From positions 1,364,001 to 1,428,000 of the forward strand of contig NC_013235.1 in assembly GCF_000024365.1 (NCBI RefSeq): 64,000 nucleotides of DNA. The letters run 5' to 3'. This DNA is from Nakamurella multipartita DSM 44233. GTDB lineage: Bacteria; Actinomycetota; Actinomycetes; Mycobacteriales; Nakamurellaceae. A program made the position numbers and the translations under genes. Each line of letters begins with the position of its first letter. The first letter of the stretch is position 1. Below are positions 1 to 64,000 of this stretch, in pieces. The notes below the pieces were generated by a model. It was not told the origin of the DNA and searched no databases. It was given only the letters and a program-made list of their open reading frames with translations.

Positions 1-143
1 AGCTGCGCATGCTGCGGCGAACCGCCGGGGCGTTGCCCGGCTTCTCCGGGACCCTGCGCCGGCATCTGTACCGGCAGGCCGAACAGATTGCGGCCCTCGT
101 GCATGGACGCAGTGACCAGTGGATCGGCCTGTCGTGGCGCTGA
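1..143 (+). CDS. cas1: CRISPR-associated endonuclease Cas1, C-terminal end (5' truncated by window)
   Basis: Reading in the frame that starts at base 3, the sequence is open from the window edge to a TGA at 141-143. It encodes about 46 residues ending YRQAEQIAALVHGRSDQWIG.., the usual basic, helical C-terminus of Cas1. The acid catalytic residues lie upstream of the window. Cas1 is the integrase that, with Cas2, inserts new spacers at the leader end of the array. The stop lies inside the start region of cas2, so the two genes are translationally coupled, which supports the assignment despite the short fragment. Confidence 0.75.
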   Translation, partial: LRMLRRTAGALPGFSGTLRRHLYRQAEQIAALVHGRSDQWIGLSWR

Positions 144-418
144 CGGTGATCGTTGCCTACGACATCAGCGAGGACAACCGGCGGGCCCGCCTGGCCGCCG
201 TGCTGCAGGCGTACGGCGATCGAATACAGAAGAGCGTCTTCGTGCTGTCGGCAGACCAGCCGTTGATCGATGACCTGCACCGGCGCGCCCGGGACATCAT
301 CGACCTGGACCGGGACTCGGTCTACTTCTTCCGGCAGTGCGCGCCGTGCTGGGAGTCCGTGGGAGTGGTGGGCCAGGCCACCGTGGCGGAACCGCAGCGA
401 TACTGGGCGGTGTTCTGA
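134..418 (+). CDS. cas2: CRISPR-associated endoribonuclease Cas2
   Basis: Small protein of about 94 residues with the Cas2 ferredoxin-like signature: the first strand VIVAYDISEDN carries the conserved Asp, followed by a helix, the strand QKSVFVLSA, and DSVYFFRQC near the end. Cas2 bridges two Cas1 dimers in the spacer-integration complex. I place the start at the GTG at 134, which gives the usual very short lead before the first strand and overlaps the cas1 stop by 10 bases. GTG codons at 119 and 146 are in frame and cannot be excluded. The array leader starts directly downstream. Confidence 0.9.
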   Translation: MALTVIVAYDISEDNRRARLAAVLQAYGDRIQKSVFVLSADQPLIDDLHRRARDIIDLDRDSVYFFRQCAPCWESVGVVGQATVAEPQRYWAVF

Positions 419-625
419 CTGTTGCTGGGCTCATTGACGGGCTGCTCTTGTCTGGGAAAGGGGGTGGCTGGCGATCATGGTGCGCAGCCTTCTGCTGTGT
501 AATCCTCTGACCTGCGACAATGCTGGCTTAGAGCTCTGCCGGCGGACAGTTGTTGATCTTCAGTCGGCCTGGTGTGCAGCGGGCCCGCGTTGGCGCAGGT
601 CAGCGGCAGTGCCTGGTGGGGTAGG
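419..625 (+). promoter_or_regulatory. CRISPR leader region
   Basis: 207 bp without a convincing gene between cas2 and the first repeat. Three facts make this the leader side: cas1-cas2 lie just upstream; the first eleven repeats are identical while mutated repeats accumulate at the other end; and read on the + strand each repeat ends in ATAGAAAC, the form of an 8-nt crRNA 5' tag. An array promoter is expected here, but I cannot point to a convincing -35/-10 pair. Confidence 0.6.
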
Positions 626-1734
626 GTCAGAAACCACGTCACGCCGTCAGGCGTATAGAAACTACTTTCACCGGCGTAAACCGACTAGGCATAGAAGTCA
701 GAAACCACGTCACGCCGTCAGGCGTATAGAAACGTCTATGAAACGACGCAGTCAGTTCTTTTGCCTCAGGTCAGAAACCACGTCACGCCGTCAGGCGTAT
801 AGAAACATCTGCGACGGGTCCGCACCGACAACCATACCGAGGTCAGAAACCACGTCACGCCGTCAGGCGTATAGAAACGACCTCCTCATCGCTCGCTGAA
901 CTGTTGATTACCAGGAGTCAGAAACCACGTCACGCCGTCAGGCGTATAGAAACCTGCGGGCTAGTTCACGGTAGTCGTCACGATCCATGTCAGAAACCAC
1001 GTCACGCCGTCAGGCGTATAGAAACGTTCCCGTCTTCGTCAACCAGACTGAAGATGCCATCGGTCAGAAACCACGTCACGCCGTCAGGCGTATAGAAACT
1101 AGACACGATTATTTCTCCACAGCATCAGCATGCATGTCAGAAACCACGTCACGCCGTCAGGCGTATAGAAACGAAGGAGGTTGGAACCTCACTTCTTGGG
1201 AGCGGTCAGAAACCACGTCACGCCGTCAGGCGTATAGAAACCCCTCAGCAGCCGAGCGGTGTCATGCCGGCCGTCAGAAACCACGTCACGCCGTCAGGCG
1301 TATAGAAACTTTCGGTGGCAGGCTGGAAATAAGTCCAACAGTGCGGTCAGAAACCACGTCACGCCGTCAGGCGTATAGAAACTTTCGTCGCTGACCGAGA
1401 TATAGAACGTGTACGGCTCGTCAGAAACCACGTAACGCCGTCAGGCGTATAGAAACCCAGACGGCAAAGAACAAGAACGCAAAGACGAAACCACCGGTCA
1501 GAAACCACGTCACGCCGTCAGGCGTATAGAAACTTTGCTACACCCTGCGCGCCACCAGATCCCCAGTTGTCAGAAACCACGTCACGCCGTCAGGCGTATA
1601 GAAACCTAGCAATCTTTGCATATATCTCGTTGCGCTGCGCACCAGTGTGGTCAGAAACCACGTCACGCCGTCAGGCGTATAGAAACGCTCTGGGCCACCA
1701 TGAGGGTCGTGCGAAGGTGAGGGGGTCAGAAACC
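626..1734 (+). CRISPR. CRISPR array, leader-proximal part: 15 full repeats plus the first 10 nt of a 16th
   Basis: 37-nt direct repeats beginning GTCAGAAACCACGTCACG and ending GGCGTATAGAAAC. Start positions are 626, 697, 770, 842, 917, 989, 1063, 1136, 1205, 1273, 1346, 1420, 1497, 1569 and 1650. Spacers are 31-44 nt, mostly 34-38. Inside the repeat, ACGCC and GGCGT can pair around GTCA to make the crRNA hairpin. All copies are identical except the one at 1420, which has one C to A change. The 16th repeat (1725-1734) is cut after ten bases by the ISL3 element. Transcription on the + strand yields crRNAs with an AUAGAAAC tag. The system type is not decided by what is visible. Confidence 0.97.
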
Positions 1735-3180
1735 GGCTCTTCGCTTTGAAGCTGGGTGGGGGTTTGATCCCGGGGCGACACGCCGGGGCTGAGATGCGCT
1801 GATGTGGGGCCTGGGGTCCTCACGATCCGTGTTCACCGCCAAGTGAATGCGACCCGTGAGGAAGGCCCCAGGTGAGCGATGACGTTACCGGTGTGTTCGT
1901 GCTGCCCGGATTCCGGGTGGTGTCCAGCGACGTGCTCGACGACGAATGGCACCTGCTTGTGGAAACGCGGCGGGAGCCGACGGGCTGCCCGACCTGCGGC
2001 GCGGTCGCCCGAGTCAAGGACCGGCGCACGGTGACCGTGCGGGACCTGCCGGCCGGCGGTGTGCCGGTCGTTCTCCGTTGGTGCAAGCGGATTTTCGAGT
2101 GTCGATACGGGTTGTGCGAGAAGAAGACCTGGACCGAGCAACACGACGCGATCGCCCCGCGTGTGGTGCTCACCGACCGTGCGCAGCAGTGGGCGTTCGA
2201 GCAGGTCGGCCACCACGACCGGGCCGTGTCCCGGGTCGCGGCCCAACTCGGCGTGTCCTGGCACACGATCATGACCCAGGTCGTTGACCGCGGCACCCCG
2301 CTGGTCGAGGACCCGGACCGGCTGGCCGGGGTGAGCGCGGTCGGGGTCGACGAGACCTCGTTCCTGCGGGCCACCGGCACCCGGCACACCCAGTACGCCA
2401 CCGGCGTCGCCGACCTGACCCCGGGCCGCCCACCGCGGCTGCTGGACGTCGTACCGGGCCGCTCCGGCCGAGTCCTGGGCGACTGGCTGACCGACCGCGA
2501 CGAGGCCTGGCGGTCCGCCGTTCTGACCGCGTCGCTGGACCCGTTCCGCGGTTATGCCACCGCGCTCTCGGCGCATCTACCTGCGACGACGCGCGTGCTG
2601 GACGCCTTCCACATCGTCAAGATCGTGCTTCTCGCGGTCGACCAGGTCCGCCGCCGCGTGCAGCAGGACACCACCGGGCACCGCGGCCGGGCCGGCGACC
2701 CGCTGTACCGGGTACGACGGATCCTGCGGCGCCGCTACGACCGGCTCACCGACCGGCAACTGGTCCGACTGCGGGCCGCACTGACCGACGCGGACACGCA
2801 CGAGGAGATCACCGCCGCCTGGCTCGTCGCGCAGAACGTCATGCAGGCCTACGCCAACCCCGACCGGGCCGCCGGACGCGCCGCGGCCGAGCAGGTCATC
2901 ACCCTGGCCAAGACCTGCCCGGTTCCCGAGATCGCCCGCTTCGGGCGCACTCTGGTCGCGTGGCGGACCGAGTACCTGGCCCGGTTCGACAACCCCGCCC
3001 TATCCAACGGACCCACCGAGAACCTCAACCTGAAGATCAAGAACACCAAACGGATCGCCCGCGGCTACCGATCGTTCGCCAACTACCGTCTGCGACTACT
3101 TCTCAACCACGGCCTCATCAGGCAAGATCAACAACCGGCACGGATCCGACCACACCGACCCAGGTTGATTGCGTAGAGCC
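1735..3180 (+). mobile_element. ISL3-family insertion sequence inserted in a CRISPR repeat
   Basis: 1446-bp element with imperfect terminal inverted repeats. The left end starts GGCTCTTCGCTTTGAAGCTG; the right end, read in reverse complement, starts GGCTCTACGCAATCAACCTG. Both continue GGT. It is flanked by an 8-bp direct repeat CAGAAACC at 1727-1734 and 3181-3188, the duplication size known for ISL3 elements. That octamer is part of the CRISPR repeat, so the target was the repeat itself. One transposase gene fills the element. Confidence 0.95.
1872..3176 (+). CDS. ISL3-family transposase
   Basis: 434-residue DDE transposase. The N-terminus has a zinc-binding CPTCGAV motif with a further cysteine pair in CRYGLCEKK, then a helix-turn-helix region (VAAQLGVSWHTIM). 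The catalytic core follows, with VDETSF for the first Asp, LDAFHIVK for the second, and LSNGPTENLNLKIK for the Glu, as in transposase family DDE_Tnp_ISL3. The GTG start at 1872 lies 137 bp inside the left end and the TAG stop is 4 bp from the right end, so the gene is intact. It points the same way as the CRISPR array, so read-through could reach the trailing repeats. Confidence 0.95.
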   Translation: MSDDVTGVFVLPGFRVVSSDVLDDEWHLLVETRREPTGCPTCGAVARVKDRRTVTVRDLPAGGVPVVLRWCKRIFECRYGLCEKKTWTEQHDAIAPRVVLTDRAQQWAFEQVGHHDRAVSRVAAQLGVSWHTIMTQVVDRGTPLVEDPDRLAGVSAVGVDETSFLRATGTRHTQYATGVADLTPGRPPRLLDVVPGRSGRVLGDWLTDRDEAWRSAVLTASLDPFRGYATALSAHLPATTRVLDAFHIVKIVLLAVDQVRRRVQQDTTGHRGRAGDPLYRVRRILRRRYDRLTDRQLVRLRAALTDADTHEEITAAWLVAQNVMQAYANPDRAAGRAAAEQVITLAKTCPVPEIARFGRTLVAWRTEYLARFDNPALSNGPTENLNLKIKNTKRIARGYRSFANYRLRLLLNHGLIRQDQQPARIRPHRPRLIA

Positions 3181-3813
3181 CAGAAACCACGTCACGCCGT
3201 CAGGCGTATAGAAACACCACCAGCAGCACGGCGACCACTATGCCAACTGTCGTCCAGTCAGAAACCACGTCACGCCGTCAGGCGTATAGAAACTCAGCTC
3301 GCGGCCATCACTCGGGTCAGCGTGCCCAGGGTCAGAAACCACGTCACGCCGTCAGGCGTATATAAACCCCACTGTTCACTGAAGTAAGTGGACGCAGCCG
3401 AAACCTGGTCAGAAACCACGTCACGCCGTCAGGCGTATAGAAACGCTTCACCGAGAGTGTTCATTTGGTCTTCACCGTCGTCAGAAACCACGTCACGCCG
3501 TCAGGCGTATAGAAACCCGCTCGAGCGTGAAGGTGTCCTGCCAGCTCAAGGGACGATTGTCAGAAACCACGTCACGCCGTCAGGCGTATGCAAACCTCGT
3601 CCGGACGGACGAAATCCTTCTCGACGCCATGTCAGAAACCACGTCACGCTGTCAGGCGTAGAGAAACTGAGTTTCCGGCCTGACCGTGGATTCTTGCGGC
3701 GTCAGAAACCACGTCACGCCGTCAGGCGTATAGAAACTCGGTCTCGTAGCAGGGCCGGTGTCGAACTCGTCACTGAGTCAGAAGCCACATCACGCCGTCA
3801 GGCGTTTGGAAGA
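3181..3813 (+). CRISPR. CRISPR array, trailing part beyond the ISL3 insertion (9 repeats, last ones degenerate)
   Basis: Starts with the remaining 35 nt of the split repeat (3181-3215). Repeats follow at 3257, 3331, 3408, 3480, 3559, 3631 and 3701, and a decayed terminal one at 3777-3813. Spacers are 33-42 nt. Variants build up here: G to T near the end of the repeat at 3331, ATGC for ATAG at 3559, two changes at 3631, and several at 3777 (GAAGCCACATC, then GGCGTTTGGAAGA). Decay toward this end marks it as the old, leader-distal end. These spacers are now 1.4 kb further from the leader promoter than before the insertion. Confidence 0.95.
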
Positions 3814-4279
3814 AGGCGTTTCGATTGCAAATGTGCGCGTGAGCGCGTGTCGCCAGAAGGTCGGGCCGCTCGGGGTGCCGAGACTGCCGGAGCGTGGGAT
3901 CCTTGTGGAGTCTGGTCGGGGCCTTGCGGGGCTGCGCCAGCCTGCTGGGGAGCTGATGAGTAGGGCGGTGGGGGCGTGAGCGTCGTGCTTGTAGCTGGCG
4001 ACCACTTGCCGACGGCGGGAGGCCCGTGCGGCCAGCGGCCCAGCCCGGCGATTGCCGGGTGTCGACGCAGCCGCATGAGGGAGCCACATTGGCCCGAATG
4101 CCGTGGCATGACGAGGCAGTGCAGTCAGGCTTCGACGGAACAAGAGCAGCAAGGTCGAGCCGCGACCATCCGGCGGGCGAGTTCAAAGCCACGGGCCCGC
4201 TGGGCGTGGAAACTGAGGTTGGCGACAGAACCTCGTGCTCGACGAAAGAATGTGGCTGCGATTGGCCGGAGGTTGCTTG
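3814..4279. other. Spacer region between array and RAMP gene; no confident gene
   Basis: 466 bp with several short overlapping + strand reading frames, none with recognisable similarity. One frame ends at 3977-3979 where a GTG frame starts at 3976. Another (from GTG 4026, or ATG 4098) ends TGA at 4278-4280, sharing the A with the ATG of the RAMP gene (TGATG). This could be a small coupled gene or the remains of a lost cas gene. The base composition is less biased than in neighbouring genes, so I do not call a product. Confidence 0.4.
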
Positions 4280-6439
4280 ATGCCCCAGCTCGATAGCACG
4301 AGCTTCGTCAACCCGTATACCTTCGTGGCGATCTCCGATGTGATCCCGAGGCGCCGGCCGCCGGGGCACGACGGTGGCAACCGGCTGGGGCCTAATGGGC
4401 AGCCGCTTTACTCCGGTTCGCTCGACGTCACCTGGACTCTGGCGACACCCATGCTCCTGCCTGCCGGCGAGATCAGCTGCAATGTGGACGGCGCCGTGCA
4501 GGTTCCCGGGGCGTCGGTCAAGGGGGCCGTCCGTTCGCTGCACGAAGCCATGTTCCGGGGCTGCCTGCGGGTGGTCGACGAGGGCTTTCTTCCGTCATAT
4601 CGGCAGATCGCCGGGTCCAAGCCGCAGCCACCGTGGCGGCTGGGCGTGGTGCAGCGGTCCACGGCGGCTGGAAAGCCGATCGCGATCAAGCTGTGTGAGG
4701 AGACGGTCTGGGTAGACGGCCCGAGCCTGTTGGCTGCCTACGGTCGTCAGGATTCGTCATGGGGCGAGCCCCGGACCGGTGACGCTTTCTGCTTGGAGGG
4801 TGACGAGGAATGGTCCACCCTTGAACGCTGGGAAATGCGCACTGTGGAGTCGGCGCGGGGCCTGATCCGGCCAAGTATCGATCGCGACGATTCCGGTGAG
4901 CTCGCTCTGGGTAGTGAACTCCCGGAGAACCACGCGGTCGTGCTGCTCACGGATATCGGAGCCCGACGCAAAGTCACCAAGGCGGGCAAACGAGGCCGAT
5001 GCCTTTGGGCTACCGGCATTCTCGGCGGCAAGTCCATGGCCGTGGCGCCCGAGGCTTGGGAGATCTATCGACAATCTTGCGACGGCGCGGACGACCGACG
5101 GCGTCTGCTGGCCCCGCCCAAGGCTGAGAGCGGCCGCCGGATCGCGAATCCGCGGAGCCGGGTCGCCTCGAGCGGTGGCGACTCCCACGATCGACGTCGT
5201 TTCGCGGAGGTGAAATGGTGGGGAACCTACGCAGATGGCAATCGGCGCGAGAGTGATGTTCGCATCGGGTGGCGGTCAATGGTTACCGGATTCCTCTTTC
5301 CGGGTGAGGTAGTTTGGGTCCTGGCTGATGGCGAGAAAGTCACCCGCATCGAGCATTCGGCGATCTGGCGGGAATTGGGCGCTCAGCCCCTGTCGGAACG
5401 AGTACCCAGGCAAGCCCTGCCATGCACTGATCCGGCCATGCACGCGCCGGAACTCGGGGAGCGCCAAGGATTGTGCTTGTCCTGCGAGATCTTCGGGTCG
5501 GTCGATCCCAAGGGCACCGACCAAGGCGGTCAGCAGACCGCCTATGCCGGTCATGTGCGTTTCGGGACCGCGACGGCGGAACCGGGCGCCCGGGTCGAGC
5601 AAATCGACCTCGCACCGTTGGGTGCACCCCGGTTGGGCGCCGGAATGTTCAGCCTGCAGGACAGGTCGTTGACCAGCCGTCGGGGCGGGTCGCCCCCCGG
5701 GCAGTGGGGATCGGCCAGCGACAAGCCGCGGCCGCGTGGCCTCCGCGGCCGAAAGTTTTACTGGAACAGCGATCCCGACGAGCAGGCGGCCGCCTGGACC
5801 GGCCAGCTCCAGCGCAGCGTGAGCGTGACCCCGCGCCACCAGCGGCGACCATCTCAGCGGGAGTTCGGCGGGCGTCGCGATCTGCTGGCGCCCGGCACCA
5901 CCCTGCGTCAGACCATCCGCTTCGACGCGCTGTCCCCGGCCGGCTTGCATTCCCTGCTCGCTGTGCTGGATCCCGCGCGGGTGCTGCCGGCCCTGGGCGG
6001 CCCGGGTTATCACGTGCGCCTCGGCGGTGGCCGGCCGTTCGGTCTCGGGGCGGTGGCCGTGCGGATCGAGTCCTGCACGATCGAAACCATCGGCGATCGC
6101 TACCGGCGGGCCGAGCCCGCGCCGGCCGGACCGCCACCGGCGCACGACCCCGCGGCCGTGAGTGGCTATCTGGACCAAGCGGCCTGCGTCGGTCTGGCCC
6201 GTATCCTGAATCCGCACGGGCTGGGCGACGATCGCCACCTGGTCTCCTACCCGCCCGGCGACGTCTGGGAACGCGTCAACACCCAGCGATTCGACGAAAG
6301 CTACCGGTTCTTCACTGAGAACAACGGTCAGCAGTTCAAGACCCGCGTCAACCCATGGGCCCCGTTGCCGACCCTGCCCACCACATCGGGCGAAGCCTTC
6401 CGCGCCAGTCAACCGATCCACCCCAGCGGTGGGCGATAG
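4280..6439 (+). CDS. CRISPR-associated RAMP-superfamily protein, TIGR03986-like
   Basis: 719-residue protein. The ATG at 4280 has a GGAGG at 4268-4272, so I prefer it to the in-frame ATG at 4235. The first RAMP-like segment (about residues 5-110) has FVNPYTFVAISD, a strand LYSGSLDVTWTLATPMLLP, and the glycine-containing turn VPGASVKGAVRSLHEAMFRG. The middle has CLSCEIFGSV followed by AYAGHVRFG, and GLRGRKFYWN. The second RAMP segment ends in the Gly-rich loop GGGRPFGLGAVAVRIES (about 590-605). This order matches the family described as TIGR03986, which I recall but could not search. RAMP proteins form the Cas7-like backbone of type III effector complexes, so a role in crRNA binding or target cleavage is likely but inferred. 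No Cas10 or other effector gene is visible in the window. Confidence 0.8.
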   Translation: MPQLDSTSFVNPYTFVAISDVIPRRRPPGHDGGNRLGPNGQPLYSGSLDVTWTLATPMLLPAGEISCNVDGAVQVPGASVKGAVRSLHEAMFRGCLRVVDEGFLPSYRQIAGSKPQPPWRLGVVQRSTAAGKPIAIKLCEETVWVDGPSLLAAYGRQDSSWGEPRTGDAFCLEGDEEWSTLERWEMRTVESARGLIRPSIDRDDSGELALGSELPENHAVVLLTDIGARRKVTKAGKRGRCLWATGILGGKSMAVAPEAWEIYRQSCDGADDRRRLLAPPKAESGRRIANPRSRVASSGGDSHDRRRFAEVKWWGTYADGNRRESDVRIGWRSMVTGFLFPGEVVWVLADGEKVTRIEHSAIWRELGAQPLSERVPRQALPCTDPAMHAPELGERQGLCLSCEIFGSVDPKGTDQGGQQTAYAGHVRFGTATAEPGARVEQIDLAPLGAPRLGAGMFSLQDRSLTSRRGGSPPGQWGSASDKPRPRGLRGRKFYWNSDPDEQAAAWTGQLQRSVSVTPRHQRRPSQREFGGRRDLLAPGTTLRQTIRFDALSPAGLHSLLAVLDPARVLPALGGPGYHVRLGGGRPFGLGAVAVRIESCTIETIGDRYRRAEPAPAGPPPAHDPAAVSGYLDQAACVGLARILNPHGLGDDRHLVSYPPGDVWERVNTQRFDESYRFFTENNGQQFKTRVNPWAPLPTLPTTSGEAFRASQPIHPSGGR

Positions 6440-6676
6440 GCTGCGCATCGCCGGCCCTGGTCCACCCGGCCGGCACGTCGGGCGCGCGATGCCGGTCCGG
6501 TACCAGCCGGTTCGGGTGCGCAAGGAACAGCCCGCTCGTGCTGCTTGCGCCGTCCAGCAGCTGAGCGGCCCCGACTGCGCCGAAAATAGTCCCGCCGATC
6601 CGTCGCGGGTTTGTCCCATCGCCTACCCTGACCGCCGGGTCCTGTCACACGCGCGGGCCCAAACCGAGGAGGAACG

Positions 6677-7804
6677 GTGCCGGAAATCGAGATCGGCATG
6701 GGGCGCACCGCGCGGTCGGCCTACGAACTGGACGACATCAGCATCGTGCCGTCCCGGCGCACCCGCTCGTCCTCGGACGTGTCGATGGCCTGGCAGATCG
6801 ACGCCTACCGGTTCGAGATGCCGCTGATCACCCAGCCGACGGACGCCATCGTGTCCCCGGGGCTGGCCGCGGAGGTCTCCGCGCTCGGCGGTCTGGGCGT
6901 GCTGGACGGCGAGGGGCTGTGGGCCCGGCACGCCGATCCGCAGAAGGTCATCGACGAGCTGCTGGAGCGGGCGGCGGTAGCCGATGACCCGGACGAGGTG
7001 ATCGCCGCGATTCAGCAGGCCTACGCCGAACCGGTCTCGATCGACCTGCTCACCGAGGCCATCCACAGCCTGCGCGACGGCGGCGGCACCGTCTCGGTGC
7101 GGCTGTCCCCGCAGAACGCGGCCGCGCTGGCCGGTCCGGTCATTGCGGCCGGGGTCGAGCTGCTGGTCATCCAGGGCACGATCATCTCCGCCGAGCACGT
7201 GCGGGCCGACGGCCGGGCGCTGAACCTCAAGTCGTTCATCTCCGAGCTGGAGGTGCCGGTCGTCGTCGGCGGCTGCTCGGACTACAAGACCGCCACCCAC
7301 CTGATGCGCACCGGCGCGGCCGGGGTGATCGTCGGCACCGGGCACGGCACGACCACCACCACCGACGAGGTGCTGGGCATCGCCGTGCCGATGGCCACCG
7401 CCATCGCCGACGCGGCCGCGGCCCGCCGCTCCTACCTGGACGAGACCGGTGGCCGGTACGTGCACGTCATCGCGGCCGGCGGGATCGAGTCCAGCGCCGA
7501 CATCGCCAAGGCGATCGCCTGCGGCGCCGACGCGGTGATGCTGGGGGAGCCGCTGACCTGGGCGGCCGAGGCGCCGGCGGCCGGCTGGTACTGGCCGACC
7601 ACCGCGGCGCACCCGGTGCTGCCGCGCGGGTTCGCCGCGCCGGTCGGCCCGGCCGACGTGCCGCTGGCCCAACTGCTGCGGGGCCCGGCGTTGGGCGCCG
7701 ACGGCCGGACCAACCTGTTCGGCGCGCTCCGCCGGGCGATGGCCAAGGCCGGGTACTCCGACCTCAAGGAGTTCCAGAAGGTCGGCTTGACCGTCCGCGC
7801 CTGA
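6677..7804 (+). CDS. guaB3: GuaB3 family IMP dehydrogenase-related protein
   Basis: 375-residue TIM-barrel protein of the IMPDH/GMP reductase family without CBS domains. GTG start follows GAGGAGGA at 6666-6673. The N-terminus ARSAYELDDISIVPSRRTRS and PLITQPTDAIVSP correspond to the IMPDH substrate-binding start. VHVIAAGGIESSADIAKAI and ACGADAVMLGEPL form the phosphate-binding region. The loop that carries the catalytic Cys in IMPDH reads GTGHGTTTTTDEVLG and has no cysteine. Such proteins sit beside guaB/guaA in actinobacteria; the precise reaction (IMP oxidation, GMP reduction or neither) is not fixed by sequence. guaA follows 1.5 kb downstream. Confidence 0.9.
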   Translation: MPEIEIGMGRTARSAYELDDISIVPSRRTRSSSDVSMAWQIDAYRFEMPLITQPTDAIVSPGLAAEVSALGGLGVLDGEGLWARHADPQKVIDELLERAAVADDPDEVIAAIQQAYAEPVSIDLLTEAIHSLRDGGGTVSVRLSPQNAAALAGPVIAAGVELLVIQGTIISAEHVRADGRALNLKSFISELEVPVVVGGCSDYKTATHLMRTGAAGVIVGTGHGTTTTTDEVLGIAVPMATAIADAAAARRSYLDETGGRYVHVIAAGGIESSADIAKAIACGADAVMLGEPLTWAAEAPAAGWYWPTTAAHPVLPRGFAAPVGPADVPLAQLLRGPALGADGRTNLFGALRRAMAKAGYSDLKEFQKVGLTVRA

Positions 7805-7834
7805 CCGTCCGGGCCCGGCGATCAGCTCGCGGGC

Positions 7835-8872
7835 TTACAGCCAGCCCTTGCGCTTGAACAGCACGAACAGGGTGAGCACGGCCAGCACCATGACCGTCAG
7901 CCCGGCCAGGAAGCCCTGCCCGTCGCCGAAACCCGGGTAGGGCACGTTCATCCCGAGGAACCCAGTGATCAGGGTGGGCACGGCGATGATCGCCGCCCAG
8001 GCCGAGAGCTTCTTCATGATCACGTTCAGGTGCACGTCGGACAGGGCCAGGTTCGTCTCGTAGGCCGAGCTGAGCAGCTCGCGCAGGGTGTTCGTCTCGG
8101 CCGCGGCGTGCTGGGCGTGGTCGCAGACGTCCTGCATCCGGCGGATCACCCCGCCGTGCAGCAGGTCGGCCAGCGGGTCGTCGTCGGCCGCCGCGCGGGC
8201 CGCCGCGCCGGACAGATCGAGCAGGATCTCGGCCATCGGCGCGCTCACCCGGCGCAGCGCGGCGATCGACTGGCGCAGCCGGAAGGCGCGCAGTTGGTCC
8301 GCGCGGTTCATCGGCTTGTCGTCGAACAGCGACGTGGTCAGCTCGTCGGCGGCGTCCTCCATGGCCAGCAGCGTCTTGGTCTCGGAGTGCACCATCGTGT
8401 CCAGCAGCAGGTGCAGCCCGGCGGCGACCCCGTCGGCGCTGAGCACCGTGGTGTTCTCGGCCAGCCGCCGGGTCAGCGCGGCGCCGGCCGATTCGTCGGC
8501 GACGACGGCCAGCATCCGGTCGGTGGCCAGCACCGCCACCCGATCCCGGCGCAGCTCCTCGGCACCGGCATCGAACGAGACCAGGGCGCCGATCAGCAGC
8601 ACGGTGCGGCCGACCGTGTCGAGCTTGGGCGGCTCCCGGTCGGAGAGCACATCGTCCACGGCCAGACCGTCGAGGGCGAACAGCTCGGCGGTGGGCCGCA
8701 GCGCCTCGGCCGTGCGCGGCACCCACCACCAGGCCCGGGTCGCCTCGTCGCCCTCCAGCTGCTCGGTGATCTCGGCCACCGTCACGTCGGCGGCCACCAC
8801 CGCCCCGCCGCGCCACACCCGGGACCGGCGAGGGCCGACCTCGGTGGGGCGTTCCTGCGTCGTCGACGTCAC
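7835..8872 (-). CDS. corA: CorA-family magnesium/divalent cation transporter
   Basis: About 345 residues: a long soluble N-terminal domain with coiled-coil helices, then two C-terminal membrane segments separated by the selectivity signature GMN at about residues 307-309 (FLGMNVPYPGFG). It ends with a short basic tail FKRKGWL. This is the CorA layout, a homopentameric Mg2+ channel of the cytoplasmic membrane. I start at a GTG at 8872 (VTSTTQERP); an in-frame start at 8926 would overlap the divergent DUF4031 gene. Substrate (Mg, Co or Zn) cannot be told from sequence. Confidence 0.9.
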   Translation of the reverse strand: MTSTTQERPTEVGPRRSRVWRGGAVVAADVTVAEITEQLEGDEATRAWWWVPRTAEALRPTAELFALDGLAVDDVLSDREPPKLDTVGRTVLLIGALVSFDAGAEELRRDRVAVLATDRMLAVVADESAGAALTRRLAENTTVLSADGVAAGLHLLLDTMVHSETKTLLAMEDAADELTTSLFDDKPMNRADQLRAFRLRQSIAALRRVSAPMAEILLDLSGAAARAAADDDPLADLLHGGVIRRMQDVCDHAQHAAAETNTLRELLSSAYETNLALSDVHLNVIMKKLSAWAAIIAVPTLITGFLGMNVPYPGFGDGQGFLAGLTVMVLAVLTLFVLFKRKGWL

Positions 8873-8889
8873 GTCGCCATGATGCGCTC

Positions 8890-8895
8890 TACGCT
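8890..8895 (+). promoter_or_regulatory. Putative -10 hexamer TACGCT of a leaderless DUF4031 transcript
   Basis: TACGCT fits the actinobacterial TANNNT -10. It ends 6 nt before the GTG at 8902, the spacing that puts the transcription start on the start codon. No clear -35. Confidence 0.4.
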
Positions 8896-8901
8896 CATCC
8901 G

Positions 8902-9183
8902 GTGACCGTGCTGATCGATCCGCCACGCTGGCCGGCCCACGGCCGGCGCTGGTCGCACCTGGTCAGCGACCATTCCTACGCCGAACTGCACGCGTTCGCC
9001 GCGGCCAACGGCATCCCACCGCGCGGGTTCGACCACGACCACTACGACGTGCCCGACGAGCGGTACCAGGCGCTGATCGGGGCCGGCGCGGTGCCGGTGG
9101 AGGCCCGGGAACTGGTGCGGCGGCTCACCGCGGCCGGGCTGCGGCGTCCCAAGCGCGATCGGCGGACCAGCGGGCTTCGATAG
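8902..9183 (+). CDS. DUF4031 domain-containing protein
   Basis: 93-residue protein beginning TVLIDPPRWPAHGRRWSHLV and containing HYDVPDERY. These are the conserved blocks of DUF4031, a small actinobacterial family of unknown function with many conserved His/Asp/Tyr residues. The start is the GTG at 8902, 6 nt after a -10-like TACGCT, so translation may be leaderless. It is divergent from corA and followed by guaA. The basic tail RRPKRDRRT is typical of the family. No function is assigned. Confidence 0.85.
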   Translation: MTVLIDPPRWPAHGRRWSHLVSDHSYAELHAFAAANGIPPRGFDHDHYDVPDERYQALIGAGAVPVEARELVRRLTAAGLRRPKRDRRTSGLR

Positions 9184-9282
9184 ACTCCGCCGGTTCCGCG
9201 TTCGCACCGGCGACGTCCCACCTGTGACCTGCCACCGGTGTGTCGTCCACCCGCGAGGCCCCACCAGCGAGAGGCAACCGCC

Positions 9283-10857
<1,575 letters not shown>

Positions 10858-10864
10858 CCCGGCG

Positions 10865-12097
10865 GTGACCCGGGACGAGCACGCGGCCGGCCGGTCGCGG
10901 GTCTGGCTGATCGTTGCCCTCGGGTCGTTGTCGGCGTTCGGGCCGCTGTGCCTGGACATGTACCTGCCGGCCCTGCCGGTGCTCCCGGGGGAGCTGAACT
11001 CGACCGCCGCGGCCGCCCAGCTCAGCCTGTCCGCCTGCATCATCGGGCTGGCCGTCGGCCAGGTGATCACCGGCCCGCTCTCGGACCGGCTGGGCCGCCG
11101 CCGCCCGCTGCTGCTGGGGGTGGCCCTGTTCGCGCTGGTCAGCGCGCTGTGCGCGGTGACAACGTCGATGACGCTGCTGATCGGGCTGCGGCTGGTGCAG
11201 GGCGCGGCCGGAGCGGCCGGGATCGTCATCGGGCGGGCCGTGATCGCCGACCTGTTCACCGGCAAGGCGGCCGCCTCGTTCTTCGCCGCGGTCGCCTCGA
11301 TCAACGGGCTGGCGCCGATCCTGGCCCCGGTGATCGGCGGGCAGATCCTGCGGGTGGGGACCTGGCGGACGGTGTTCTGGGTGTTGGCCGGCATCGGGGT
11401 GGTGCTGCTGGTGCTGGCGTTCTTCGTCATCCGCGAGTCCCTGCCGCCGTCGCGGCGCTCGGCCGGCGGCCTGGGCGCCACCCGCCGGGCGTTCGGCACT
11501 CTGGTCCGCGACCGTGGGTACGTCGGCTGTGTGCTGGCCGGCTCCCTGGTCACTGCCGCGATGTTCGGCTACATCTCCGCGTCGCCGTTCCTGCTGCAAG
11601 ACCGGTTCGGTCTGTCCGCGCAGTGGTTCAGCGCGTGCTTCGCGCTCAACGCGCTGGGCATCGTCGCCGCGACCCAGGTCGGCCGGCTGCTGTTGCGCCG
11701 GGTCAGCTCGCTGTGGTTGCTGTCCCTCGGGGTCGTCCAGGGTCTGCTCGGGGCGATGCTGCTGGCCGTGACCGTGGCTGCCGGGTGGGGTCTGGCGATG
11801 GTGCTGGTGTCGCTGTTCGTCATGGTGTCCGCGGTCGGCTTCGCGCTGCCGCACGCGTCGGCGATCGCCATGGACCGGCATCGCCGGATCGCCGGCTCGG
11901 CGTCCGCCCTGCTCGGGTTGACCCAGTTCGCGCTGGGCGCGGTGACCGCGCCGCTGGTCGGCCTGGGCGACCCGGCCTCCGGGGTGGCCCTGGCCGGGAC
12001 CGCGGTGATCGCGACCGGGCTGGGGGCGCTGGCCCTGCTGGTCGGGCGGTCGGCCGTCGGCGGGCCCGGGCCGGCGCGGGTGGTCGGGGCGGGCTGA
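10865..12097 (+). CDS. Bcr/CflA-type multidrug efflux MFS transporter
   Basis: 410-residue membrane protein with about 12 transmembrane helices. The N-terminal half has the drug:H+ antiporter signatures: LCLDMYLPALP in helix 1, the motif A loop GPLSDRLGRRRPLL, and RLVQGAAGAAG (motif C region). This combination is characteristic of the Bcr/CflA subfamily of 12-TMS drug exporters in the inner membrane. GTG start at 10865, 10 bp after guaA. A strong hairpin follows the stop. Substrates are unknown. Confidence 0.88.
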   Translation: MTRDEHAAGRSRVWLIVALGSLSAFGPLCLDMYLPALPVLPGELNSTAAAAQLSLSACIIGLAVGQVITGPLSDRLGRRRPLLLGVALFALVSALCAVTTSMTLLIGLRLVQGAAGAAGIVIGRAVIADLFTGKAAASFFAAVASINGLAPILAPVIGGQILRVGTWRTVFWVLAGIGVVLLVLAFFVIRESLPPSRRSAGGLGATRRAFGTLVRDRGYVGCVLAGSLVTAAMFGYISASPFLLQDRFGLSAQWFSACFALNALGIVAATQVGRLLLRRVSSLWLLSLGVVQGLLGAMLLAVTVAAGWGLAMVLVSLFVMVSAVGFALPHASAIAMDRHRRIAGSASALLGLTQFALGAVTAPLVGLGDPASGVALAGTAVIATGLGALALLVGRSAVGGPGPARVVGAG

Positions 12098-12113
12098 CCC
12101 CGGGCGCAGACGC

Positions 12114-12148
12114 CGACCGGCCCCGCCTCCCGGAGGCGGGGCCGGTCG
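12114..12148. terminator. Perfect 17-bp hairpin between convergent genes
   Basis: CGACCGGCCCCGCCTCC at 12114-12130 pairs with its exact reverse complement at 12132-12148. It has no long T-tract. Its position between the MFS gene and the converging membrane-protein gene suggests a bidirectional terminator. Confidence 0.7.
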
Positions 12149-12157
12149 ATTGCTCGG

Positions 12158-12379
12158 TCAGCGGGGCTGGCGGCCCCGACCGGGCAGCGCGGTGAGCAGC
12201 AGCCCGATCCCGACGGCGGCCACGATCCCGGCGACCACCCACTTGGTCCACTCGGTGAACAGCCAGAACGGGTTTCCGGTGAAGCCGACCGACGCGACGG
12301 CCAGGAAGGCCAGCGAGAACAGCAGTCCGATCCAGTTGACGCCGCGCCGGCGTCCGGTCGTGGTGGTGGACTCAGCCAT
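12158..12379 (-). CDS. Small membrane protein (2 TM), coupled to PspC gene
   Basis: 73 residues with a short Thr/Arg-rich N-terminus and two hydrophobic segments (about 17-34 and 46-64), ending in a basic tail GRGRQPR. Its ATG overlaps the stop of the upstream PspC/toast-rack gene by 8 bp, so the two are co-translated. No family is recognised; a role together with the PspC protein is only inferred from coupling. Confidence 0.7.
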   Translation of the reverse strand: MAESTTTTGRRRGVNWIGLLFSLAFLAVASVGFTGNPFWLFTEWTKWVVAGIVAAVGIGLLLTALPGRGRQPR

Positions 12380-13766
12380 GGCGCACCGTCGCCTGGCCGG
12401 CTCCGACGTGCACCGTCAGATTGATGGTGCCCTCGTCCGACGAGCCCCGTTGGGTGGTGCTGACCTCCTGCTGCAGGCCGTCCTGGGTCTGGCCCAGGCA
12501 GTCGATCTCGCCGGCATTGGCCGAGCAGGTCAGGTTGACGTTGGCGTCCGCGGGCACGATGACGGTGGCCTGACCGGCCCGGACGGTCACCTCGGTGTCC
12601 ACGCTCTGGCCGGGGGTGACCGACAGTTGCCGCAGGTCCAGCGTGCCCTGCCCGCCGTTGAGGACGAAGTCCTGCTCGGCGGCGGCGACCGTGGTCGGGA
12701 CCCAGGTCTGCTGGCCGTAGCCGGTGGTGCCGTTGATCCCGGTGATGGTCAGCGCCAGCGTCACCAGGGACAGGAAGATCCCGGGCCCGATCAGCGAGCC
12801 GCCCCGGCCGCGCAGCGAGCCGATGAGCAGGCCGACGGCGACGACGGCCAGGGCGAGGGCGGCGACCCCGGCCCAGCTCAGGGCCCACCAGCCCTGCAGG
12901 ATGCCGACCGTGGCCAGGCCGCCGACCAGCAGCACCACTCCGAGGGTGACCCGGCCGATCACCGACCGCTGGCGAGGGGCCGGCGGTGGCGGCGGGGCCG
13001 CCGGTTCGGGCAGGTCCCAGGCGAAGGGCGCGACCCCCAGCGGATCCCAGGCCGGCGGCTGGGCCGGCCCGGCGGTCGGCGAGCCGGGCTCGTCCTTGCG
13101 CAGGTTGACCCGCTCCGCCGGCGGGGTCCCGTCGGCCTTCTCGTCCCAGAACGCGGGCCGGTCGAACGGCGAGGCGGCGGGTTGCGGGCCGGACTGCCCG
13201 CTCGAACCGGCCGCGTCCGTCGACCCGGACCACGGCTGGCGGGCCACCCACTGTTCGGCCTGCTCACCCCAGGACCGGCCGGTCTCGGCGGCCTTGCTCG
13301 ACCACTGGTCCACCCACGGCGGGGTGCTGCCCTTGGCGCAGGAACGGCTCTTGTTTCGGACGATCAGCACGACCACCACGCCGGCGATCACCAGCGGCCA
13401 GAACGGCAGACCCCAGGAGAACATCGACAGCACGGAGATCAGCGCGACGATCGCCAGGGCGAGCGCGACGATCGGCGGCGTGGCCGACCGGCCGCGGCCG
13501 AGCAGCGCTTCGGCGGGGGAGACCTCGTCGCCGTCGGCGGGCAGCAGCAGCCAGCCCAGCACGTACAGCAGGAAGCCGAAGCCACCGAAGATGGTCAGGA
13601 CGACGAAGGCAACCCGGATCAGGACCGGGTCGACCCCGAAGACCCGGCCGATGCCGCCGGCCACACCCGCGATCTTGCGGTCAGTGCCCGAACGACGGGG
13701 GCGCCGCGACCACCAGTCTCCGCCGGCGGCGCCGGGCCCGGCGGGCTGTTCGTGTGCTGTGCTCAT
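12372..13766 (-). CDS. PspC domain membrane protein with C-terminal toast-rack/LiaF-like domain
   Basis: About 464 residues. The PspC domain lies near the N-terminus (DRKIAGVAGGIGRVFGVD, then a hydrophobic segment IRVAFVVLTIFGGFGFLLYV), and further membrane helices follow at about 90-150 and 290-360 around a Pro/Gly-rich linker. The extracellular C-terminus is beta-rich (GGQGTLDLRQL, VRAGQATVIVPADANVNL, GAGQATVRHG), like the LiaF/toast-rack fold. Such proteins sense envelope stress and pair with PspC-type kinases; here one lies divergently 122 bp away. I take the ATG at 13766 (MSTAHEQP); the frame is open upstream to 13859. Confidence 0.85.
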   Translation of the reverse strand: MSTAHEQPAGPGAAGGDWWSRRPRRSGTDRKIAGVAGGIGRVFGVDPVLIRVAFVVLTIFGGFGFLLYVLGWLLLPADGDEVSPAEALLGRGRSATPPIVALALAIVALISVLSMFSWGLPFWPLVIAGVVVVLIVRNKSRSCAKGSTPPWVDQWSSKAAETGRSWGEQAEQWVARQPWSGSTDAAGSSGQSGPQPAASPFDRPAFWDEKADGTPPAERVNLRKDEPGSPTAGPAQPPAWDPLGVAPFAWDLPEPAAPPPPPAPRQRSVIGRVTLGVVLLVGGLATVGILQGWWALSWAGVAALALAVVAVGLLIGSLRGRGGSLIGPGIFLSLVTLALTITGINGTTGYGQQTWVPTTVAAAEQDFVLNGGQGTLDLRQLSVTPGQSVDTEVTVRAGQATVIVPADANVNLTCSANAGEIDCLGQTQDGLQQEVSTTQRGSSDEGTINLTVHVGAGQATVRHG

Positions 13767-13888
13767 GGCTACCAGCGTGCGCGGCCGGGCCGGTCGACCA
13801 CCATCGGGGATCACCCTGGTTCCCCGATCCAGGGTGAACCCGCATACCACTGAGGCCACTCTCGTGTGACTCTGGAGAGGTGAAATCC

Positions 13889-15442
13889 ATGCCTGCGTTG
13901 CGCCGCGCCGCCCGGACGGGCCAGCGCCCGCCCGAGGTGGCCGCCGACCAGGCCACCGACCCGGCCGCCCCCTCCGCCGACGCTCCCGCCGCCGGACCGA
14001 TCCCGGATCGGGCCGGCGAGCCGGCCACCCAGCCCATTCCCGTCGTCACCCCCGACCCGGCGGGGGTGTCCCGGCCCGACCTCGCGGGGGCGTCCCGGCC
14101 CGACCTTGCGGTCGATGCGCCGGCCTCCCCCCGGGTCCCGGTCGGCAGCCGGTACACCGCCGACGGGATCCCGAAGCTGAGCCGCCGCCGCGACTACCGC
14201 GTACTGGGCGGGGTGGCCGGGGGCATCGCCGACCACCTGCGGGTGCGGGTGCTGTGGGTGCGGGTCGCGTTCGTGCTGCTGGCCCTGATGGGCGGCGCCG
14301 GGGTGCTGGCCTACGGGCTGCTGTGGATCTTCGTCCCGCAGGCGTCGCCGGATGCGCCCGCGCCGGAGCCGCCGAGCCCGGTCGAACGCCGGCAGGCGCT
14401 GGGCATCGCCGCGGTCGGGGTGGCCATCCTCATCGTGGTGGCCGCCCTGGGCCTGGGCGATTCGCTCGGGGTGGTCCTCGGCCCGCTGGGCCTGGCCGCC
14501 ATCGGCGCGGCCTTCATCTGGCGCGAGGCCGACGACGCCCGCCGGGCCCGCTGGCGGCGCAGCGCGGCCGGCATCGTCGGCCCGAGCCGGGCGTCCTGGT
14601 GGCGGCTGATCGGCGGCTGCGTGCTCGTCGTCGGCGGGCTGTCGGTGTTCGCGTTGGGTCAGGTCGACTTCACCGCCGTGCAGTCGGCGCTGCTGGCCGT
14701 GGTGCTGACCCTGGTCGGCGTCGCCGTCATCACCATCCCCTGGTGGGTGCGCCTGGTCCGGGACCTGGGCGACGAGCGGCAGGGCCGCATCCGGGAGAAG
14801 GAGCGGGCCGAGATCGCCGCGCACCTGCACGACTCGGTGTTGCAGACGCTGGCCCTGATCCAGCGGCAGGCCGGGGACAGCAAGGAGGTGCTGCGGCTGG
14901 CCCGCAGCCAGGAGCGGCAGCTGCGCACGTGGCTGTACGGGCCGGCCGGGTACGCCGCCGGGCACGGCACCGCGGACTCGCCGGCGCCGGTCGACCAGAC
15001 CTTTGCCGCCAGCCTGGCCGAGGCGGCCGGCGAGGTCGAGGACACCTACAACCTGGCGGTCACACCAGTGATCGTCGGCGACGCGGGCATGGATCAGCAC
15101 CTCAACGCGCTGGTCGCGGCGTCGCGGGAGGCGATGGTCAACGCGGCCAAGCATGCGCAGGTCGAGGAGGTCAGCGTGTACGCCGAGATCGAGGACGGCA
15201 CCGCGAGCGTGTTCGTCCGGGACCGGGGCATCGGTTTCGATCAATCCGTGGTGGGATCGGACCGGCGGGGTCTGGCCGAGTCGATCCGTGGTCGGATGGA
15301 ACGGCACGGTGGCACCGCGACCGTGCGGTCCGCGCCCGGCGACGGCACCGAGATCGAACTGACCATGCCCGTGCGTGATCGCGAGACCGGCGCCGAACCC
15401 GCGCCCGGCGCCAGCCAGCGACAAGGGGATGTCAGCTCATGA
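13889..15442 (+). CDS. PspC-domain sensor histidine kinase (NarL-type partner)
   Basis: 517 residues. A Pro/Ala-rich N-terminus (1-95) precedes a PspC domain (about 98-151, RDYRVLGGVAGGIADHL plus a membrane helix). Three more hydrophobic segments follow, then a HisKA_3 dimerisation helix with AHLHDSVLQTLALIQ (phospho-accepting His314) and a HATPase_c domain with the G1 box DRGIGFD (about 445) and GRMERHGG. The start is the ATG at 13889 with GGAGAGG 8 nt upstream. The last codons overlap the response-regulator ATG (ATGA). Together with the divergent PspC/toast-rack gene this is an envelope-stress signalling unit. Confidence 0.92.
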   Translation: MPALRRAARTGQRPPEVAADQATDPAAPSADAPAAGPIPDRAGEPATQPIPVVTPDPAGVSRPDLAGASRPDLAVDAPASPRVPVGSRYTADGIPKLSRRRDYRVLGGVAGGIADHLRVRVLWVRVAFVLLALMGGAGVLAYGLLWIFVPQASPDAPAPEPPSPVERRQALGIAAVGVAILIVVAALGLGDSLGVVLGPLGLAAIGAAFIWREADDARRARWRRSAAGIVGPSRASWWRLIGGCVLVVGGLSVFALGQVDFTAVQSALLAVVLTLVGVAVITIPWWVRLVRDLGDERQGRIREKERAEIAAHLHDSVLQTLALIQRQAGDSKEVLRLARSQERQLRTWLYGPAGYAAGHGTADSPAPVDQTFAASLAEAAGEVEDTYNLAVTPVIVGDAGMDQHLNALVAASREAMVNAAKHAQVEEVSVYAEIEDGTASVFVRDRGIGFDQSVVGSDRRGLAESIRGRMERHGGTATVRSAPGDGTEIELTMPVRDRETGAEPAPGASQRQGDVSS

Positions 15443-16098
15443 GCCAGCCCGTCAGCGTGTTCGTCGTCGACGACCACGCCCTGTTCCGGACCGGAGTCAA
15501 GGCCGAACTGGCCGGCCTGGGCGACGATCGGATCGCGGTCGTCGGCGAGGCCGGGTCGGTCGGGGAGGCGGTCGTCCGGATCACCTCGAACCCGCCCGAC
15601 GTGGTCCTGCTGGACGTGCACATGCCCGACGGGGGCGGCCGTTCGGTGCTCGAGCAGGTCCACAGCAAGCTGCCCGACGTCGTGTTCCTGGCCCTGTCGG
15701 TGTCCGACGCCGCCGAGGACGTCATCGCCGTCATCCGGGCCGGCGCGCGCGGCTACGTCACCAAGACGATCTCCGGCCGGGAACTCGCGGACGCGATCGT
15801 CCGGGTCTCCGCCGGGGACGCGGTGTTCTCGCCGCGGCTGGCCGGGTTCGTGCTGGACGCGTTCTCCGACCGGGGCTCGCCGGCCCCGATCACCGACCCC
15901 GAGCTGGACCTGCTCTCGCCCCGCGAACGCGAGGTGCTCAAGCTGCTGGCCCGGGGGTACGCGTACAAGGAGATCGCCGCGCAGCTGTTCATCTCGATCA
16001 AGACGGTCGAGACGCACGTGTCGAGCGTGCTGCGCAAGACCCAGAAGTCGAACCGCTACGAGCTGTCCCGGTGGGCCTCCGACCGCCGGCTGGTCTGA
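15439..16098 (+). CDS. LuxR/NarL-family response regulator
   Basis: 219 residues. Receiver domain with acidic pair D11-D12 (VVDDHALF), phospho-acceptor Asp59 (VVLLDVHMPDGGG), and Lys in GYVTKTIS. C-terminal HTH_LuxR domain LSPREREVLKLLARGYAYKE, then IKTVETHVSSVLRK. It shares an ATGA overlap with the PspC kinase gene, so it is the cognate regulator. It should bind DNA when phosphorylated; the divergent PspC operon is the obvious candidate target, by analogy only. Confidence 0.95.
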   Translation: MSQPVSVFVVDDHALFRTGVKAELAGLGDDRIAVVGEAGSVGEAVVRITSNPPDVVLLDVHMPDGGGRSVLEQVHSKLPDVVFLALSVSDAAEDVIAVIRAGARGYVTKTISGRELADAIVRVSAGDAVFSPRLAGFVLDAFSDRGSPAPITDPELDLLSPREREVLKLLARGYAYKEIAAQLFISIKTVETHVSSVLRKTQKSNRYELSRWASDRRLV

Positions 16099-16110
16099 AC
16101 CCGGCGCCGA

Positions 16111-16488
16111 CTACTTGCGGCCGAGCTTGCCTCGGCCCATGGCCAGCAGCATCATGCCCAGGTCGGTGCCGGCCGGACCGAGGGCGCGGAAGCGCTCCAG
16201 CACGGCCATCTCCCGGCTGTAGACGATCTTCGGTCCGCCCAGGCTCTTGCGGGCCCGGCCGATCGCGTGCGAGATGGCGGTGCGCCGCAGGATCAGCTCG
16301 ACCAGCTTGGCGTCGATCTCGTCGATCTCCACGCGCAGCTCGTCGATCCCCTCCTGACTGTCCGGGACGGGCACTTCCTCGGGCGTTTCGCTGGCGACGA
16401 TGTCCGGCTCCGTGATGGTCGATCTGGTCCGCAGATGCACCGGAAGCTTGCTCTCGGTCGACTGCGGGGCGGTCAGGGCACTGGTCAT
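16111..16488 (-). CDS. Chorismate mutase, AroQ class
   Basis: 125 residues. The C-terminal ~85 form the all-helical AroQ fold: IDELRVEIDEIDAKLVELI, then RRTAISHAIGRARKSLGG, then the basic-acidic block SREMAVLERFRALG, which matches the active-site Arg/Lys pattern of AroQ. It converts chorismate to prephenate, the first committed step to Phe and Tyr. The ATG at 16488 follows AAGGAGG. A ~40-residue Ser/Thr/Pro-rich N-terminus precedes the domain. The neighbour uvrD is the same as in mycobacteria (Rv0948c/Rv0949). The 5' region carries an aromatic leader peptide and a terminator, so expression is probably attenuated by Phe/Tyr supply. Confidence 0.9.
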   Translation of the reverse strand: MTSALTAPQSTESKLPVHLRTRSTITEPDIVASETPEEVPVPDSQEGIDELRVEIDEIDAKLVELILRRTAISHAIGRARKSLGGPKIVYSREMAVLERFRALGPAGTDLGMMLLAMGRGKLGRK

Positions 16489-16528
16489 GATGATCCTCCT
16501 TGCCCCTCGTCCGCGATCGGCCGGCACG

Positions 16529-16561
16529 AAAAACGCCCCGGGTCTCGTGGACCTCGGGGCG
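16529..16561 (-). terminator. Intrinsic terminator (attenuator) ahead of chorismate mutase
   Basis: On the minus strand CGCCCCG (16561-16555) pairs with CGGGGCG (16540-16534) and is followed by TTTTT (16533-16529). It lies 40 nt before the chorismate mutase start and 17 nt after the leader-peptide stop, where an attenuator terminator belongs. Confidence 0.75.
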
Positions 16562-16578
16562 TCGTCTGGGCGGGTGGT

Positions 16579-16662
16579 TCAGCCTTCGACGGGCACCGGG
16601 ATCCGGTACCCATAAAAAAACTCGGGCCGCTGCGGGCGGCGGGAGTCGGCGTGGCTGGACAC
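16579..16662 (-). CDS. Aromatic leader peptide (attenuation ORF) of chorismate mutase
   Basis: 27-codon minus-strand ORF from GTG 16662 to TGA 16581-16579. The C-terminal half reads FFYGYRIPVPVEG: two Phe and two Tyr within five residues, just ahead of a gene for Phe/Tyr synthesis. A TCTACT -10-like hexamer ends 6 nt before the GTG, allowing a leaderless mRNA. The codons after FFYGY contain a hairpin (GGGTACCGG with CCGGTGCCC), and the attenuator terminator follows. This is the layout of classical ribosome-mediated attenuation (pheA type). An in-frame GTG 18 nt further upstream is an alternative start. Not confirmed by expression data. Confidence 0.7.
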   Translation of the reverse strand: MSSHADSRRPQRPEFFYGYRIPVPVEG

Positions 16663-16721
16663 GCGATCAGTAGACCACACGACCCCGCCGCCCGGCCACC
16701 CCCCGAGGGCGCGCCCCCTCT

Positions 16722-16796
16722 CCTTGGTGTTGATCATGGCCAGAATGCCGTTTTCGGCGCGCCATCACCGCACCCTTCCCATGATCAACACCAAGG
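16722..16796. repeat. 18-bp perfect inverted repeat upstream of uvrD
   Basis: CCTTGGTGTTGATCATGG at 16722-16739 and its exact reverse complement at 16779-16796, 39 bp apart. It lies in the intergenic region between chorismate mutase and uvrD. It looks like a REP/MITE-type intergenic palindrome, with no gene inside. Confidence 0.85.
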
Positions 16797-16875
16797 GGGG
16801 TGGGCGGGGTGCACCCGAACAGGTGATCGAGTGCGCGGCTTCGCGCGGTGCGCCGTCGCTGTCGGGGGCGGCGGG

Positions 16876-16881
16876 TAGCGT
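16876..16881 (+). promoter_or_regulatory. Putative -10 hexamer TAGCGT of uvrD
   Basis: TAGCGT ends 10 nt before the ATG at 16892, which would give a near-leaderless mRNA and favours that ATG over the GTG at 16880 lying inside the hexamer. Confidence 0.4.
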
Positions 16882-16891
16882 GAGCACCGTC

Positions 16892-19486
16892 ATGACGAGC
16901 CTGTTCGACCTTCCCGCCGATTTCGGCCTCTCCGAGCCCACGCCCCCGCCGGCCGACCGGGCGCGGGAGCGCGCTCGGCAACGCGCCGCCGAATTGCTGG
17001 ACGGGCTCAACCCGCCGCAGCGGGAGGCGGTCGAGCACCGCGGCGCCCCGCTGCTGGTGGTGGCCGGGGCCGGCTCGGGCAAGACGCGGGTGTTGACCCG
17101 GCGCATCGCCTACCTGCTGGCCGTCGGCGGCGCCCAGCCGGGGGAGATCCTGGCGATCACCTTCACCAACAAGGCCGCCCGCGAGATGAAGGACCGGGTC
17201 ACCGATCTGGTCGGCGGCCGGGGCCGGTCGATGTGGGTGTCCACGTTCCACTCGATGTGCGTGCGGATCCTGCGGGCCGAGGCCACCCAGATCGGCCTGA
17301 AGACCACGTTCACCATCTACGACCAGGCCGATTCGCAGCGGCTGGCCCAGCTGGTGGCCGGCGGGCTCAACATCGACACCAAGAAGTACCCGGCCCGCAT
17401 GCTGGCGGCGTCGATCTCCAACCTCAAGAACGAGCTGATCGACCCCGAGACCGCGCTCGAGCGGGCCGATTCCGACCAGGCGACCCTGGTCGCCAAGGTC
17501 TACCAGGGCTACCAGGAGCGGCTGCGGGCCGCCTCCGCGCTCGACTTCGACGATCTGATCATGCAGACGGTGTTCCTGCTGCAGCGTCATCCGGCGGTCG
17601 CCGAGCACTACCGCCGACGGTTCCGGCACGTGCTGGTCGACGAGTACCAGGACACCAACCATGCCCAATACCTGCTGGTCAAGGCCCTCGTCGGGGGCAC
17701 CGCGGACGAGCAGGAGGTGCGCACCGCGGACGGCGAGCTGGTCCGGGCCGCGGCCAGCGAGGTCCCGCCGGCCGAGCTGGTCGTGGTTGGTGACGCCGAC
17801 CAGTCCATCTACGCGTTCCGCGGCGCCACCATCCGCAACATCGTCGAGTTCGAACGGGACTACCCGAACGCGCAGACGATCATGCTGGAGCAGAACTACC
17901 GCTCCACCCAGACCATCCTGTCCGCGGCCAACTCGGTCATCGCCCGCAACCCGCAGCGGCGGGCCAAGAACCTGTGGACTGCGCAGGGCGGCGGCACCCG
18001 GATCACCGGTTACGTCGGCGACAACGAGCACGACGAGGCGCAGTTCGTCGGCAAGGAGATCGACGCGCTGGTCGACGCCGGCGAGGCGGTCTTCGGCGAC
18101 GTCGCGGTGTTCTACCGGACCAACTCGGCGTCCCGTTCGCTGGAGGACGTGTTCATCCGCAACGGGATGCCGTACCGGATCGTCGGCGGGGTGCGCTTCT
18201 ACGAGCGCAAGGAGGTCAAGGACGCCCTGGCCTACCTGCGCGCGGTGGCCAACCCGGACGACGAGATCAACCTTCGCCGCATCCTGAACACCCCGCGCCG
18301 TGGCATCGGCGACCGGGCCGAGGCGTGCGTGTCGGTGTTCGCCGAACGGGAGCGGATCGGCTTCGGCGAGGCCCTGCAGCGGACCGGCGAGATCCCGGGA
18401 CTGGCCGCGCGGTCGGCCAACTCGCTGTCCTCGTTCGCCGAACTGCTGGCCGGCCTGCGGTCCGAGGTCGGCTTCGGCATGGAGCCGGCCGACCTGCTCA
18501 CCGCGGTGCTGGAACGCACCGGGTACCGGGCCGAGCTGGAGAACTCCGAGGACCCGCAGGACGGATCCCGGCTGGAGAACCTGGACCAGCTGGTCAGCGT
18601 GCTCCGCGAGACCACCGAAACCCTGCTCGCCGGCGGCGGTCTGGCTGCCCTGGGGCTGGCGGCCGACGCCGGCCCCGAGCCCGGGGACGGTGCCGACGCG
18701 CCGGCCGAGCCGGGGCCGAGCGCCGACGAGGACGTGCCGCCGGACGCCGGGGATCTGCTGCTGGCCGTGCTCGAGCAGCTCTCGCTGGTCGCCGACGCCG
18801 ACTCGGTGCCCGACTCCGCCGAGGGCATGGTCACCCTGATGACCCTGCACACGGCCAAGGGCCTGGAATTCCCGGTGGTCTTCGTGACCGGCTGGGAGGA
18901 CGGCATCTTCCCGCACCAGCGGGCGCTGGGCGACGACTCTGAGCTGGCCGAGGAACGCCGGCTGGCCTACGTCGGGATCACCCGGGCAATGAAGCGGCTG
19001 TACGTGACCCGGGCGATGATGCGCTCGGCCTGGGGTCAACCCGCGGCCAACCCGGCGTCCCGGTTCCTGGACGACATCCCGGCCGAGCTGATCGAGTGGC
19101 GCCGCACCGACGCGGACGCCCGGGCCGGCGGCTTCATCGGCGACAGCGACTTCGAGGGCGACTACGGCTACGGCCGGTTCGGCGGGCGCTCCGGGTCCCG
19201 GTTCGGGTCCGGTTCGGGTTTCGGGGGCCGCTCGGCGCCGGTGACGGCGAGCCGGTTCGGGTCGAACTCACCGTCCCGGGCGGGCGCCCGGCGCGGACCC
19301 ACCCTGGGTGCCCGGCCGGCGCTGGAACTCGCCGTCGGCGACCGGGTCTCGCACGACAAGTACGGCCTGGGCAAGGTGCTGGCCGTCGACGGGGCCGGGC
19401 AGCGGGCCACCGCCACCATCGACTTCGGCGCCGCCGGCAAGGTCCGGCTGATGCTCATCGGCGGCGTGCCGATGACCAAGCTCTGA
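16892..19486 (+). CDS. pcrA: ATP-dependent DNA helicase UvrD/PcrA (UvrD1-like)
   Basis: 864-residue superfamily 1A helicase. Walker A VVAGAGSGKT (about 57-65); motif Ia ITFTNKAAREM; motif II VDEYQDTN; motif III VVGDADQSIYAFRGA; motif IV NYRSTQTI; motif V TLHTAKGLEFPVV; motif VI YVGITRAMKRLY. The last 55 residues form the basic PcrA tudor-like end (VSHDKYGLGKVLAV, then FGAAGKVRLML) that contacts RNA polymerase in relatives. A Gly/Ser/Phe-Arg-rich linker precedes it. The enzyme unwinds DNA 3'-5' in nucleotide-excision repair and recombination control. Synteny with chorismate mutase and sucCD matches mycobacterial uvrD1. Confidence 0.97.
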   Translation: MTSLFDLPADFGLSEPTPPPADRARERARQRAAELLDGLNPPQREAVEHRGAPLLVVAGAGSGKTRVLTRRIAYLLAVGGAQPGEILAITFTNKAAREMKDRVTDLVGGRGRSMWVSTFHSMCVRILRAEATQIGLKTTFTIYDQADSQRLAQLVAGGLNIDTKKYPARMLAASISNLKNELIDPETALERADSDQATLVAKVYQGYQERLRAASALDFDDLIMQTVFLLQRHPAVAEHYRRRFRHVLVDEYQDTNHAQYLLVKALVGGTADEQEVRTADGELVRAAASEVPPAELVVVGDADQSIYAFRGATIRNIVEFERDYPNAQTIMLEQNYRSTQTILSAANSVIARNPQRRAKNLWTAQGGGTRITGYVGDNEHDEAQFVGKEIDALVDAGEAVFGDVAVFYRTNSASRSLEDVFIRNGMPYRIVGGVRFYERKEVKDALAYLRAVANPDDEINLRRILNTPRRGIGDRAEACVSVFAERERIGFGEALQRTGEIPGLAARSANSLSSFAELLAGLRSEVGFGMEPADLLTAVLERTGYRAELENSEDPQDGSRLENLDQLVSVLRETTETLLAGGGLAALGLAADAGPEPGDGADAPAEPGPSADEDVPPDAGDLLLAVLEQLSLVADADSVPDSAEGMVTLMTLHTAKGLEFPVVFVTGWEDGIFPHQRALGDDSELAEERRLAYVGITRAMKRLYVTRAMMRSAWGQPAANPASRFLDDIPAELIEWRRTDADARAGGFIGDSDFEGDYGYGRFGGRSGSRFGSGSGFGGRSAPVTASRFGSNSPSRAGARRGPTLGARPALELAVGDRVSHDKYGLGKVLAVDGAGQRATATIDFGAAGKVRLMLIGGVPMTKL

Positions 19487-19494
19487 GCCGGCCG

Positions 19495-19500
19495 TAGGAT
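19495..19500 (+). promoter_or_regulatory. Putative -10 hexamer TAGGAT, leaderless transcript
   Basis: TAGGAT ends 6 nt before the ATG at 19507, the usual distance for an actinobacterial leaderless mRNA. Confidence 0.45.
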
Positions 19501-19506
19501 CCGCCG

Positions 19507-20085
19507 ATGTCGATCGATCCGGCCGAGCGGCTGGCCCTGATGCAGGCGTTCGCGCAGTCGTACCGGGACCGGCATTTCCGGCCCGAGCACTACGACCTGG
19601 CGCAGGGCTACCTGCAGACGACCCTGTCCGACGACTCGCGGATGCCGCTGCCGTTCTTCGTCGAGTACAACAACGCGTGGTGGTTCGAGATCGTCACCGC
19701 CGTGGACGTCCCGGCGGTCGGGTACGACCCGGACAGCGACACCGGCTTCATCGTGCTGGACATCCGGTACGACACCGAGACGCTGCGGGCGATGCAGCAT
19801 GTGCACTTCGGTTCGGTCGGCGACCAGGGCGGCCGGAACGTGATCGCGCGCATCCGGACCTACGCGTCCAACACCTTCTTCGGCCGAGCTCATCCGCTGG
19901 TCGAGCTGGACCGGTACGGCAACGGCTTCTGGCTGGAGACCGGCTATCACCTGCGCCCGTCGGCCGAGGCGGCCCAGGCGTTCCTGGCCTCGGCCGAGGG
20001 GCAGCGGTTCGCCTCGACCGCGCCCACGGCCGCCCCGATCGAACGGATCACGCGCAACCTGGAGCAATTGCTGGCCCGGATCTGA
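19507..20085 (+). CDS. Hypothetical protein, 192 aa
   Basis: I do not recognise a family. The protein is soluble, aromatic-rich and acidic: MPLPFFVEYNNAWWFEIVTA, GYDPDSDTGFIVLDIRYD, VARIRTY-like stretches and a C-terminal helix ERITRNLEQLLARI. There is no signal peptide and no membrane segment. The ATG at 19507 is 6 nt behind a -10-like TAGGAT, so it probably has its own leaderless promoter although it follows uvrD by 20 bp. Codon use fits the neighbours. Confidence 0.75.
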   Translation: MSIDPAERLALMQAFAQSYRDRHFRPEHYDLAQGYLQTTLSDDSRMPLPFFVEYNNAWWFEIVTAVDVPAVGYDPDSDTGFIVLDIRYDTETLRAMQHVHFGSVGDQGGRNVIARIRTYASNTFFGRAHPLVELDRYGNGFWLETGYHLRPSAEAAQAFLASAEGQRFASTAPTAAPIERITRNLEQLLARI

Positions 20086-20108
20086 GCGGTCCGGGGCCGG
20101 CCGCCGGG

Positions 20109-20564
20109 TCAGTCGCGGGCGGCGATCGGCCGGGTCTGCCAGAGCCACATCAGGCCCAGCACCGGCAGGATGATCGGCACGTAGCCGTAGCCGGCGCCGA
20201 AGCGGGACCAGACGGTGTCGTGCGGGAACGCGGTCGAGTCCAGGATCGATAGCAGGCCGACGATCAGCACGCCGGCCATCTCGGTGCCGACCGCGGCCCA
20301 GGCCAGGGGGCGGGACCAGCGGCGGTCGGTGATCAGCCCGACCGCGGCGGCGATGTAGACCACCCCGGAGAACAGCGACAGCGCGTAGGCCAGCGGCGCC
20401 CCGTCGAACTTGGTGGCGATCTGCACGACGCCGCGGGCGGTCGCGGCCACCGCGAACACCAGGTACAGCGCGATCAGCAGGCGACGGGGTCCGGTGGGCG
20501 GCGCGTCGTCGGCGTCCGCGGCCCGGCCGTCCCGGTCCTCGTTGACGGCGCGTGACTCAGCCAA
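20109..20564 (-). CDS. Integral membrane protein (about 4 TM)
   Basis: 151 residues. An acidic N-terminus of about 25 residues is followed by four hydrophobic segments: LLIALYLVFAVAAT, LFSGVVYIAAAVGLI, WAAVGTEMAGVLIVGLL and VPIILPVLGLMWLW. No catalytic motif. Its start overlaps the end of the upstream membrane-protein gene by 8 bp, so the pair form an operon, perhaps a two-subunit complex. Actinobacteria have many such uncharacterised pairs; function unknown. Confidence 0.8.
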   Translation of the reverse strand: MAESRAVNEDRDGRAADADDAPPTGPRRLLIALYLVFAVAATARGVVQIATKFDGAPLAYALSLFSGVVYIAAAVGLITDRRWSRPLAWAAVGTEMAGVLIVGLLSILDSTAFPHDTVWSRFGAGYGYVPIILPVLGLMWLWQTRPIAARD

Positions 20565-20922
20565 CGGGGGCCTGCCACAGCTGCAGGAGCCTGAGCATCA
20601 TCACCGCGACCACCACTGCAGTGAAGCACAGGCAGACCGACCCCCAGCGGGTTCGTTCCTCCCGGGCCAGGTAGAAGCCCAGCGGCAGGGCCAGCAGGAC
20701 GCCGATCGAGTAGGCGACGAAGGTGACCGGTTCGGCGACGTCGTGCCCGCCGAACAGCTGGATCAGCGCGATCACCACCTGCACCAGCAGGGCCACCTCG
20801 ACCACGATCGCCCCGACCATCTGGGCCTCGCTGGTCGGCCGGCGGCGCGCCGCCTGGATTCCGGTCCACAGGGCGAGCACCAGCCCCGCGGCGAGGATGG
20901 CGTAGCCGAGCACCGGAATCAC
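20557..20922 (-). CDS. Integral membrane protein (about 4 TM)
   Basis: 121 residues from a GTG at 20922 (VIPVLGYAILAAG); an upstream in-frame start at 20961 exists but adds polar residues before the first helix. Four hydrophobic segments with short loops, the last ending LRLLQLWQAPVG. No known motif. Translationally coupled to the following membrane-protein gene by an 8-bp overlap. Function unknown. Confidence 0.8.
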   Translation of the reverse strand: MIPVLGYAILAAGLVLALWTGIQAARRRPTSEAQMVGAIVVEVALLVQVVIALIQLFGGHDVAEPVTFVAYSIGVLLALPLGFYLAREERTRWGSVCLCFTAVVVAVMMLRLLQLWQAPVG

Positions 20923-21066
20923 CCGACGATCATCGCCCACGAGTGGACCGGCCACGAACACCGGACTTGTCGGACTCAGTTGCTACCGTCGGCACCGTGA
21001 TGCAGCCCGCTTGCGCCGTCCGCGCCCACGGTGCGCCCGTTCCGGCCCGGCCCGCTCGGGAGCGCC

Positions 21067-22983
21067 GTGACCGGCGCTGATCGGACTCAGGCCGCGGCCC
21101 GCAACCGGGCGGCCATGCTGGCCTCGCTGCTGCTGGCCGCCGGTGTGGTGGTCGCGGCCACCCCGGTGCTCCCGGTGGTGCACCCGGCGGACGGCGCCGC
21201 CGTCTCCGCCTACGCCATCGCCGGCTGGGCCGCGGTGCTGCCGGGGCTGCTCGCGCTGATCCTGGCCGTGGTCCGGCCGGTGCTCGGCGTGGCCGCGACG
21301 GCCGGCGCCGGGCTGATCGGGATCGCCCGGTTGCTGGCCGACCTGGCCGTCGTCGCCGAGACCGACCGGGTCTCGCGGCCCGAGCTGTTCGTCGAAACCA
21401 CCGACCGGGCCCGCCCGTTCGCGGCGGCGGCCGGCGGATGGGTGCTGCTGGGCGCCGACCTGCTGATGATCGTGGTCGGGGTGCTGGCCGCCCGGCGGTT
21501 GGCCGCCGAGGTGGGGGAGCGGGACGAGCGGCGCGGCGACGCGCTGTTCGGCGGCCCCCCGCCGGACCCGGTCTCGGCGGCCGAGGCCGATCCGGGCGTC
21601 CCGGCGGCCGCACTGGAACCGCCGCCCGGACGCCGACGACTGAACCTGCCGATGCTCGGGGTCGGCTTCCTCGGCGCCGTGCTGCTGCTCGTCGGCAATC
21701 TCGACATCCCCTACCAGGGCGGCTACCTGGCCTTGCGGGTGCTGCCGTTCGGCACCAGTGTGAGCGGGCTGGCGGCCGCGGTGGTGCTGTCGGTGATCGC
21801 CGCCGGTGCCGTGCTGGTGGCCGCGGCGCTGCCCCGGGACGTGGCTCAGGCCCTGCTCGGCGGGACGGCCCTGGCCGCGGCCGTTCCCTCGCTGACCGCC
21901 GTCGTCGCCGTCGTCGCCGGGGCGCCGACCGGTCTGTCCGCAGTGGTCTGGTGGGCCCTGGCCGGGGCCGCCCTGCTGGCCGCCGCCGGGTTGCTGGCCC
22001 GCCGGGCCGTCGGCCGGTCCGGCGGTTCGGACACGCTGGCCTCGCCGGCGACGCCGACGCTGATCGCGGCGATCTGCGCGCTGGCCGCGGCGGCGGCCCT
22101 GGGCGCAGCGTCGCAGACCTCGCTGCTGTACCTGGACGGGGCGCCGCCGGACGAGGTCTCCGGTGTCCTGCTGGCGCCGGCCGCCCTTCCCCTGTTGATC
22201 GCGGCCATCCCGGTGGGCCTGGCCGCCGTGCTCGCCCTGGTGCCGGCCACGGCCGTGGTCGGGCGCACCGGGCTGATGATCGTCTGGGCCGGCGCCGGTT
22301 ACGCGCTCGGCCGGGCGTTCTGGGCGACCTCGTTGGTCTCGGCGACCTCGTCGGGGTCGACGACCGGCATCACCCACACCTGGACGATCGGGCCGGGGGG
22401 CTGGTTGATGTCGGTGGGCGCCGCGCTGGCCGTGGCCGCCGCGGTGCTGGCCGCGACCGGTCACCGCCGGGCCGAGCAGGCCTCGCCCGAGGTCGTCGAC
22501 GACGACAGCCTGGCCGCCTCCCGGGCCGCCCGCCGGTGGATCGCCGTCGCCGGGTCGGTCGCCGTCCCGGTGGCGTTGGCCCTGCCCGTCTACAGCGGGT
22601 TGGGGGTTTCCTCGGCCCCGAGCCTGCTGCACGGACTGGACCTGGACACCTGGGCGTTCTGGGCCCTGGCGGTCGGCGGCTGGCTGGGCTTGTGGCTGGG
22701 GGCGACGACCCGGTCGGCGCTGGTGGCGGCGACCGCGCCGGTGGCCGCGGCGACCGTGCTGGCCCAGCCGCTGCTGGTGCCCGGCGTGGTCCGCGGCCTG
22801 CCCGGATTCACGCTGGCCGCCGGATTCTGGGCCATTGTGGTACTGGTGATCGTGCTGCTGGGCGTCGCCGCCGTCGACGCGCGCTCGGCGGCCGGTGTCC
22901 GGACCCGGTCACCGTGGCCGGCCGGCGGCGCCGACGGGCGCCCGCAACCGGATCCTGTCGAACCGAAGGGCAGCAGGGGATGA
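21067..22983 (+). CDS. Large multi-spanning membrane protein of unknown function
   Basis: About 638 residues, very Ala/Leu/Val-rich, with roughly 12-14 hydrophobic segments grouped in two halves around a polar linker near residues 145-190 ([18 protein letters not shown]). No transporter signature is recognised. The GTG at 21067 has GGGAG upstream; an in-frame GTG at 21031 is possible. The stop overlaps the start of the B12-binding protein gene (ATGA), so these two are made together. That hints at a link with cobalamin-dependent metabolism, but nothing in this protein shows it. Confidence 0.75.
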
Positions 22984-23429
22984 CCGTGTCAGCAGCCGGC
23001 GACGATCGGGCACCCGTCCAGGGCCAGATCCGGGTGGTGGTGGCCAAACCCGGGCTGGACGGCCACGACCGCGGCATCAAGATCGTCGCGCGGGCCCTGC
23101 GCGACGCCGGCATGGAGGTCATCTACACCGGGCTGCACCAGACGCCGGAGCAGATCGTCGCCGCCGCGCTGGCCGAGGACGCCGACGCGGTCGGCCTGTC
23201 CGTGCTCTCCGGCGCCCACATGACCCAGTTCCGCCGGGTCGTCGAACTGCTGCAGGAGGCCGACGCCGCCGACATCATCGTCTTCGGCGGGGGCATCATC
23301 CCGGCCGAGGACATGGACGAGCTCGCCGCGCTGGGCGTGACCGGGATCTTCACCCCGGGCGCACCGACCGGGGAGATCGTCAGCTGGGTACAGGCCGCCG
23401 TCGCCCGCCGGCGGGCTGCGGCGCAGTAG
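22980..23429 (+). CDS. Stand-alone cobalamin (B12)-binding domain protein
   Basis: 149 residues, almost entirely one B12-binding Rossmann-like domain as at the C-terminus of methylmalonyl-CoA mutase. The base-off/His-on signature DxHxxG is seen in [10 protein letters not shown] (Asp27, His29, Gly32), with the supporting SVLSGAH and IVFGGGIIP motifs. It is the size of the small subunit of two-part acyl-CoA mutases or of orphan B12-binding proteins. No mutase large subunit is in the window. The ATG at 22980 overlaps the stop of the membrane-protein gene. Confidence 0.9.
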
Positions 23430-23446
23430 CGGGCCGCCGGCGCCGC

Positions 23447-23887
23447 TCAGTCGGCCCGGCCGCCGGCCAGCCGGCGCAGCAGCAGATCGATGGCGGTCGG
23501 CACTAGGGAGAGCGTGGCCAGCTCGCCGACGCCGTCCAACGGCACCCAGCGGGCCTCGTCGGAGGAGCCGCCGACCTCGTGGGTGAGCTCGCCGCCGACG
23601 ATCCGGGCCAGGTAGATCACCCGCAGGGCGTGCAGCGGTCCGTCACCGGGCACGATGCGGTCGGCGGGCTCCAGGAACAGCGAGTCCACGCCCAGCAGGG
23701 TGCGCAGCTCGACCTCGTACCCGGTCTCCTCCTGCACCTCGCGCACCGCGGCCTGCTCGGTCGTCTCGTAGGCCTCCAGGCCCCCGCCGGGCAACGTCCA
23801 GCCGGTGCGCCCGTTCTCGTTCCAGTGCGTGAGCAGCAGGTCCCCGTCTCGCACGATGACCGCATACGCGCCGACCCGGACGTCCAC
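23447..23887 (-). CDS. NUDIX hydrolase
   Basis: 146 residues. The Nudix box is complete: GGGLEAYETTEQAAVREVQE followed by ETGYEV, matching Gx5Ex7REUxEExGU. Such enzymes hydrolyse nucleoside diphosphates linked to another moiety using Mg2+; the substrate cannot be told. The N-terminus VRVGAYAVIVRDGDLLLTHW is typical of MutT-like members. It is convergent with the B12-binding protein gene (17 bp apart) and divergent from sucC. Confidence 0.93.
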   Translation of the reverse strand: MDVRVGAYAVIVRDGDLLLTHWNENGRTGWTLPGGGLEAYETTEQAAVREVQEETGYEVELRTLLGVDSLFLEPADRIVPGDGPLHALRVIYLARIVGGELTHEVGGSSDEARWVPLDGVGELATLSLVPTAIDLLLRRLAGGRAD

Positions 23888-23990
23888 GGAACCACCCTAA
23901 AGCCCCAGCCGGGCCGGGCCACAGGGCCGAGCCGGGGCGAACGTGGGCCAGGTCTCACCGCCACCGCGCCGAGTGGCCCGAGACGGTCGC

Positions 23991-23996
23991 TAGGGT
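23991..23996 (+). promoter_or_regulatory. Putative -10 hexamer TAGGGT upstream of sucC
   Basis: TAGGGT in the 190-bp NUDIX-sucC intergenic region, 81 nt before the sucC start, fits TANNNT. The -35 is not clear. Confidence 0.3.
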
Positions 23997-24077
23997 GACT
24001 GCGACGGTCTCCGGCGCCCGCATTCCGGGTTCGCGCCGGGCCAGTGGACGACCGACCGCCCCGGTGAGGGAGACGAC

Positions 24078-25280
24078 GTGGATCTGTACGAGTACCAGGC
24101 GAAGGAACTCTTCGTCGCGCATGGTGTGCCCGCTCCGGCCGGCCGGGTGGCGCGCACCGTGGAGGAAGCGGTAGCCGCGGCCCAGGAGCTGGGCGTGCCG
24201 GTGATGGTGAAGTCGCAGGTGAAGATCGGCGGCCGGGGCAAGGCCGGCGGCGTGAAGTTCGCCGCCACCCTGGACGACGTGCGCACCCATGCGGGCAACA
24301 TCCTGGGCCTGGACATCAAGGGCCACGTGACCCGGCAGGTGCTGATCACCCCGGCGAGCGAGATCGCGCAGGAGTACTACGTCTCCTACCTGCTGGACCG
24401 GTCGAACCGGACCTTCCTGGCCATGGCCACCAAGGACGGCGGCATGGAGATCGAGCAGCTGGCCGAGGAGCGGCCGGACGCCCTGGCCCGGATCCCGGTC
24501 AACGCGCTGACCGGCGTCGACGCCGAGAAGGCCAAGGAGATCGCCGCTGCCGGCAAGTTCCCGGCCGACGTCGTCGACCAGGTCGAGGCCGTGCTGGTCG
24601 GGCTGTGGGACACCTTCGTCGGCGAGGACGCCACCCTGGTCGAGGTGAACCCGCTGGTCAAGGACGGCGAGGGCAAGGTCGTCGCGCTCGACGGCAAGGT
24701 CTCGCTGGACGCCAACGCGGACTTCCGGCACCCGGAGCATGCGGCACTGGCCGACACCGCGGCGGAGAACCCGCTGGAGGTCGCGGCCAAGGAAAAGGGT
24801 CTGAACTACGTCAAGCTGGACGGTGACGTCGGCATCATCGGCAACGGCGCCGGCCTGGTCATGTCCACGCTCGATGTCGTCGCCTACGCCGGTGAGGCCC
24901 ACGGCGGGGTCAAGCCGGCCAACTTCCTGGACATCGGCGGCGGCGCCAGCGCCGAGGTGATGGCCAACGGGCTGGAGATCATCCTGTCCGACCCGGACGT
25001 CAAGGCGGTGTTCGTCAACGTCTTCGGCGGCATCACCGCGTGCGACGCGGTGGCCAACGGCATCGTCGGCGCCCTGAAGATGCTCGGTGACGAGGCCACC
25101 AAGCCGCTGGTCGTCCGGTTGGACGGCAACAACGTGCTGGAGGGTCGGGCGATCCTCAACGAGGCGAACCACCCGCTGGTCATCCAGGCCGAGACGATGG
25201 ACGAGGGCGCGGACAAGGCCGCCGAGCTGGCCCACCAATCCGGCGCGGCCGCCCTGAACAGCACGAGCACGGGAGTCTGA
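24078..25280 (+). CDS. sucC: Succinyl-CoA synthetase, beta subunit (ADP-forming)
   Basis: 400 residues. N-terminal ATP-grasp domain: [20 protein letters not shown] at the start, the lysine-rich [18 protein letters not shown], and metal-binding [20 protein letters not shown]-terminal ligase domain: [23 protein letters not shown] and [13 protein letters not shown]. It pairs with SucD to convert succinyl-CoA to succinate with nucleoside triphosphate formation in the citric acid cycle. GTG start at 24078; sucD follows after 7 bp. Confidence 0.98.
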
Positions 25281-25287
25281 GAAACCG

Positions 25288-26169
25288 ATGGCGATCTTTC
25301 TGACCGAGTCCTCCCGGGTCATCGTGCAGGGCATGACCGGTTCCGAGGGCACCAAGCACACCCGGCGGATGCTGGCCTCCGGCACGAACATCGTCGGTGG
25401 GGTCAACGCCCGCAAGGCCGGCACCACCGTCGATTTCGACGGGTCCGCGCAGCCGGTGTTCGGCTCGGTGGCCGAGGCCATGGACAAGACCGGGGCCGAC
25501 GTCTCCGTGCTGTTCGTGCCGCCGGCGTTCACCAAGGACGCGATCATCGAGGCGATCGACGCCCAGATCGGGCTGGCCGTGGTGATCACCGAAGGGGTGC
25601 CGGTGCACGACACCGCCTACGCCTGGGCGTACGCGGTCAAGACCGGCAACGCCACCCGGATCATCGGGCCGAACTGCCCGGGCATCATCAGCCCCGGCAA
25701 GTCCAACGCAGGCATCATCCCGGCCGACATCACCGGCCCGGGCCGGGTCGGCCTGGTGTCCAAGTCGGGCACGCTGACCTACCAGATGATGTACGAGCTG
25801 CGCGATCTCGGGTTCTCCACGGCGATCGGCATCGGCGGTGACCCGATCATCGGGACCACCCACATCGACGCGCTGGCCGCGTTCGAGCAGGACCCGGAGA
25901 CCGAGGCGATCGTGATGATCGGCGAGATCGGCGGCGACGCCGAGGAGCGTGCGGCCGCGTTCATCGCCGACAACGTGAGCAAGCCGGTCGTCGGGTACGT
26001 GGCCGGGTTCACCGCGCCCGAGGGCAAGACCATGGGCCATGCCGGGGCGATCGTCTCCGGCTCGGCCGGCACTGCCCAGGCCAAGCAGGAAGCCCTTGAG
26101 GCGGTCGGCGTCAAGGTCGGCAAGACCCCGTCCGAGACGGCCCGGCTGCTGCGCGCCGCGATCGGCTGA
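25288..26169 (+). CDS. sucD: Succinyl-CoA synthetase, alpha subunit
   Basis: 293 residues. CoA-binding N-terminal domain ([19 protein letters not shown]) and the ligase domain with [17 protein letters not shown] and [15 protein letters not shown]. The phosphorylated histidine loop is [17 protein letters not shown]. It carries the phospho-His intermediate and the CoA site, completing the enzyme with SucC. ATG at 25288, 7 bp after sucC, so the two are co-transcribed. Confidence 0.98.
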
Positions 26170-26298
26170 CCTCCGGCCCGCCGCGGTCGTCGGTCGGTAG
26201 GTTCGATCGGGAGCACCACCACCCTGATCGACACATCGATCGACGAGCCCGCTCGACGACAGTGATCGACGACCGCGGCGAGCGAGGAGTGATTTGAG

Positions 26299-27309
26299 AT
26301 GACCGGCCCCGGCGACTACCGCGCCACCCCACCCGGCGCGGCCTGGGCACCGCCCGGCCCCGACCGGCCGGCGGCCCCGACGCCATCGGCACCGACCTGG
26401 GCGTCCGCACCCCAGCACCCCGGTTGGTCCGCCGGCCCCGGCGCGCCGGGCGGGACGGTGAACCCGCCGGCCGCGGCGCCCGGTCGTTCCCTGGGCGACC
26501 TGGGCGCGGCCAAGCTGTTCGGCCTGGCCATCGCCGTGCTCGGGGGACTGAACTTCATTTTCGGCTTCCTGCCACAGGTCACGTCCCCCCGGCTCGACGA
26601 AAGCCTGTCCGTCTACTCCGTCGGACCCGGGTACGTGCCGATCCTGCTGCTGATCGGCGGGCTGCTGGCCCTGGCCGCGCTGCTGCCGGGCAGCGAGTGG
26701 TCCCGGCTGGCCGTCGCGGCGGTCTCGGTCGGCGGCGCCGTCGGCGCGTTGATCTCCCTGGGCACCACCGGACCGGTGGAGATGTTGACCACCGCCCAGG
26801 TCAGCAAGGGACTGGGTGCGGTGCTGCTGACCATCTTCGGCATCATCCAGGCCGTCGTGGCCATCGCCGCCTACGTGGTCGGGGCCGACATCGGCAACCG
26901 GACCACCCGGGTCGCGGCGACCGGGCGTGCGGACCTCGAGGGATACCCGGTGATGGCTCGGCCGGTGACCCCGGCCCCGGATCCGGTGTGGACCGCCGAC
27001 GGGCCGGCTCGTTCGACGCCCTGGTCGCCGCCGGCCCCGACCGGTTACCCCGGGGGATACCCGGCGGCCGCGGCCTGGGCGCCGCCGGCCGACGACGACC
27101 GGCCCACCGGGCCCCAGCCGATCGTCGGCGACCGCACCGGCCCGGGCGCGGCCCCGCCGCAGGGCCCGGCCGAACGCGAGTTGCCTCGGGTCGCGCCGGT
27201 CACCCTGGACAAGGCGCCGGCGGCCGATCCGTCGTCCGGACCGACCGAGATCTACCGGGTTCCGCCGCGCCCGGACACCGAGCGCCCGCAGGAGCCCGAC
27301 CAGCGCTGA
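26299..27309 (+). CDS. DUF5336-like membrane protein (Rv0954-type)
   Basis: 336 residues. A Pro/Ala-rich N-terminus (1-70), four membrane helices (about 75-95, 110-130, 138-155, 168-195, including LFGLAIAVLGGLNFIFGFLP), and a long Pro-rich cytoplasmic tail. The arrangement and position after sucCD match the mycobacterial Rv0954 family (DUF5336, formerly 34-kDa antigen-like), linked to cell envelope or division. ATG at 26299 follows GGAGTG. Function in this organism is inferred only from synteny. Confidence 0.75.
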   Translation: MTGPGDYRATPPGAAWAPPGPDRPAAPTPSAPTWASAPQHPGWSAGPGAPGGTVNPPAAAPGRSLGDLGAAKLFGLAIAVLGGLNFIFGFLPQVTSPRLDESLSVYSVGPGYVPILLLIGGLLALAALLPGSEWSRLAVAAVSVGGAVGALISLGTTGPVEMLTTAQVSKGLGAVLLTIFGIIQAVVAIAAYVVGADIGNRTTRVAATGRADLEGYPVMARPVTPAPDPVWTADGPARSTPWSPPAPTGYPGGYPAAAAWAPPADDDRPTGPQPIVGDRTGPGAAPPQGPAERELPRVAPVTLDKAPAADPSSGPTEIYRVPPRPDTERPQEPDQR

Positions 27310-27381
27310 CCGGGCCCGGCCGATGAGTTCGACCCGGCGGCGCAGTCGAGACAGCATCGTTCCCGCGCAGAAGGAGTCCCG

Positions 27382-28254
27382 ATGCCCGTCACGCACACCC
27401 TCGAGGTGCCCGGCGCCGTCCTGACCTACGACCAGTACGGGCCGCTGCCGACGGCCGACGGTCGTCCGCCGCTGGTGATGATCGCGCAGCCGATGGGCGC
27501 CGCCGGTTTCGCCACCCTGGCCTCCTACCTGCCGGACCGGACCGTCGTCGCCTACGACCCGCGCGGGCTGGGCCGCAGCACCCGCTCGGACGGGCGCACC
27601 GACCACGACCCCGAGCAGCAGGCCCAGGACGTGCACGCGCTCATCGATGCCCTTGGCGCCGGCCCGGTCGACCTGTTCGCCAGCAGCGGCGGCGCGATCA
27701 CTGCGCTGGCCCTGGTCGCGGCGTTTCCGAACGACGTCATCACTCTCATCGCGCACGAGCCACCGCTGCTGGGCCTGCTGCCCGACGTGGACGGCGCCTT
27801 CGCCGCCGAACGGGCCTGTCAGGACGCCTACCGGGCCGGCGGCTGGGGACGGGGCATGGCCGCCTTCATCGCCATGTCGTCCTGGTCGGAGGAGTTCACC
27901 CCCGACTACGCCAGCCGGCCGCTGCCCGACCCGGCCGCCTTCGGCCTGCCCGACCAGGACGACGGCACCCCGACCGACCCGCTGCTGTCGGGCGTCTCGA
28001 ACGCGGTCACCGCGTACCGGCCCGACATCGCCGCCCTGCAGGCCGCGCCGACCCGGGTGGTCATCGCGGTCGGCGTGGAGTCCGCGAAAGGCCTCACCGG
28101 TCGCACGTCCCAGGCGACGGCGGCCGCGCTCGGTCAGCCGGCGGTCGAGTTCCCCAGCCATCACGGCGGCTTCTCCGGACCCGAGTTCGGCCATCCCGGC
28201 CAGCCCGAGGCCTTCGCTGCCCGCCTGCAGGACGTTCTCGGCGGCGCCGCCTGA
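27382..28254 (+). CDS. Alpha/beta hydrolase
   Basis: 290 residues with an alpha/beta-hydrolase fold. An oxyanion-side strand LVMIAQPMGAAGF is followed by VVAYDPRGLGRSTR, the usual D-P-R-G-x-G-x-S stretch. The nucleophile elbow is DLFASSGGAITALAL (Ser in SSGG), and the likely catalytic His is in FPSHHGGFSG near the end. Substrate unknown. The ATG at 27382 has AAGGAG upstream. It is inserted between the DUF5336 and DUF6350 genes. Confidence 0.88.
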   Translation: MPVTHTLEVPGAVLTYDQYGPLPTADGRPPLVMIAQPMGAAGFATLASYLPDRTVVAYDPRGLGRSTRSDGRTDHDPEQQAQDVHALIDALGAGPVDLFASSGGAITALALVAAFPNDVITLIAHEPPLLGLLPDVDGAFAAERACQDAYRAGGWGRGMAAFIAMSSWSEEFTPDYASRPLPDPAAFGLPDQDDGTPTDPLLSGVSNAVTAYRPDIAALQAAPTRVVIAVGVESAKGLTGRTSQATAAALGQPAVEFPSHHGGFSGPEFGHPGQPEAFAARLQDVLGGAA

Positions 28255-28319
28255 CCTTCGGTTCCTGACCGACGGCGTGCCTGGCCCGGCCGGCTGGCCG
28301 CCCGTGTGACAGTGGGTCC

Positions 28320-29780
28320 GTGCTTCGCGATCTGGCCCCCGAACGGGCGGCGGTCCCGTCCGACGATCCGCCGCCGCCGACCGGGATGGTCGTCGCGGCC
28401 GCCGCGCTGCGCGGCGCGGTCGTGGCCATCGCCGGTGTGCTGCTGACCGCCGGGTTGGCCCTGATGGTGTGGGCGGTGACGCCCGCATCCGGTCCGGACG
28501 CGGCGGTCGCCCTGCGCGGCGGGGTGACCGCGTTCGCGCTGGCCAACCTGATGCCGGTGGCCATCGGTGGCGTCACTCTTAGCCTGCCCCCGCTGCTGCT
28601 GACCGCGGTGCCAGCCGGCCTGCTGTTCCTCACCGCCCGGCGGGGCCGGTTCCTGCCCGTCGGGCGCTATCAGGAGGCCGTCGCCGTCGCGACCACCGCC
28701 GGGGTCTACGGCCTGGTCGTCGCGGCCGTCACCCGGGGCTACTCCTCGCCCGACGCCGTCCCGGCCGGCTGGGTGTGGACGGCGTTCACACTGGCCCTGG
28801 TGGCGACCGCGGCCGGCATGATGCACGGCGACTCCGCGTGGTCGCGGTGGGCCCTGAACGCCACCGCCGGTTGGGCCCGGGCCGGCCTGCGCGGCGCGCT
28901 GGTCGGGACGGCCGGGCTGATCGGGGCGGGTGCGCTGGTGCTGGCCGCCGGGCTGATCGGGCACTTCGGCACGGCCGTCGACATCGCCGCGGCGACCGCG
29001 CCGTCCTGGCTGGATGGGCTGGGCGTGACCCTGCTCGGGCTGGCCTACCTGCCCAACGCGGTGGTCGCCGCCGTCGGGTTCGTCTCCGGCGTCGGCTTCG
29101 AGATCGGCCCGGGTACCTATTCGCCGTTGGCCACCTCCACCGTCGACCTGCCCGGGGTGCCGCTGCTGGCCGCCGCTCCGCAGCACGACGGACGGTCGGT
29201 GCTCGGCCTGGTGGGCCTGGTGGTCCCGCTGCTCGTCGGCTACCTGGTCGCCCGTCCGGCGATCCGGCGGCTGGTCACCCGGGCCGACCGGGTGGCGGCC
29301 GCGGCGCTGGGCTCGGCGCTGACCGGTGCGGCGATGGCGCTGGCCGCAACGATCGCCCGTGGCGGCGTCGGCGACGGCCGCTGGTCCGGCATCGGCGTGT
29401 CCCCGCTGCTGCTCGGCCCGCTGATCGCTGTGGAGGTCGGGGCGGTCGCCGTCATCGTCGCCGCGGTGACCGGATGGCGCACCGTGCCCTGGCGGATCCG
29501 GGACATCGCCGCCGAGCCGGTCCAGCGGGTGCGTCGCCCCCGCCGCACCCCGGCGGCGACCGAGGACGGCGATCCGGCCGGCCAGACCAGTCCGGCCGAG
29601 AAGGCCGAGCAAGCCGGCGAGCCGGCCGAGGACGAGGTTCAGGACCACGCCACCGAGACGGCGAAGGCCGCGCCGACCGATGAGGTCGACGACAGTGACG
29701 ACGAACCCGACGACGAACCGGACGACGAACCCGACGACGAACCGGACCCCGACGAGAGTTCGGACGGCCCCCGCGACTGA
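28320..29780 (+). CDS. DUF6350 / PerM-like integral membrane protein
   Basis: 486 residues. About ten membrane helices over residues 25-390, then a charged cytoplasmic tail of about 90 residues ending in acidic repeats DDEPDDEPDDEPDDEP encoded by a 12-bp tandem. Topology and position just before purN match mycobacterial Rv0955 (PerM), a membrane protein needed for persistence and division under stress; this is inference from synteny. GTG start at 28320. The tail repeat is slippage-prone DNA. Confidence 0.8.
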   Translation: MLRDLAPERAAVPSDDPPPPTGMVVAAAALRGAVVAIAGVLLTAGLALMVWAVTPASGPDAAVALRGGVTAFALANLMPVAIGGVTLSLPPLLLTAVPAGLLFLTARRGRFLPVGRYQEAVAVATTAGVYGLVVAAVTRGYSSPDAVPAGWVWTAFTLALVATAAGMMHGDSAWSRWALNATAGWARAGLRGALVGTAGLIGAGALVLAAGLIGHFGTAVDIAAATAPSWLDGLGVTLLGLAYLPNAVVAAVGFVSGVGFEIGPGTYSPLATSTVDLPGVPLLAAAPQHDGRSVLGLVGLVVPLLVGYLVARPAIRRLVTRADRVAAAALGSALTGAAMALAATIARGGVGDGRWSGIGVSPLLLGPLIAVEVGAVAVIVAAVTGWRTVPWRIRDIAAEPVQRVRRPRRTPAATEDGDPAGQTSPAEKAEQAGEPAEDEVQDHATETAKAAPTDEVDDSDDEPDDEPDDEPDDEPDPDESSDGPRD

Positions 29781-29795
29781 CCCGGCTCGGGTCGG

Positions 29796-31577
29796 TCAGC
29801 AGCTGGGCCGGCACAGACGCTGGCCCACCGCGTCCAGGAAGATCTCGCCGATCTGCCGGGGGTCCTGCGACAGGTAGGTGGCCCCACCGGTGGCCCGGCT
29901 GATCTGCTGGAGCGCGGCCACGTCGCTGTCCGGGCCGAAGGCGATCGAGATCACCGGTACCGGCCGGGCCGGGTCCTGCTCGGCGGCCAGGGTGCTGAGC
30001 AACTGGTCCATGGTGATGCTGTTGACGTCGTCGTTCATCCCGTCGGTCAGCAGCAGCACCACGTTGACCCGGTCGGGGTCGTAGCCGGCCCGCACGGTCC
30101 GGGTCGCATCCAGCACGGTGTCGTACAGGCCGGTACCGCCGTCGGGGATGGCCTGCAGCCCGTTCAGCGCGGCGGCCAGCCGGGCGGCACCGGTGCTGCC
30201 CTGCCCGTCCGGCCCGAGCGAGCTGATCGGGATGAGCTCGCGGTGGTCGCTGGTCGGGCTGAGCCGGGTGGAGAACTCCCACAGGCCGATGTCGCTGTCC
30301 GCCCGGTACAGGCCCAGGCCGCGAGCGGCGGCGTCCTTGGCCAGGTCGATCCGGTCGGCGCCGTTGGTGCCCGGCACCTGGGCCAGCATCGACCCGGAGA
30401 TGTCCATGACGGCCAGCATCCGGGTGCCTTCGTTGGTCACCTGGACGCTGCGGATGGCGTCGTCGACGGCCTGCGGGGTGGGCGGGTCCGACGTCTCCCG
30501 GTACGCCGGGTCGATGCCGCTGGCGGCCCCGGCGGCGCTGATCGCCGGCCCCGGAGTCTGATCCGGGGCGCGGAAACCGGCCGCCAGCAGGGCGGTGCGG
30601 GCCGGTTCGGTGGTCAAGGCGGTGGCCAGCTCGCGGGCGGCGGCCGTGGCGGCCGGGTCGCCGCCGACGGCGACGACGGGAAAGTCCATGGCGAACCCGC
30701 CGGGTCCGGGGTAGAGCGCCCGGGCGGGTGAGTCCGGATGGTCCTGATCCCAGGCGAGCAGCGACTGCTCGGTGACCGGCACCGCGGTGCCCGGATCGGA
30801 CGTTAGGCGGGCCAGCAGCTGAGCGTCGTCGACCGGCAGGTCGGCCGGGCTGGAGCGGACCGCCCAGGTCAGGGCGGGCCGGGCGTCGGTGGCGCCGCTG
30901 ACCGCGGCCCGGGCGGACAGGGTGGCCGCCACCGCGGCCGCCGACCGTTGCGGGTCGGGCAGGCCCACCCGGATCGGCGCGGCCGTCTTGCGGGTGGCCA
31001 GCAGGCCGGCGACATCGGTCGATGCACCGGCCGCGGCCAGCTGTTGCTGGGCCTGACCGGACAGGGCGAACACGACGGGACTGGTGGCGATGGACGGGGC
31101 GTCCGGCCCGACGGTGCGCCCGGCGGCCGTCGCCCGGGGCAGCCAGCTGGACGAGTCGGGGATCCACACGTCGGCGGTCGCCGATCCGTCGACGACCTGG
31201 GCCGGGTCGACGGCGTCGATCCGCACCGGGCATCCGGCCACGGTCAGGTCCTGCCGCTCGGCGAAGGCGGTCAGTGTGGGGGCGAGATCGGGCGTGACCG
31301 CGACGGTCAGCGGCTCACCCGGGCACCTCGCGCCCGCACTCACGGGGGCACTGGCGGCCGCGCCGTCGAACGGGCTGCCGGTCGGGCTCGCCGCCGTCAC
31401 TGTCACCGCCGCCGGGCCGGCGGCGGGATCGGTCGACGACCGGGACCGCACCAGCCAGGTGATGACGCCGGCCGCGGCCACCAGGGCCACCACCACGGCC
31501 ACCACGGTCAGGGTGCGGCGGCGGGCCGGGGACCTGCGGTGCCGGCCGTGCGCGGCCGGGGGCGACTGATCGGTCAT
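29796..31577 (-). CDS. Membrane-anchored substrate-binding-like plus von Willebrand factor A domain protein
   Basis: 593 residues. A basic N-terminus and one membrane anchor (about 22-42, LTVVAVVVALVAAAGVITWL) lead to an extracellular solute-binding-like region (about 80-330: PLTVAVTPDLAPTLTAF, ADVWIPDSSSWL). A C-terminal VWA domain follows, with the metal-ion-dependent adhesion site DISGSM, the later Thr in DGGTGLYD, and LLLTDGMND. Such proteins are secreted envelope proteins that bind a partner through Mg2+. I use the ATG at 31577. It converges on the DUF6350 gene and diverges from purN. Ligand unknown. Confidence 0.85.
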   Translation of the reverse strand: MTDQSPPAAHGRHRRSPARRRTLTVVAVVVALVAAAGVITWLVRSRSSTDPAAGPAAVTVTAASPTGSPFDGAAASAPVSAGARCPGEPLTVAVTPDLAPTLTAFAERQDLTVAGCPVRIDAVDPAQVVDGSATADVWIPDSSSWLPRATAAGRTVGPDAPSIATSPVVFALSGQAQQQLAAAGASTDVAGLLATRKTAAPIRVGLPDPQRSAAAVAATLSARAAVSGATDARPALTWAVRSSPADLPVDDAQLLARLTSDPGTAVPVTEQSLLAWDQDHPDSPARALYPGPGGFAMDFPVVAVGGDPAATAAARELATALTTEPARTALLAAGFRAPDQTPGPAISAAGAASGIDPAYRETSDPPTPQAVDDAIRSVQVTNEGTRMLAVMDISGSMLAQVPGTNGADRIDLAKDAAARGLGLYRADSDIGLWEFSTRLSPTSDHRELIPISSLGPDGQGSTGAARLAAALNGLQAIPDGGTGLYDTVLDATRTVRAGYDPDRVNVVLLLTDGMNDDVNSITMDQLLSTLAAEQDPARPVPVISIAFGPDSDVAALQQISRATGGATYLSQDPRQIGEIFLDAVGQRLCRPSC

Positions 31578-31752
31578 GGCGGTCGGCAACCCCCTCGGCG
31601 TGCGTCCTGCCGTCAACGGTAGGCGCGATCGGGGGCAAAATCAGCCGGTTTGCCGGGCCGGTCGGGGCGCCGGCTCGGGTGCCCAGCCGGGCGATTACCC
31701 TGAACCGGCCGATCCCGGCCGTTCCCTGCCGAAGGAAGATCCCGAACCAGTC

Positions 31753-32379
31753 GTGCCCCCAGTCGAGAACCCCAAGAACGTGGTCGTCCTCGCGTCCGGC
31801 TCCGGAACGCTGCTGCAGGCGCTGCTGGATGCGCCCGATCCCAAGCCGTTCCGGGTGGCCGCGGTCGGTTCCGACCGCTCGTCCTGCGTGGCCCTGGACC
31901 GGGCCGCCGGGGCCGGCGTGCCCACCTTCAGCTGCCGGGTCGCCGACCATCCCGACCGGCCGGCCTGGAACGCCGCACTGGCCGCCGCGGTGGCCACCTA
32001 CGCGCCGGACCTGATCGTGCTGGCCGGCTTCATGAAGCTGCTCGCGCCGACGTTCCTTGACGCCTTCGACGGCGCCTTCACCAGCAAGGTGATCAACGCG
32101 CACCCGTCGCTGCTGCCGGCGTTCCCGGGCATGCACGCCCCGGCCGACGCGCTGGCCCACGGGGTCAAGCTGACCGGCTGCACCGTCTTCCTGGTGGACG
32201 CCGGGGTGGACGCCGGCCCGATCGTCGCGCAACGGGCGGTGCCGGTGGCCGACGACGACGACGCGGACACCCTGCACGAACGGATCAAGGTCGTCGAGCG
32301 AGCGCTGCTGGTCGACGTGGTGACCGCCCTGACGGCGGCGCCCTACACGGTGAACGGACGAAAGGTGATGCTGGGATGA
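31753..32379 (+). CDS. purN: Phosphoribosylglycinamide formyltransferase
   Basis: 208 residues. N-terminal phosphate loop [17 protein letters not shown]. Catalytic region [18 protein letters not shown] with the active-site Asn-His, and the Asp of [16 protein letters not shown]. It transfers formyl from 10-formyl-THF to GAR in purine synthesis. I start at the GTG at 31753 with GAAGGA upstream; the frame is open to 31576 but the extra residues have no family counterpart. The stop overlaps the purH start (ATGA). Confidence 0.96.
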
Positions 32380-33947
32380 GCACCCAGGACGGGCGTCGGC
32401 CCATCCGGCGGGCCCTGCTGTCGGTGTCGGACAAGTCCGGCCTGCTGGAGTTGGCCGCCGCGCTGCACGCCGCCGGGGTGAGCATCGTGTCCACCGGCGG
32501 GTCGGCCCGGGCGATCGCCGACGCCGGCATCCCGGTCACCCCGGTCGAGCAGGTGACCGGCTTCCCGGAGTGCCTGGACGGCCGGGTCAAGACCCTGCAC
32601 CCGGCGATCCACGGCGGCCTGCTGGCCGACACCCGGCTGCCCGACCACCTGCGCCAGGCCGACGAGCTGGGCATCGAGCTGTTCGACCTGGTGGTGGTCA
32701 ACCTCTACCCGTTCCGGCAGACCGTGCGCTCGGGCGCCTCGTTCGACGAGTGCGTCGAGCAGATCGACATCGGTGGCCCGGCCATGGTCCGGGCCTCGGC
32801 CAAGAACCACCCGTCGGTGGCGGTGGTGGTCGACCCGGCGCGCTACCCCGACATCGAGCAGGCGCTGGCCGACGGCGGGTTCACCCTGGCCCAGCGGGCG
32901 GCGCTGGCCGCGGCCGCGTTCGCGCACACCGCCGCCTACGACATCGCCGTCGCCTCCTACCTGGGCGGGGCGACGACCGGAGCCGACGGCTGGCCCGAGT
33001 TCACCGGGGCGAGCTGGGACAAGATGTCCACGCTGCGCTACGGGGAGAACCCGCACCAGGCGGCGGCGCTGTACCGGCACTGGCGGGTCGGGCTGGCCTC
33101 GGCCGAGCAGCTCCACGGCAAGGAAATGAGCTACAACAACTACGTCGACGTGGACGCCGCCTGGCGGGCCGTCGGCGACTTCGCCGATCCGGCCGTGGCC
33201 GTGGTCAAGCACGCCAATCCCTGTGGCATCGCCGCGGTGACCGGTGGCGCCGACGACACGATTGCCCGGGCCCACCGGCTCGCCCACGCGTGCGACCCGG
33301 TGTCGGCCTTCGGCGGGGTGATCGCCGCGAACCGCCCGGTGACCATGGAGATGGCCGAGCAGATCGCCGACGTGTTCACCGAAGTGGTGCTCGCCCCGGC
33401 TTTCTCGGCCGACGCGGTGACGGTGCTGACCCGCAAGAAGAACATCCGGCTGCTGGTCATGCCGGAGGGCGCCGCGCCCGATCCGATCGAGTTCCGGTCG
33501 ATTTCCGGCGGGGTGCTCGCGCAGCGCCGGGACCAGCTGGACGCCCCCGGCGACGATCCGGCGACCTGGACCCTGGCCGCCGGCCCGGCGGTGGACGAGG
33601 CGACGCTGGCCGACCTGGTCTTCGCCTGGCGGGCCTGCCGATCGGTGAAGTCCAACGCCATCCTGCTGGCCGCCGACGGCGCGTCGGTGGGCATCGGCAT
33701 GGGGCAGGTCAACCGGGTCGATTCGGCTCGGCTGGCCGTGGAACGGGCGGGGGAGCGGGCCCGTGGTTCGGTCGCCGCGTCCGACGCGTTCTTCCCGTTC
33801 GCCGACGGCCCGGAGATCCTGATCGCCGCCGGGGTGCGGGCGATCGTGCAGCCCGGCGGTTCGGTCCGCGACCCCGAGGTCATCGCGGCGGCCGAGCAGG
33901 CCGGGGTCAGCATGTACTTCACCGGGACCCGCCACTTCTTCCACTGA
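32376..33947 (+). CDS. purH: Bifunctional AICAR formyltransferase / IMP cyclohydrolase
   Basis: 523 residues. IMP cyclohydrolase (MGS-like) domain 1-150: [44 protein letters not shown] transformylase domain with the Lys-His pair in [21 protein letters not shown], and [11 protein letters not shown], ending TGTRHFFH. It performs the last two steps to IMP and is coupled to purN by an ATGA overlap. With folD (4 kb away) supplying 10-formyl-THF, this section serves purine synthesis. Confidence 0.98.
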
Positions 33948-33989
33948 CGAGTCGAGACCGGACGATCCGAACCTGACTGGCGGCCCGCA

Positions 33990-34610
33990 ATGGCCCTGCA
34001 ACTGACCGAGACCGAGTACGTGGACGAGGATTTCGCCGACGTCGACCTGACCGGCCAGGAGCTGGCGGACATCACCTTCACCGGGTGCGACTTCACCGAG
34101 GCCGCCCTGGTGGGGGTGCACACCCGCCGGGTGACGTTCACCAACTGCCGGTTTCGGGGGACCGAGCTGTACGACAGCACCCACCGGTCCACCTCGTTCG
34201 CCTCGTGCACGTTCGAACGGGCCGCGCTGCACGGGATGTCGCTGCACGGCTGCCGGCTGACCGGGTCCAGCTTCACCGACTGCCGGACCCGGCCGCTGAC
34301 CATCCGGGACTGCGATCTGACCCTGGTCTCGCTGGCCGGGGCGAACCTGGCCGGGGTCGATCTGTCCGGCTTGCGGCTGCGCGAGGCCAATCTGGTGCGG
34401 GCCGACCTGTCCGGGTGCGACCTGCGCGGGGCCGACCTGACCGGCGCGCGGGCCGAGCGGCTCAACCTGACCGGCGCCGATCTGCGCGGCGCCCGGGTCG
34501 ACGCCGGGCTGTGGGTGGCGGCCGTGCTGACCGGCGCCCGGGTGGACATCGACCAGGCCGTGCTGTTCGCCGCCGCGCACGGCCTGGCCATCGGCTCGGC
34601 CGAGGACTGA
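33990..34610 (+). CDS. Pentapeptide-repeat protein
   Basis: 206 residues built of A(D/N)LXX repeats: LAGANLAGVDLSGLRLREAN, then LVRADLSGCDLRGADLTGAR, then NLTGADLRGARVDAG, with a more diverged N-terminal stretch of similar spacing (FTGCDFTEAALVG). These form a right-handed quadrilateral beta-helix. Some relatives (MfpA, Qnr) mimic DNA and protect gyrase; no evidence distinguishes that here. ATG at 33990, 42 bp after purH. Confidence 0.88.
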   Translation: MALQLTETEYVDEDFADVDLTGQELADITFTGCDFTEAALVGVHTRRVTFTNCRFRGTELYDSTHRSTSFASCTFERAALHGMSLHGCRLTGSSFTDCRTRPLTIRDCDLTLVSLAGANLAGVDLSGLRLREANLVRADLSGCDLRGADLTGARAERLNLTGADLRGARVDAGLWVAAVLTGARVDIDQAVLFAAAHGLAIGSAED

Positions 34611-34744
34611 CCGGCGCCGGCGCCGACGACCCGGGGCGGTCCACGGGCCTCGGCCTGTCGCGCGGCGGGCGTTCCGGCCGGTCGGGTAGAACTGGTCGCG
34701 GGACCCGGACCGGCCGCGTTCTCGCAGATGGCGGGGAGGATCGA

Positions 34745-35455
34745 GTGCGACAGGGACGGACCTGGGTCCTGGTCTGGTCGGTGCTGCGATTCGCGATGGC
34801 CGCGGCCGTGGTCGCCGCCATCGTCGGGCAGCTCATCCGCAGCGTCGGGATCTCCGCGGACAAGGGGTGGCCGATCGCGGGGACCGTGATCGACTTCTTC
34901 AGCTTCTTCACCATCGCGTCCAATTGCGGGTCGGTGCTGGCCCTGACCATCGGCGGGATCATCGGCCTGTCCCGGGCGCGCGTGGATCCCCGATGGTTCG
35001 CCGTCCTGCTGGCCTGCGTGAGCACGTACATGCTGATCACCGGTCTGGTCTACAACCTGCTGCTGCGCAACATCCCGCTGCCGCAGGGCAGCACGGTGCC
35101 CTGGTCGAACGAGATCCTGCACGTGTGGGCGCCGCTGTTCCTGCTGTTGGACGTCGTCCTGGCGCCCAAACGGCGGGTGGCGCCCTGGTCCACGCTGGGC
35201 GCGATCATCGTCTTCCCGGTGATCTGGGCGATCTACACGCTGGTCCGCGGGCCCCTGGTGCACGACTTCCGCACCGGCAACGACTGGTGGTACCCCTACC
35301 CGTTCCTCAACCCGCACGTGCAGCCCTGGGGCTACGGCAGCGTCGCCCTGTACGTGCTGGGCATCGCCGTCGCGGTGATCGGCATCGGCGCGTTCGTCGT
35401 GGCCATGAGCCGACGCTTCGGCGTGTCCGACCGGACGCCCGCCGCGATCAGCTGA
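34745..35455 (+). CDS. Pr6Pr family membrane protein
   Basis: 236 residues with six hydrophobic segments (for example VIDFFSFFTIASNCGSVLAL and HVWAPLFLLLDVVLAPKRRV). The motifs FFSFFTIASN, LLRNIP, WSNEILHVWAP and WWYPYPFLNP are the conserved blocks of the Pr6Pr family, whose function is unknown. The GTG at 34745 has GGGGAGGA at 34733-34740; the frame is open further upstream but overlaps the pentapeptide gene. Confidence 0.85.
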   Translation: MRQGRTWVLVWSVLRFAMAAAVVAAIVGQLIRSVGISADKGWPIAGTVIDFFSFFTIASNCGSVLALTIGGIIGLSRARVDPRWFAVLLACVSTYMLITGLVYNLLLRNIPLPQGSTVPWSNEILHVWAPLFLLLDVVLAPKRRVAPWSTLGAIIVFPVIWAIYTLVRGPLVHDFRTGNDWWYPYPFLNPHVQPWGYGSVALYVLGIAVAVIGIGAFVVAMSRRFGVSDRTPAAIS

Positions 35456-35499
35456 CCGCCCGCACCCGCCGCTCCGACCCGCTTCGACCCGACCTGGCC

Positions 35500-36845
35500 T
35501 GACAGTGAGGATGTAGGGGTGGATCGCCGTCGAGCTTCGGCTTGACTCGTGCCCTGACTGACCGTGGTGTCCTGAACGGGATGTGTCGGCCGGGGTTCGG
35601 CGGCGATCTCGGCACCTGCCGGACGGGCGTCGTGACCTTATAGGAGCCTGGCCAGAGGCCCCGTCACTGTCTTGTCCGCCCGCCCGACCGGCGCGTGCCG
35701 CCCTTCCCGGTTCAGCGACAGGACGGCAGGTCAACGATGACAGCAGTACAAGCGGAGCGACAAGCAGACTCATCGGCGGTCGAGGTGGTCGGCGGTGTGG
35801 ACACCCATAAGGACACCCACACCGCGGCAGCGGTGGACACCGCGGGGCGGGTGTTGGGGTCGGCCCAGTTCCCCACCGACGCCGCCGGCTACCGGGCGTT
35901 GCTACGGTGGCTGCGCGGGTTCGGGACGCTGCTGCTGGTCGGTGTCGAGGGCACCGGTGTCTACGGGGCCGGCCTGGCCCGATTGCTGGCCGCCCAGGGC
36001 GTGGCCATGGTCGAGGTCGACCGGCCCGACCGCAAGGCCCGCCGGTGGCAGGGCAAATCCGATCCCGTCGATGCCGAGGCTGCGGCCCGGGCCGCGTTGG
36101 CCCGGGTGCGCACCGGGCTGCCCAAGCATCGAGACGGTCGTGTCGAGGCGCTGCGGGCATTGCGGGTGGCGCGCCGTTCGGCCGTCGGGCAACGCGCTGA
36201 CGTGCAGCGACAGATCAAGGCGCTGATCGTCACCGCACCGGAATCGCTGCGCGCCCAGCTGCGGGCGTTGCCCGACCGAGAACTGATCAAGGTCTGCGCC
36301 GACCAGCGGCCGGACCGTGCCGGTGCCGGCGATCCGGGCACGGCCACCAAGATCGCGCTGCGCTCTCTTGCTCGGCGCCACCGGGCGCTCAGCGTCGAGA
36401 TCGCCGATCTCGACGAGCTGCTCGGTCCGCTCGTGGCCCAGATCAACCCCGGGCTGCTCGCACTCAAAGGCATCGGTCCCGACGTGGCCGGGCAGATGCT
36501 CGTCACGGCCGGCGAGAATGCCGACCGCCTCACCAACGAGGCCGCCTTCGCGATGCTGTGCGGCGTGGCGCCCTTGCCTGCTTCGTCGGGCAGGACGACC
36601 CGGCACCGGCTCAACCGCGGCGGAGACCGAGCCGCCAATAGCGCACTCTGGCGCATCGTCATCACCCGCATGGGCACCGATGATCGAACCAAGAACTACA
36701 TCGCCCGACGCACCGCCCAGGGGCTGACCAAGCCCGAGATCATCCGCTGCCTCAAGCGATATGTCGCCCGAGAAGTCTTCCTCGCGCTTACGTCCGCGTC
36801 CGCAGAAAAACGACCCGCCAAAGCAGCTTGACAACCATAGGAGCA
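35500..36845 (+). mobile_element. IS110-family element 1 (approximate ends)
   Basis: One intact IS110-type transposase gene with about 240 bp of non-coding DNA upstream and almost none downstream, the layout of the IS110 group. These elements lack terminal inverted repeats, so the ends are approximate. ATAGGAGC occurs in the upstream non-coding region (35640-35647) and again just after the stop (36837-36844); such a match is expected between a bridge-RNA guide and the element end. Confidence 0.6.
35737..36831 (+). CDS. IS110-family transposase (DEDD)
   Basis: 364 residues. The N-terminal RuvC-like DEDD domain has Asp in VGGVDTHKDTH, Glu in VGVEGTGVYG, and the Asp pair in KSDPVDAEAA. A coiled-coil middle follows (ALSVEIADLDELLGPL), then the C-terminal Transposase_20 domain ALKGIGPDVAGQML with the conserved serine region ASSGRTTRHRLNRGG. 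It acts with a structured bridge RNA encoded upstream. The ATG at 35737 is chosen; the frame starts at 35695. The gene is complete. Confidence 0.93.
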   Translation: MTAVQAERQADSSAVEVVGGVDTHKDTHTAAAVDTAGRVLGSAQFPTDAAGYRALLRWLRGFGTLLLVGVEGTGVYGAGLARLLAAQGVAMVEVDRPDRKARRWQGKSDPVDAEAAARAALARVRTGLPKHRDGRVEALRALRVARRSAVGQRADVQRQIKALIVTAPESLRAQLRALPDRELIKVCADQRPDRAGAGDPGTATKIALRSLARRHRALSVEIADLDELLGPLVAQINPGLLALKGIGPDVAGQMLVTAGENADRLTNEAAFAMLCGVAPLPASSGRTTRHRLNRGGDRAANSALWRIVITRMGTDDRTKNYIARRTAQGLTKPEIIRCLKRYVAREVFLALTSASAEKRPAKAA

Positions 36846-36861
36846 TCCCGACCCGACCCGG

Positions 36862-37221
36862 TCAGGCCGGCGGCGCGGACGCGTCCGGGGTGACCCGATG
36901 CCAGCGGCGCCACGGCCACCACCAGCGGCGCGCGCCCGTGCCGTGCGGCGCAGCGGCGGATTCGGACCCCGCCGCCGGTTCGGCCGCCGGTTCGGCCGCC
37001 GGTTCGGCCGCCGGTTCGGCCGCCGGTTCGGCCGCCGGTTCGGCTGCCGGGTCCTCCGCCGGGTCCGCCGAAAGGGCGGCGGCCCGCTCGTGCAGGCGGG
37101 CCCGGACATCGTCCGGTTCGTAGGCCCGGCGCTCGCGCTGGTCGCGGGCCACGATCACGCCGGTGGCCGCGACGCCGGCCAGTCCGGCCAGCCCCACCCA
37201 CTTCCACACCCGATTCGCCAC
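36862..37221 (-). CDS. Small membrane-anchored protein with AAEP repeats
   Basis: 119 residues: one N-terminal hydrophobic segment (VGLAGLAGVAATGVIVA), a charged helix (RDQRERRAYEPDDVRARLHE), a run of six AAEP units, and a Trp/Arg-rich tail ARRWWWPWRRWHR. The ATG at 37221 sits 67 bp from the divergent gene at 37289. No family recognised. The stop is about 20 bp from the IS110 element, so that element just missed the gene. Confidence 0.65.
   Translation of the reverse strand: MANRVWKWVGLAGLAGVAATGVIVARDQRERRAYEPDDVRARLHERAAALSADPAEDPAAEPAAEPAAEPAAEPAAEPAAEPAAGSESAAAPHGTGARRWWWPWRRWHRVTPDASAPPA
36971..37042. repeat. 12-bp tandem repeat, 6 perfect units
   Basis: GCCGCCGGTTCG repeated six times without change inside the small membrane-protein gene, encoding AAEP on the minus strand. 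The unit length keeps the frame, so copy number can vary without killing the gene. Confidence 0.95.
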
Positions 37222-37276
37222 GGCGTCACGGTAGCGGGACGGCGGCCCGCTGCGGGCCGCAGGTGCGGCCGGAGGT

Positions 37277-37282
37277 TAGGTT
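37277..37282 (+). promoter_or_regulatory. Putative -10 hexamer TAGGTT, leaderless transcript
   Basis: TAGGTT ends 6 nt before the GTG at 37289, a leaderless arrangement. Confidence 0.4.
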
Positions 37283-37288
37283 GACCCG

Positions 37289-37924
37289 GTGCCCGATCAG
37301 ACCCGCCCGGGATCGACCAGCCTGGACGAGGCGGTGGAGCTCACCCGCACCGGCGACGTGTGGTTGTTCCGCGGCCGGACGCTGGCCGACCGCACCATCC
37401 GCACCCTGACCAACGCGCCGGTCAACCACGTCGGCATGGCCGTGGTGATCGACGACCTGCCCCCGCTGATGTGGCACGCCGAACTGGGGCGTTCCCTGCC
37501 GGATCTGTGGGCCGGCAAGCGCCAGCGCGGGGTGCAGCTGCACGACCTGCGGGACGCGGTGACCGTCTGGGACACCCGGTACGGCGCCCAGGCCTGGTTC
37601 CGTCAACTGGTGCCGGAGGCCACCGCGGCCATGGAGGACGCAGTGCTCACCACCATCGCCCGGCTGGACGGCGCGCCGTTCCCGAGCACCTGGAAGCTGA
37701 CCAAGAGCTGGGCCACCGGCCGGCTGCGCTACCACAAGGACACCGAGACGATCTACTGCGCCGAGGTGGTTGCGGCGACCTACCAGGCGATGGGCCTGCT
37801 GCCCGGGCACCGGCCGCAGAACTGGTACGACCCGGGCAAGTTCTGGAGCGGCGACGGCCTCACGCTCGAGGGCGGCGCGACACTCGGCCCGGAGATCGCC
37901 GTCCGGTCGGACGCGGCGGGGTGA
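37289..37924 (+). CDS. Putative permuted papain-fold (YiiX/NlpC-P60-like) cysteine hydrolase
   Basis: 211 residues. GDVWLFRGRTLADRTI, followed by the His in PVNHVGMAVVID, and later the Cys in IYCAEVVAATYQAMGLL, follow the order of permuted NlpC/P60 (YiiX-like) proteins, where the catalytic His precedes the Cys. The C-terminal FWSGDGLTLEGGA is as in amidase-like members. No signal peptide, so a cytoplasmic hydrolase or lipid-related role is possible; family level only. GTG at 37289 behind a -10-like TAGGTT. Confidence 0.6.
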   Translation: MPDQTRPGSTSLDEAVELTRTGDVWLFRGRTLADRTIRTLTNAPVNHVGMAVVIDDLPPLMWHAELGRSLPDLWAGKRQRGVQLHDLRDAVTVWDTRYGAQAWFRQLVPEATAAMEDAVLTTIARLDGAPFPSTWKLTKSWATGRLRYHKDTETIYCAEVVAATYQAMGLLPGHRPQNWYDPGKFWSGDGLTLEGGATLGPEIAVRSDAAG

Positions 37925-37948
37925 GATAGTGCCGTTCGTGATCGATTC

Positions 37949-38812
37949 ATGACCGCCGTGCTGCTGGACGGCCGAGCCACCCTGGCCGCGATCAAGCTGG
38001 AACTGCGGGAGCAGGTCGCGGCCCTGGCCGCCCGGGGGATCGTGCCCGGCCTGGGCACCGTGCTCGTCGGCGACGACCCGGCCAGCCGCTGGTACGTCGC
38101 CGCCAAGCACCGGGACTGCGCCGAGATCGGCGTCGCCAGCATCCAACGCGAGTTGCCGGCCGGGTCCACCCAGGCGCAGGTCGAGGCCGTCGTCGACGAG
38201 CTCAACGCCGACCCCGCCTGCACCGGGTTCCTGGTTCAGCAGCCCACCGGCCTGGACGAGTTCGCGATCCTGTCCCGGGTCGATCCGGCCAAGGACGTGG
38301 ACGGGTTGCACCCGTACAACCTGGGGTCGCTGGTCCTGGGCCACGCCGCGCCGCTGCCCTGCACCCCGATCGGCATCATCGAGCTGCTGCGCCGCTACCG
38401 GGTCCGGCTGGCCGGCGCGCACGTGGTGGTGATCGGCCGCGGGATCACCGTGGGCCGCCCGCTGGGCCTGCTGCTGACCCGGCGCAGCGAGAACGCGACC
38501 GTCACCCTGTGCCACACCGGCACCCGCGACCTGGCCGCGCTGGTCCGGCAGGCCGATGTCGTCGTCGCCGCGGCCGGCGCCCCCGCCCTGGTGACGGCCG
38601 ACATGGTCAAGCCGGGCGCGGCGGTGCTGGACGTGGGGGTCAGCCGGGTCGACGGCAAGATCGTCGGCGACGTGGCCCCCGGCGTCGGCGAGGTGGCCGG
38701 GTTCCTCGCGCCCAATCCGGGTGGGGTCGGCCCGATGACCAGGGCCATGCTGCTGACCAATCTGGTCGAGGCCGCCGGGGCTCGCGAACCGGCCGTCGAT
38801 CAGGCCCGATGA
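37949..38812 (+). CDS. folD: Methylenetetrahydrofolate dehydrogenase / methenyl-THF cyclohydrolase
   Basis: 287 residues. The catalytic Tyr/Lys lie in [27 protein letters not shown] and [11 protein letters not shown] form the folate site, and the NADP-binding loop is [17 protein letters not shown], with RGIT where the common form is RSxIV. The end, [17 protein letters not shown], is canonical. It makes 10-formyl-THF for purine synthesis (PurN, PurH nearby). Its stop overlaps the DUF3017 gene start (ATGA). Confidence 0.96.
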
Positions 38813-39075
38813 CCACCGGCCGGGCGATGGTGCGGGCCATCCCGATCACCATCGTGTTGGCCATCGTGGCGTTCGGGCTGGTGCTGATCGCGCTGGCCTA
38901 CTGGCGGCGCGGTACCGCGGCCCTGGCCCTGGCCATGCTGCTGGCCGGGCTGCTGCGGGCGGTGCTGTCCGAGCGGGTGATCGGGGTGCTGGCGGTGCGC
39001 GGCAAGGGCTTCGACGTCAGCTTCTACCTGCTGGTCGGGGCGATGATGGCGACCCTGGCCGTCACGGTGCCCTGA
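38809..39075 (+). CDS. DUF3017 family membrane protein
   Basis: 88 residues with three hydrophobic segments ([55 protein letters not shown]) joined by short charged loops. DUF3017 proteins are commonly found directly behind folD in actinobacteria, as here, with an ATGA overlap. Function unknown. Confidence 0.85.
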
Positions 39076-39085
39076 CCGCCGGCGG

Positions 39086-39547
39086 TCACGGCTCCTGCAG
39101 CAACCGGCCGAACACGCCGGCCAGCACGGCCGCCTCCTGGTCGGAGATCTGATCGGTGAAGGCCCGCTCCACGCCCGCGATGTGCACGACGGCGGCGCTG
39201 CGCAGGGCGGCCCGTCCGGCGCGAGTGAGCTTGACCACCACGCCGCGGCCGTCGTGCGGGTCCGGCAGGCGCTCGACCAGCCCCTCGTCGGCCAGCCGGG
39301 CGACCTTGCGGGACAGCCCCGGCTGGGACAGCACCACCCGGTCGACCAGGTCCCGCAGGCGCAGCCGGCCGCCGTGCTCCGCGAGCTGAACCAGCACGTC
39401 ATAGGTGGACAGCGGGATCTTGCCCGCGTCCTCCAGTTCCTGCCCCAGGCGCTGCATCAGCCGGGCCTGGCACTGCAGCAATCCCTCCCAGGCGGCCTTG
39501 CGATCTCCCGAGAAACTCCGCTGGCTGCCGGCTGCGGCTGACCCCAT
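39086..39547 (-). CDS. MarR-family transcriptional regulator
   Basis: 153 residues. Winged helix-turn-helix: STYDVLVQLAEHGGRLRLRD, then LVDRVVLSQPGLSRKVARL as the recognition helix, and the wing RLPDPHDGRGVVVKLT. C-terminal dimerisation helices end FGRLLQEP. Such dimers repress genes until a small phenolic or oxidant ligand binds. It is divergent from icd with a 201-bp intergenic region, so autoregulation there is plausible; no clear palindrome was found. Confidence 0.92.
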   Translation of the reverse strand: MGSAAAGSQRSFSGDRKAAWEGLLQCQARLMQRLGQELEDAGKIPLSTYDVLVQLAEHGGRLRLRDLVDRVVLSQPGLSRKVARLADEGLVERLPDPHDGRGVVVKLTRAGRAALRSAAVVHIAGVERAFTDQISDQEAAVLAGVFGRLLQEP

Positions 39548-39748
39548 GCGTCCCCCCACACTTGCCGGGTACTGACTTGTCCGTGAGCTGTTTCCCCGAC
39601 CCGCCGACGCGCATGCACCTGTCCTGACGGTACGGTCTGCGCGGAGATCTCGCACCACTCTTCGGGCCCGTGTCGAGCCTTGTCCCGGGCCCGTGGCAGG
39701 ACCTGGGCGCAGCAGTTCGGACTGGTATCGAGAAGGAGTACGCGGCAT

Positions 39749-40963
39749 ATGGCGAAGATCAAGGTCGAGGGAACGGTCGTCGAGCTGGACGGCGACGAGA
39801 TGACCCGGATCATCTGGCAGTTCATCAAGGAGAAGCTGATCCTGCCGTACCTGGACGTGAACCTGGAGTACTACGACCTGGGGATCGAGAGCCGGGACGA
39901 CACCAACGACCAGATCACCATCGATGCCGCGCACGCCATTCAGAAGCACGGCGTGGGCGTCAAGTGCGCCACCATCACCCCGGACGAGGCCCGGGTGGAG
40001 GAGTTCGGCCTCAAGAAGATGTGGCGCTCGCCCAACGGCACCATCCGCAACATTCTCGGCGGCGTGATCTTCCGCGAGCCGATCATCATCTCCAACATCC
40101 CCCGGCTGGTCCCCGGCTGGACCAAGCCGATCATCGTGGGCCGCCACGCCTACGGCGACCAGTACCGGGCCACCGACTTCCGGTTCCCCGGCGAGGGCAC
40201 CCTGACCATCACCTTCACGCCCAAGGACGGCTCCAAGCCGATCGAGCACGTGGTCTTCGAGTCGCCCAGTTCCGGTGTCGCGCAGGCGATGTACAACCTG
40301 GACGACTCGATCCGCGACTTCGCCCGGGCCTCGCTGAACTACGGTCTGTCCCGCAAGTACCCGGTGTACCTGTCCACCAAGAACACGATCCTCAAGGCCT
40401 ACGACGGCCGGTTCAAGGACCTGTTCCAGGAGGTGTTCGACGCCGAGTTCATCGGGGCCTTCAAGGAGGCCGGCATCACCTACGAGCACCGGCTGATCGA
40501 CGACATGGTCGCCTCCGCCCTGAAGTGGGAGGGCGGCTACGTCTGGGCCTGCAAGAACTACGACGGCGACGTCCAGTCGGACACGGTGGCCCAGGGCTTC
40601 GGCTCGCTCGGCCTGATGACCTCCGTGCTGATGACCCCGGACGGCAAGACCGTCGAGGCCGAGGCCGCGCACGGCACCGTCACCCGGCACTACCGGCAGC
40701 ACCAGGCGGGCAAGCCGACCTCGACCAACCCGATCGCTTCGATCTACGCCTGGACCGGCGGCCTCAAGCACCGCGGCAAGCTCGACGGCACGCCGGAGGT
40801 CACCGGTTTTGCCGAGGCCCTCGAAGATGTCGTCATCAAGACCGTCGAGGGCGGCAAGATGACCAAGGACCTGGCCCTGCTCGTCGGTCCGGACCAGGAG
40901 TGGCTGACCACCGAGGACTTCCTGGTGGCCCTGGACGAGAACCTGGCCACTCGCCTGGGCTGA
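39749..40963 (+). CDS. icd: NADP-dependent isocitrate dehydrogenase (homodimeric, eukaryote-like type)
   Basis: 404 residues. [20 protein letters not shown] at the N-terminus, the substrate-binding block [18 protein letters not shown], metal-binding aspartates in [14 protein letters not shown] and [19 protein letters not shown], and [14 protein letters not shown] near the cofactor site are those of the homodimeric NADP-IDH (subfamily II, like mycobacterial Icd1). It makes 2-oxoglutarate and NADPH. The ATG at 39749 has AGAAGGAG upstream. icd and trpS-yhjD-dacB are also near one another in mycobacteria; the IS elements separate them here. Confidence 0.97.
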
Positions 40964-41092
40964 CGCCCGCCCTGGTGGGTTCGCTGATCGCGGGTTGGCG
41001 GGTCGCGGGTTCGCTGACCGGAAAATCAACGTGCCGTTGGGCAGCCAAGGGTGACCCGTGGTGGTGACCATCGGGTTGAGTGGGTGTCGGGT

Positions 41093-42490
41093 TTAGGCGG
41101 CCGCGGTCAGGGTGACGTTGAAGCCGAGGGCTTCGAGTTGCCGGACGTGGTTACGGGTTCGGCGTCCGATGTCGATGCGTTGGTCGTTGAAGTCGACGCC
41201 GAGGTCGTGGAAGGTCGTGCCGGGGTTGGCGAGCAGGTGCCAGATGATGACAAGGATGGATCGGGCGATGGCGACGATCGTTTTGAGTTTGCCGCGGCGT
41301 TTGATCAGGCGTCGATAGCGTTCTCCCAGGAAGGTTTGGGTCTTGCCGCCGGTCGCGGCCGCTTCACCGAGCACGGCGCGCAGGTAACGGTTGCCCTTGC
41401 CGGTCTTACCGGTTGTTGATCGTTTCCCGGACTGGATCGTGCGGGGGCACAGCCGGGTCCAGGACACCAGATGGCCAGCGGTCGGGAACCGGCTCATGTC
41501 CAGCCCGATCTCGGCGATGATGACCTGTGCGTTGCTTGGGCCGATCCCGGGTATCTGGTCCAGGATCTTGATCATGTCTGCGGCCGTCGGCGGTGTCCGG
41601 CGCTGGGCCGCCTCGTCGGCGGGTGCGTTCGCCCTCGTACCGGGCCGAGTTTGGCCATCCGGTGCGGGGCGGTCCGGATCGGGGGTGTTACCGGCCGGCA
41701 ACCTGGCCAGGAGTGCCTCGATGCGTGCGGTCAGGACGTCGATCTGATCGGTCAGCGTGTCGATCTGATGCAGCAGCATCCGGGCCAGCTCGGCGTGATG
41801 ATCGTCGAACTGACCGGTCAGCGACTCGACCAGGTCGGCGTGCTTGAGCCGCATCCGGCCGCGGGCCATGCCGGCCAGAACCCGCGGGTCCCGCTGGCCC
41901 GCGATCAGGGCCTCAATCATGTCCCGGACGGACAGGGTGTCGATCCTGCTCGCCACGGAGGTGACCTTGATCAGGGCGTCCTCCAGCAGCTTCTCCAGCC
42001 GTTGCCAGTACCTGGTCCGGTCGCCGGTCAGATCGGCCCGCATCCGGGTGTAGTCGCGCAACTGCCGGACCTGCGCTGATGGCACGAACGATGGACGCAA
42101 CAGCCCCTTCTCGGTGAGCTTGGCCAACCACACACTGTCCAGCTTGTCCGTTTTGGGGCGACCGGGGACGTTCTTGACATCGCGGGCATTGACCAACTGC
42201 ACGTCCAGGCCATGAGCTTCCAGCAGATAGAACCAGATCCGCCAGTAGTCCGAGGTCGATTCCAGGGTCACCTTCTCGATGCCCTGGTCTGACAGCTGTG
42301 CGGCCAGGCCCAGGACCGCTCTGGTTCGGGCCGGGACGTCCCAGACTTTGCTCACTCGCCGACCCGTCCCGGACGCGGCTGGTACGCGAACGCAGACTGT
42401 GCCCGAGTCCTTGCCCACGTCGATCGCGCAGACCCGCTGCACGATCTGTTCATGGGGTTCGTCGAGGATCTCCTCGACCTGTTTGGTCAT
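41093..42490 (-). CDS. IS110-family transposase, copy A
   Basis: 465 residues. DEDD RuvC-like domain: Asp in CAIDVGKDSGTVCV, Glu in VTLESTSDYWRIW, Asp pair in KTDKLDSVWLAKL. Middle helices (LARMLLHQIDTLTDQIDVL) and a Pro-rich linker precede the Transposase_20 domain IPGIGPSNAQVIIAEIG, with the catalytic serine region QSGKRSTTGKTGKGNRYL. Complete frame. It carries several substitutions against copy C (for example HEQIV for HERIV, and LARLPAGN for LASLPAGH). Confidence 0.93.
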   Translation of the reverse strand: MTKQVEEILDEPHEQIVQRVCAIDVGKDSGTVCVRVPAASGTGRRVSKVWDVPARTRAVLGLAAQLSDQGIEKVTLESTSDYWRIWFYLLEAHGLDVQLVNARDVKNVPGRPKTDKLDSVWLAKLTEKGLLRPSFVPSAQVRQLRDYTRMRADLTGDRTRYWQRLEKLLEDALIKVTSVASRIDTLSVRDMIEALIAGQRDPRVLAGMARGRMRLKHADLVESLTGQFDDHHAELARMLLHQIDTLTDQIDVLTARIEALLARLPAGNTPDPDRPAPDGQTRPGTRANAPADEAAQRRTPPTAADMIKILDQIPGIGPSNAQVIIAEIGLDMSRFPTAGHLVSWTRLCPRTIQSGKRSTTGKTGKGNRYLRAVLGEAAATGGKTQTFLGERYRRLIKRRGKLKTIVAIARSILVIIWHLLANPGTTFHDLGVDFNDQRIDIGRRTRNHVRQLEALGFNVTLTAAA

Positions 42491-42729
42491 CACACCGCGT
42501 CGCTCCTTCCCTGAGGTGCACCACCGCCACGGCGGGCTGCCCGGGGGCCTCGGTCGGGAACCGAAAATCTGACCGGCGTGCTCGAAGCAACAGTGCGTGA
42601 CCCGTCAAGGTCGGGCCCCGGCGCCAGACTGATCAACGGGCTCGAAGCTCAAGCGAACGAATCGGCGTCGACAGGCAACCCACCACCCATTTTCACGCCG
42701 TCGTGGCGTCACCGGAAGGGACAGGGTGA
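42491..42729 (-). ncRNA. Predicted bridge RNA region of IS110 copy A
   Basis: Non-coding upstream region, almost identical over its first ~200 nt to those of copies B and C, including GTTCGCT, TTGATCAGTC and CCGGTCAG, which match the target halves and the element end. Confidence 0.5.
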
Positions 42730-42786
42730 CTGATCAAAGCCGCGCGGAACCGGACGTTTCCTGGGCCTGGCCGCGGCTTTGATCAG
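42730..42786. repeat. REP-like palindrome, unit 1 (with unoccupied IS110 target)
   Basis: CTGATCAAAGCCGCG (42730-42744) pairs with its exact complement at 42772-42786 around a 27-nt centre. It borders copy A on its left side. On its right it continues GATCAG-CGAACC (42781-42792), the same junction sequence that flanks all three IS110 copies but here uninterrupted. Confidence 0.85.
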
Positions 42787-42809
42787 CGAACCGCGGTGGT
42801 TCGCGGACG

Positions 42810-42860
42810 AAAGCCGCGCGGAACCGGGCATTTCCTAGGCCTGGCCGCGGCTTTGATCAG
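42810..42860. repeat. REP-like palindrome, unit 2, occupied by IS110 copy B
   Basis: AAAGCCGCG (42810-42818) pairs with CGCGGCTTT (42846-42854). The centre resembles unit 1. It ends GATCAG at 42860, where copy B begins. Confidence 0.8.
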
Positions 42861-43100
42861 TCACCCTGTCCCTTCCGGTGACGCCACGACGGCGTGAAAA
42901 TGGGTGGTGGGTTGCCTGTCGACGCCGATTCGTTCGCTTGAGCTTCGAGCCCGTTGATCAGTCTGGCGCCGGGGCCCGACCTTGACGGGTCACGCACTGT
43001 TGCTTCGAGCACGCCGGTCAGATTTTCGGTTCCCGACCGAGGCCCCCGGGCAGCCCGCCGTGGTGGTGGTGCACGCTCGGGAAGGGAGACACGCGGTGTG
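42861..43100 (+). ncRNA. Predicted bridge RNA region of IS110 copy B
   Basis: 240-nt upstream region with GTTCGCT (42932-42938), TTGATCAGTC (42954-42963) and CCGGTCAG (43014-43021). These match, respectively, the complement of the right target half, the left target half plus the first two bases of the element, and the right end of the element. Confidence 0.5.
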
Positions 43101-43967
43101 ATGACCAAACAGGTCGAGGAGATCCTCGACGAACCTCACGAACGGATCGTGCAGCGGGTCTGCGCGGTCGACGTGGGCAAGGACTCGGGCACAGTCTGCG
43201 TTCGCGTACCAGCCGCGTCCGGGACGGGTCGGCGAGTGAGCAAAGTCTGGGACGTCCCGGCCCGAACCGGAGCGGTCCTGGGCCTGGCCGCACAGCTGTC
43301 AGACCAGGGCATCGAGAAGGTGACCCTGGAATCGACTTCGGACTACTGGCGGATCTGGTTCTATCTGCTGGAAGCTCATGGCCTGGACGTGCAGTTGGTC
43401 AATGCCCGCGATGTCAAGAACGTCCCCGGTCGTCCCAAAACGGACAAGCTGGACAGTGTGTGGTTGGCCAAGCTCACCGAGAAGGGGCTGCTGCGTCCAT
43501 CGTTCGTGCCATCAGCGCAGATCCGGCAGTTGCGCGACTACACCCGGATGCGGGCCGATCTGACCGGCGACCGGACCAGGTACTGGCAACGGCTGGAGAA
43601 GCTGCTGGAGGACGCCCTGATCAAGGTCACCTCCGTGGCGAGCAGGATCGACACCCTGTCCGTCCGGGACATGATCGAGGCCCTGATCGCGGGCCAGCGG
43701 GACCCGCGGGTTCTGGCCGGCATGGCCCGCGGCCGGATGCGGCTCAAGCACGCCGACCTGGTGTTGACCACCGCTCTGGATGACGGCCGCTGACCTGTCT
43801 TTCGTCATGGGTGCTGCCGACGAACGTGCGCGGGTGTGCTGGCGGGTTGAGTCCGGTCGTCGTCACCGTCAGTGTGACCAGCATCGGAAATGGACAACGG
43901 CCCTCCCGCCGACGTGTCCGGGAAGACCTGTGCGGGAGGGCCGTGCTCGGATGCACGGAGGCACCCG

Positions 43968-44561
43968 TTGGTCACGGTAGAGGCGAATCAGGATCTGGTC
44001 GAGTCCCGGCTGACGGGCGGCGGCGTGCCGTGCCCGGTCTGCCCAGGTGTGCTGGCCCCTTGGGGGTGGGCTCGCCGGCGTGACGTCCGAGGCGTCGGGT
44101 TACTGCGGCCCCGCCGAGCCAGGTGTTCGTCGTGCCTGATCACGCACGTGCTGCTGCCGGTCACGGTGCTGCTGCGGCGGGCCGACGCGGCCGCGGTGAT
44201 CTGGGCGGCGCTGGTCGCCCGGTCGGCCGGCCACGGGCACCGGGCGGTCGCCGTCCTGGTCGGGGCGCCGGCGCCGACGGTCCGGGGCTGGTTGCGACGG
44301 ATGAGCACCCGGTTGGAGCCGGTGCGGGTGCACTTCACCGTCGCTGCCCGGCGGGCCGGGGTGGACCAGCCGGCCCCGGACGCGACTGGCGACGCCTGGC
44401 GGGACGTGGTGGCCGCGGTCGCCGCGGCCTGGGTGGCGATCGCGTCCCGGTTCGGGTCGGCCGGTTTGGTCGGCACAGTGACGGCCGGACAGGTCGCCTG
44501 TGCGTCCTCGGGCGGCCGGCTCCTGTCCCCGGGTTGGCCCCGGCTCTCGACACCGTGTTGA
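43968..44561 (+). CDS. DUF6431-like transposon protein
   Basis: About 197 residues. N-terminal zinc-finger-like cysteines (VPCPVCPGVL, then ARCSSCLITHVLLP) precede a helix-turn-helix-like stretch (LVGAPAPTVRGWLRRMS) and an Ala-rich helical C-terminus. It resembles the DUF6431 proteins that accompany actinobacterial DDE/AAA transposons; recalled, not searched. I choose the TTG at 43968 because CGGAGG lies just upstream; an in-frame ATG at 43890 is possible. It may be a DNA-binding accessory factor for end or target recognition. Confidence 0.65.
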   Translation: MVTVEANQDLVESRLTGGGVPCPVCPGVLAPWGWARRRDVRGVGLLRPRRARCSSCLITHVLLPVTVLLRRADAAAVIWAALVARSAGHGHRAVAVLVGAPAPTVRGWLRRMSTRLEPVRVHFTVAARRAGVDQPAPDATGDAWRDVVAAVAAAWVAIASRFGSAGLVGTVTAGQVACASSGGRLLSPGWPRLSTPC

Positions 44562-44672
44562 TCAACACGAGTTGCCCCTGACGTCACCGGTGTTGGTCCG
44601 GGATCGTCGCGAAGGCCGTTGCCCGGCAACACCTGCCGGGCGGTGAAGCGACGACGAGGACGGGTGTGGTTG

Positions 44673-46154
44673 ATGAGTGTGGACACGGTCAAGCAGCGGG
44701 AACGGGCGCAGCAGATCGCGTTGTTCCGATATCAGTTGATCTGCCCGGCGCTGGAACCGGGCCTGTCGACCAAGCAACGCGGACGGGTCGTTCGGGCGAT
44801 CGCCGACCGGGAACACGACGGCCCGTTCGGCGGCCGGGTCCGATACTCGCGGGAGTCGTTGGACCGGTGGATCCGCCGGTACCGGGCCGGCGGGTTCGAA
44901 GGTCTGTGCCCGTCGCCCCGGGAACCCGGCACCCGGATCGACACCGGCGTGTTCGAGCTGGCCGCCGGTCTGAAACGGGAGAACCCGGCCCGCACGGTCG
45001 CCCAGGTCGCCCGGATCCTGCGATCCTCGACCGGCTGGTCACCGTCGGAAACGACGCTGCTGCGGCATTTCCACCGGCTGGACCTGATGGTGCCCGGCGG
45101 CGCCGGGCCGGCCGTGTTCGGCCGGTTCGAAGCGGCCGATTGCAACGAACGGTGGGTCGGCGACGCCCTGCACGGGCCCAGGGTCGCCGGCCGGAAAACG
45201 TACTTGTTCGCGTTCCTGGACGACCACAGCCGGGTGGCCGTGGGGTATCGGTTCGGGTTCGCCGAGGACACCGTCCGGCTGGCCGCGGCCCTGCAACCCG
45301 CGTTGGGCAGCCGCGGCGTCCCCGGCTCGGTCTACGTCGACAACGGGTCCGCGTTCGTCGACAACTGGCTGCTGCGGGCCTGCGCGGTGCTCGGGATCCG
45401 GCTCGTCCACAGCCGTCCGGGGCAGCCGCAGGGGCGGGGCAAGATCGAACGCTGGTTCCGCAGCGTGCGCGACCAGTTCCTGGTCGAGATCGATGACAGC
45501 ACCGCCGACCAGATCCGGGATACCGGGATGACCCCCGCCGGCGCCCTGCTGGAACTCAACGGGTTGTTCACCGCCTGGGTCGAGGCGTCCTATCACCACC
45601 ACGTGCATTCCGAGACCGGGCAGAGCCCCTTGCAACGCTGGACCGACGGGTGGCAGCGGGCCGGCCGGTCTCCGGCGATGCCGACCCCCGCGGATCTGAC
45701 CGAGGCGTTCCTGTGGTCCGAACAACGCGTGGTCACCAGGACCGCGACGGTGTCGCTGCACGGCAACACCTACCAGGTTCAGGCGGGGCTGGTCGGTCGG
45801 AAAGTCGAGTTGGTGTTCTCCCCGTTCGATCTGGAAACCCTGCGGGTCCGCTACGACGGCCGGGACCACGGGCCGGCGGTGCCGCATCGGATCACCCGGC
45901 ACACCCATCCCAAGGCCAGACCCGAGACCCCTGAACCGGCAACGACACCGCGGACGGGGATCGACTACCTGGCGCTGGTCGCGCAGGACCACCAGCAACA
46001 GATCAGTGCCGACCAGAAGATCAACTATCACGCCCTCTACCCAGGTGAGCTGCCCGGGCAGCGCAGCATCGACGACGCCCTGGCCGACCTCAACGGCAAC
46101 GACGGCAACGACGGCAACGACGGCAACGACGATGGTCAGGCGGTGGCCCGGTGA
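44673..46154 (+). CDS. DDE-type integrase/transposase (rve, TnsB/TniA-like)
   Basis: About 493 residues. N-terminal helix-turn-helix domains (SRESLDRWIRRYRAGGFEGL, then GWSPSETTLLRHFHRL). Catalytic rve core with Asp in RWVGDALHG, Asp in SVYVDNGSAFVDN, and Glu in GRGKIERWFRSVRDQF. A C-terminal beta-barrel Mu-like region follows (VSLHGNTYQVQAGLVGRKVE), then a tail with four GND repeats. It cuts and joins the transposon ends. The ATG at 44673 is chosen; the frame is open to 44619. The stop overlaps the ATPase GTG (GTGA). Confidence 0.9.
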   Translation: MSVDTVKQRERAQQIALFRYQLICPALEPGLSTKQRGRVVRAIADREHDGPFGGRVRYSRESLDRWIRRYRAGGFEGLCPSPREPGTRIDTGVFELAAGLKRENPARTVAQVARILRSSTGWSPSETTLLRHFHRLDLMVPGGAGPAVFGRFEAADCNERWVGDALHGPRVAGRKTYLFAFLDDHSRVAVGYRFGFAEDTVRLAAALQPALGSRGVPGSVYVDNGSAFVDNWLLRACAVLGIRLVHSRPGQPQGRGKIERWFRSVRDQFLVEIDDSTADQIRDTGMTPAGALLELNGLFTAWVEASYHHHVHSETGQSPLQRWTDGWQRAGRSPAMPTPADLTEAFLWSEQRVVTRTATVSLHGNTYQVQAGLVGRKVELVFSPFDLETLRVRYDGRDHGPAVPHRITRHTHPKARPETPEPATTPRTGIDYLALVAQDHQQQISADQKINYHALYPGELPGQRSIDDALADLNGNDGNDGNDGNDDGQAVAR

Positions 46155-46966
46155 GCGTGCAACGCCTTCAGGCCCACTACGGCTTCACCCGGATGCCGTT
46201 CGGCCGGAACCTGGCCCCGGGCATGCTGCATCGGCACCGCGGACTGGGCGAAGCGATCGCCCGGATCAGCTGGTGCGTCGACCAACACGCCCTCGGCGTG
46301 ATCACCGGCGAGGTCGGCGCCGGCAAGACCGTCGCCGTCCGCGCCGCCACCGCCGCCCTGGACAGCAGCCGGCACGTCGTCATCTACCTGCCCAACCCGT
46401 CCGTCGGGGTCCGCGGCATGCTCCACCACATCGTCGCCGCCCTGGGCCGGACCCCGTCGTTCTACACCTCGATCCTGGCCCCGCAAGCCGCCGACGCCCT
46501 CGCGGCCGAACACGCCGAACGCGGCCGCACCCCCGTGGTCGTGATCGATGAGGCGCACCTGTTGGACAACCAGCAACTCGAAGCACTGCGCATGCTGTCC
46601 AACCACGACATGGACTCCGGCAGCCCGTTCGCCGCGCTGCTCGTCGGGCAACCCACCCTGCGGCACCGGCTGCGCCTCGGCGTGCTCGCCGCGCTGGACC
46701 AACGGATCTCGGTGCGCTGCACCCTGACCGGGATGACCGACCAGGAAACCGCGGACTACCTCACCCACCACCTCAAGATCGCCGGCCGCAGCGACACCCT
46801 GTTCAGCGGCGACGCCACCACCCTGATCCACAACGCCGCCCGCGGCTACCCCCGCGCCATCAACAACCTCGCGATCAACGCCCTGACCGCGGCGTTCGCC
46901 CGCAACCAGGCCATCGTCGACGAGAAATCAGCCCGGGCCGCGATCGCCGAAACAGGAGGCGAATGA
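46151..46966 (+). CDS. ExeA/TnsC-like AAA+ ATPase of the transposon
   Basis: 271 residues. HYGFTRMPFGRNLAPGML at the N-terminus is typical of the ExeA/TniB-type AAA family. Walker A GEVGAGKTVAV, Walker B TPVVVIDEAHLLDN, sensor 1 FAALLVGQPTLRHRL, and Arg finger region LDQRISVRC. It probably selects target DNA and activates the DDE transposase. GTG start overlapping the transposase stop. It lies immediately before the terminator near the right end. Confidence 0.9.
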   Translation: MSVQRLQAHYGFTRMPFGRNLAPGMLHRHRGLGEAIARISWCVDQHALGVITGEVGAGKTVAVRAATAALDSSRHVVIYLPNPSVGVRGMLHHIVAALGRTPSFYTSILAPQAADALAAEHAERGRTPVVVIDEAHLLDNQQLEALRMLSNHDMDSGSPFAALLVGQPTLRHRLRLGVLAALDQRISVRCTLTGMTDQETADYLTHHLKIAGRSDTLFSGDATTLIHNAARGYPRAINNLAINALTAAFARNQAIVDEKSARAAIAETGGE

Positions 46967-47003
46967 CCCTCACATTGACGACGACCCCGCCGCCATGACC
47001 ACC

Positions 47004-47036
47004 AAGGCCCCGCCCACCACCACCGGGCGGGGCCTT
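47004..47036 (+). terminator. Transposon terminator hairpin
   Basis: AAGGCCCCGCCC (47004-47015) pairs with GGGCGGGGCCTT (47025-47036), followed by a short T run. It lies about 40 bp after the ATPase stop, inside the right end. Confidence 0.75.
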
Positions 47037-47954
47037 TCAACACCCAGACCATCGTCAACAACGACGATGCCAACATCGCCATGTAGAGCGCCGGTCAACA
47101 CCTGGTCGAGTCGCTGACCGGTCAGTTCGACGATCATCACGCCGAGCTGGCCCGGATGCTGCTGCATCAGATCGACACGCTGACCGATCAGATCGACGTC
47201 CTGACCGCACGCATCGAGGCACTCCTGGCCAGCTTGCCGGCCGGTCATACCCCCGATCCGGACCGCCCCGCACCGGATGGCCAAGCTCGGCCCGGTACGG
47301 GGGCGAACGCACCCGCCGACGAGGCGGCCCAGCGCCGGAAACCGCCGACGGCCGCAGACATGATCAAGATCCTGGACCAGATACCCGGGATCGGCCCGAG
47401 CAACGCACAGGTCATCATCGCCGAGATCGGGCTGGACATGAGCCGGTTCCCGACCGCTGGCCATCTGGTGTCCTGGACCCGGCTGTGCCCCCGCACGATC
47501 CAGTCCGGGAAACGATCAACCACCGGTAAGACCGGCAAGGGCAACCGTTACCTGCGCGCCGTGCTTGGTGAAGCGGCCGCGACCGGCGGCAAGACCCAAA
47601 CCTTCCTGGGAGAACGCTATCGACGCCTGATCAAACGCCGCGGCAAACTCAAGACGATCGTCGCGATCGCCCGATCCATCCTTGTCATCATCTGGCACCT
47701 GCTCGCCAACCCCGGCACGACCTTCCACGACCTCGGCGTCGACTTCAACGACCAACGCATCGACATCGGACGCCGAACCCGTAACCACGTCCGGCAACTC
47801 GAAGCCCTCGGCTTCAACGTCACCCTGACCGCGGCCGCCTAAACCCGACACCCACTCAACCCGATGGTCACCACCACGGGTCACCCTTGGCTGCCCAACG
47901 GCACGTTGATTTTCCGGTCAGCGAACCGCCGGGGGCCGCGCTGGTTCGCGGACG

Positions 47955-48005
47955 AAAGCCGCGCGGAACCGGGCATTTCCTGGGCCTGGCCGCGGCTTTG
48001 ATCAG
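47955..48005. repeat. REP-like palindrome, unit 3, occupied by IS110 copy C
   Basis: AAAGCCGCG (47955-47963) pairs with CGCGGCTTT (47991-47999), followed by GATCAG to 48005, where copy C begins. Same unit as at 42810-42860. Confidence 0.8.
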
Positions 48006-48245
48006 TCACCCTGTCCCTTCCGGTGACGCCACGACGGCGTGAAAATGGGTGGTGGGTTGCCTGTCGACGCCGATTCGTTCGCTTGAGCTTCGAGCCCGTT
48101 GATCAGTCTGGCGCCGGGGCCCGACCTTGACGGGTCACGCACTGTTGCTTCGAGCACGCCGGTCAGATTTTCGGTTCCCGACCGAGGCCCCCGGGCAGCC
48201 CGCCGTGGTGGTGGTGCACGCTCGGGAAGGGAGACACGCGGTGTG
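48006..48245 (+). ncRNA. Predicted bridge RNA region of IS110 copy C
   Basis: Contains GTTCGCT at 48077-48083, TTGATCAGTC at 48099-48108 and CCGGTCAG at 48159-48166. The first two lie on either side of a small GC-rich turn, as the two guides of a target-binding loop do; the third matches the element's right end. RNA ends and folding are not determined. Confidence 0.5.
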
Positions 48246-49643
48246 ATGACCAAACAGGTCGAGGAGATCCTCGACGAACCTCACGAACGGATCGTGCAGC
48301 GGGTCTGCGCGGTCGACGTGGGCAAGGACTCGGGCACAGTCTGCGTTCGCGTACCAGCCGCGTCCGGGACGGGTCGGCGAGTGAGCAAAGTCTGGGACGT
48401 CCCGGCCCGAACCGGAGCGGTCCTGGGCCTGGCCGCACAGCTGTCAGACCAGGGCATCGAGAAGGTGACCCTGGAATCGACTTCGGACTACTGGCGGATC
48501 TGGTTCTATCTGCTGGAAGCTCATGGCCTGGACGTGCAGTTGGTCAATGCCCGCGATGTCAAGAACGTCCCCGGTCGTCCCAAAACGGACAAGCTGGACA
48601 GTGTGTGGTTGGCCAAGCTCACCGAGAAGGGGCTGCTGCGTCCATCGTTCGTGCCATCAGCGCAGATCCGGCAGTTGCGCGACTACACCCGGATGCGGGC
48701 CGATCTGACCGGCGACCGGACCAGGTACTGGCAACGGCTGGAGAAGCTGCTGGAGGACGCCCTGATCAAGGTCACCTCCGTGGCGAGCAGGATCGACACC
48801 CTGTCCGTCCGGGACATGATCGAGGCCCTGATCGCGGGCCAGCGGGACCCGCGGGTTCTGGCCGGCATGGCCCGCGGCCGGATGCGGCTCAAGCACGCCG
48901 ACCTGGTCGAGTCGCTGACCGGTCAGTTCGACGATCATCACGCCGAGCTGGCCCGGATGCTGCTGCATCAGATCGACACGCTGACCGATCAGATCGACGT
49001 CCTGACCGCACGCATCGAGGCACTCCTGGCCAGCTTGCCGGCCGGTCATACCCCCGATCCGGACCGCCCCGCACCGGATGGCCAAGCTCGGCCCGGTACG
49101 GGGGCGAACGCACCCGCCGACGAGGCGGCCCAGCGCCGGAAACCGCCGACGGCCGCAGACATGATCAAGATCCTGGACCAGATACCCGGGATCGGCCCGA
49201 GCAACGCACAGGTCATCATCGCCGAGATCGGGCTGGACATGAGCCGGTTCCCGACCGCTGGCCATCTGGTGTCCTGGACCCGGCTGTGCCCCCGCACGAT
49301 CCAGTCCGGGAAACGATCAACCACCGGTAAGACCGGCAAGGGCAACCGTTACCTGCGCGCCGTGCTTGGTGAAGCGGCCGCGACCGGCGGCAAGACCCAA
49401 ACCTTCCTGGGAGAACGCTATCGACGCCTGATCAAACGCCGCGGCAAACTCAAGACGATCGTCGCGATCGCCCGATCCATCCTTGTCATCATCTGGCACC
49501 TGCTCGCCAACCCCGGCACGACCTTCCACGACCTCGGCGTCGACTTCAACGACCAACGCATCGACATCGGACGCCGAACCCGTAACCACGTCCGGCAACT
49601 CGAAGCCCTCGGCTTCAACGTCACCCTGACCGCGGCCGCCTAA
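48246..49643 (+). CDS. IS110-family transposase, copy C
   Basis: 465 residues, complete. DEDD residues are in CAVDVGKDSG, VTLESTSDYW and KTDKLDSVWLAKL; the serine-containing C-terminal domain is IPGIGPSNAQVI..QSGKRSTTGKTG. The frame is open 147 bp upstream into the RNA region, but that part carries the RNA-like conservation and ATG 48246 follows GGGAAGGGAG, so I start there. It is the only unbroken + strand copy. Confidence 0.94.
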   Translation: MTKQVEEILDEPHERIVQRVCAVDVGKDSGTVCVRVPAASGTGRRVSKVWDVPARTGAVLGLAAQLSDQGIEKVTLESTSDYWRIWFYLLEAHGLDVQLVNARDVKNVPGRPKTDKLDSVWLAKLTEKGLLRPSFVPSAQIRQLRDYTRMRADLTGDRTRYWQRLEKLLEDALIKVTSVASRIDTLSVRDMIEALIAGQRDPRVLAGMARGRMRLKHADLVESLTGQFDDHHAELARMLLHQIDTLTDQIDVLTARIEALLASLPAGHTPDPDRPAPDGQARPGTGANAPADEAAQRRKPPTAADMIKILDQIPGIGPSNAQVIIAEIGLDMSRFPTAGHLVSWTRLCPRTIQSGKRSTTGKTGKGNRYLRAVLGEAAATGGKTQTFLGERYRRLIKRRGKLKTIVAIARSILVIIWHLLANPGTTFHDLGVDFNDQRIDIGRRTRNHVRQLEALGFNVTLTAAA

Positions 49644-49802
49644 ACCCGACACCCACTCAACCCGATGGTCACCACCACGGGTCACCCTTGGCTGCCCAAC
49701 GGCACGTTGATTTTCCGGTCAGCGAACCGTCAGGGAAGTGTCACCGCCGCCGCGACAGCGCCGCCCGCCGGTGCCGAACCCGCGTCGGCCCGGCGGGCGG
49801 GC

Positions 49803-51287
49803 TCAGACGGGCCAGGCCGGCAGGTCGGTGCCCTGCGCGAAGAACATCCACTCGTACCGGCTGGAGCGCTCGAAGGCGGCGATCATCGCGTCCCGCTCGG
49901 CGGGTGAGCCGGCCTGGAAGGCGCGGTCGGCGAACCCGATCGCGGACGTGGTGGCCGCGGCAAAGGCCGGGTCGGCGTAGGTCTCGATCCAGGCGGCATA
50001 GGGATGCGCATCGGCCGAGGACCGCTGGGCCTGCAGCACGCCCAGCCGCTCGCCGATGTGCTGGTAGAGCCAGAAACAGGGCAACACCGCGGCGGCCGCC
50101 TCGGCGTACGAGCCGGTCGCGCAGCACCGGTGCAGGTGATCCAGGTACGCGGTGGTCACCGGCGAGGTCTCGATTCCGCTGAGCGACTCGCCGTGCGCGG
50201 TCAGCAGGGTCCGGTGCAGGCCCATCTCGGCCTCCAACGCGGCCGCCGAGGAATGCGCGAAGAACTCCTGCGCGTCCTGGTCCGGGGCCAGCGCGGCCAC
50301 CCGGGCCAGGCAGCGGGCGTACTCGCGCAGGTACTGGGCGTCCTGGGCGAGGTAGAAGCGGAAGTTGACCCAGGGCAGCGACCCGTCGGCCAGCGCGACG
50401 ATAAACGGCATGGTCTCGATGGCCGCCCGGATCGGCGCGATCCGCGACCACTCCTGGGTGGAGAAGGTGGCCGGGAACAGCGCGTGCAGATGATCCACCG
50501 GCCCCCGGCCCTGACCGACGCCCAGCGCCGCCCCACCGGCCAGGGCACCGGTCAGCCAGGCCTTGGCGTCGACCGCCGCGGCCGCCCAGGACTCGCGCTG
50601 CGGCCGCAACGCGGCCAGCGCGGACGACAGGGAGCAGCCGGTGCCGTGGGTGTTCGTGGTCGACACCCACGGGCCGGGCACCAGGGTCACCGAGCCGTCC
50701 GGCCCGACCAGGGCGTCGGTGGCCAGCTGATCGCCGTCGGCGCCGGCCGAGCCCAGATGGCCGCCCTTGACCAGGACCTGCGCCCCGGTGCTGGAGGCCA
50801 ACGCCTTGCCCTGGGCGATGGCCCCGTCCAGATCCCGGGCCGGCTCGTCACCCACCAGCACGGCCAGCTCGGCGACGTTCGGGGTGAGCAGGTCGGCCCG
50901 GGGCAGCAATGCGCGCAACGCGGACTCGGCGTTCTCGTCCAGCAGCCGGTCGCCGCTGGTGGCGACCATCACCGGGTCCAGCACCACGAACGGCGGGCGG
51001 TGGGTGGCCAACCAGGTATCGACGACGGCGATGTTCTCGGCCGAGCCGAGCATGCCGATCTTCACCGCGTCCACGGCGATGTCGTCACTGATCGCGTCCA
51101 GCTGCTGGGCCAGGAAAGAGGCCGGCGGGCTGAACACCCCCCGCACCCCGGCGGTGTTCTGCGCGGTCAGCGAGGCGATCACGGCCATGCCGTAAGTGCC
51201 TTGGGCGGCAAAGGTTTTCAGGTCGGCCTGGATGCCGGCCCCGCCGGAGGGATCGGACCCGGCGATGGACAGAACGCGGACAGTCAT
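49803..51287 (-). CDS. thiD: Bifunctional ThiD-TenA: HMP/HMP-P kinase fused to aminopyrimidine hydrolase
   Basis: 494 residues. ThiD domain 1-255: IAGSDPSGGAGIQADLKT, VLDPVMVATSGDRL and STTNTHGTGCSLSSALAA (ribokinase-type anion hole). TenA domain 275-494: active-site Cys in AAVLPCFWLYQHIGERL and the Glu/Tyr pair in RYEWMFFAQ. The fusion combines phosphorylation of the thiamine pyrimidine with salvage of degraded thiamine. Expression is under a TPP riboswitch directly in front of the ATG at 51287. It converges on the IS110 cluster. Confidence 0.97.
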   Translation of the reverse strand: MTVRVLSIAGSDPSGGAGIQADLKTFAAQGTYGMAVIASLTAQNTAGVRGVFSPPASFLAQQLDAISDDIAVDAVKIGMLGSAENIAVVDTWLATHRPPFVVLDPVMVATSGDRLLDENAESALRALLPRADLLTPNVAELAVLVGDEPARDLDGAIAQGKALASSTGAQVLVKGGHLGSAGADGDQLATDALVGPDGSVTLVPGPWVSTTNTHGTGCSLSSALAALRPQRESWAAAAVDAKAWLTGALAGGAALGVGQGRGPVDHLHALFPATFSTQEWSRIAPIRAAIETMPFIVALADGSLPWVNFRFYLAQDAQYLREYARCLARVAALAPDQDAQEFFAHSSAAALEAEMGLHRTLLTAHGESLSGIETSPVTTAYLDHLHRCCATGSYAEAAAAVLPCFWLYQHIGERLGVLQAQRSSADAHPYAAWIETYADPAFAAATTSAIGFADRAFQAGSPAERDAMIAAFERSSRYEWMFFAQGTDLPAWPV

Positions 51288-51294
51288 GACGACA

Positions 51295-51367
51295 TCCCTT
51301 CGCTAGCATGACCTAGATCAGGTGGTTACGGGTGTGGTTCTCAGCCCGTCGTCCGGGCACCCCGTGT
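51295..51367 (-). promoter_or_regulatory. TPP riboswitch (THI element) of thiD-tenA
   Basis: Read on the minus strand: ACACGGGGTGCC, then GGGCTGAGA, ACCCGTAACC, CTGATCTAGGTCATG and CTAGCGAAGGGA, the conserved blocks of the TPP aptamer in order. The last block AAGGGA is also the ribosome-binding site 7 nt before the ATG, so TPP binding should hide it and block translation. Confidence 0.93.
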
Positions 51368-51397
51368 CTGGATGGCAACCTACCAGCATGTCGCTCG

Positions 51398-51427
51398 TTG
51401 ACAGGGTCGTCCGCCGCTGCCTAGTCT
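51398..51427 (+). promoter_or_regulatory. Sigma70-type promoter of the cysteine leader ORF
   Basis: TTGACA (51398-51403), 18-nt spacer, TAGTCT (51422-51427). Transcription would begin at or next to the ATG at 51434, giving a leaderless leader ORF. Confidence 0.75.
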
Positions 51428-51433
51428 CGCCGC

Positions 51434-51550
51434 ATGCAGCGCGGGACCGAGCGGAGTGTGTCCGCGTCCGCCGCTGTCCTGAGCCGGTGTGAACACCGCC
51501 GCCGGCACGTCGACCTGAACCGGGTCGCCAGCGCCATCTGTTGCCGCTGA
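51434..51550 (+). CDS. Cysteine-containing leader peptide (uORF) upstream of the cysteine dioxygenase operon
   Basis: 38-residue ORF. Its second half reads RRRHVDLNRVASAICCR then stop, the pattern of the small actinobacterial leader peptides found before sulfur and cysteine genes (HVDL-RVAS-A-C-R). Three Cys in total, two of them adjacent at the end. ATG at 51434 is 6 nt after a -10 TAGTCT, so translation is leaderless. A long hairpin follows the stop by 5 nt, and the operon's second gene is a cysteine dioxygenase. Ribosome stalling at CC when cysteine is low could switch the hairpin; the direction of control is not shown by sequence. Confidence 0.75.
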   Translation: MQRGTERSVSASAAVLSRCEHRRRHVDLNRVASAICCR

Positions 51551-51555
51551 ATCCG

Positions 51556-51593
51556 GCACTGATCCCCAGCCCTTCTCGGGTGCGGGGCAGTGC
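51556..51593 (+). terminator. Attenuator-like hairpin behind the cysteine leader ORF
   Basis: GCACTG (51556-51561), CCCC (51564-51567) and GCCC (51569-51572) pair with GGG (51578-51580), GGGG (51584-51587) and CAGTGC (51588-51593). No long T-run follows, so it may act as a Rho-type or translational switch rather than a simple terminator. Confidence 0.5.
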
Positions 51594-51644
51594 TCTCGGC
51601 ACTCCTCGGCATCATTCCTGGCAACCCCGCGAAGGGCACGGGCC

Positions 51645-52538
51645 ATGACGGCTCCCCGCACCATCGACATTCATCAACACCTGTGGCCGGTCGACCTGAT
51701 CGAGGCGTTGCGCCGGTGCAGCGTCCCACCCCGGCTCGACGGCTGGACGCTGTACCTGCCCGGTGAACCCGCGTATCAGGTCGACCCGGCCGACCACGAT
51801 CCGCAAAGCCGTCGGGCCACCGAGTCCGGCCGGATCGTGCTCGGCCTGTCCAGCCCGCTGGGCATCGAGGACCTGCCGCCGGAGCAGGCCGCACCCCTGT
51901 TGGCCGCCTGGCACGACGGGGTCGCCCGGTTGCGGCCCGACTTCGACGCCTGGGCCTCGGTCGCCGGTCGCGACCCGGATCTGACCGCGCTGCGGCAGCA
52001 GCTGGCCCAGGGCTTCGTCGGCCTGCAGATCCCGGCGACCGCGCTGGCCGGCCCGGCCGACGTCGAGCGGCTCGGCGAGGTGCTGGCGCTGGTTCAGGCG
52101 GCCGACCGTCCGGTGTTCGTCCACCCCGGACCGGTGCCCGCGGCCGGCGCCGACCGGCCGGCCTGGTGGGCCGCCGTCGTCGACTACCCGACCCAGTTGC
52201 AGGCCGCCTGGTGGGCCTGGTTCGCCGCCGGCCGGTCCCAGTTCCCTTCCCTGCGCGTGTGTTTCGCGGCCGGCGCGGGTCTCGCTCCGGTCCACCACGA
52301 GCGATTCCAGGCCCGCGCCGGCCGCACCGTCACGGTGGACCCGCACACCTTCGTGGAGACGTCCTCGTACTCGCGGCAGGGCGTGGACGCCCTCACCCGC
52401 GCCGTCGGCGTCGACCCGATCGTGGTGGGCAGCGACCGCCCCTACGGCACACCGCATCGCACCGACCTGGGCGAGGCCGCCCGGACCGCCTTCACGCAGA
52501 CCAATCCGTACCGACTTTTGACCGGAGAACGACCATGA
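51645..52538 (+). CDS. Amidohydrolase family protein
   Basis: 297 residues of the amidohydrolase-2 (PF04909) type. The metal-binding HxH is at the N-terminus (TIDIHQHLWPVDLIEAL); a further His is in RPVFVHPGPVPA, and the metal-binding Asp is in DPIVVGSDRPYGTPHR. The ATG at 51645 follows GAAGGG. The stop overlaps the cysteine dioxygenase start (ATGA). Its co-translation with a cysteine dioxygenase and the cysteine leader suggests a role in sulfur-compound breakdown, but the substrate is unknown. Confidence 0.85.
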   Translation: MTAPRTIDIHQHLWPVDLIEALRRCSVPPRLDGWTLYLPGEPAYQVDPADHDPQSRRATESGRIVLGLSSPLGIEDLPPEQAAPLLAAWHDGVARLRPDFDAWASVAGRDPDLTALRQQLAQGFVGLQIPATALAGPADVERLGEVLALVQAADRPVFVHPGPVPAAGADRPAWWAAVVDYPTQLQAAWWAWFAAGRSQFPSLRVCFAAGAGLAPVHHERFQARAGRTVTVDPHTFVETSSYSRQGVDALTRAVGVDPIVVGSDRPYGTPHRTDLGEAARTAFTQTNPYRLLTGERP

Positions 52539-53164
52539 CCGGCACCGCAACCCAGACCCTGGACCGCACCCCCGACATCGACCCGATCGACCCGGCCGCC
52601 GACGTGGCCGGCCGCCTGGACGGCGTGACCGTCGCCGCCCGGCAGGCCCGCTCGCTCGCGCAGCAGGCCGGCCGGCTCACCCTGGAGAACCTGCCCGGCC
52701 GTGACCTGGATCCGGACGAGCTGGTCGAGCTGGCCAGCTCGGTGGCCAGCGATCCCGGGCCGCTGGCACCGCACATCGCGTTCAGCGACGACAAGCGGCA
52801 CTACGTCAGCCTGCACCGGGACAGCCACGTCGACGTCTGGCTGCTGTGCTGGACGCCGGAGAACGACACCGGCTGGCACGACCACGACATCTCCTCGGGG
52901 GCGGTCGCGGTGCTGCGCGGGGCGCTCACCGAGCACAACCTGGCCGTCGCCCAGGACAGCATCCGCACCGACGTGGTCGCCGGGGAGGTGTTCGGCTTCG
53001 GACCGGATCACATCCACCGCCTGACCGGCCGGGATCCGGGCAGCGTCTCGGTGCACGCCTACTCGCCGCCGCTGTGGCGGATGGGCCAGTACACCCTGGG
53101 GCCGGGCGGGCAGCTCCGGCGCCGGGCGGTGTCCTACGCCGACGAGTTGCGGCCGCTGGACTGA
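52535..53164 (+). CDS. Cysteine dioxygenase family protein
   Basis: 209 residues of the CDO type I cupin family. Iron ligands His115 and His117 in GWHDHDISSGAVAVLRG and His159 in FGFGPDHIHRL are visible, followed by VSVHAYSPPL, as in bacterial CDOs. The enzyme oxidises cysteine to cysteine sulfinate with O2; related thiol dioxygenases use 3-mercaptopropionate, which sequence alone does not exclude. The ATG at 52535 has GGAGAA upstream and overlaps the amidohydrolase stop. The Cys leader upstream fits cysteine as substrate. Confidence 0.85.
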   Translation: MTGTATQTLDRTPDIDPIDPAADVAGRLDGVTVAARQARSLAQQAGRLTLENLPGRDLDPDELVELASSVASDPGPLAPHIAFSDDKRHYVSLHRDSHVDVWLLCWTPENDTGWHDHDISSGAVAVLRGALTEHNLAVAQDSIRTDVVAGEVFGFGPDHIHRLTGRDPGSVSVHAYSPPLWRMGQYTLGPGGQLRRRAVSYADELRPLD

Positions 53165-53167
53165 CCC

Positions 53168-53196
53168 TTGTGCGGGCAAATGTTAGTGACTAACAT
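53168..53196 (+). promoter_or_regulatory. Promoter of the tetR-ABC operon (leaderless)
   Basis: TTGTGC (53168-53173), 17-nt spacer, TAACAT (53191-53196), 6 nt before the ATG at 53203. Confidence 0.7.
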
Positions 53197-53200
53197 TTGC
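53176..53200. promoter_or_regulatory. TetR operator, 25-bp perfect palindrome
   Basis: GCAAATGTTAGT, one central G, then ACTAACATTTGC. It covers the promoter spacer and the -10, so a bound TetR dimer would block RNA polymerase. Its AT-rich sequence stands out in this GC-rich DNA. Confidence 0.85.
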
Positions 53201-53202
53201 TC

Positions 53203-53775
53203 ATGACCATTCGTGAGACGGCGACTAGCCGGACCCAGCGCACCCGGGCCCGGTTGCAGACCGCGGCCCTGGAGCTGTTCGCCCGGCAGGGCTACGAGGC
53301 GACGACGGTGGCGCAGATCGCGGCCGCGGCCGGGGTCACCGAGATGACCTTCTACCGCCACTTCGGGACCAAGGACCAGCTGCTGCTGGACGACCCGTAC
53401 GACCCGCTGATGGCCGGCGCCGTCGCCGCTCAACCGCCGGGGCTGCCCCCGGTGATCCGGGCGGTCCGGGGGATCCGCGCGGCCTGGCGGGCCGTGCCGA
53501 TCCAGGACACCGGGCCGGTACGGGACCGGCTGGCCATCGTGGCCGCGACGCCCAGCCTGGCGGCGGCGGTCCGGGCCAACACCGCGGCCAGCGAAGCCGC
53601 GATCGGCGCCGAGCTGGCGGCCGGGGGCGCCGATCCGCGAGAGGCGGCGATCGCCGCGGCCGCGGTGATGGCGGCCCTGATGACGGCGCTGCTGCAGTGG
53701 GGGCGGGACGGCGACGGCACCCTGTCCGCGGCGATCGAGCGAGCCCTGGACGTGGTGGAGGCCCACCATGACTGA
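53203..53775 (+). CDS. TetR-family transcriptional regulator
   Basis: 190 residues. TetR_N DNA-binding domain: RTRARLQTAALELFARQGYE, then TTVAQIAAAAGVTEMTFYRH and FGTKDQLLLD. The C-terminal ligand domain is Ala-rich helical. It starts at the ATG at 53203, directly behind its operator and leaderless promoter, so it is autorepressed. The stop overlaps the ABC ATPase start by 8 bp. The inducer, likely a substrate of the transporter, is unknown. Confidence 0.95.
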   Translation: MTIRETATSRTQRTRARLQTAALELFARQGYEATTVAQIAAAAGVTEMTFYRHFGTKDQLLLDDPYDPLMAGAVAAQPPGLPPVIRAVRGIRAAWRAVPIQDTGPVRDRLAIVAATPSLAAAVRANTAASEAAIGAELAAGGADPREAAIAAAAVMAALMTALLQWGRDGDGTLSAAIERALDVVEAHHD

Positions 53776-54496
53776 CCGACTGCGTCTGACCGGGGTGACC
53801 CGCGCCTACCGCGGCGGTGCCGGTGTCCGCAGCGTGGACCTGGACGTGCAGGCCGGCGAGGTGCACGCGCTGGTCGGGCTCAACGGGGCCGGCAAGTCGA
53901 CCCTGATGAAACTGATGGTGGGCATGCTGCGACCCGACGCCGGTGAACTGGCCGTCCTCGGCGCGGACGTGCGGGTCGCCGGCCCGGACCGGTGGGCCCG
54001 GGTCGGGGCCGTCATCGAATACCCGCTGGCCTACGGCGAACTGGACGGCCGGACCAACCTGGAGCTGGCGGCGCGGCTGCGCGGGGTGCCGGCCCGCCGT
54101 ATCCGGCCGATGGTCGACGACGTGCTGGCCGAGCTGGATCTGCACCGCTACGCGAGCGTGCCGGCCCGGCGGATGTCACTGGGGAACAAGCAACGGCTCG
54201 GCCTGGCCGCCGCCCTGCAGCATCGGCCCGACCTGATCGTCCTCGACGAGCCGACGAACGCGCTGGATCCGGCCGGGATCATCCTGCTGCGGGAGGCGCT
54301 GCTGCGGCGGGCCGCCGACGGCGCCGGAGTGCTGGTGTCCAGCCACCACCTGGACGAGGTGGCCCGGATCGCCACCCGGATCACCGTCATCGCCGACGGG
54401 CGGGTGGTCGGCCGGCTGGACCCGGACGGCGTGGACATCGAACGGTCCTTCTTCGCCCTGGTGCACGCGGCCACGACGAGCGGAGCGCGGTCATGA
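53768..54496 (+). CDS. ABC transporter ATP-binding protein
   Basis: 242 residues. Walker A GLNGAGKSTLMK, signature region RMSLGNKQRLGLA (LSGGQ replaced by SLGNKQ, as in many bacitracin/lantibiotic-type exporters), Walker B LIVLDEPTNALDP, and the switch His in VSSHHLDEVA. With the following permease it forms an exporter, probably of a drug or peptide. Under TetR control in the same operon. Confidence 0.95.
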   Translation: MTDRLRLTGVTRAYRGGAGVRSVDLDVQAGEVHALVGLNGAGKSTLMKLMVGMLRPDAGELAVLGADVRVAGPDRWARVGAVIEYPLAYGELDGRTNLELAARLRGVPARRIRPMVDDVLAELDLHRYASVPARRMSLGNKQRLGLAAALQHRPDLIVLDEPTNALDPAGIILLREALLRRAADGAGVLVSSHHLDEVARIATRITVIADGRVVGRLDPDGVDIERSFFALVHAATTSGARS

Positions 54497-55254
54497 ACCT
54501 GTTCCGAGCGGCGCTGGCCGTCGAGGCCGGTAAGGCCCGGGCGGCGCGGGTGCTGTGGGCGACCGGGATCCTGCTGACGATGGGGGTGGCCGCGCTGGCC
54601 GGCGGGATGGTCGCCGCCGTCCGTTCCGGCAACGCCGAGGTCGCGGCCAAGATGGGGCCGGCCGCGGCGACCGGCGACTGGTCCGCACTGCTGTCGGTGG
54701 CCGCGCAGATCACCGCGGCCGGCGGGCTGCTGGCGTTCGGGGTCGGGGTCAGTTGGCTCACCGGACGGGAGTTCGCCGACCGCACCATCTCGGCCCTGTT
54801 CGGGCTGCCGGTGGGTCGCGGCACCATCGCGACGGCCAAGCTGGCCGTCTACGCCGTCTGGGCGCTGGCCGTGTCGGCGGCGGTGTGCCTGGTGCTGCCC
54901 GTCGTCGGTCTGCTCGTCGGCCTGGGCCTGCCGACCGCGGCCGATGCGGCCGGCCTGGCCCGGCAGTTCGCACTGGGGGTGCTGACCGCGCTGATCGCCG
55001 TGCCGGCCGGCTGGGCCGCCTCCCTGGGCCGCGGATTGCTGCCCGGGATCGCCACCGCCGTCGGCCTTCTCGTGGTCGCCCAGGTGGTGGCCATCGCCGA
55101 CGTCGGCGGCTGGATTCCGTTCGTCGCCCCGGCCTTCTGGGCGCTGGCCCCGTCCGGGGCGACGGCGACCGCGCTGGTCACTGTTCCGCTCGTGCCGGCC
55201 GTCTTCGGGGTGGCCACCGTGTGGGTGTGGCGGCGGCTGCAAATGGACCGGTAG
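54493..55254 (+). CDS. ABC transporter permease
   Basis: 253 residues with six hydrophobic segments of the ABC-2 type. EFADRTISALFGLPVGRGTI between helices 2 and 3 is a typical ABC-2 permease loop. The ATG at 54493 overlaps the ATPase stop (ATGA). Together they make an export system; substrate unknown. Confidence 0.9.
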   Translation: MNLFRAALAVEAGKARAARVLWATGILLTMGVAALAGGMVAAVRSGNAEVAAKMGPAAATGDWSALLSVAAQITAAGGLLAFGVGVSWLTGREFADRTISALFGLPVGRGTIATAKLAVYAVWALAVSAAVCLVLPVVGLLVGLGLPTAADAAGLARQFALGVLTALIAVPAGWAASLGRGLLPGIATAVGLLVVAQVVAIADVGGWIPFVAPAFWALAPSGATATALVTVPLVPAVFGVATVWVWRRLQMDR

Positions 55255-56310
<1,056 letters not shown>

Positions 56311-56399
56311 CCTGCTGAAACCGGCGCCGACGGGGAACACTCACCCGACGAGAGTCAGATCGGTCCGATCCCGGATTGACCCACCGACCCGGAGGTCCC

Positions 56400-57485
56400 A
56401 TGGTCACCACCCCCGAGCGCACCGCCGGGAAGGGCCCGGTCCCCCAGGACCCACCCCCGGTGGGCCGGCTCGTCCTGCTGGGCAAGCGCATCGCCTCCCG
56501 CCCGGGCATCAAACACCTGATCGCGGCGATCACCCGGTACGGCGACCGGCTGGGCAGCCAGTTCGCCGGCGCGATGACCTACTTCTCGTTCCTGTCGCTG
56601 GTGCCGATCCTGATGGTCGGGTTCTCGGTCGGCGGCATCGTGCTGCGCAACAACCAGGAACTGCTGGCCCGGTTGGAGAGCGAGATCGCGGCGATGCTGC
56701 CGAAGGAGATCGCCGACCCGATCGTGGCCCTGATCGACAGCGTGGTGGCCAACCCTCTCGGTGTGGGCATCGTCGGTCTGCTGATCGCCCTGTATTCCGG
56801 GATCGGCTGGATGGGCAACCTGCGCAAGGCCGTCCGAGCGTTGTGGGGCAAGCAGTTCGAGACCGGCAAGGCCACCGCGGACAACCTGGTCGTCGGCACG
56901 CTCAAGGACCTGGGGGCGCTGGCCGGCCTGGCCGTGGCGATCGTCGTTTCGCTGGGCCTGAGCGCGGTCGGCAGCCAGTTCGCCAGTGCGGTGGCCGACC
57001 TGCTCGGCCTGGGCGACCAGGCGTGGCTGGTGCCGGTGCTGACCGTGACGACCATCCTGATCGCCATGGCCGCCGACGTGTTGATCTTCATGTGGGTCTA
57101 CACGGTGCTGCCGCCCAAGAGCCAGCGCTCCTCGTTCAAGGCCCGGCTGCGCGGATCGATCGTCGCCGCGATCGGCTTCGAGATCCTCAAGTACGCCCTG
57201 ACCACGATCCTGCCGGCCTTCACCGGCACGTCGCGGACGGCGGCGATCTTCGGCCCGGTCATCGGTTTGCTGTTCTTCTTCAATCTGGTCGCGCAGCTGG
57301 TGCTGTTCGTCGCGGCCTGGGTGGCGACCGCCGACGGCGGGGCCGACGACGACGAGCACGACCCCCTGCCCGAGGTGCCCGAGGCCACGTTCATCGTGCG
57401 CAAGGAGCCGTCCCGGGCGCGGCTGGCCGCCCTGCTCGGGGTCGGCGCCGCATTGGGCTGGGGGGCCGGCCGCCGCAAGGAGTGA
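56400..57485 (+). CDS. yhjD: YhjD/YihY/BrkB family inner-membrane protein
   Basis: 361 residues with six membrane helices. The conserved family block GSQFAGAMTYFSFLSLVPIL is in helix 1, followed by GWMGNLRKAVRALWG and FGPVIGLLFFFNLVAQLVLF. This family was once called ribonuclease BN by mistake; its members are membrane proteins, in E. coli linked to lipid A precursor export. I use the ATG at 56400; a start at 56376 is possible. C-terminal soluble tail ending GAGRRKE. Confidence 0.92.
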   Translation: MVTTPERTAGKGPVPQDPPPVGRLVLLGKRIASRPGIKHLIAAITRYGDRLGSQFAGAMTYFSFLSLVPILMVGFSVGGIVLRNNQELLARLESEIAAMLPKEIADPIVALIDSVVANPLGVGIVGLLIALYSGIGWMGNLRKAVRALWGKQFETGKATADNLVVGTLKDLGALAGLAVAIVVSLGLSAVGSQFASAVADLLGLGDQAWLVPVLTVTTILIAMAADVLIFMWVYTVLPPKSQRSSFKARLRGSIVAAIGFEILKYALTTILPAFTGTSRTAAIFGPVIGLLFFFNLVAQLVLFVAAWVATADGGADDDEHDPLPEVPEATFIVRKEPSRARLAALLGVGAALGWGAGRRKE

Positions 57486-57497
57486 GCGCCGAACCGA

Positions 57498-59150
57498 TCA
57501 GCCCTCGGGTTTGGATTCGGGCCTGGGCTCGGTCGTCGGCTGGGTCGTCGGCTCGGTCGTCGGCTCGGCCTTGGGTTCGGAAGCCGGTTCCGGCGCCGGC
57601 TCGGGCGCGGTTTCGGACTGCGGTTCGGACGCGGGTTCGGACGCCGCCGCGGAAGATTCCGCGGCCGACGTTTCCGGAGAAGGCTCGGCCGACGTCTCGG
57701 GTGTGGTCGCGGCGGTGGCCTCGGTCACCGGTTCCGCTGAAGGTTCCGCGGCCGATTCCGGGTTCGGGGCCGCTGCCGGTTCCGGGTCGGGCCCGGGTTC
57801 GGGCTTGGGCTTGGCGTCGCCGGCGAAGCTGGCCCGCTTGTTCAGGGCCCGCCGGCGGATGAGCAGCACGATGCCGGCGGCGACCACCAGCAGGCCGACG
57901 CCGGCCAGGATCCAGGCCACCGGGATGCCGCTGGAGGACTCGCCGGCGGTCGGGCTCGATTCGCCGGTGGACACGGCGGCGGGGGAGGCGCTCGCCGACG
58001 CCGAGGGCGAGGCGGACGGGGTGAGGCTGGGTGTGGGGGTCGGCCCGGCGGTCGCCTCGGCCAACGAGGTGACCAGCGTGCCGACCGGAGCGGTGCCGGC
58101 GGGCAGGGCGAAGCCCCAGTCCAGCAGGGACGCGGCCTGCATCCACTGCCGTCGCGGCTGCTGGGTGCCGTGCATCATCGTGACGACCAGCCGCCGCCCG
58201 TCCTTGGCCGCCATCCCGACGAAGGTGTTGCCGGCGTCGTCGGTGAACCCGGTCTTGCCGCCGAGGGCGCCGGGGTACTGGGCCAGCAGCTGGTTGTCGT
58301 TGGCGGCGATGTAGCCCTCGCCGCTGGCCGCCGGTACCCGGATGTCGGGCCGGGCGATGATCTCCGGAAACGGAGCGATGGCCATGTCCGCCTTGGCGAA
58401 CAGGGCCAGGTCGTAGGCCGAGGTCGACTGGCCGGGCCCGTCCAGGCCGGACGGGGTGGCCGCCCGCGTGTCCAGCGCGCCCAGCGCCTTGGCGGTGGCG
58501 TTCATGTCGGCGATGGTCTTGTCGTACCCGCCGTTGGTCCGGGCCAGCGCGTTGGCCGCGTCGTTGCCCGAGATCATCACCAGGTACGAGAGCAGGTCCC
58601 GGACGGTGTAGGTGCCGCCGGCCTCGATGCCGACCCGGGTGCCGTCCTGGGCGGTGTCGGCCTGGGTGCCCTGCACGACCTGGTCCAGGTTGGTCAGGTT
58701 CTTGAGCATGACCTGCGCGGTCAGCAGCTTGAGCGTGCTGGCCGGGCGGTAGCGACCGTGCGGATCCTTGGCCGCCAGCACCTCGCCGGTGTCCAGATCG
58801 GCGATCAGCCAGGCGCCGGCCGAGATGTCCGATGGCAGGGCGGGGGAGTTCGCCGGCACGATCAGCCCGCACCCGCCCAGCGCCGCGCCGCCCACCGGTT
58901 GGGCAGGGACGGGCAGCGGCTCGGGCGGGCTCTGCCCGTCGGGCACGTTCTCGGACGTGTCGACGGGCGGCGGCGGTTGGTTCCGTTGCGCACAGTCGTC
59001 GGTCGAGGGGGTTTCGACGGTGACGCTCGGCGGCACGTACGGGTCGGTATTGGGGGTCGCGGAGGCCGGGACGGGCGCGGCGACCAGGCAGCCGGCGATC
59101 AGGAACGTGGCCCCGACCAGGGCGACGCGCCGGGGCAGGGAGGCGGACAT
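57498..59150 (-). CDS. dacB: D-alanyl-D-alanine carboxypeptidase (DacB/PBP5-type) with long C-terminal tail
   Basis: 550 residues. Signal sequence 1-31 with a possible lipobox LIAGC (Cys21). Pro-rich linker, then peptidase S11 domain: nucleophile SxxK at Ser138-Lys141 (RPASTLKLLT), SGN in VMISGNDAANAL, and KTG in LGGKTGFTDDAG. A C-terminal membrane helix (about 410-432) is followed by about 115 residues of Glu/Pro/Ala/Ser repeats. It trims pentapeptides in peptidoglycan outside the membrane; the tail would be cytoplasmic if the topology is as drawn. Position near trpS and yhjD matches mycobacterial dacB1. Confidence 0.93.
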   Translation of the reverse strand: MSASLPRRVALVGATFLIAGCLVAAPVPASATPNTDPYVPPSVTVETPSTDDCAQRNQPPPPVDTSENVPDGQSPPEPLPVPAQPVGGAALGGCGLIVPANSPALPSDISAGAWLIADLDTGEVLAAKDPHGRYRPASTLKLLTAQVMLKNLTNLDQVVQGTQADTAQDGTRVGIEAGGTYTVRDLLSYLVMISGNDAANALARTNGGYDKTIADMNATAKALGALDTRAATPSGLDGPGQSTSAYDLALFAKADMAIAPFPEIIARPDIRVPAASGEGYIAANDNQLLAQYPGALGGKTGFTDDAGNTFVGMAAKDGRRLVVTMMHGTQQPRRQWMQAASLLDWGFALPAGTAPVGTLVTSLAEATAGPTPTPSLTPSASPSASASASPAAVSTGESSPTAGESSSGIPVAWILAGVGLLVVAAGIVLLIRRRALNKRASFAGDAKPKPEPGPDPEPAAAPNPESAAEPSAEPVTEATAATTPETSAEPSPETSAAESSAAASEPASEPQSETAPEPAPEPASEPKAEPTTEPTTQPTTEPRPESKPEG

Positions 59151-59211
59151 CGTGACCTACGGTAACGCCCGCCCCGTGAACCGCCTGTCAGCGGGCGGTC
59201 ACCGGCCGGTC

Positions 59212-59604
59212 TCAGGACTCGGCGGAACGGCCCGCGGCCGCGGCCTCCTGCGACTGCTCGATCTGCCGGCGCACATCGTCCATGTCCAGGTCGCGGACGG
59301 CGCCGATCAGCTGCTCCAGGGACGGCGCGGGCAGCGCACCGGCCTGGGAGAAGACCAGGATCCCGTCCCGGAACGCCATCAGCGTCGGGATGGAGCGGAT
59401 GTTCGCGGCCGCCGCGAGCTGCTGCTCGGCTTCGGTGTCGATCTTGCCGAAGACGATGTCGGAGTGTGTCTGCGAGGCCGACTCGAAGATCGGCGCGAAC
59501 ATCTGGCACGGCCCGCACCAGCCGGCCCAGAAATCGACCAGCACGATGCCGTCACCGGACACGGTGCTCTCGAAATTTGCCTTGGTCAGCTCGATGGTGG
59601 CCAT
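59212..59604 (-). CDS. trxA: Thioredoxin
   Basis: 130 residues with active site WCGPC (Cys30, Cys33) in VLVDFWAGWCGPCQMF, the cis-Pro in IRSIPTLMAF, and a C-terminal extension of about 25 residues (DDVRRQIEQSQEAAAAGRS) beyond the usual fold. The ATG at 59604 has GGAGGG upstream; the frame is open to 59760 but that part is unsupported. Cytoplasmic dithiol reductant. Confidence 0.95.
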   Translation of the reverse strand: MATIELTKANFESTVSGDGIVLVDFWAGWCGPCQMFAPIFESASQTHSDIVFGKIDTEAEQQLAAAANIRSIPTLMAFRDGILVFSQAGALPAPSLEQLIGAVRDLDMDDVRRQIEQSQEAAAAGRSAES

Positions 59605-59725
59605 CAGAAATATCCCTCCGGGATCGTGTGGACGCTGCGACGAAATGGGTCGCGAATCTGGCAAGCACAACCCGGCGCCCACCGGGCGCATTCCCGACGG
59701 CCCGGTCGCTGGTGCGGGGGACCGG

Positions 59726-60454
59726 TCAGGGGGCCGGTGCGTCGGGGGCGCCCGGCGCACCGATCAGCAGGTCCTCCACCGCCCGGCGCACCTGCACCAG
59801 GTGCGCGGTCATCGCCTCCTGGGCGCGCTCGGGCGATCCCGCGTCGATGGCCGCGACGATCGCGGCGTGCTCGCGGTTGGCCGCATCACGCCGATGCGCG
59901 ATCAGGTTGAGCGTCTCGGACTGGCGGGCGGCGGCGGTGCCCATGGTGGCCTGCAGGTCGATGAAGACCCGGTTGCCACTGGCCCGGGCGATGGCCGCGT
60001 GGAACGAGGCGTCCAGCTCGACCCAGCGGGCCGGTTCGGTGGTGGCCAGCATCCGATCCAGCATCCCGTGCAGCTCGGCGAGCTGCTCGGGGGAGCGGCG
60101 GGCGGCGGCCAGGCCGGCCACCGGGATCTCGACGTGCGGCCGGGCCTCGAACAGATCCTGGCTGGAGTAGTTGCCCACGGTCAGGGTGGCCGGGACGTGG
60201 TCGGCGATGACGAAGGTCCCGCTGCCGGTCCGGGTCCGGGTCAGGCCCAGGGTCTCGCACGAGCGCAGCGCCTCCCGGACCACCGTGCGGCTGACCCCGT
60301 ACCGGGTGGCCAGCGCGGCCTCCGAGGGCAACCGATCGCCCACCGGTAGCTCGCCCCGCTCGATGGCGCCCCGTAGATCGGCCAGCACCGCCTCGGCGGC
60401 GGAGACCCGGGCGTACTTGGGTGCCGAGGTTGTCCAGCTGTCGGACGAGCTCAT
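59726..60454 (-). CDS. GntR/FadR-family transcriptional regulator
   Basis: 242 residues. Winged HTH: LRGAIERGELPVGDRLPSEA, then ALATRYGVSRTVVREALRSC, and the wing TRTRTGSGTFV. FCD ligand domain (about 95-230) with metal-site-like residues in ELDASFHAAIARASGN and ANREHAAIVAAIDAG. It is divergent from aspA; the 220-bp intergenic region has two short palindromes. A repressor or activator of aspA-asparaginase-permease, responding to aspartate or related acids, is likely but inferred from context. Confidence 0.93.
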   Translation of the reverse strand: MSSSDSWTTSAPKYARVSAAEAVLADLRGAIERGELPVGDRLPSEAALATRYGVSRTVVREALRSCETLGLTRTRTGSGTFVIADHVPATLTVGNYSSQDLFEARPHVEIPVAGLAAARRSPEQLAELHGMLDRMLATTEPARWVELDASFHAAIARASGNRVFIDLQATMGTAAARQSETLNLIAHRRDAANREHAAIVAAIDAGSPERAQEAMTAHLVQVRRAVEDLLIGAPGAPDAPAP

Positions 60455-60495
60455 GGGCGTCAGGGTAAGTCGGGGACCGGACGACGTGGGCCGCT

Positions 60496-60560
60496 GTGAC
60501 CAGCGTCACGGTTGACGGTTGGAAGCCAGGCTCATTTGTTCTTCACAACCTGTCCGACAG
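60496..60560. promoter_or_regulatory. Two short palindromes between the GntR gene and aspA (candidate operators)
   Basis: GTGACCAGCGTCAC at 60496-60509 and CTGTCCGACAG at 60550-60560, the second directly before a TTGACA (60562-60567) that could be the aspA -35. FadR-type regulators bind short palindromes of this size. No clear -10 was found. Confidence 0.45.
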
Positions 60561-60674
60561 CTTGACAGCTAGGTAGCCGGGTAGCAACGAAGCTCCTCCG
60601 TCGTGATCTGCAAGTGCCTGCAGCAATCCGTTCGTCCGGTCAGATTCTTCCTGTCAGAAGGGTGCCCACCACTC

Positions 60675-62114
60675 ATGTCCATCGCCACCAGCGAGATCGC
60701 CCCCGAGAGTGCGGTCGAGGTGCGCAGCGAGCACGACCTGCTCGGCTACCTCGACGTCCCGGCCCAGTCCTACTACGGCGTGCACACCGCGCGGGCCGTC
60801 GAGAACTTCCCGATCAGCGGCATCCAGCTGGCGATCTACCCGCTGTTCATCGGCGCGCTGGCCACCGTCAAGCAGGCCGCGGCCACCGCGAACCGCGACA
60901 TCGGTGCCCTCGACCCGGTCAAGGCGAACGCCATCATCGCGGCGGCCCAGGAGATCCGGCAGGGTGCGCTGCACGACCAGTTCGTGGTCGACATGATCCA
61001 GGGCGGCGCCGGCACCTCCACCAACATGAACGCCAACGAGGTCATCGCCAACCGCGCGCTGGAGCTGCTCGGCCACGCCCGGGGCGAGTACCAGCACCTG
61101 CACCCGCTGCAGGACGTCAACCTGGGTCAGAGCACCAACGACGTCTACCCGACCGCGATCAACATCGCGCTGGACGCCTACGTGGTCAAGCTCGACGCCG
61201 CGCTGGGCCGGCTGCACGCCGCCTACCTGCGCAAGGCCGACGAGTTCGCCGACGTGCTGAAGATGGGCCGCACCCAGCTGCAGGACGCCGTGCCGATGAC
61301 GCTGGGCCAGGAGTTCGGCGCCTTCGCCTCCACCCTGGCCGAGGACCGGCAGCGGCTGCAGGAGGCCCGCGCCCTGCTGCACGAGGTCAACCTGGGCGGT
61401 ACCGCGATCGGCACCGAGCTCAACGCTCACCCGGAGTACCGCCGGCACGTCGTGGCCGAACTGCGCCGCCTCACCGGCATCCAGACCCTGGTCTCGGCCA
61501 CCGATCTGGTCGAGGCGACCTCCGACGTCGGGCACTTCGTGCAGCTCTCCGGTGTGCTCAAGCGCGTCGCGGTCAAGCTGTCCAAGACCTGCAACGACCT
61601 GCGGCTGCTGTCCTCGGGCCCGCGGGCCGGCTTCGGCGAGATCAACCTGCCGGCCCGGCAGGCCGGCTCGTCGATCATGCCCGGCAAGGTCAACCCGGTG
61701 ATCCCCGAGGTCGTCAACCAGGTCGCCTTCGAGGTGATCGGCAACGACGTCACCGTGACCCTGGCCGCCGAGGGCGGGCAGCTGCAGCTCAACGCCTTCG
61801 AGCCGATCATCGCCCACTCGCTGTTCGCCGGTCTGGACCACCTGGCCGCCGCCGCGACCGTGCTGGCCGACAAGTGCATCGACGGCATCACCGCCAACCG
61901 CGAGCTGCTGCGCGACCGGGTCGCCAACTCGATCGGCCTGGTCACCGCGCTGAGCCCGGTCATCGGTTACGAGAACGCCACCGACGTCGCCCAGGACGCC
62001 CTGGTCAGCGGTCGGGGAGTGGCCGAGATCGTCGAGCAGCGGGGTCTGCTCAGCGCCGAGCGGATCGCCGCGATCCTGGATGCGATGGCCGCCGCGCCCG
62101 GTCCCCGGGCATGA
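60675..62114 (+). CDS. aspA: Aspartate ammonia-lyase
   Basis: 479 residues of the fumarase/aspartase superfamily. VVDMIQGGAGTSTNMNANEV, NLGQSTNDVYPTAINIAL, GRTQLQDAVPMTLGQEF, and the catalytic loop AGSSIMPGKVNPVIPEV are all present, with aspartase-like residues. It deaminates aspartate to fumarate and ammonia. The ATG at 60675 is used (the frame is open to 60603). The stop overlaps the asparaginase ATG (ATGA), so asparagine to aspartate to fumarate are linked steps. Confidence 0.95.
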   Translation: MSIATSEIAPESAVEVRSEHDLLGYLDVPAQSYYGVHTARAVENFPISGIQLAIYPLFIGALATVKQAAATANRDIGALDPVKANAIIAAAQEIRQGALHDQFVVDMIQGGAGTSTNMNANEVIANRALELLGHARGEYQHLHPLQDVNLGQSTNDVYPTAINIALDAYVVKLDAALGRLHAAYLRKADEFADVLKMGRTQLQDAVPMTLGQEFGAFASTLAEDRQRLQEARALLHEVNLGGTAIGTELNAHPEYRRHVVAELRRLTGIQTLVSATDLVEATSDVGHFVQLSGVLKRVAVKLSKTCNDLRLLSSGPRAGFGEINLPARQAGSSIMPGKVNPVIPEVVNQVAFEVIGNDVTVTLAAEGGQLQLNAFEPIIAHSLFAGLDHLAAAATVLADKCIDGITANRELLRDRVANSIGLVTALSPVIGYENATDVAQDALVSGRGVAEIVEQRGLLSAERIAAILDAMAAAPGPRA

Positions 62115-63139
62115 TCGCCCCCACCCAGGTCGGTTCGTCGGCGTCCACCCTGGCCGCGGAGCCGGCCGGCGGGGACGTCGAGCTGGCCCGGGTCTACCGG
62201 TCCGGGCTGCACGAGGGCACCCACGTCGGCGCCCTGGTCGTCCTGGATCGCGACGCCAGTGTGCTGTGGCACCGCGGTGATGTCAGCCGCCCGGTGTTCC
62301 ACCGGTCCTGCGCCAAGCCGTTCCAGGCGGTCGCGATGCTCGAGGCCGGGCTGACCCTGGCCACCCCCGACCTGGCCCTGGCCGCCGCGTCGCACGCCGG
62401 CGAGCCCGAGCACGTCGCCCGGGTGCTGGCCATGCTGGACGAGGCCGGGTTGACCGAGCATGACCTGACCTGCCCGCTCGACCTGCCCGGCAACCAGGCC
62501 GCGCGGGACGAGGTGATCCGGGCCGGCGGCGGCCCGCGCCGGGTCTACATGAACTGCTCGGGCAAGCACGCCGCGATGCTGACCACCTGCCTGCGGGCCG
62601 GGTGGCCGACCGCCGACCTGCTGGACCCGGCCCACCCGCTGCAACGGCGGATCCGGGCCACCATCGAGCGGATCACCGGATCGCTGACCCACGACATCGT
62701 CGGGGTCGACGGGTGCGGAGCCCCGGTGTTCGCCACCGATCTGGTCGGCCTGGCCCGCGGTTTCCGCACGCTGGTGAGCGCCGCCCCGGGCTCCCGGGAG
62801 CGGGCGGTGGCCGACGCCATGCGCCAGCACCCGCAGCTGGTCGGCGGCTCCTCCTCCGGCGACACCCTGCTGATGACCAGGGTTCCCGGCATGCTGGTCA
62901 AGCTCGGCGCGGACGGGGTACAGGCGTTCGCGCTGCCCGACGGCCGCGCGGTCGCATTCAAGATCGCCGACGGCGGCGAGCGGGCGCGGCTGCCGCTGAT
63001 CCGGGCCGCCCTGGACTTCCTGGGGGTGCCCACCGATGTCGTCCCCGGCGCGCCCGGGGCCCCCTTCGCCGACGCCGTCATCCGCGGCGGCGGCCGGCCG
63101 GTCGGCTCCGTCGTGGCCGCCCCCACCCTGTTCGGCTGA
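62111..63139 (+). CDS. L-asparaginase (asparaginase II family)
   Basis: 342 residues of the PF06089 type, distinct from the E. coli AnsA/AnsB fold. Recognisable blocks: [65 protein letters not shown], and the C-terminal [14 protein letters not shown]. It hydrolyses asparagine to aspartate, the substrate of the coupled AspA. The ATG at 62111 overlaps the aspA stop. The permease gene follows after 110 bp. Confidence 0.92.
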
Positions 63140-63249
63140 GCCGGCCGATCTCCCCGACCCGATCGCGCTCACCGACTGAGCACGGTCCGTCGCTGTTCAA
63201 TCCTGTCGATCCTGTTTGGCCCCGTCCGTCCTACACAACGAGGTGTCCT

Positions 63250-64000
63250 GTGACCATCTCCACCAACCCGTCGAACGAACCCCGATCGGGCGTTCATCCG
63301 ACCTACCACCACCCGTCGCCGGAGCAGACCGAGTCCCACCTGACCGAGCTCTTCCAGGAGGAGGAGCAGGGTTACCACAAGGGCCTCAAGGCCCGTCAGG
63401 TGCAGATGATCGCCATCGGCGGCGCCATCGGCACCGGTCTGTTCCTGGGGGCCGGTGGCCGGCTCGCCCAGGCCGGACCGGCCCTGGTCTTCATCTACGC
63501 GCTCTGCGGCTTCTTCGCCTTCCTGGTGCTGCGGGCCCTGGGCGAATTGGTGCTGCACCGGCCGTCTTCGGGCTCCTTCGTCTCCTATGCCCGTGAGTTC
63601 TACGGCGAGAAGGCCGCTTTCGCGGCCGGCTGGATGTACTGGCTGAACTGGGCGATGACCGCGATCGTGGACGTCACCGCGGTCGCCCTCTACATGAAGT
63701 TCTTCGGCAAGTACTCGCCGTTCATCAACTCGGTGCCGCAATGGGTCTGGGCGTTGGTCGCACTGGGCGTCGTGCTGGCGCTGAACATGGTGTCGGTCAA
63801 GGTCTTCGGTGAGCTGGAGTTCTGGTTCGCGCTGATCAAGGTCGTCGCGCTGGTCGCCTTCCTGCTGGTCGGCACCTACTTCGTCATCTTCGGCACACCC
63901 ATCGACGGTCAGCCGGTCGGTTTCAGCCTGATCGCCGACAACGGCGGCTGGCTGCCCAACGGGCTGCTGCCGGCGATCGTGATCATCCAGGGTGTCGTGT
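63250..64000 (+). CDS. ansP: L-asparagine permease (AnsP/GabP family), truncated by the window end
   Basis: GTG at 63250, open to the window edge; about 250 residues visible. A soluble N-terminus ([20 protein letters not shown]) precedes the conserved AAT-family start [37 protein letters not shown], and [22 protein letters not shown]. At least five membrane helices are seen. It belongs to the amino acid-polyamine-organocation transporters; asparagine specificity is inferred from similarity to AnsP and from the asparaginase next to it. Confidence 0.9.

What the first reader, a model, noticed from the sequence alone, without database searches (positions are those of the whole stretch)
48006..48245. 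Upstream region of the IS110 copies contains guides matching its own target and end (bridge RNA)
Seen: all three copies sit between GGCTTTGATCAG and CGAACC. Their shared upstream region contains TTGATCAGTC (48099-48108; left target half plus the first two bases of the element), GTTCGCT (48077-48083; reverse complement of AGCGAAC, the right target half with core) and CCGGTCAG (48159-48166; the right end of the element). Known: IS110 transposases use a bridge RNA with target- and donor-binding loops. Inference: these are the guides, so the target can be explained from the RNA.
Basis: partly seen in the sequence, partly recalled or inferred. Interest (0 to 1): 0.8.

Follow-up and report, generated by a model that had tools for sequence, protein, structure and literature searches.

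The report
Insertion sequence with reversed guide RNA
A bacterial jumping gene appears to carry a small guide RNA that names its landing site and its own right end, and its guides run in the order so far reported only for another branch of the family, which suggests that two features thought to go together can be mixed.

Summary
In detail: all three IS110-family copies in the window sit between GGCTTTGATCAG and CGAACC, and the upstream region holds the three matches at the stated places. The guide reading holds: over 63 distinct homologous guides, the best match in the element's own upstream stretch averages 6.84 of 8, against 5.39 for other elements' guides (best of 10,000 permutations 5.75). 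The right-end guide and, more weakly, the right-target guide also follow their DNA. A consensus RNA fold with 13 compensated pairs leaves all three unpaired. (2) "The first two bases of the element" look like the handshake guide described for IS621: they follow the left end in 97% and 79% of 58 elements (permuted 58% and 30%). (3) I found no guide for the rest of the left end. There is also an 89-bp non-autonomous derivative (7 copies), and one insertion matched only on the left half. A new variant of a known kind.

The parts
48006..49722 (+). copy C of the IS110-family element, ends TCACCCTG ... TTTTCCGGTCAG
   Evidence: boundaries from the copies and the empty site
41014..42729 (-). copy A of the same element
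42861..47921 (+). copy B, split by another transposon at 43763-47099
42775..42792 (+). unoccupied target site GGCTTTGATCAGCGAACC between copies A and B
48246..49643 (+). IS110 transposase, 465 aa (PF01548 + PF02371); D24, E77, D115, D118 and S354 align with the catalytic residues named for IS621
   Evidence: IS621 residues from PMC11208158 (passage)
48054..48201 (+). predicted bridge RNA core, closed by outer helix 48054-48063 with 48192-48201
   Evidence: consensus fold of A2: 10 of 10 outer pairs have changes on both sides; the helix is also in the single-sequence fold of 48054-48207
48064..48117 (+). target-binding stem-loop: stem 48064-48071 with 48110-48117, loop 48072-48109
48077..48083 (+). 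5' target guide GTTCGCT, reverse complement of core + right flank (AGCGAAC)
   Evidence: family signal in 4 positions, a fifth borderline, plus the core
48099..48106 (+). 3' target guide TTGATCAG, same strand as left flank + core
48107..48108 (+). target-loop handshake guide TC, equal to the first two bases of the element
48131..48145 (+). 5' strand of the donor loop (approximate); no match to the left end found in the family
48160..48166 (+). 3' donor guide CGGTCAG, same strand as the right end of the element
48167..48167 (+). donor-loop handshake position; equals the first right-flank base in the family more often than chance, but not in this copy (A against C)
48041..48046 (+). left subterminal repeat GAAAAT, kept in the 89-bp derivative
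49710..49715 (+). right subterminal repeat ATTTTC, next to the guided right end

Best explanation
This is an IS110-family insertion sequence whose upstream non-coding region makes a bridge RNA. The RNA binds the DEDD/serine recombinase. Its target loop pairs with the two halves of the site TTGATCAG|CGAAC, and the 3' side of its donor loop pairs with the element's right end CGGTCAG. The core dinucleotide, AG on the element's top strand (CT on the bottom), lies in all three of these pairings; two further bases (TC) can pair with the left end after strand exchange. Read from the RNA, the geometry is that of IS621: 5' guide ending in CT, 3' guide ending in AG, handshake bases just after. But the transposase-RNA cassette sits the other way round between its ends, so the right flank is read by the 5' guide and the left flank by the 3' guide. 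The left end is not read by the donor loop; it is probably recognised through its hairpin/GAAAAT region, which forms a short inverted repeat with ATTTTC at the right end. Shown here: the matches, their covariation, the consensus fold, the order, the copy sites. Inferred: that the RNA is made and bound, which strand is cut first, and how the left end is recognised.
For: Left-flank guide: 63 unique guides, own mean 6.84 of 8 v 5.39 for others', best of 10,000 permutations 5.75. Right-end guide: own 7.19 v 5.92, n=62. Right-flank guide: n=58, own 5.03 v 4.13, 0 of 20,000 permutations; anchored and without the core 2.84 v 1.71 of 6, n=57, 0 of 20,000. The IS621 order tested on the same 58 gives nothing (3.84 v 3.89; 4.22 v 4.24). 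Scans of all RNA columns: 48100-48106 with LF -7 to -1 and 48107/48108 with LE +1/+2, 48160-48166 with the right end and 48167 with RF +1; in these scans LF and the right end were located with the help of the guide, LE and RF were not. Handshake bases 97% and 79% v 58% and 30%, n=58. Fold: 95.4% of cells paired, 76 cells changed on both sides v 21.8 shuffled, 0 of 500. In the pair table I count 122 G-U and 9 A-C cells, which favours the plus strand (the fold was predicted on that strand, so it leans that way). IS621 control: left flank matches the 5' guide in 8 of 9 bases in both loci. An 89-bp derivative without RNA or transposase has 7 copies, 6 at TTGATCAG|CGAA.
Against: Single-sequence folds are no better than shuffles (z +1.32, z +0.11), and that pairs parts of both target guides; no Rfam family matches. 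The right-flank guide is weak (n=40), and in Kibdelosporangium (6 copies) I see no match by eye between right flanks and the 5' guide. L011 and perhaps the tandem show insertion with only the left half matched. 28 of 86 distinct RNAs were dropped from the right-flank test, 23 of 86 did not enter the left-flank test. Isolated columns with z of 4 to 5 and no evident meaning show that relatedness inflates the scans. No RNA or biochemical data.
Confidence: 0.9

Rival explanations
1. The bridge RNA follows the ordinary IS621 order and the reported matches are read the wrong way, for example because the RNA is made from the other strand.
For: The location upstream of the transposase is that of IS621 and ISEc21; nothing else found.
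Against: The IS621 order gives no signal in 58 elements; 122 G-U against 9 A-C cells on the plus strand (my count); on the minus strand the guides would have their 5' ends at the core, unlike IS621 (control).
Confidence: 0.04
2. The matches are DNA repeats, such as leftovers of self-insertion or sites for DNA-level alignment, and not guides in an RNA.
For: Elements do insert into the guide region of their own kind: Kibdelosporangium L147 and IS621 in E. coli L210, and in L209 a little further inside the target loop.
Against: Left guide, right-end guide and handshake bases lie at fixed places in a fold supported by 13 pairs with two-sided changes and change with their DNA from element to element. 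The relatives IS621 and ISEc21 use such an RNA experimentally (PMC11208160 section 7, PMC11187229 section 12, read).
Confidence: 0.03
3. It is an IS1111-type element whose non-coding region has moved upstream.
For: Guide order top-strand match then bottom-strand match, as reported for IS1111 (PMC11187229, abstract and sections read); a subterminal inverted repeat of about 6 bp whose two sides covary (p 0.0002, n=43). The same paper names one IS1111 relative with an upstream region, ISMtsp17, whose guide order it does not give in what I read.
Against: Transposase 465 aa against 330-350 for IS1111 (same paper); IS1111 repeats usually 11-13 bp and 7 bp from the left end (same paper, passage), here about 6 bp and 35 bp from it. 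IS1111 transposases were not at hand for a tree.
Confidence: 0.15

Closest known systems
IS621 bridge RNA system (IS110 group; PMC11208160, PMC11208158)
   Same: Upstream bridge RNA, target and donor loops, guides with their 3' ends at the core, core in both target guides, two handshake bases, DEDD + Ser residues, insertion into repeated extragenic palindromes
   Different: Guide order relative to the element's ends is reversed (control); core AG on the top strand; longer transposase (465 v 326 aa); no left-end guide found in the donor loop; here one outer helix encloses both loops
ISEc21 seekRNA (PMC11187229, section 12 read)
   Same: Non-coding region upstream, RNA with matches to both target strands
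   Different: In ISEc21 the bottom-strand match comes first; here the top-strand match does
IS1111-group seekRNA elements (ISEc11, ISPa11, ISKpn4; PMC11187229)
   Same: Top-strand match 5' of bottom-strand match; a subterminal inverted repeat
   Different: There the RNA is downstream of the transposase and the repeats usually 11-13 bp; here upstream and about 6 bp
ISArsp3 (named in the annotation of an Arthrobacter plasmid)
   Same: 42% identical transposase; read by eye the same plan: left flank and 3' guide AAGTGAG, left end and handshake TT, right end and 3' donor guide ATGTCAG
   Different: Different target

Membership tests
IS110 family | DEDD (PF01548) plus Transposase_20 (PF02371) domains and catalytic D/E/D/D + S | tested here: met
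IS110 family | Site-specific insertion in one orientation without target duplication | tested here: met
   empty site against junctions: left half exact in 16 of 18 insertions, right half CGAACC or CGAAGC in 15 of 18
IS110 group (IS621, ISEc21 type) | Guide RNA region upstream of the transposase | tested here: met
IS110 group (IS621, ISEc21 type) | Bottom-strand (left-target) guide 5' of top-strand guide | tested here: not met
   control
IS110 group (IS621 type) | Both donor halves guided by the donor loop | tested here: not met
   right end guided; no left-end signal in the 5' donor strand, n=35-58, which is absence of a signal rather than proof
IS110 group (IS621 type) | Two-base handshake guide after the 3' guide core | tested here: met
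IS1111 group | Top-strand guide 5' of bottom-strand guide | tested here: met
IS1111 group | Non-coding region downstream of the transposase | tested here: not met
   stop at 49643, right end at 49722; RNA upstream
IS1111 group | Subterminal inverted repeats of 11-13 bp | tested here: not met
   about 6 bp
IS1111 group | Transposase related to IS1111 over its full length | not tested
   no IS1111 transposase sequence was at hand

The most novel reading that the evidence does not exclude
This widespread family, common in actinobacteria, is a third architecture of bridge-RNA recombinases: RNA upstream as in IS110 but guides in IS1111 order. That means that the recombinase-RNA cassette is inverted between its ends, that RNA position and guide order are independent characters, that the strand cut first is the element's bottom strand, and that only one donor half is RNA-guided while the other is recognised through a short inverted repeat.
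Probability: 0.55. Interest if true: 0.68.

Novelty: new variant of a known kind. Interest (0 to 1): 0.56.

Why it matters
Two founding papers tie features to the two groups: one reports that RNA location closely predicts the phylogeny (PMC11208160, section 12), the other that guide order is reversed between the groups (PMC11187229). This family has one feature of each, so the change can be explained by inverting or moving the ends rather than by moving the RNA. It supplies many natural guide-target pairs, with cores that I read as AG, TG, GA and AA, a two-base handshake rule visible across 58 elements, and natural evidence that the right target half and most of the left end are loosely specified. 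All of this bears on choosing and reprogramming bridge recombinases.

Tried and rejected
Single-sequence folding gave no support. Rfam gave no match. The donor loop's 5' strand was tested for a left-end guide and rejected. The four-copy IS110 element of the same genome (L075-L078) was looked at as a contrast, but its target was too loose to read. Of the multi-copy relatives, Ktedonobacter was printed but its guides were not read (it does not match the RNA profile), and Tessaracoccus and Syntrophomonas/Thermincola were not read. A transposase tree with IS1111 references was not made.

Paper searches for earlier reports of this order or of IS110 miniature derivatives (others listed rows each where there were more) led to PMC11187229, PMC11208160 and PMC11208158. 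Passages on IS110 in PMC12500396, PMC12045711, PMC11578231, PMC9769881 and PMC3718332 name neither this order nor an IS110 derivative. Figures and supplements were not available, so whether ISAar29 or another element drawn there already shows this order could not be checked.

Scripts that failed and were rerun: (79 gave its first two tables; the rest is).

Full report
Observation. The window holds three copies of one IS110-family element: A 41014-42729 on the minus strand, B 42861-47921 (split by another transposon) and C 48006-49722. Each lies between GCGGCTTTGATCAG and CGAACC. The genome has 6,060,298 bases in one contig, the length published for Nakamurella multipartita Y-104T (PMC3035273, passages).

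Copies as a natural experiment. The genome has 11 copies with the whole left region and 7 copies of an 89-bp derivative that keeps the first 42 bases (3 differences) and the last 13, without RNA or transposase. The left half TTGATCAG is exact in 10 of 11 and 6 of 7. The right half is CGAACC in 8 of 11 and 4 of 7, and CGAAGC in 1 of 11 and 2 of 7. Against a strict two-sided rule stand L011 (TTGATCAG|CACCAT, in what looks by eye like an amino-acid permease gene), a head-to-tail tandem with a direct right-end/left-end junction (L003/L004), and L018 (TTCATCAG|CGAGGC, in what looks by eye like a sugar-transporter permease gene). Unoccupied sites remain: 21 exact TTTGATCAGCGAA (reversed-pattern control 0); several lie about 84 bp apart and in both orientations, and one is in the window.

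The RNA across the family. A profile of the non-coding region found 156 hits in 145 loci (many loci overlap), 86 of them distinct. On an alignment of 37 that I chose, the consensus fold has an outer helix (10 pairs, all with changes on both sides), a target stem and a short donor stem. 95.4% of cells pair; 76 cells changed on both sides against 21.8 in shuffles, 0 of 500 shuffles as high; sliding the partners lowers pairing to 31-55%. The three guides lie in unpaired columns. In the pair table I count 122 G-U and 9 A-C cells, which favours the plus strand, with the caution that the fold was predicted on that strand. Single-sequence folds are no better than shuffles; the one forms the outer helix but pairs parts of both target guides.

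Do guides follow DNA? Left flank: of 86 RNAs, 82 gave a guide, 76 of these had at least 100 bases upstream, 63 guides were unique. The best match in the 150 bases upstream averages 6.84 of 8 for the own guide and 5.39 for others'; best of 10,000 permutations 5.75; the reverse complement shows little gap (5.51 v 5.35); individual own scores run from 4 to 8, with 61 of 63 at 6 or more. Right end: 62 elements, 7.19 v 5.92 (reverse complement 5.84; 2 of the 35 distinct guides were out of register). Most right ends have a fixed TTTTC-like stretch followed by seven bases copied in the RNA. Right flank: 58 elements (28 of 86 dropped, reasons), 5.03 v 4.13, 0 of 20,000 permutations; position by position the 4 bases next to the core are significant, a fifth is borderline (n=40). 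Nine multi-copy elements were also read by eye: the left guide fits all nine, some with one mismatch. The right guide fits ours, G369, G118 and the five-copy element of this genome, G259 in part, but not Kibdelosporangium (6 copies), nor clearly G334, G382 or Mycobacterium SM1. In G369, G382, G259, Mycobacterium SM1 and the five-copy element, copy comparison alone put the left boundary further out because the flank itself is shared, so there the boundary rests partly on the guide match.

Order. In IS621, run as a control on two E. coli loci, the left flank matches the 5' target guide (8 of 9 bases in both), the right end matches the 5' donor guide (8 of 8 in both), and the right flank fits the 3' target guide in one locus (7 of 8) but not in the other. 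Here the left flank and right end are matched by the 3' guides. Testing the IS621 order on our 58 elements gives nothing (3.84 v 3.89 and 4.22 v 4.24). Siddiquee and colleagues (PMC11187229; abstract, sections 6, 12, 14 and passages read) report the top-strand match first for IS1111 elements, whose RNA is downstream, and the bottom-strand match first for ISEc21, whose RNA is upstream. Ours is upstream with the top-strand match first. Durrant and colleagues (PMC11208160; sections 7, 12 and passages read) report that RNA location closely predicts the phylogenetic relation of the two groups. The present family therefore separates RNA position from guide order. Seen from the RNA nothing is unusual: the 5' guide ends in CT and the 3' guide in AG; it is the cassette that is turned round between its ends.

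Handshake guide. Hiraizumi and colleagues (PMC11208158; section 11 and passages read) describe handshake guides just beyond the core that pair with the partner DNA after strand exchange. In 58 elements with unique guides (left boundary placed by a guide match of at least 6 of 7 at a plausible distance) the two RNA bases after the left guide equal the first two bases of the element in 97% and 79% (permuted 58% and 30%, 0 of 2,000 each), and the third does not (17% v 19%). The donor-loop counterpart equals the first right-flank base in 49% against 25% (p 0.0002, n=51; second base 29% v 21%, p 0.07); it is not matched in our own element. This is further support for the reversed orientation, because the bases fall where the IS621 geometry predicts once the element is turned round.

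The left end. No column of the RNA shows a run of matches to the left end beyond those two bases; an isolated column reaches z 4.5. The donor loop's 5' strand does not follow the left end. A 6-base subterminal repeat, GAAAAT in the left end (40 of 58 elements) and ATTTTC next to the guided right end (27 of 43), covaries weakly (repeat length 6.05 v 5.31, p 0.0002, n=43; L085, L091 and L157 do not follow). Both are kept in the 89-bp derivative. I infer that contacts there replace the missing guide.

Protein. 465 aa, PF01548 and PF02371, NCBIfam NF033542; D24, E77, D115, D118 and S354 align with IS621 D11, E60, D102, D105 and S241. The solved relatives found by sequence are IS621 and ISCro4. A named relative, ISArsp3, shows the same plan read by eye.

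Limits. All of this is sequence evidence. The permutation tests use unique guides but do not model a tree. IS1111 transposases were not compared. Figures and supplements of the papers were not available, so it cannot be excluded that an element drawn there already has this order; my searches and the passages read found no text that says so.

Noticed in passing
window 43763-47099: Copy B is split by a 3.3-kb transposon with rve/Mu-C transposase and AAA ATPase genes, ends GTTGACC/GGTCAAC and a 7-bp duplication ACCTGGT by comparison with copy C.
   Followed up: partly
G000 copies in L012-L018: An 89-bp non-autonomous derivative of this IS110 element, 7 copies, six of them at TTGATCAG|CGAA sites; moved in trans by inference.
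   Followed up: partly
L147 near 2255; L210 near 2559; L209 near 2572: Elements inserted into the guide region of another copy of their own kind: at the left-target guide in Kibdelosporangium L147 and in IS621 of L210, and 13 bases further on inside the target loop in IS621 of L209. The guide gene is itself a target.
   Followed up: partly
L159 1811-1942, L173 3859-3991, L207 3934-4064: A second match to the RNA profile downstream of the transposase, perhaps a neighbouring element or a second RNA.
   Followed up: no
G000 3664471-3664656, 3802245-3802430, 5055743-5055979 and others: Repeats about 84 bp apart carrying the empty target, some in both orientations, like the palindromic repeats targeted by IS621.
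   Followed up: partly
L212 (G000 4879800-4884200): Two copies joined head to tail with a direct right-end/left-end junction and no spacer.
   Followed up: partly
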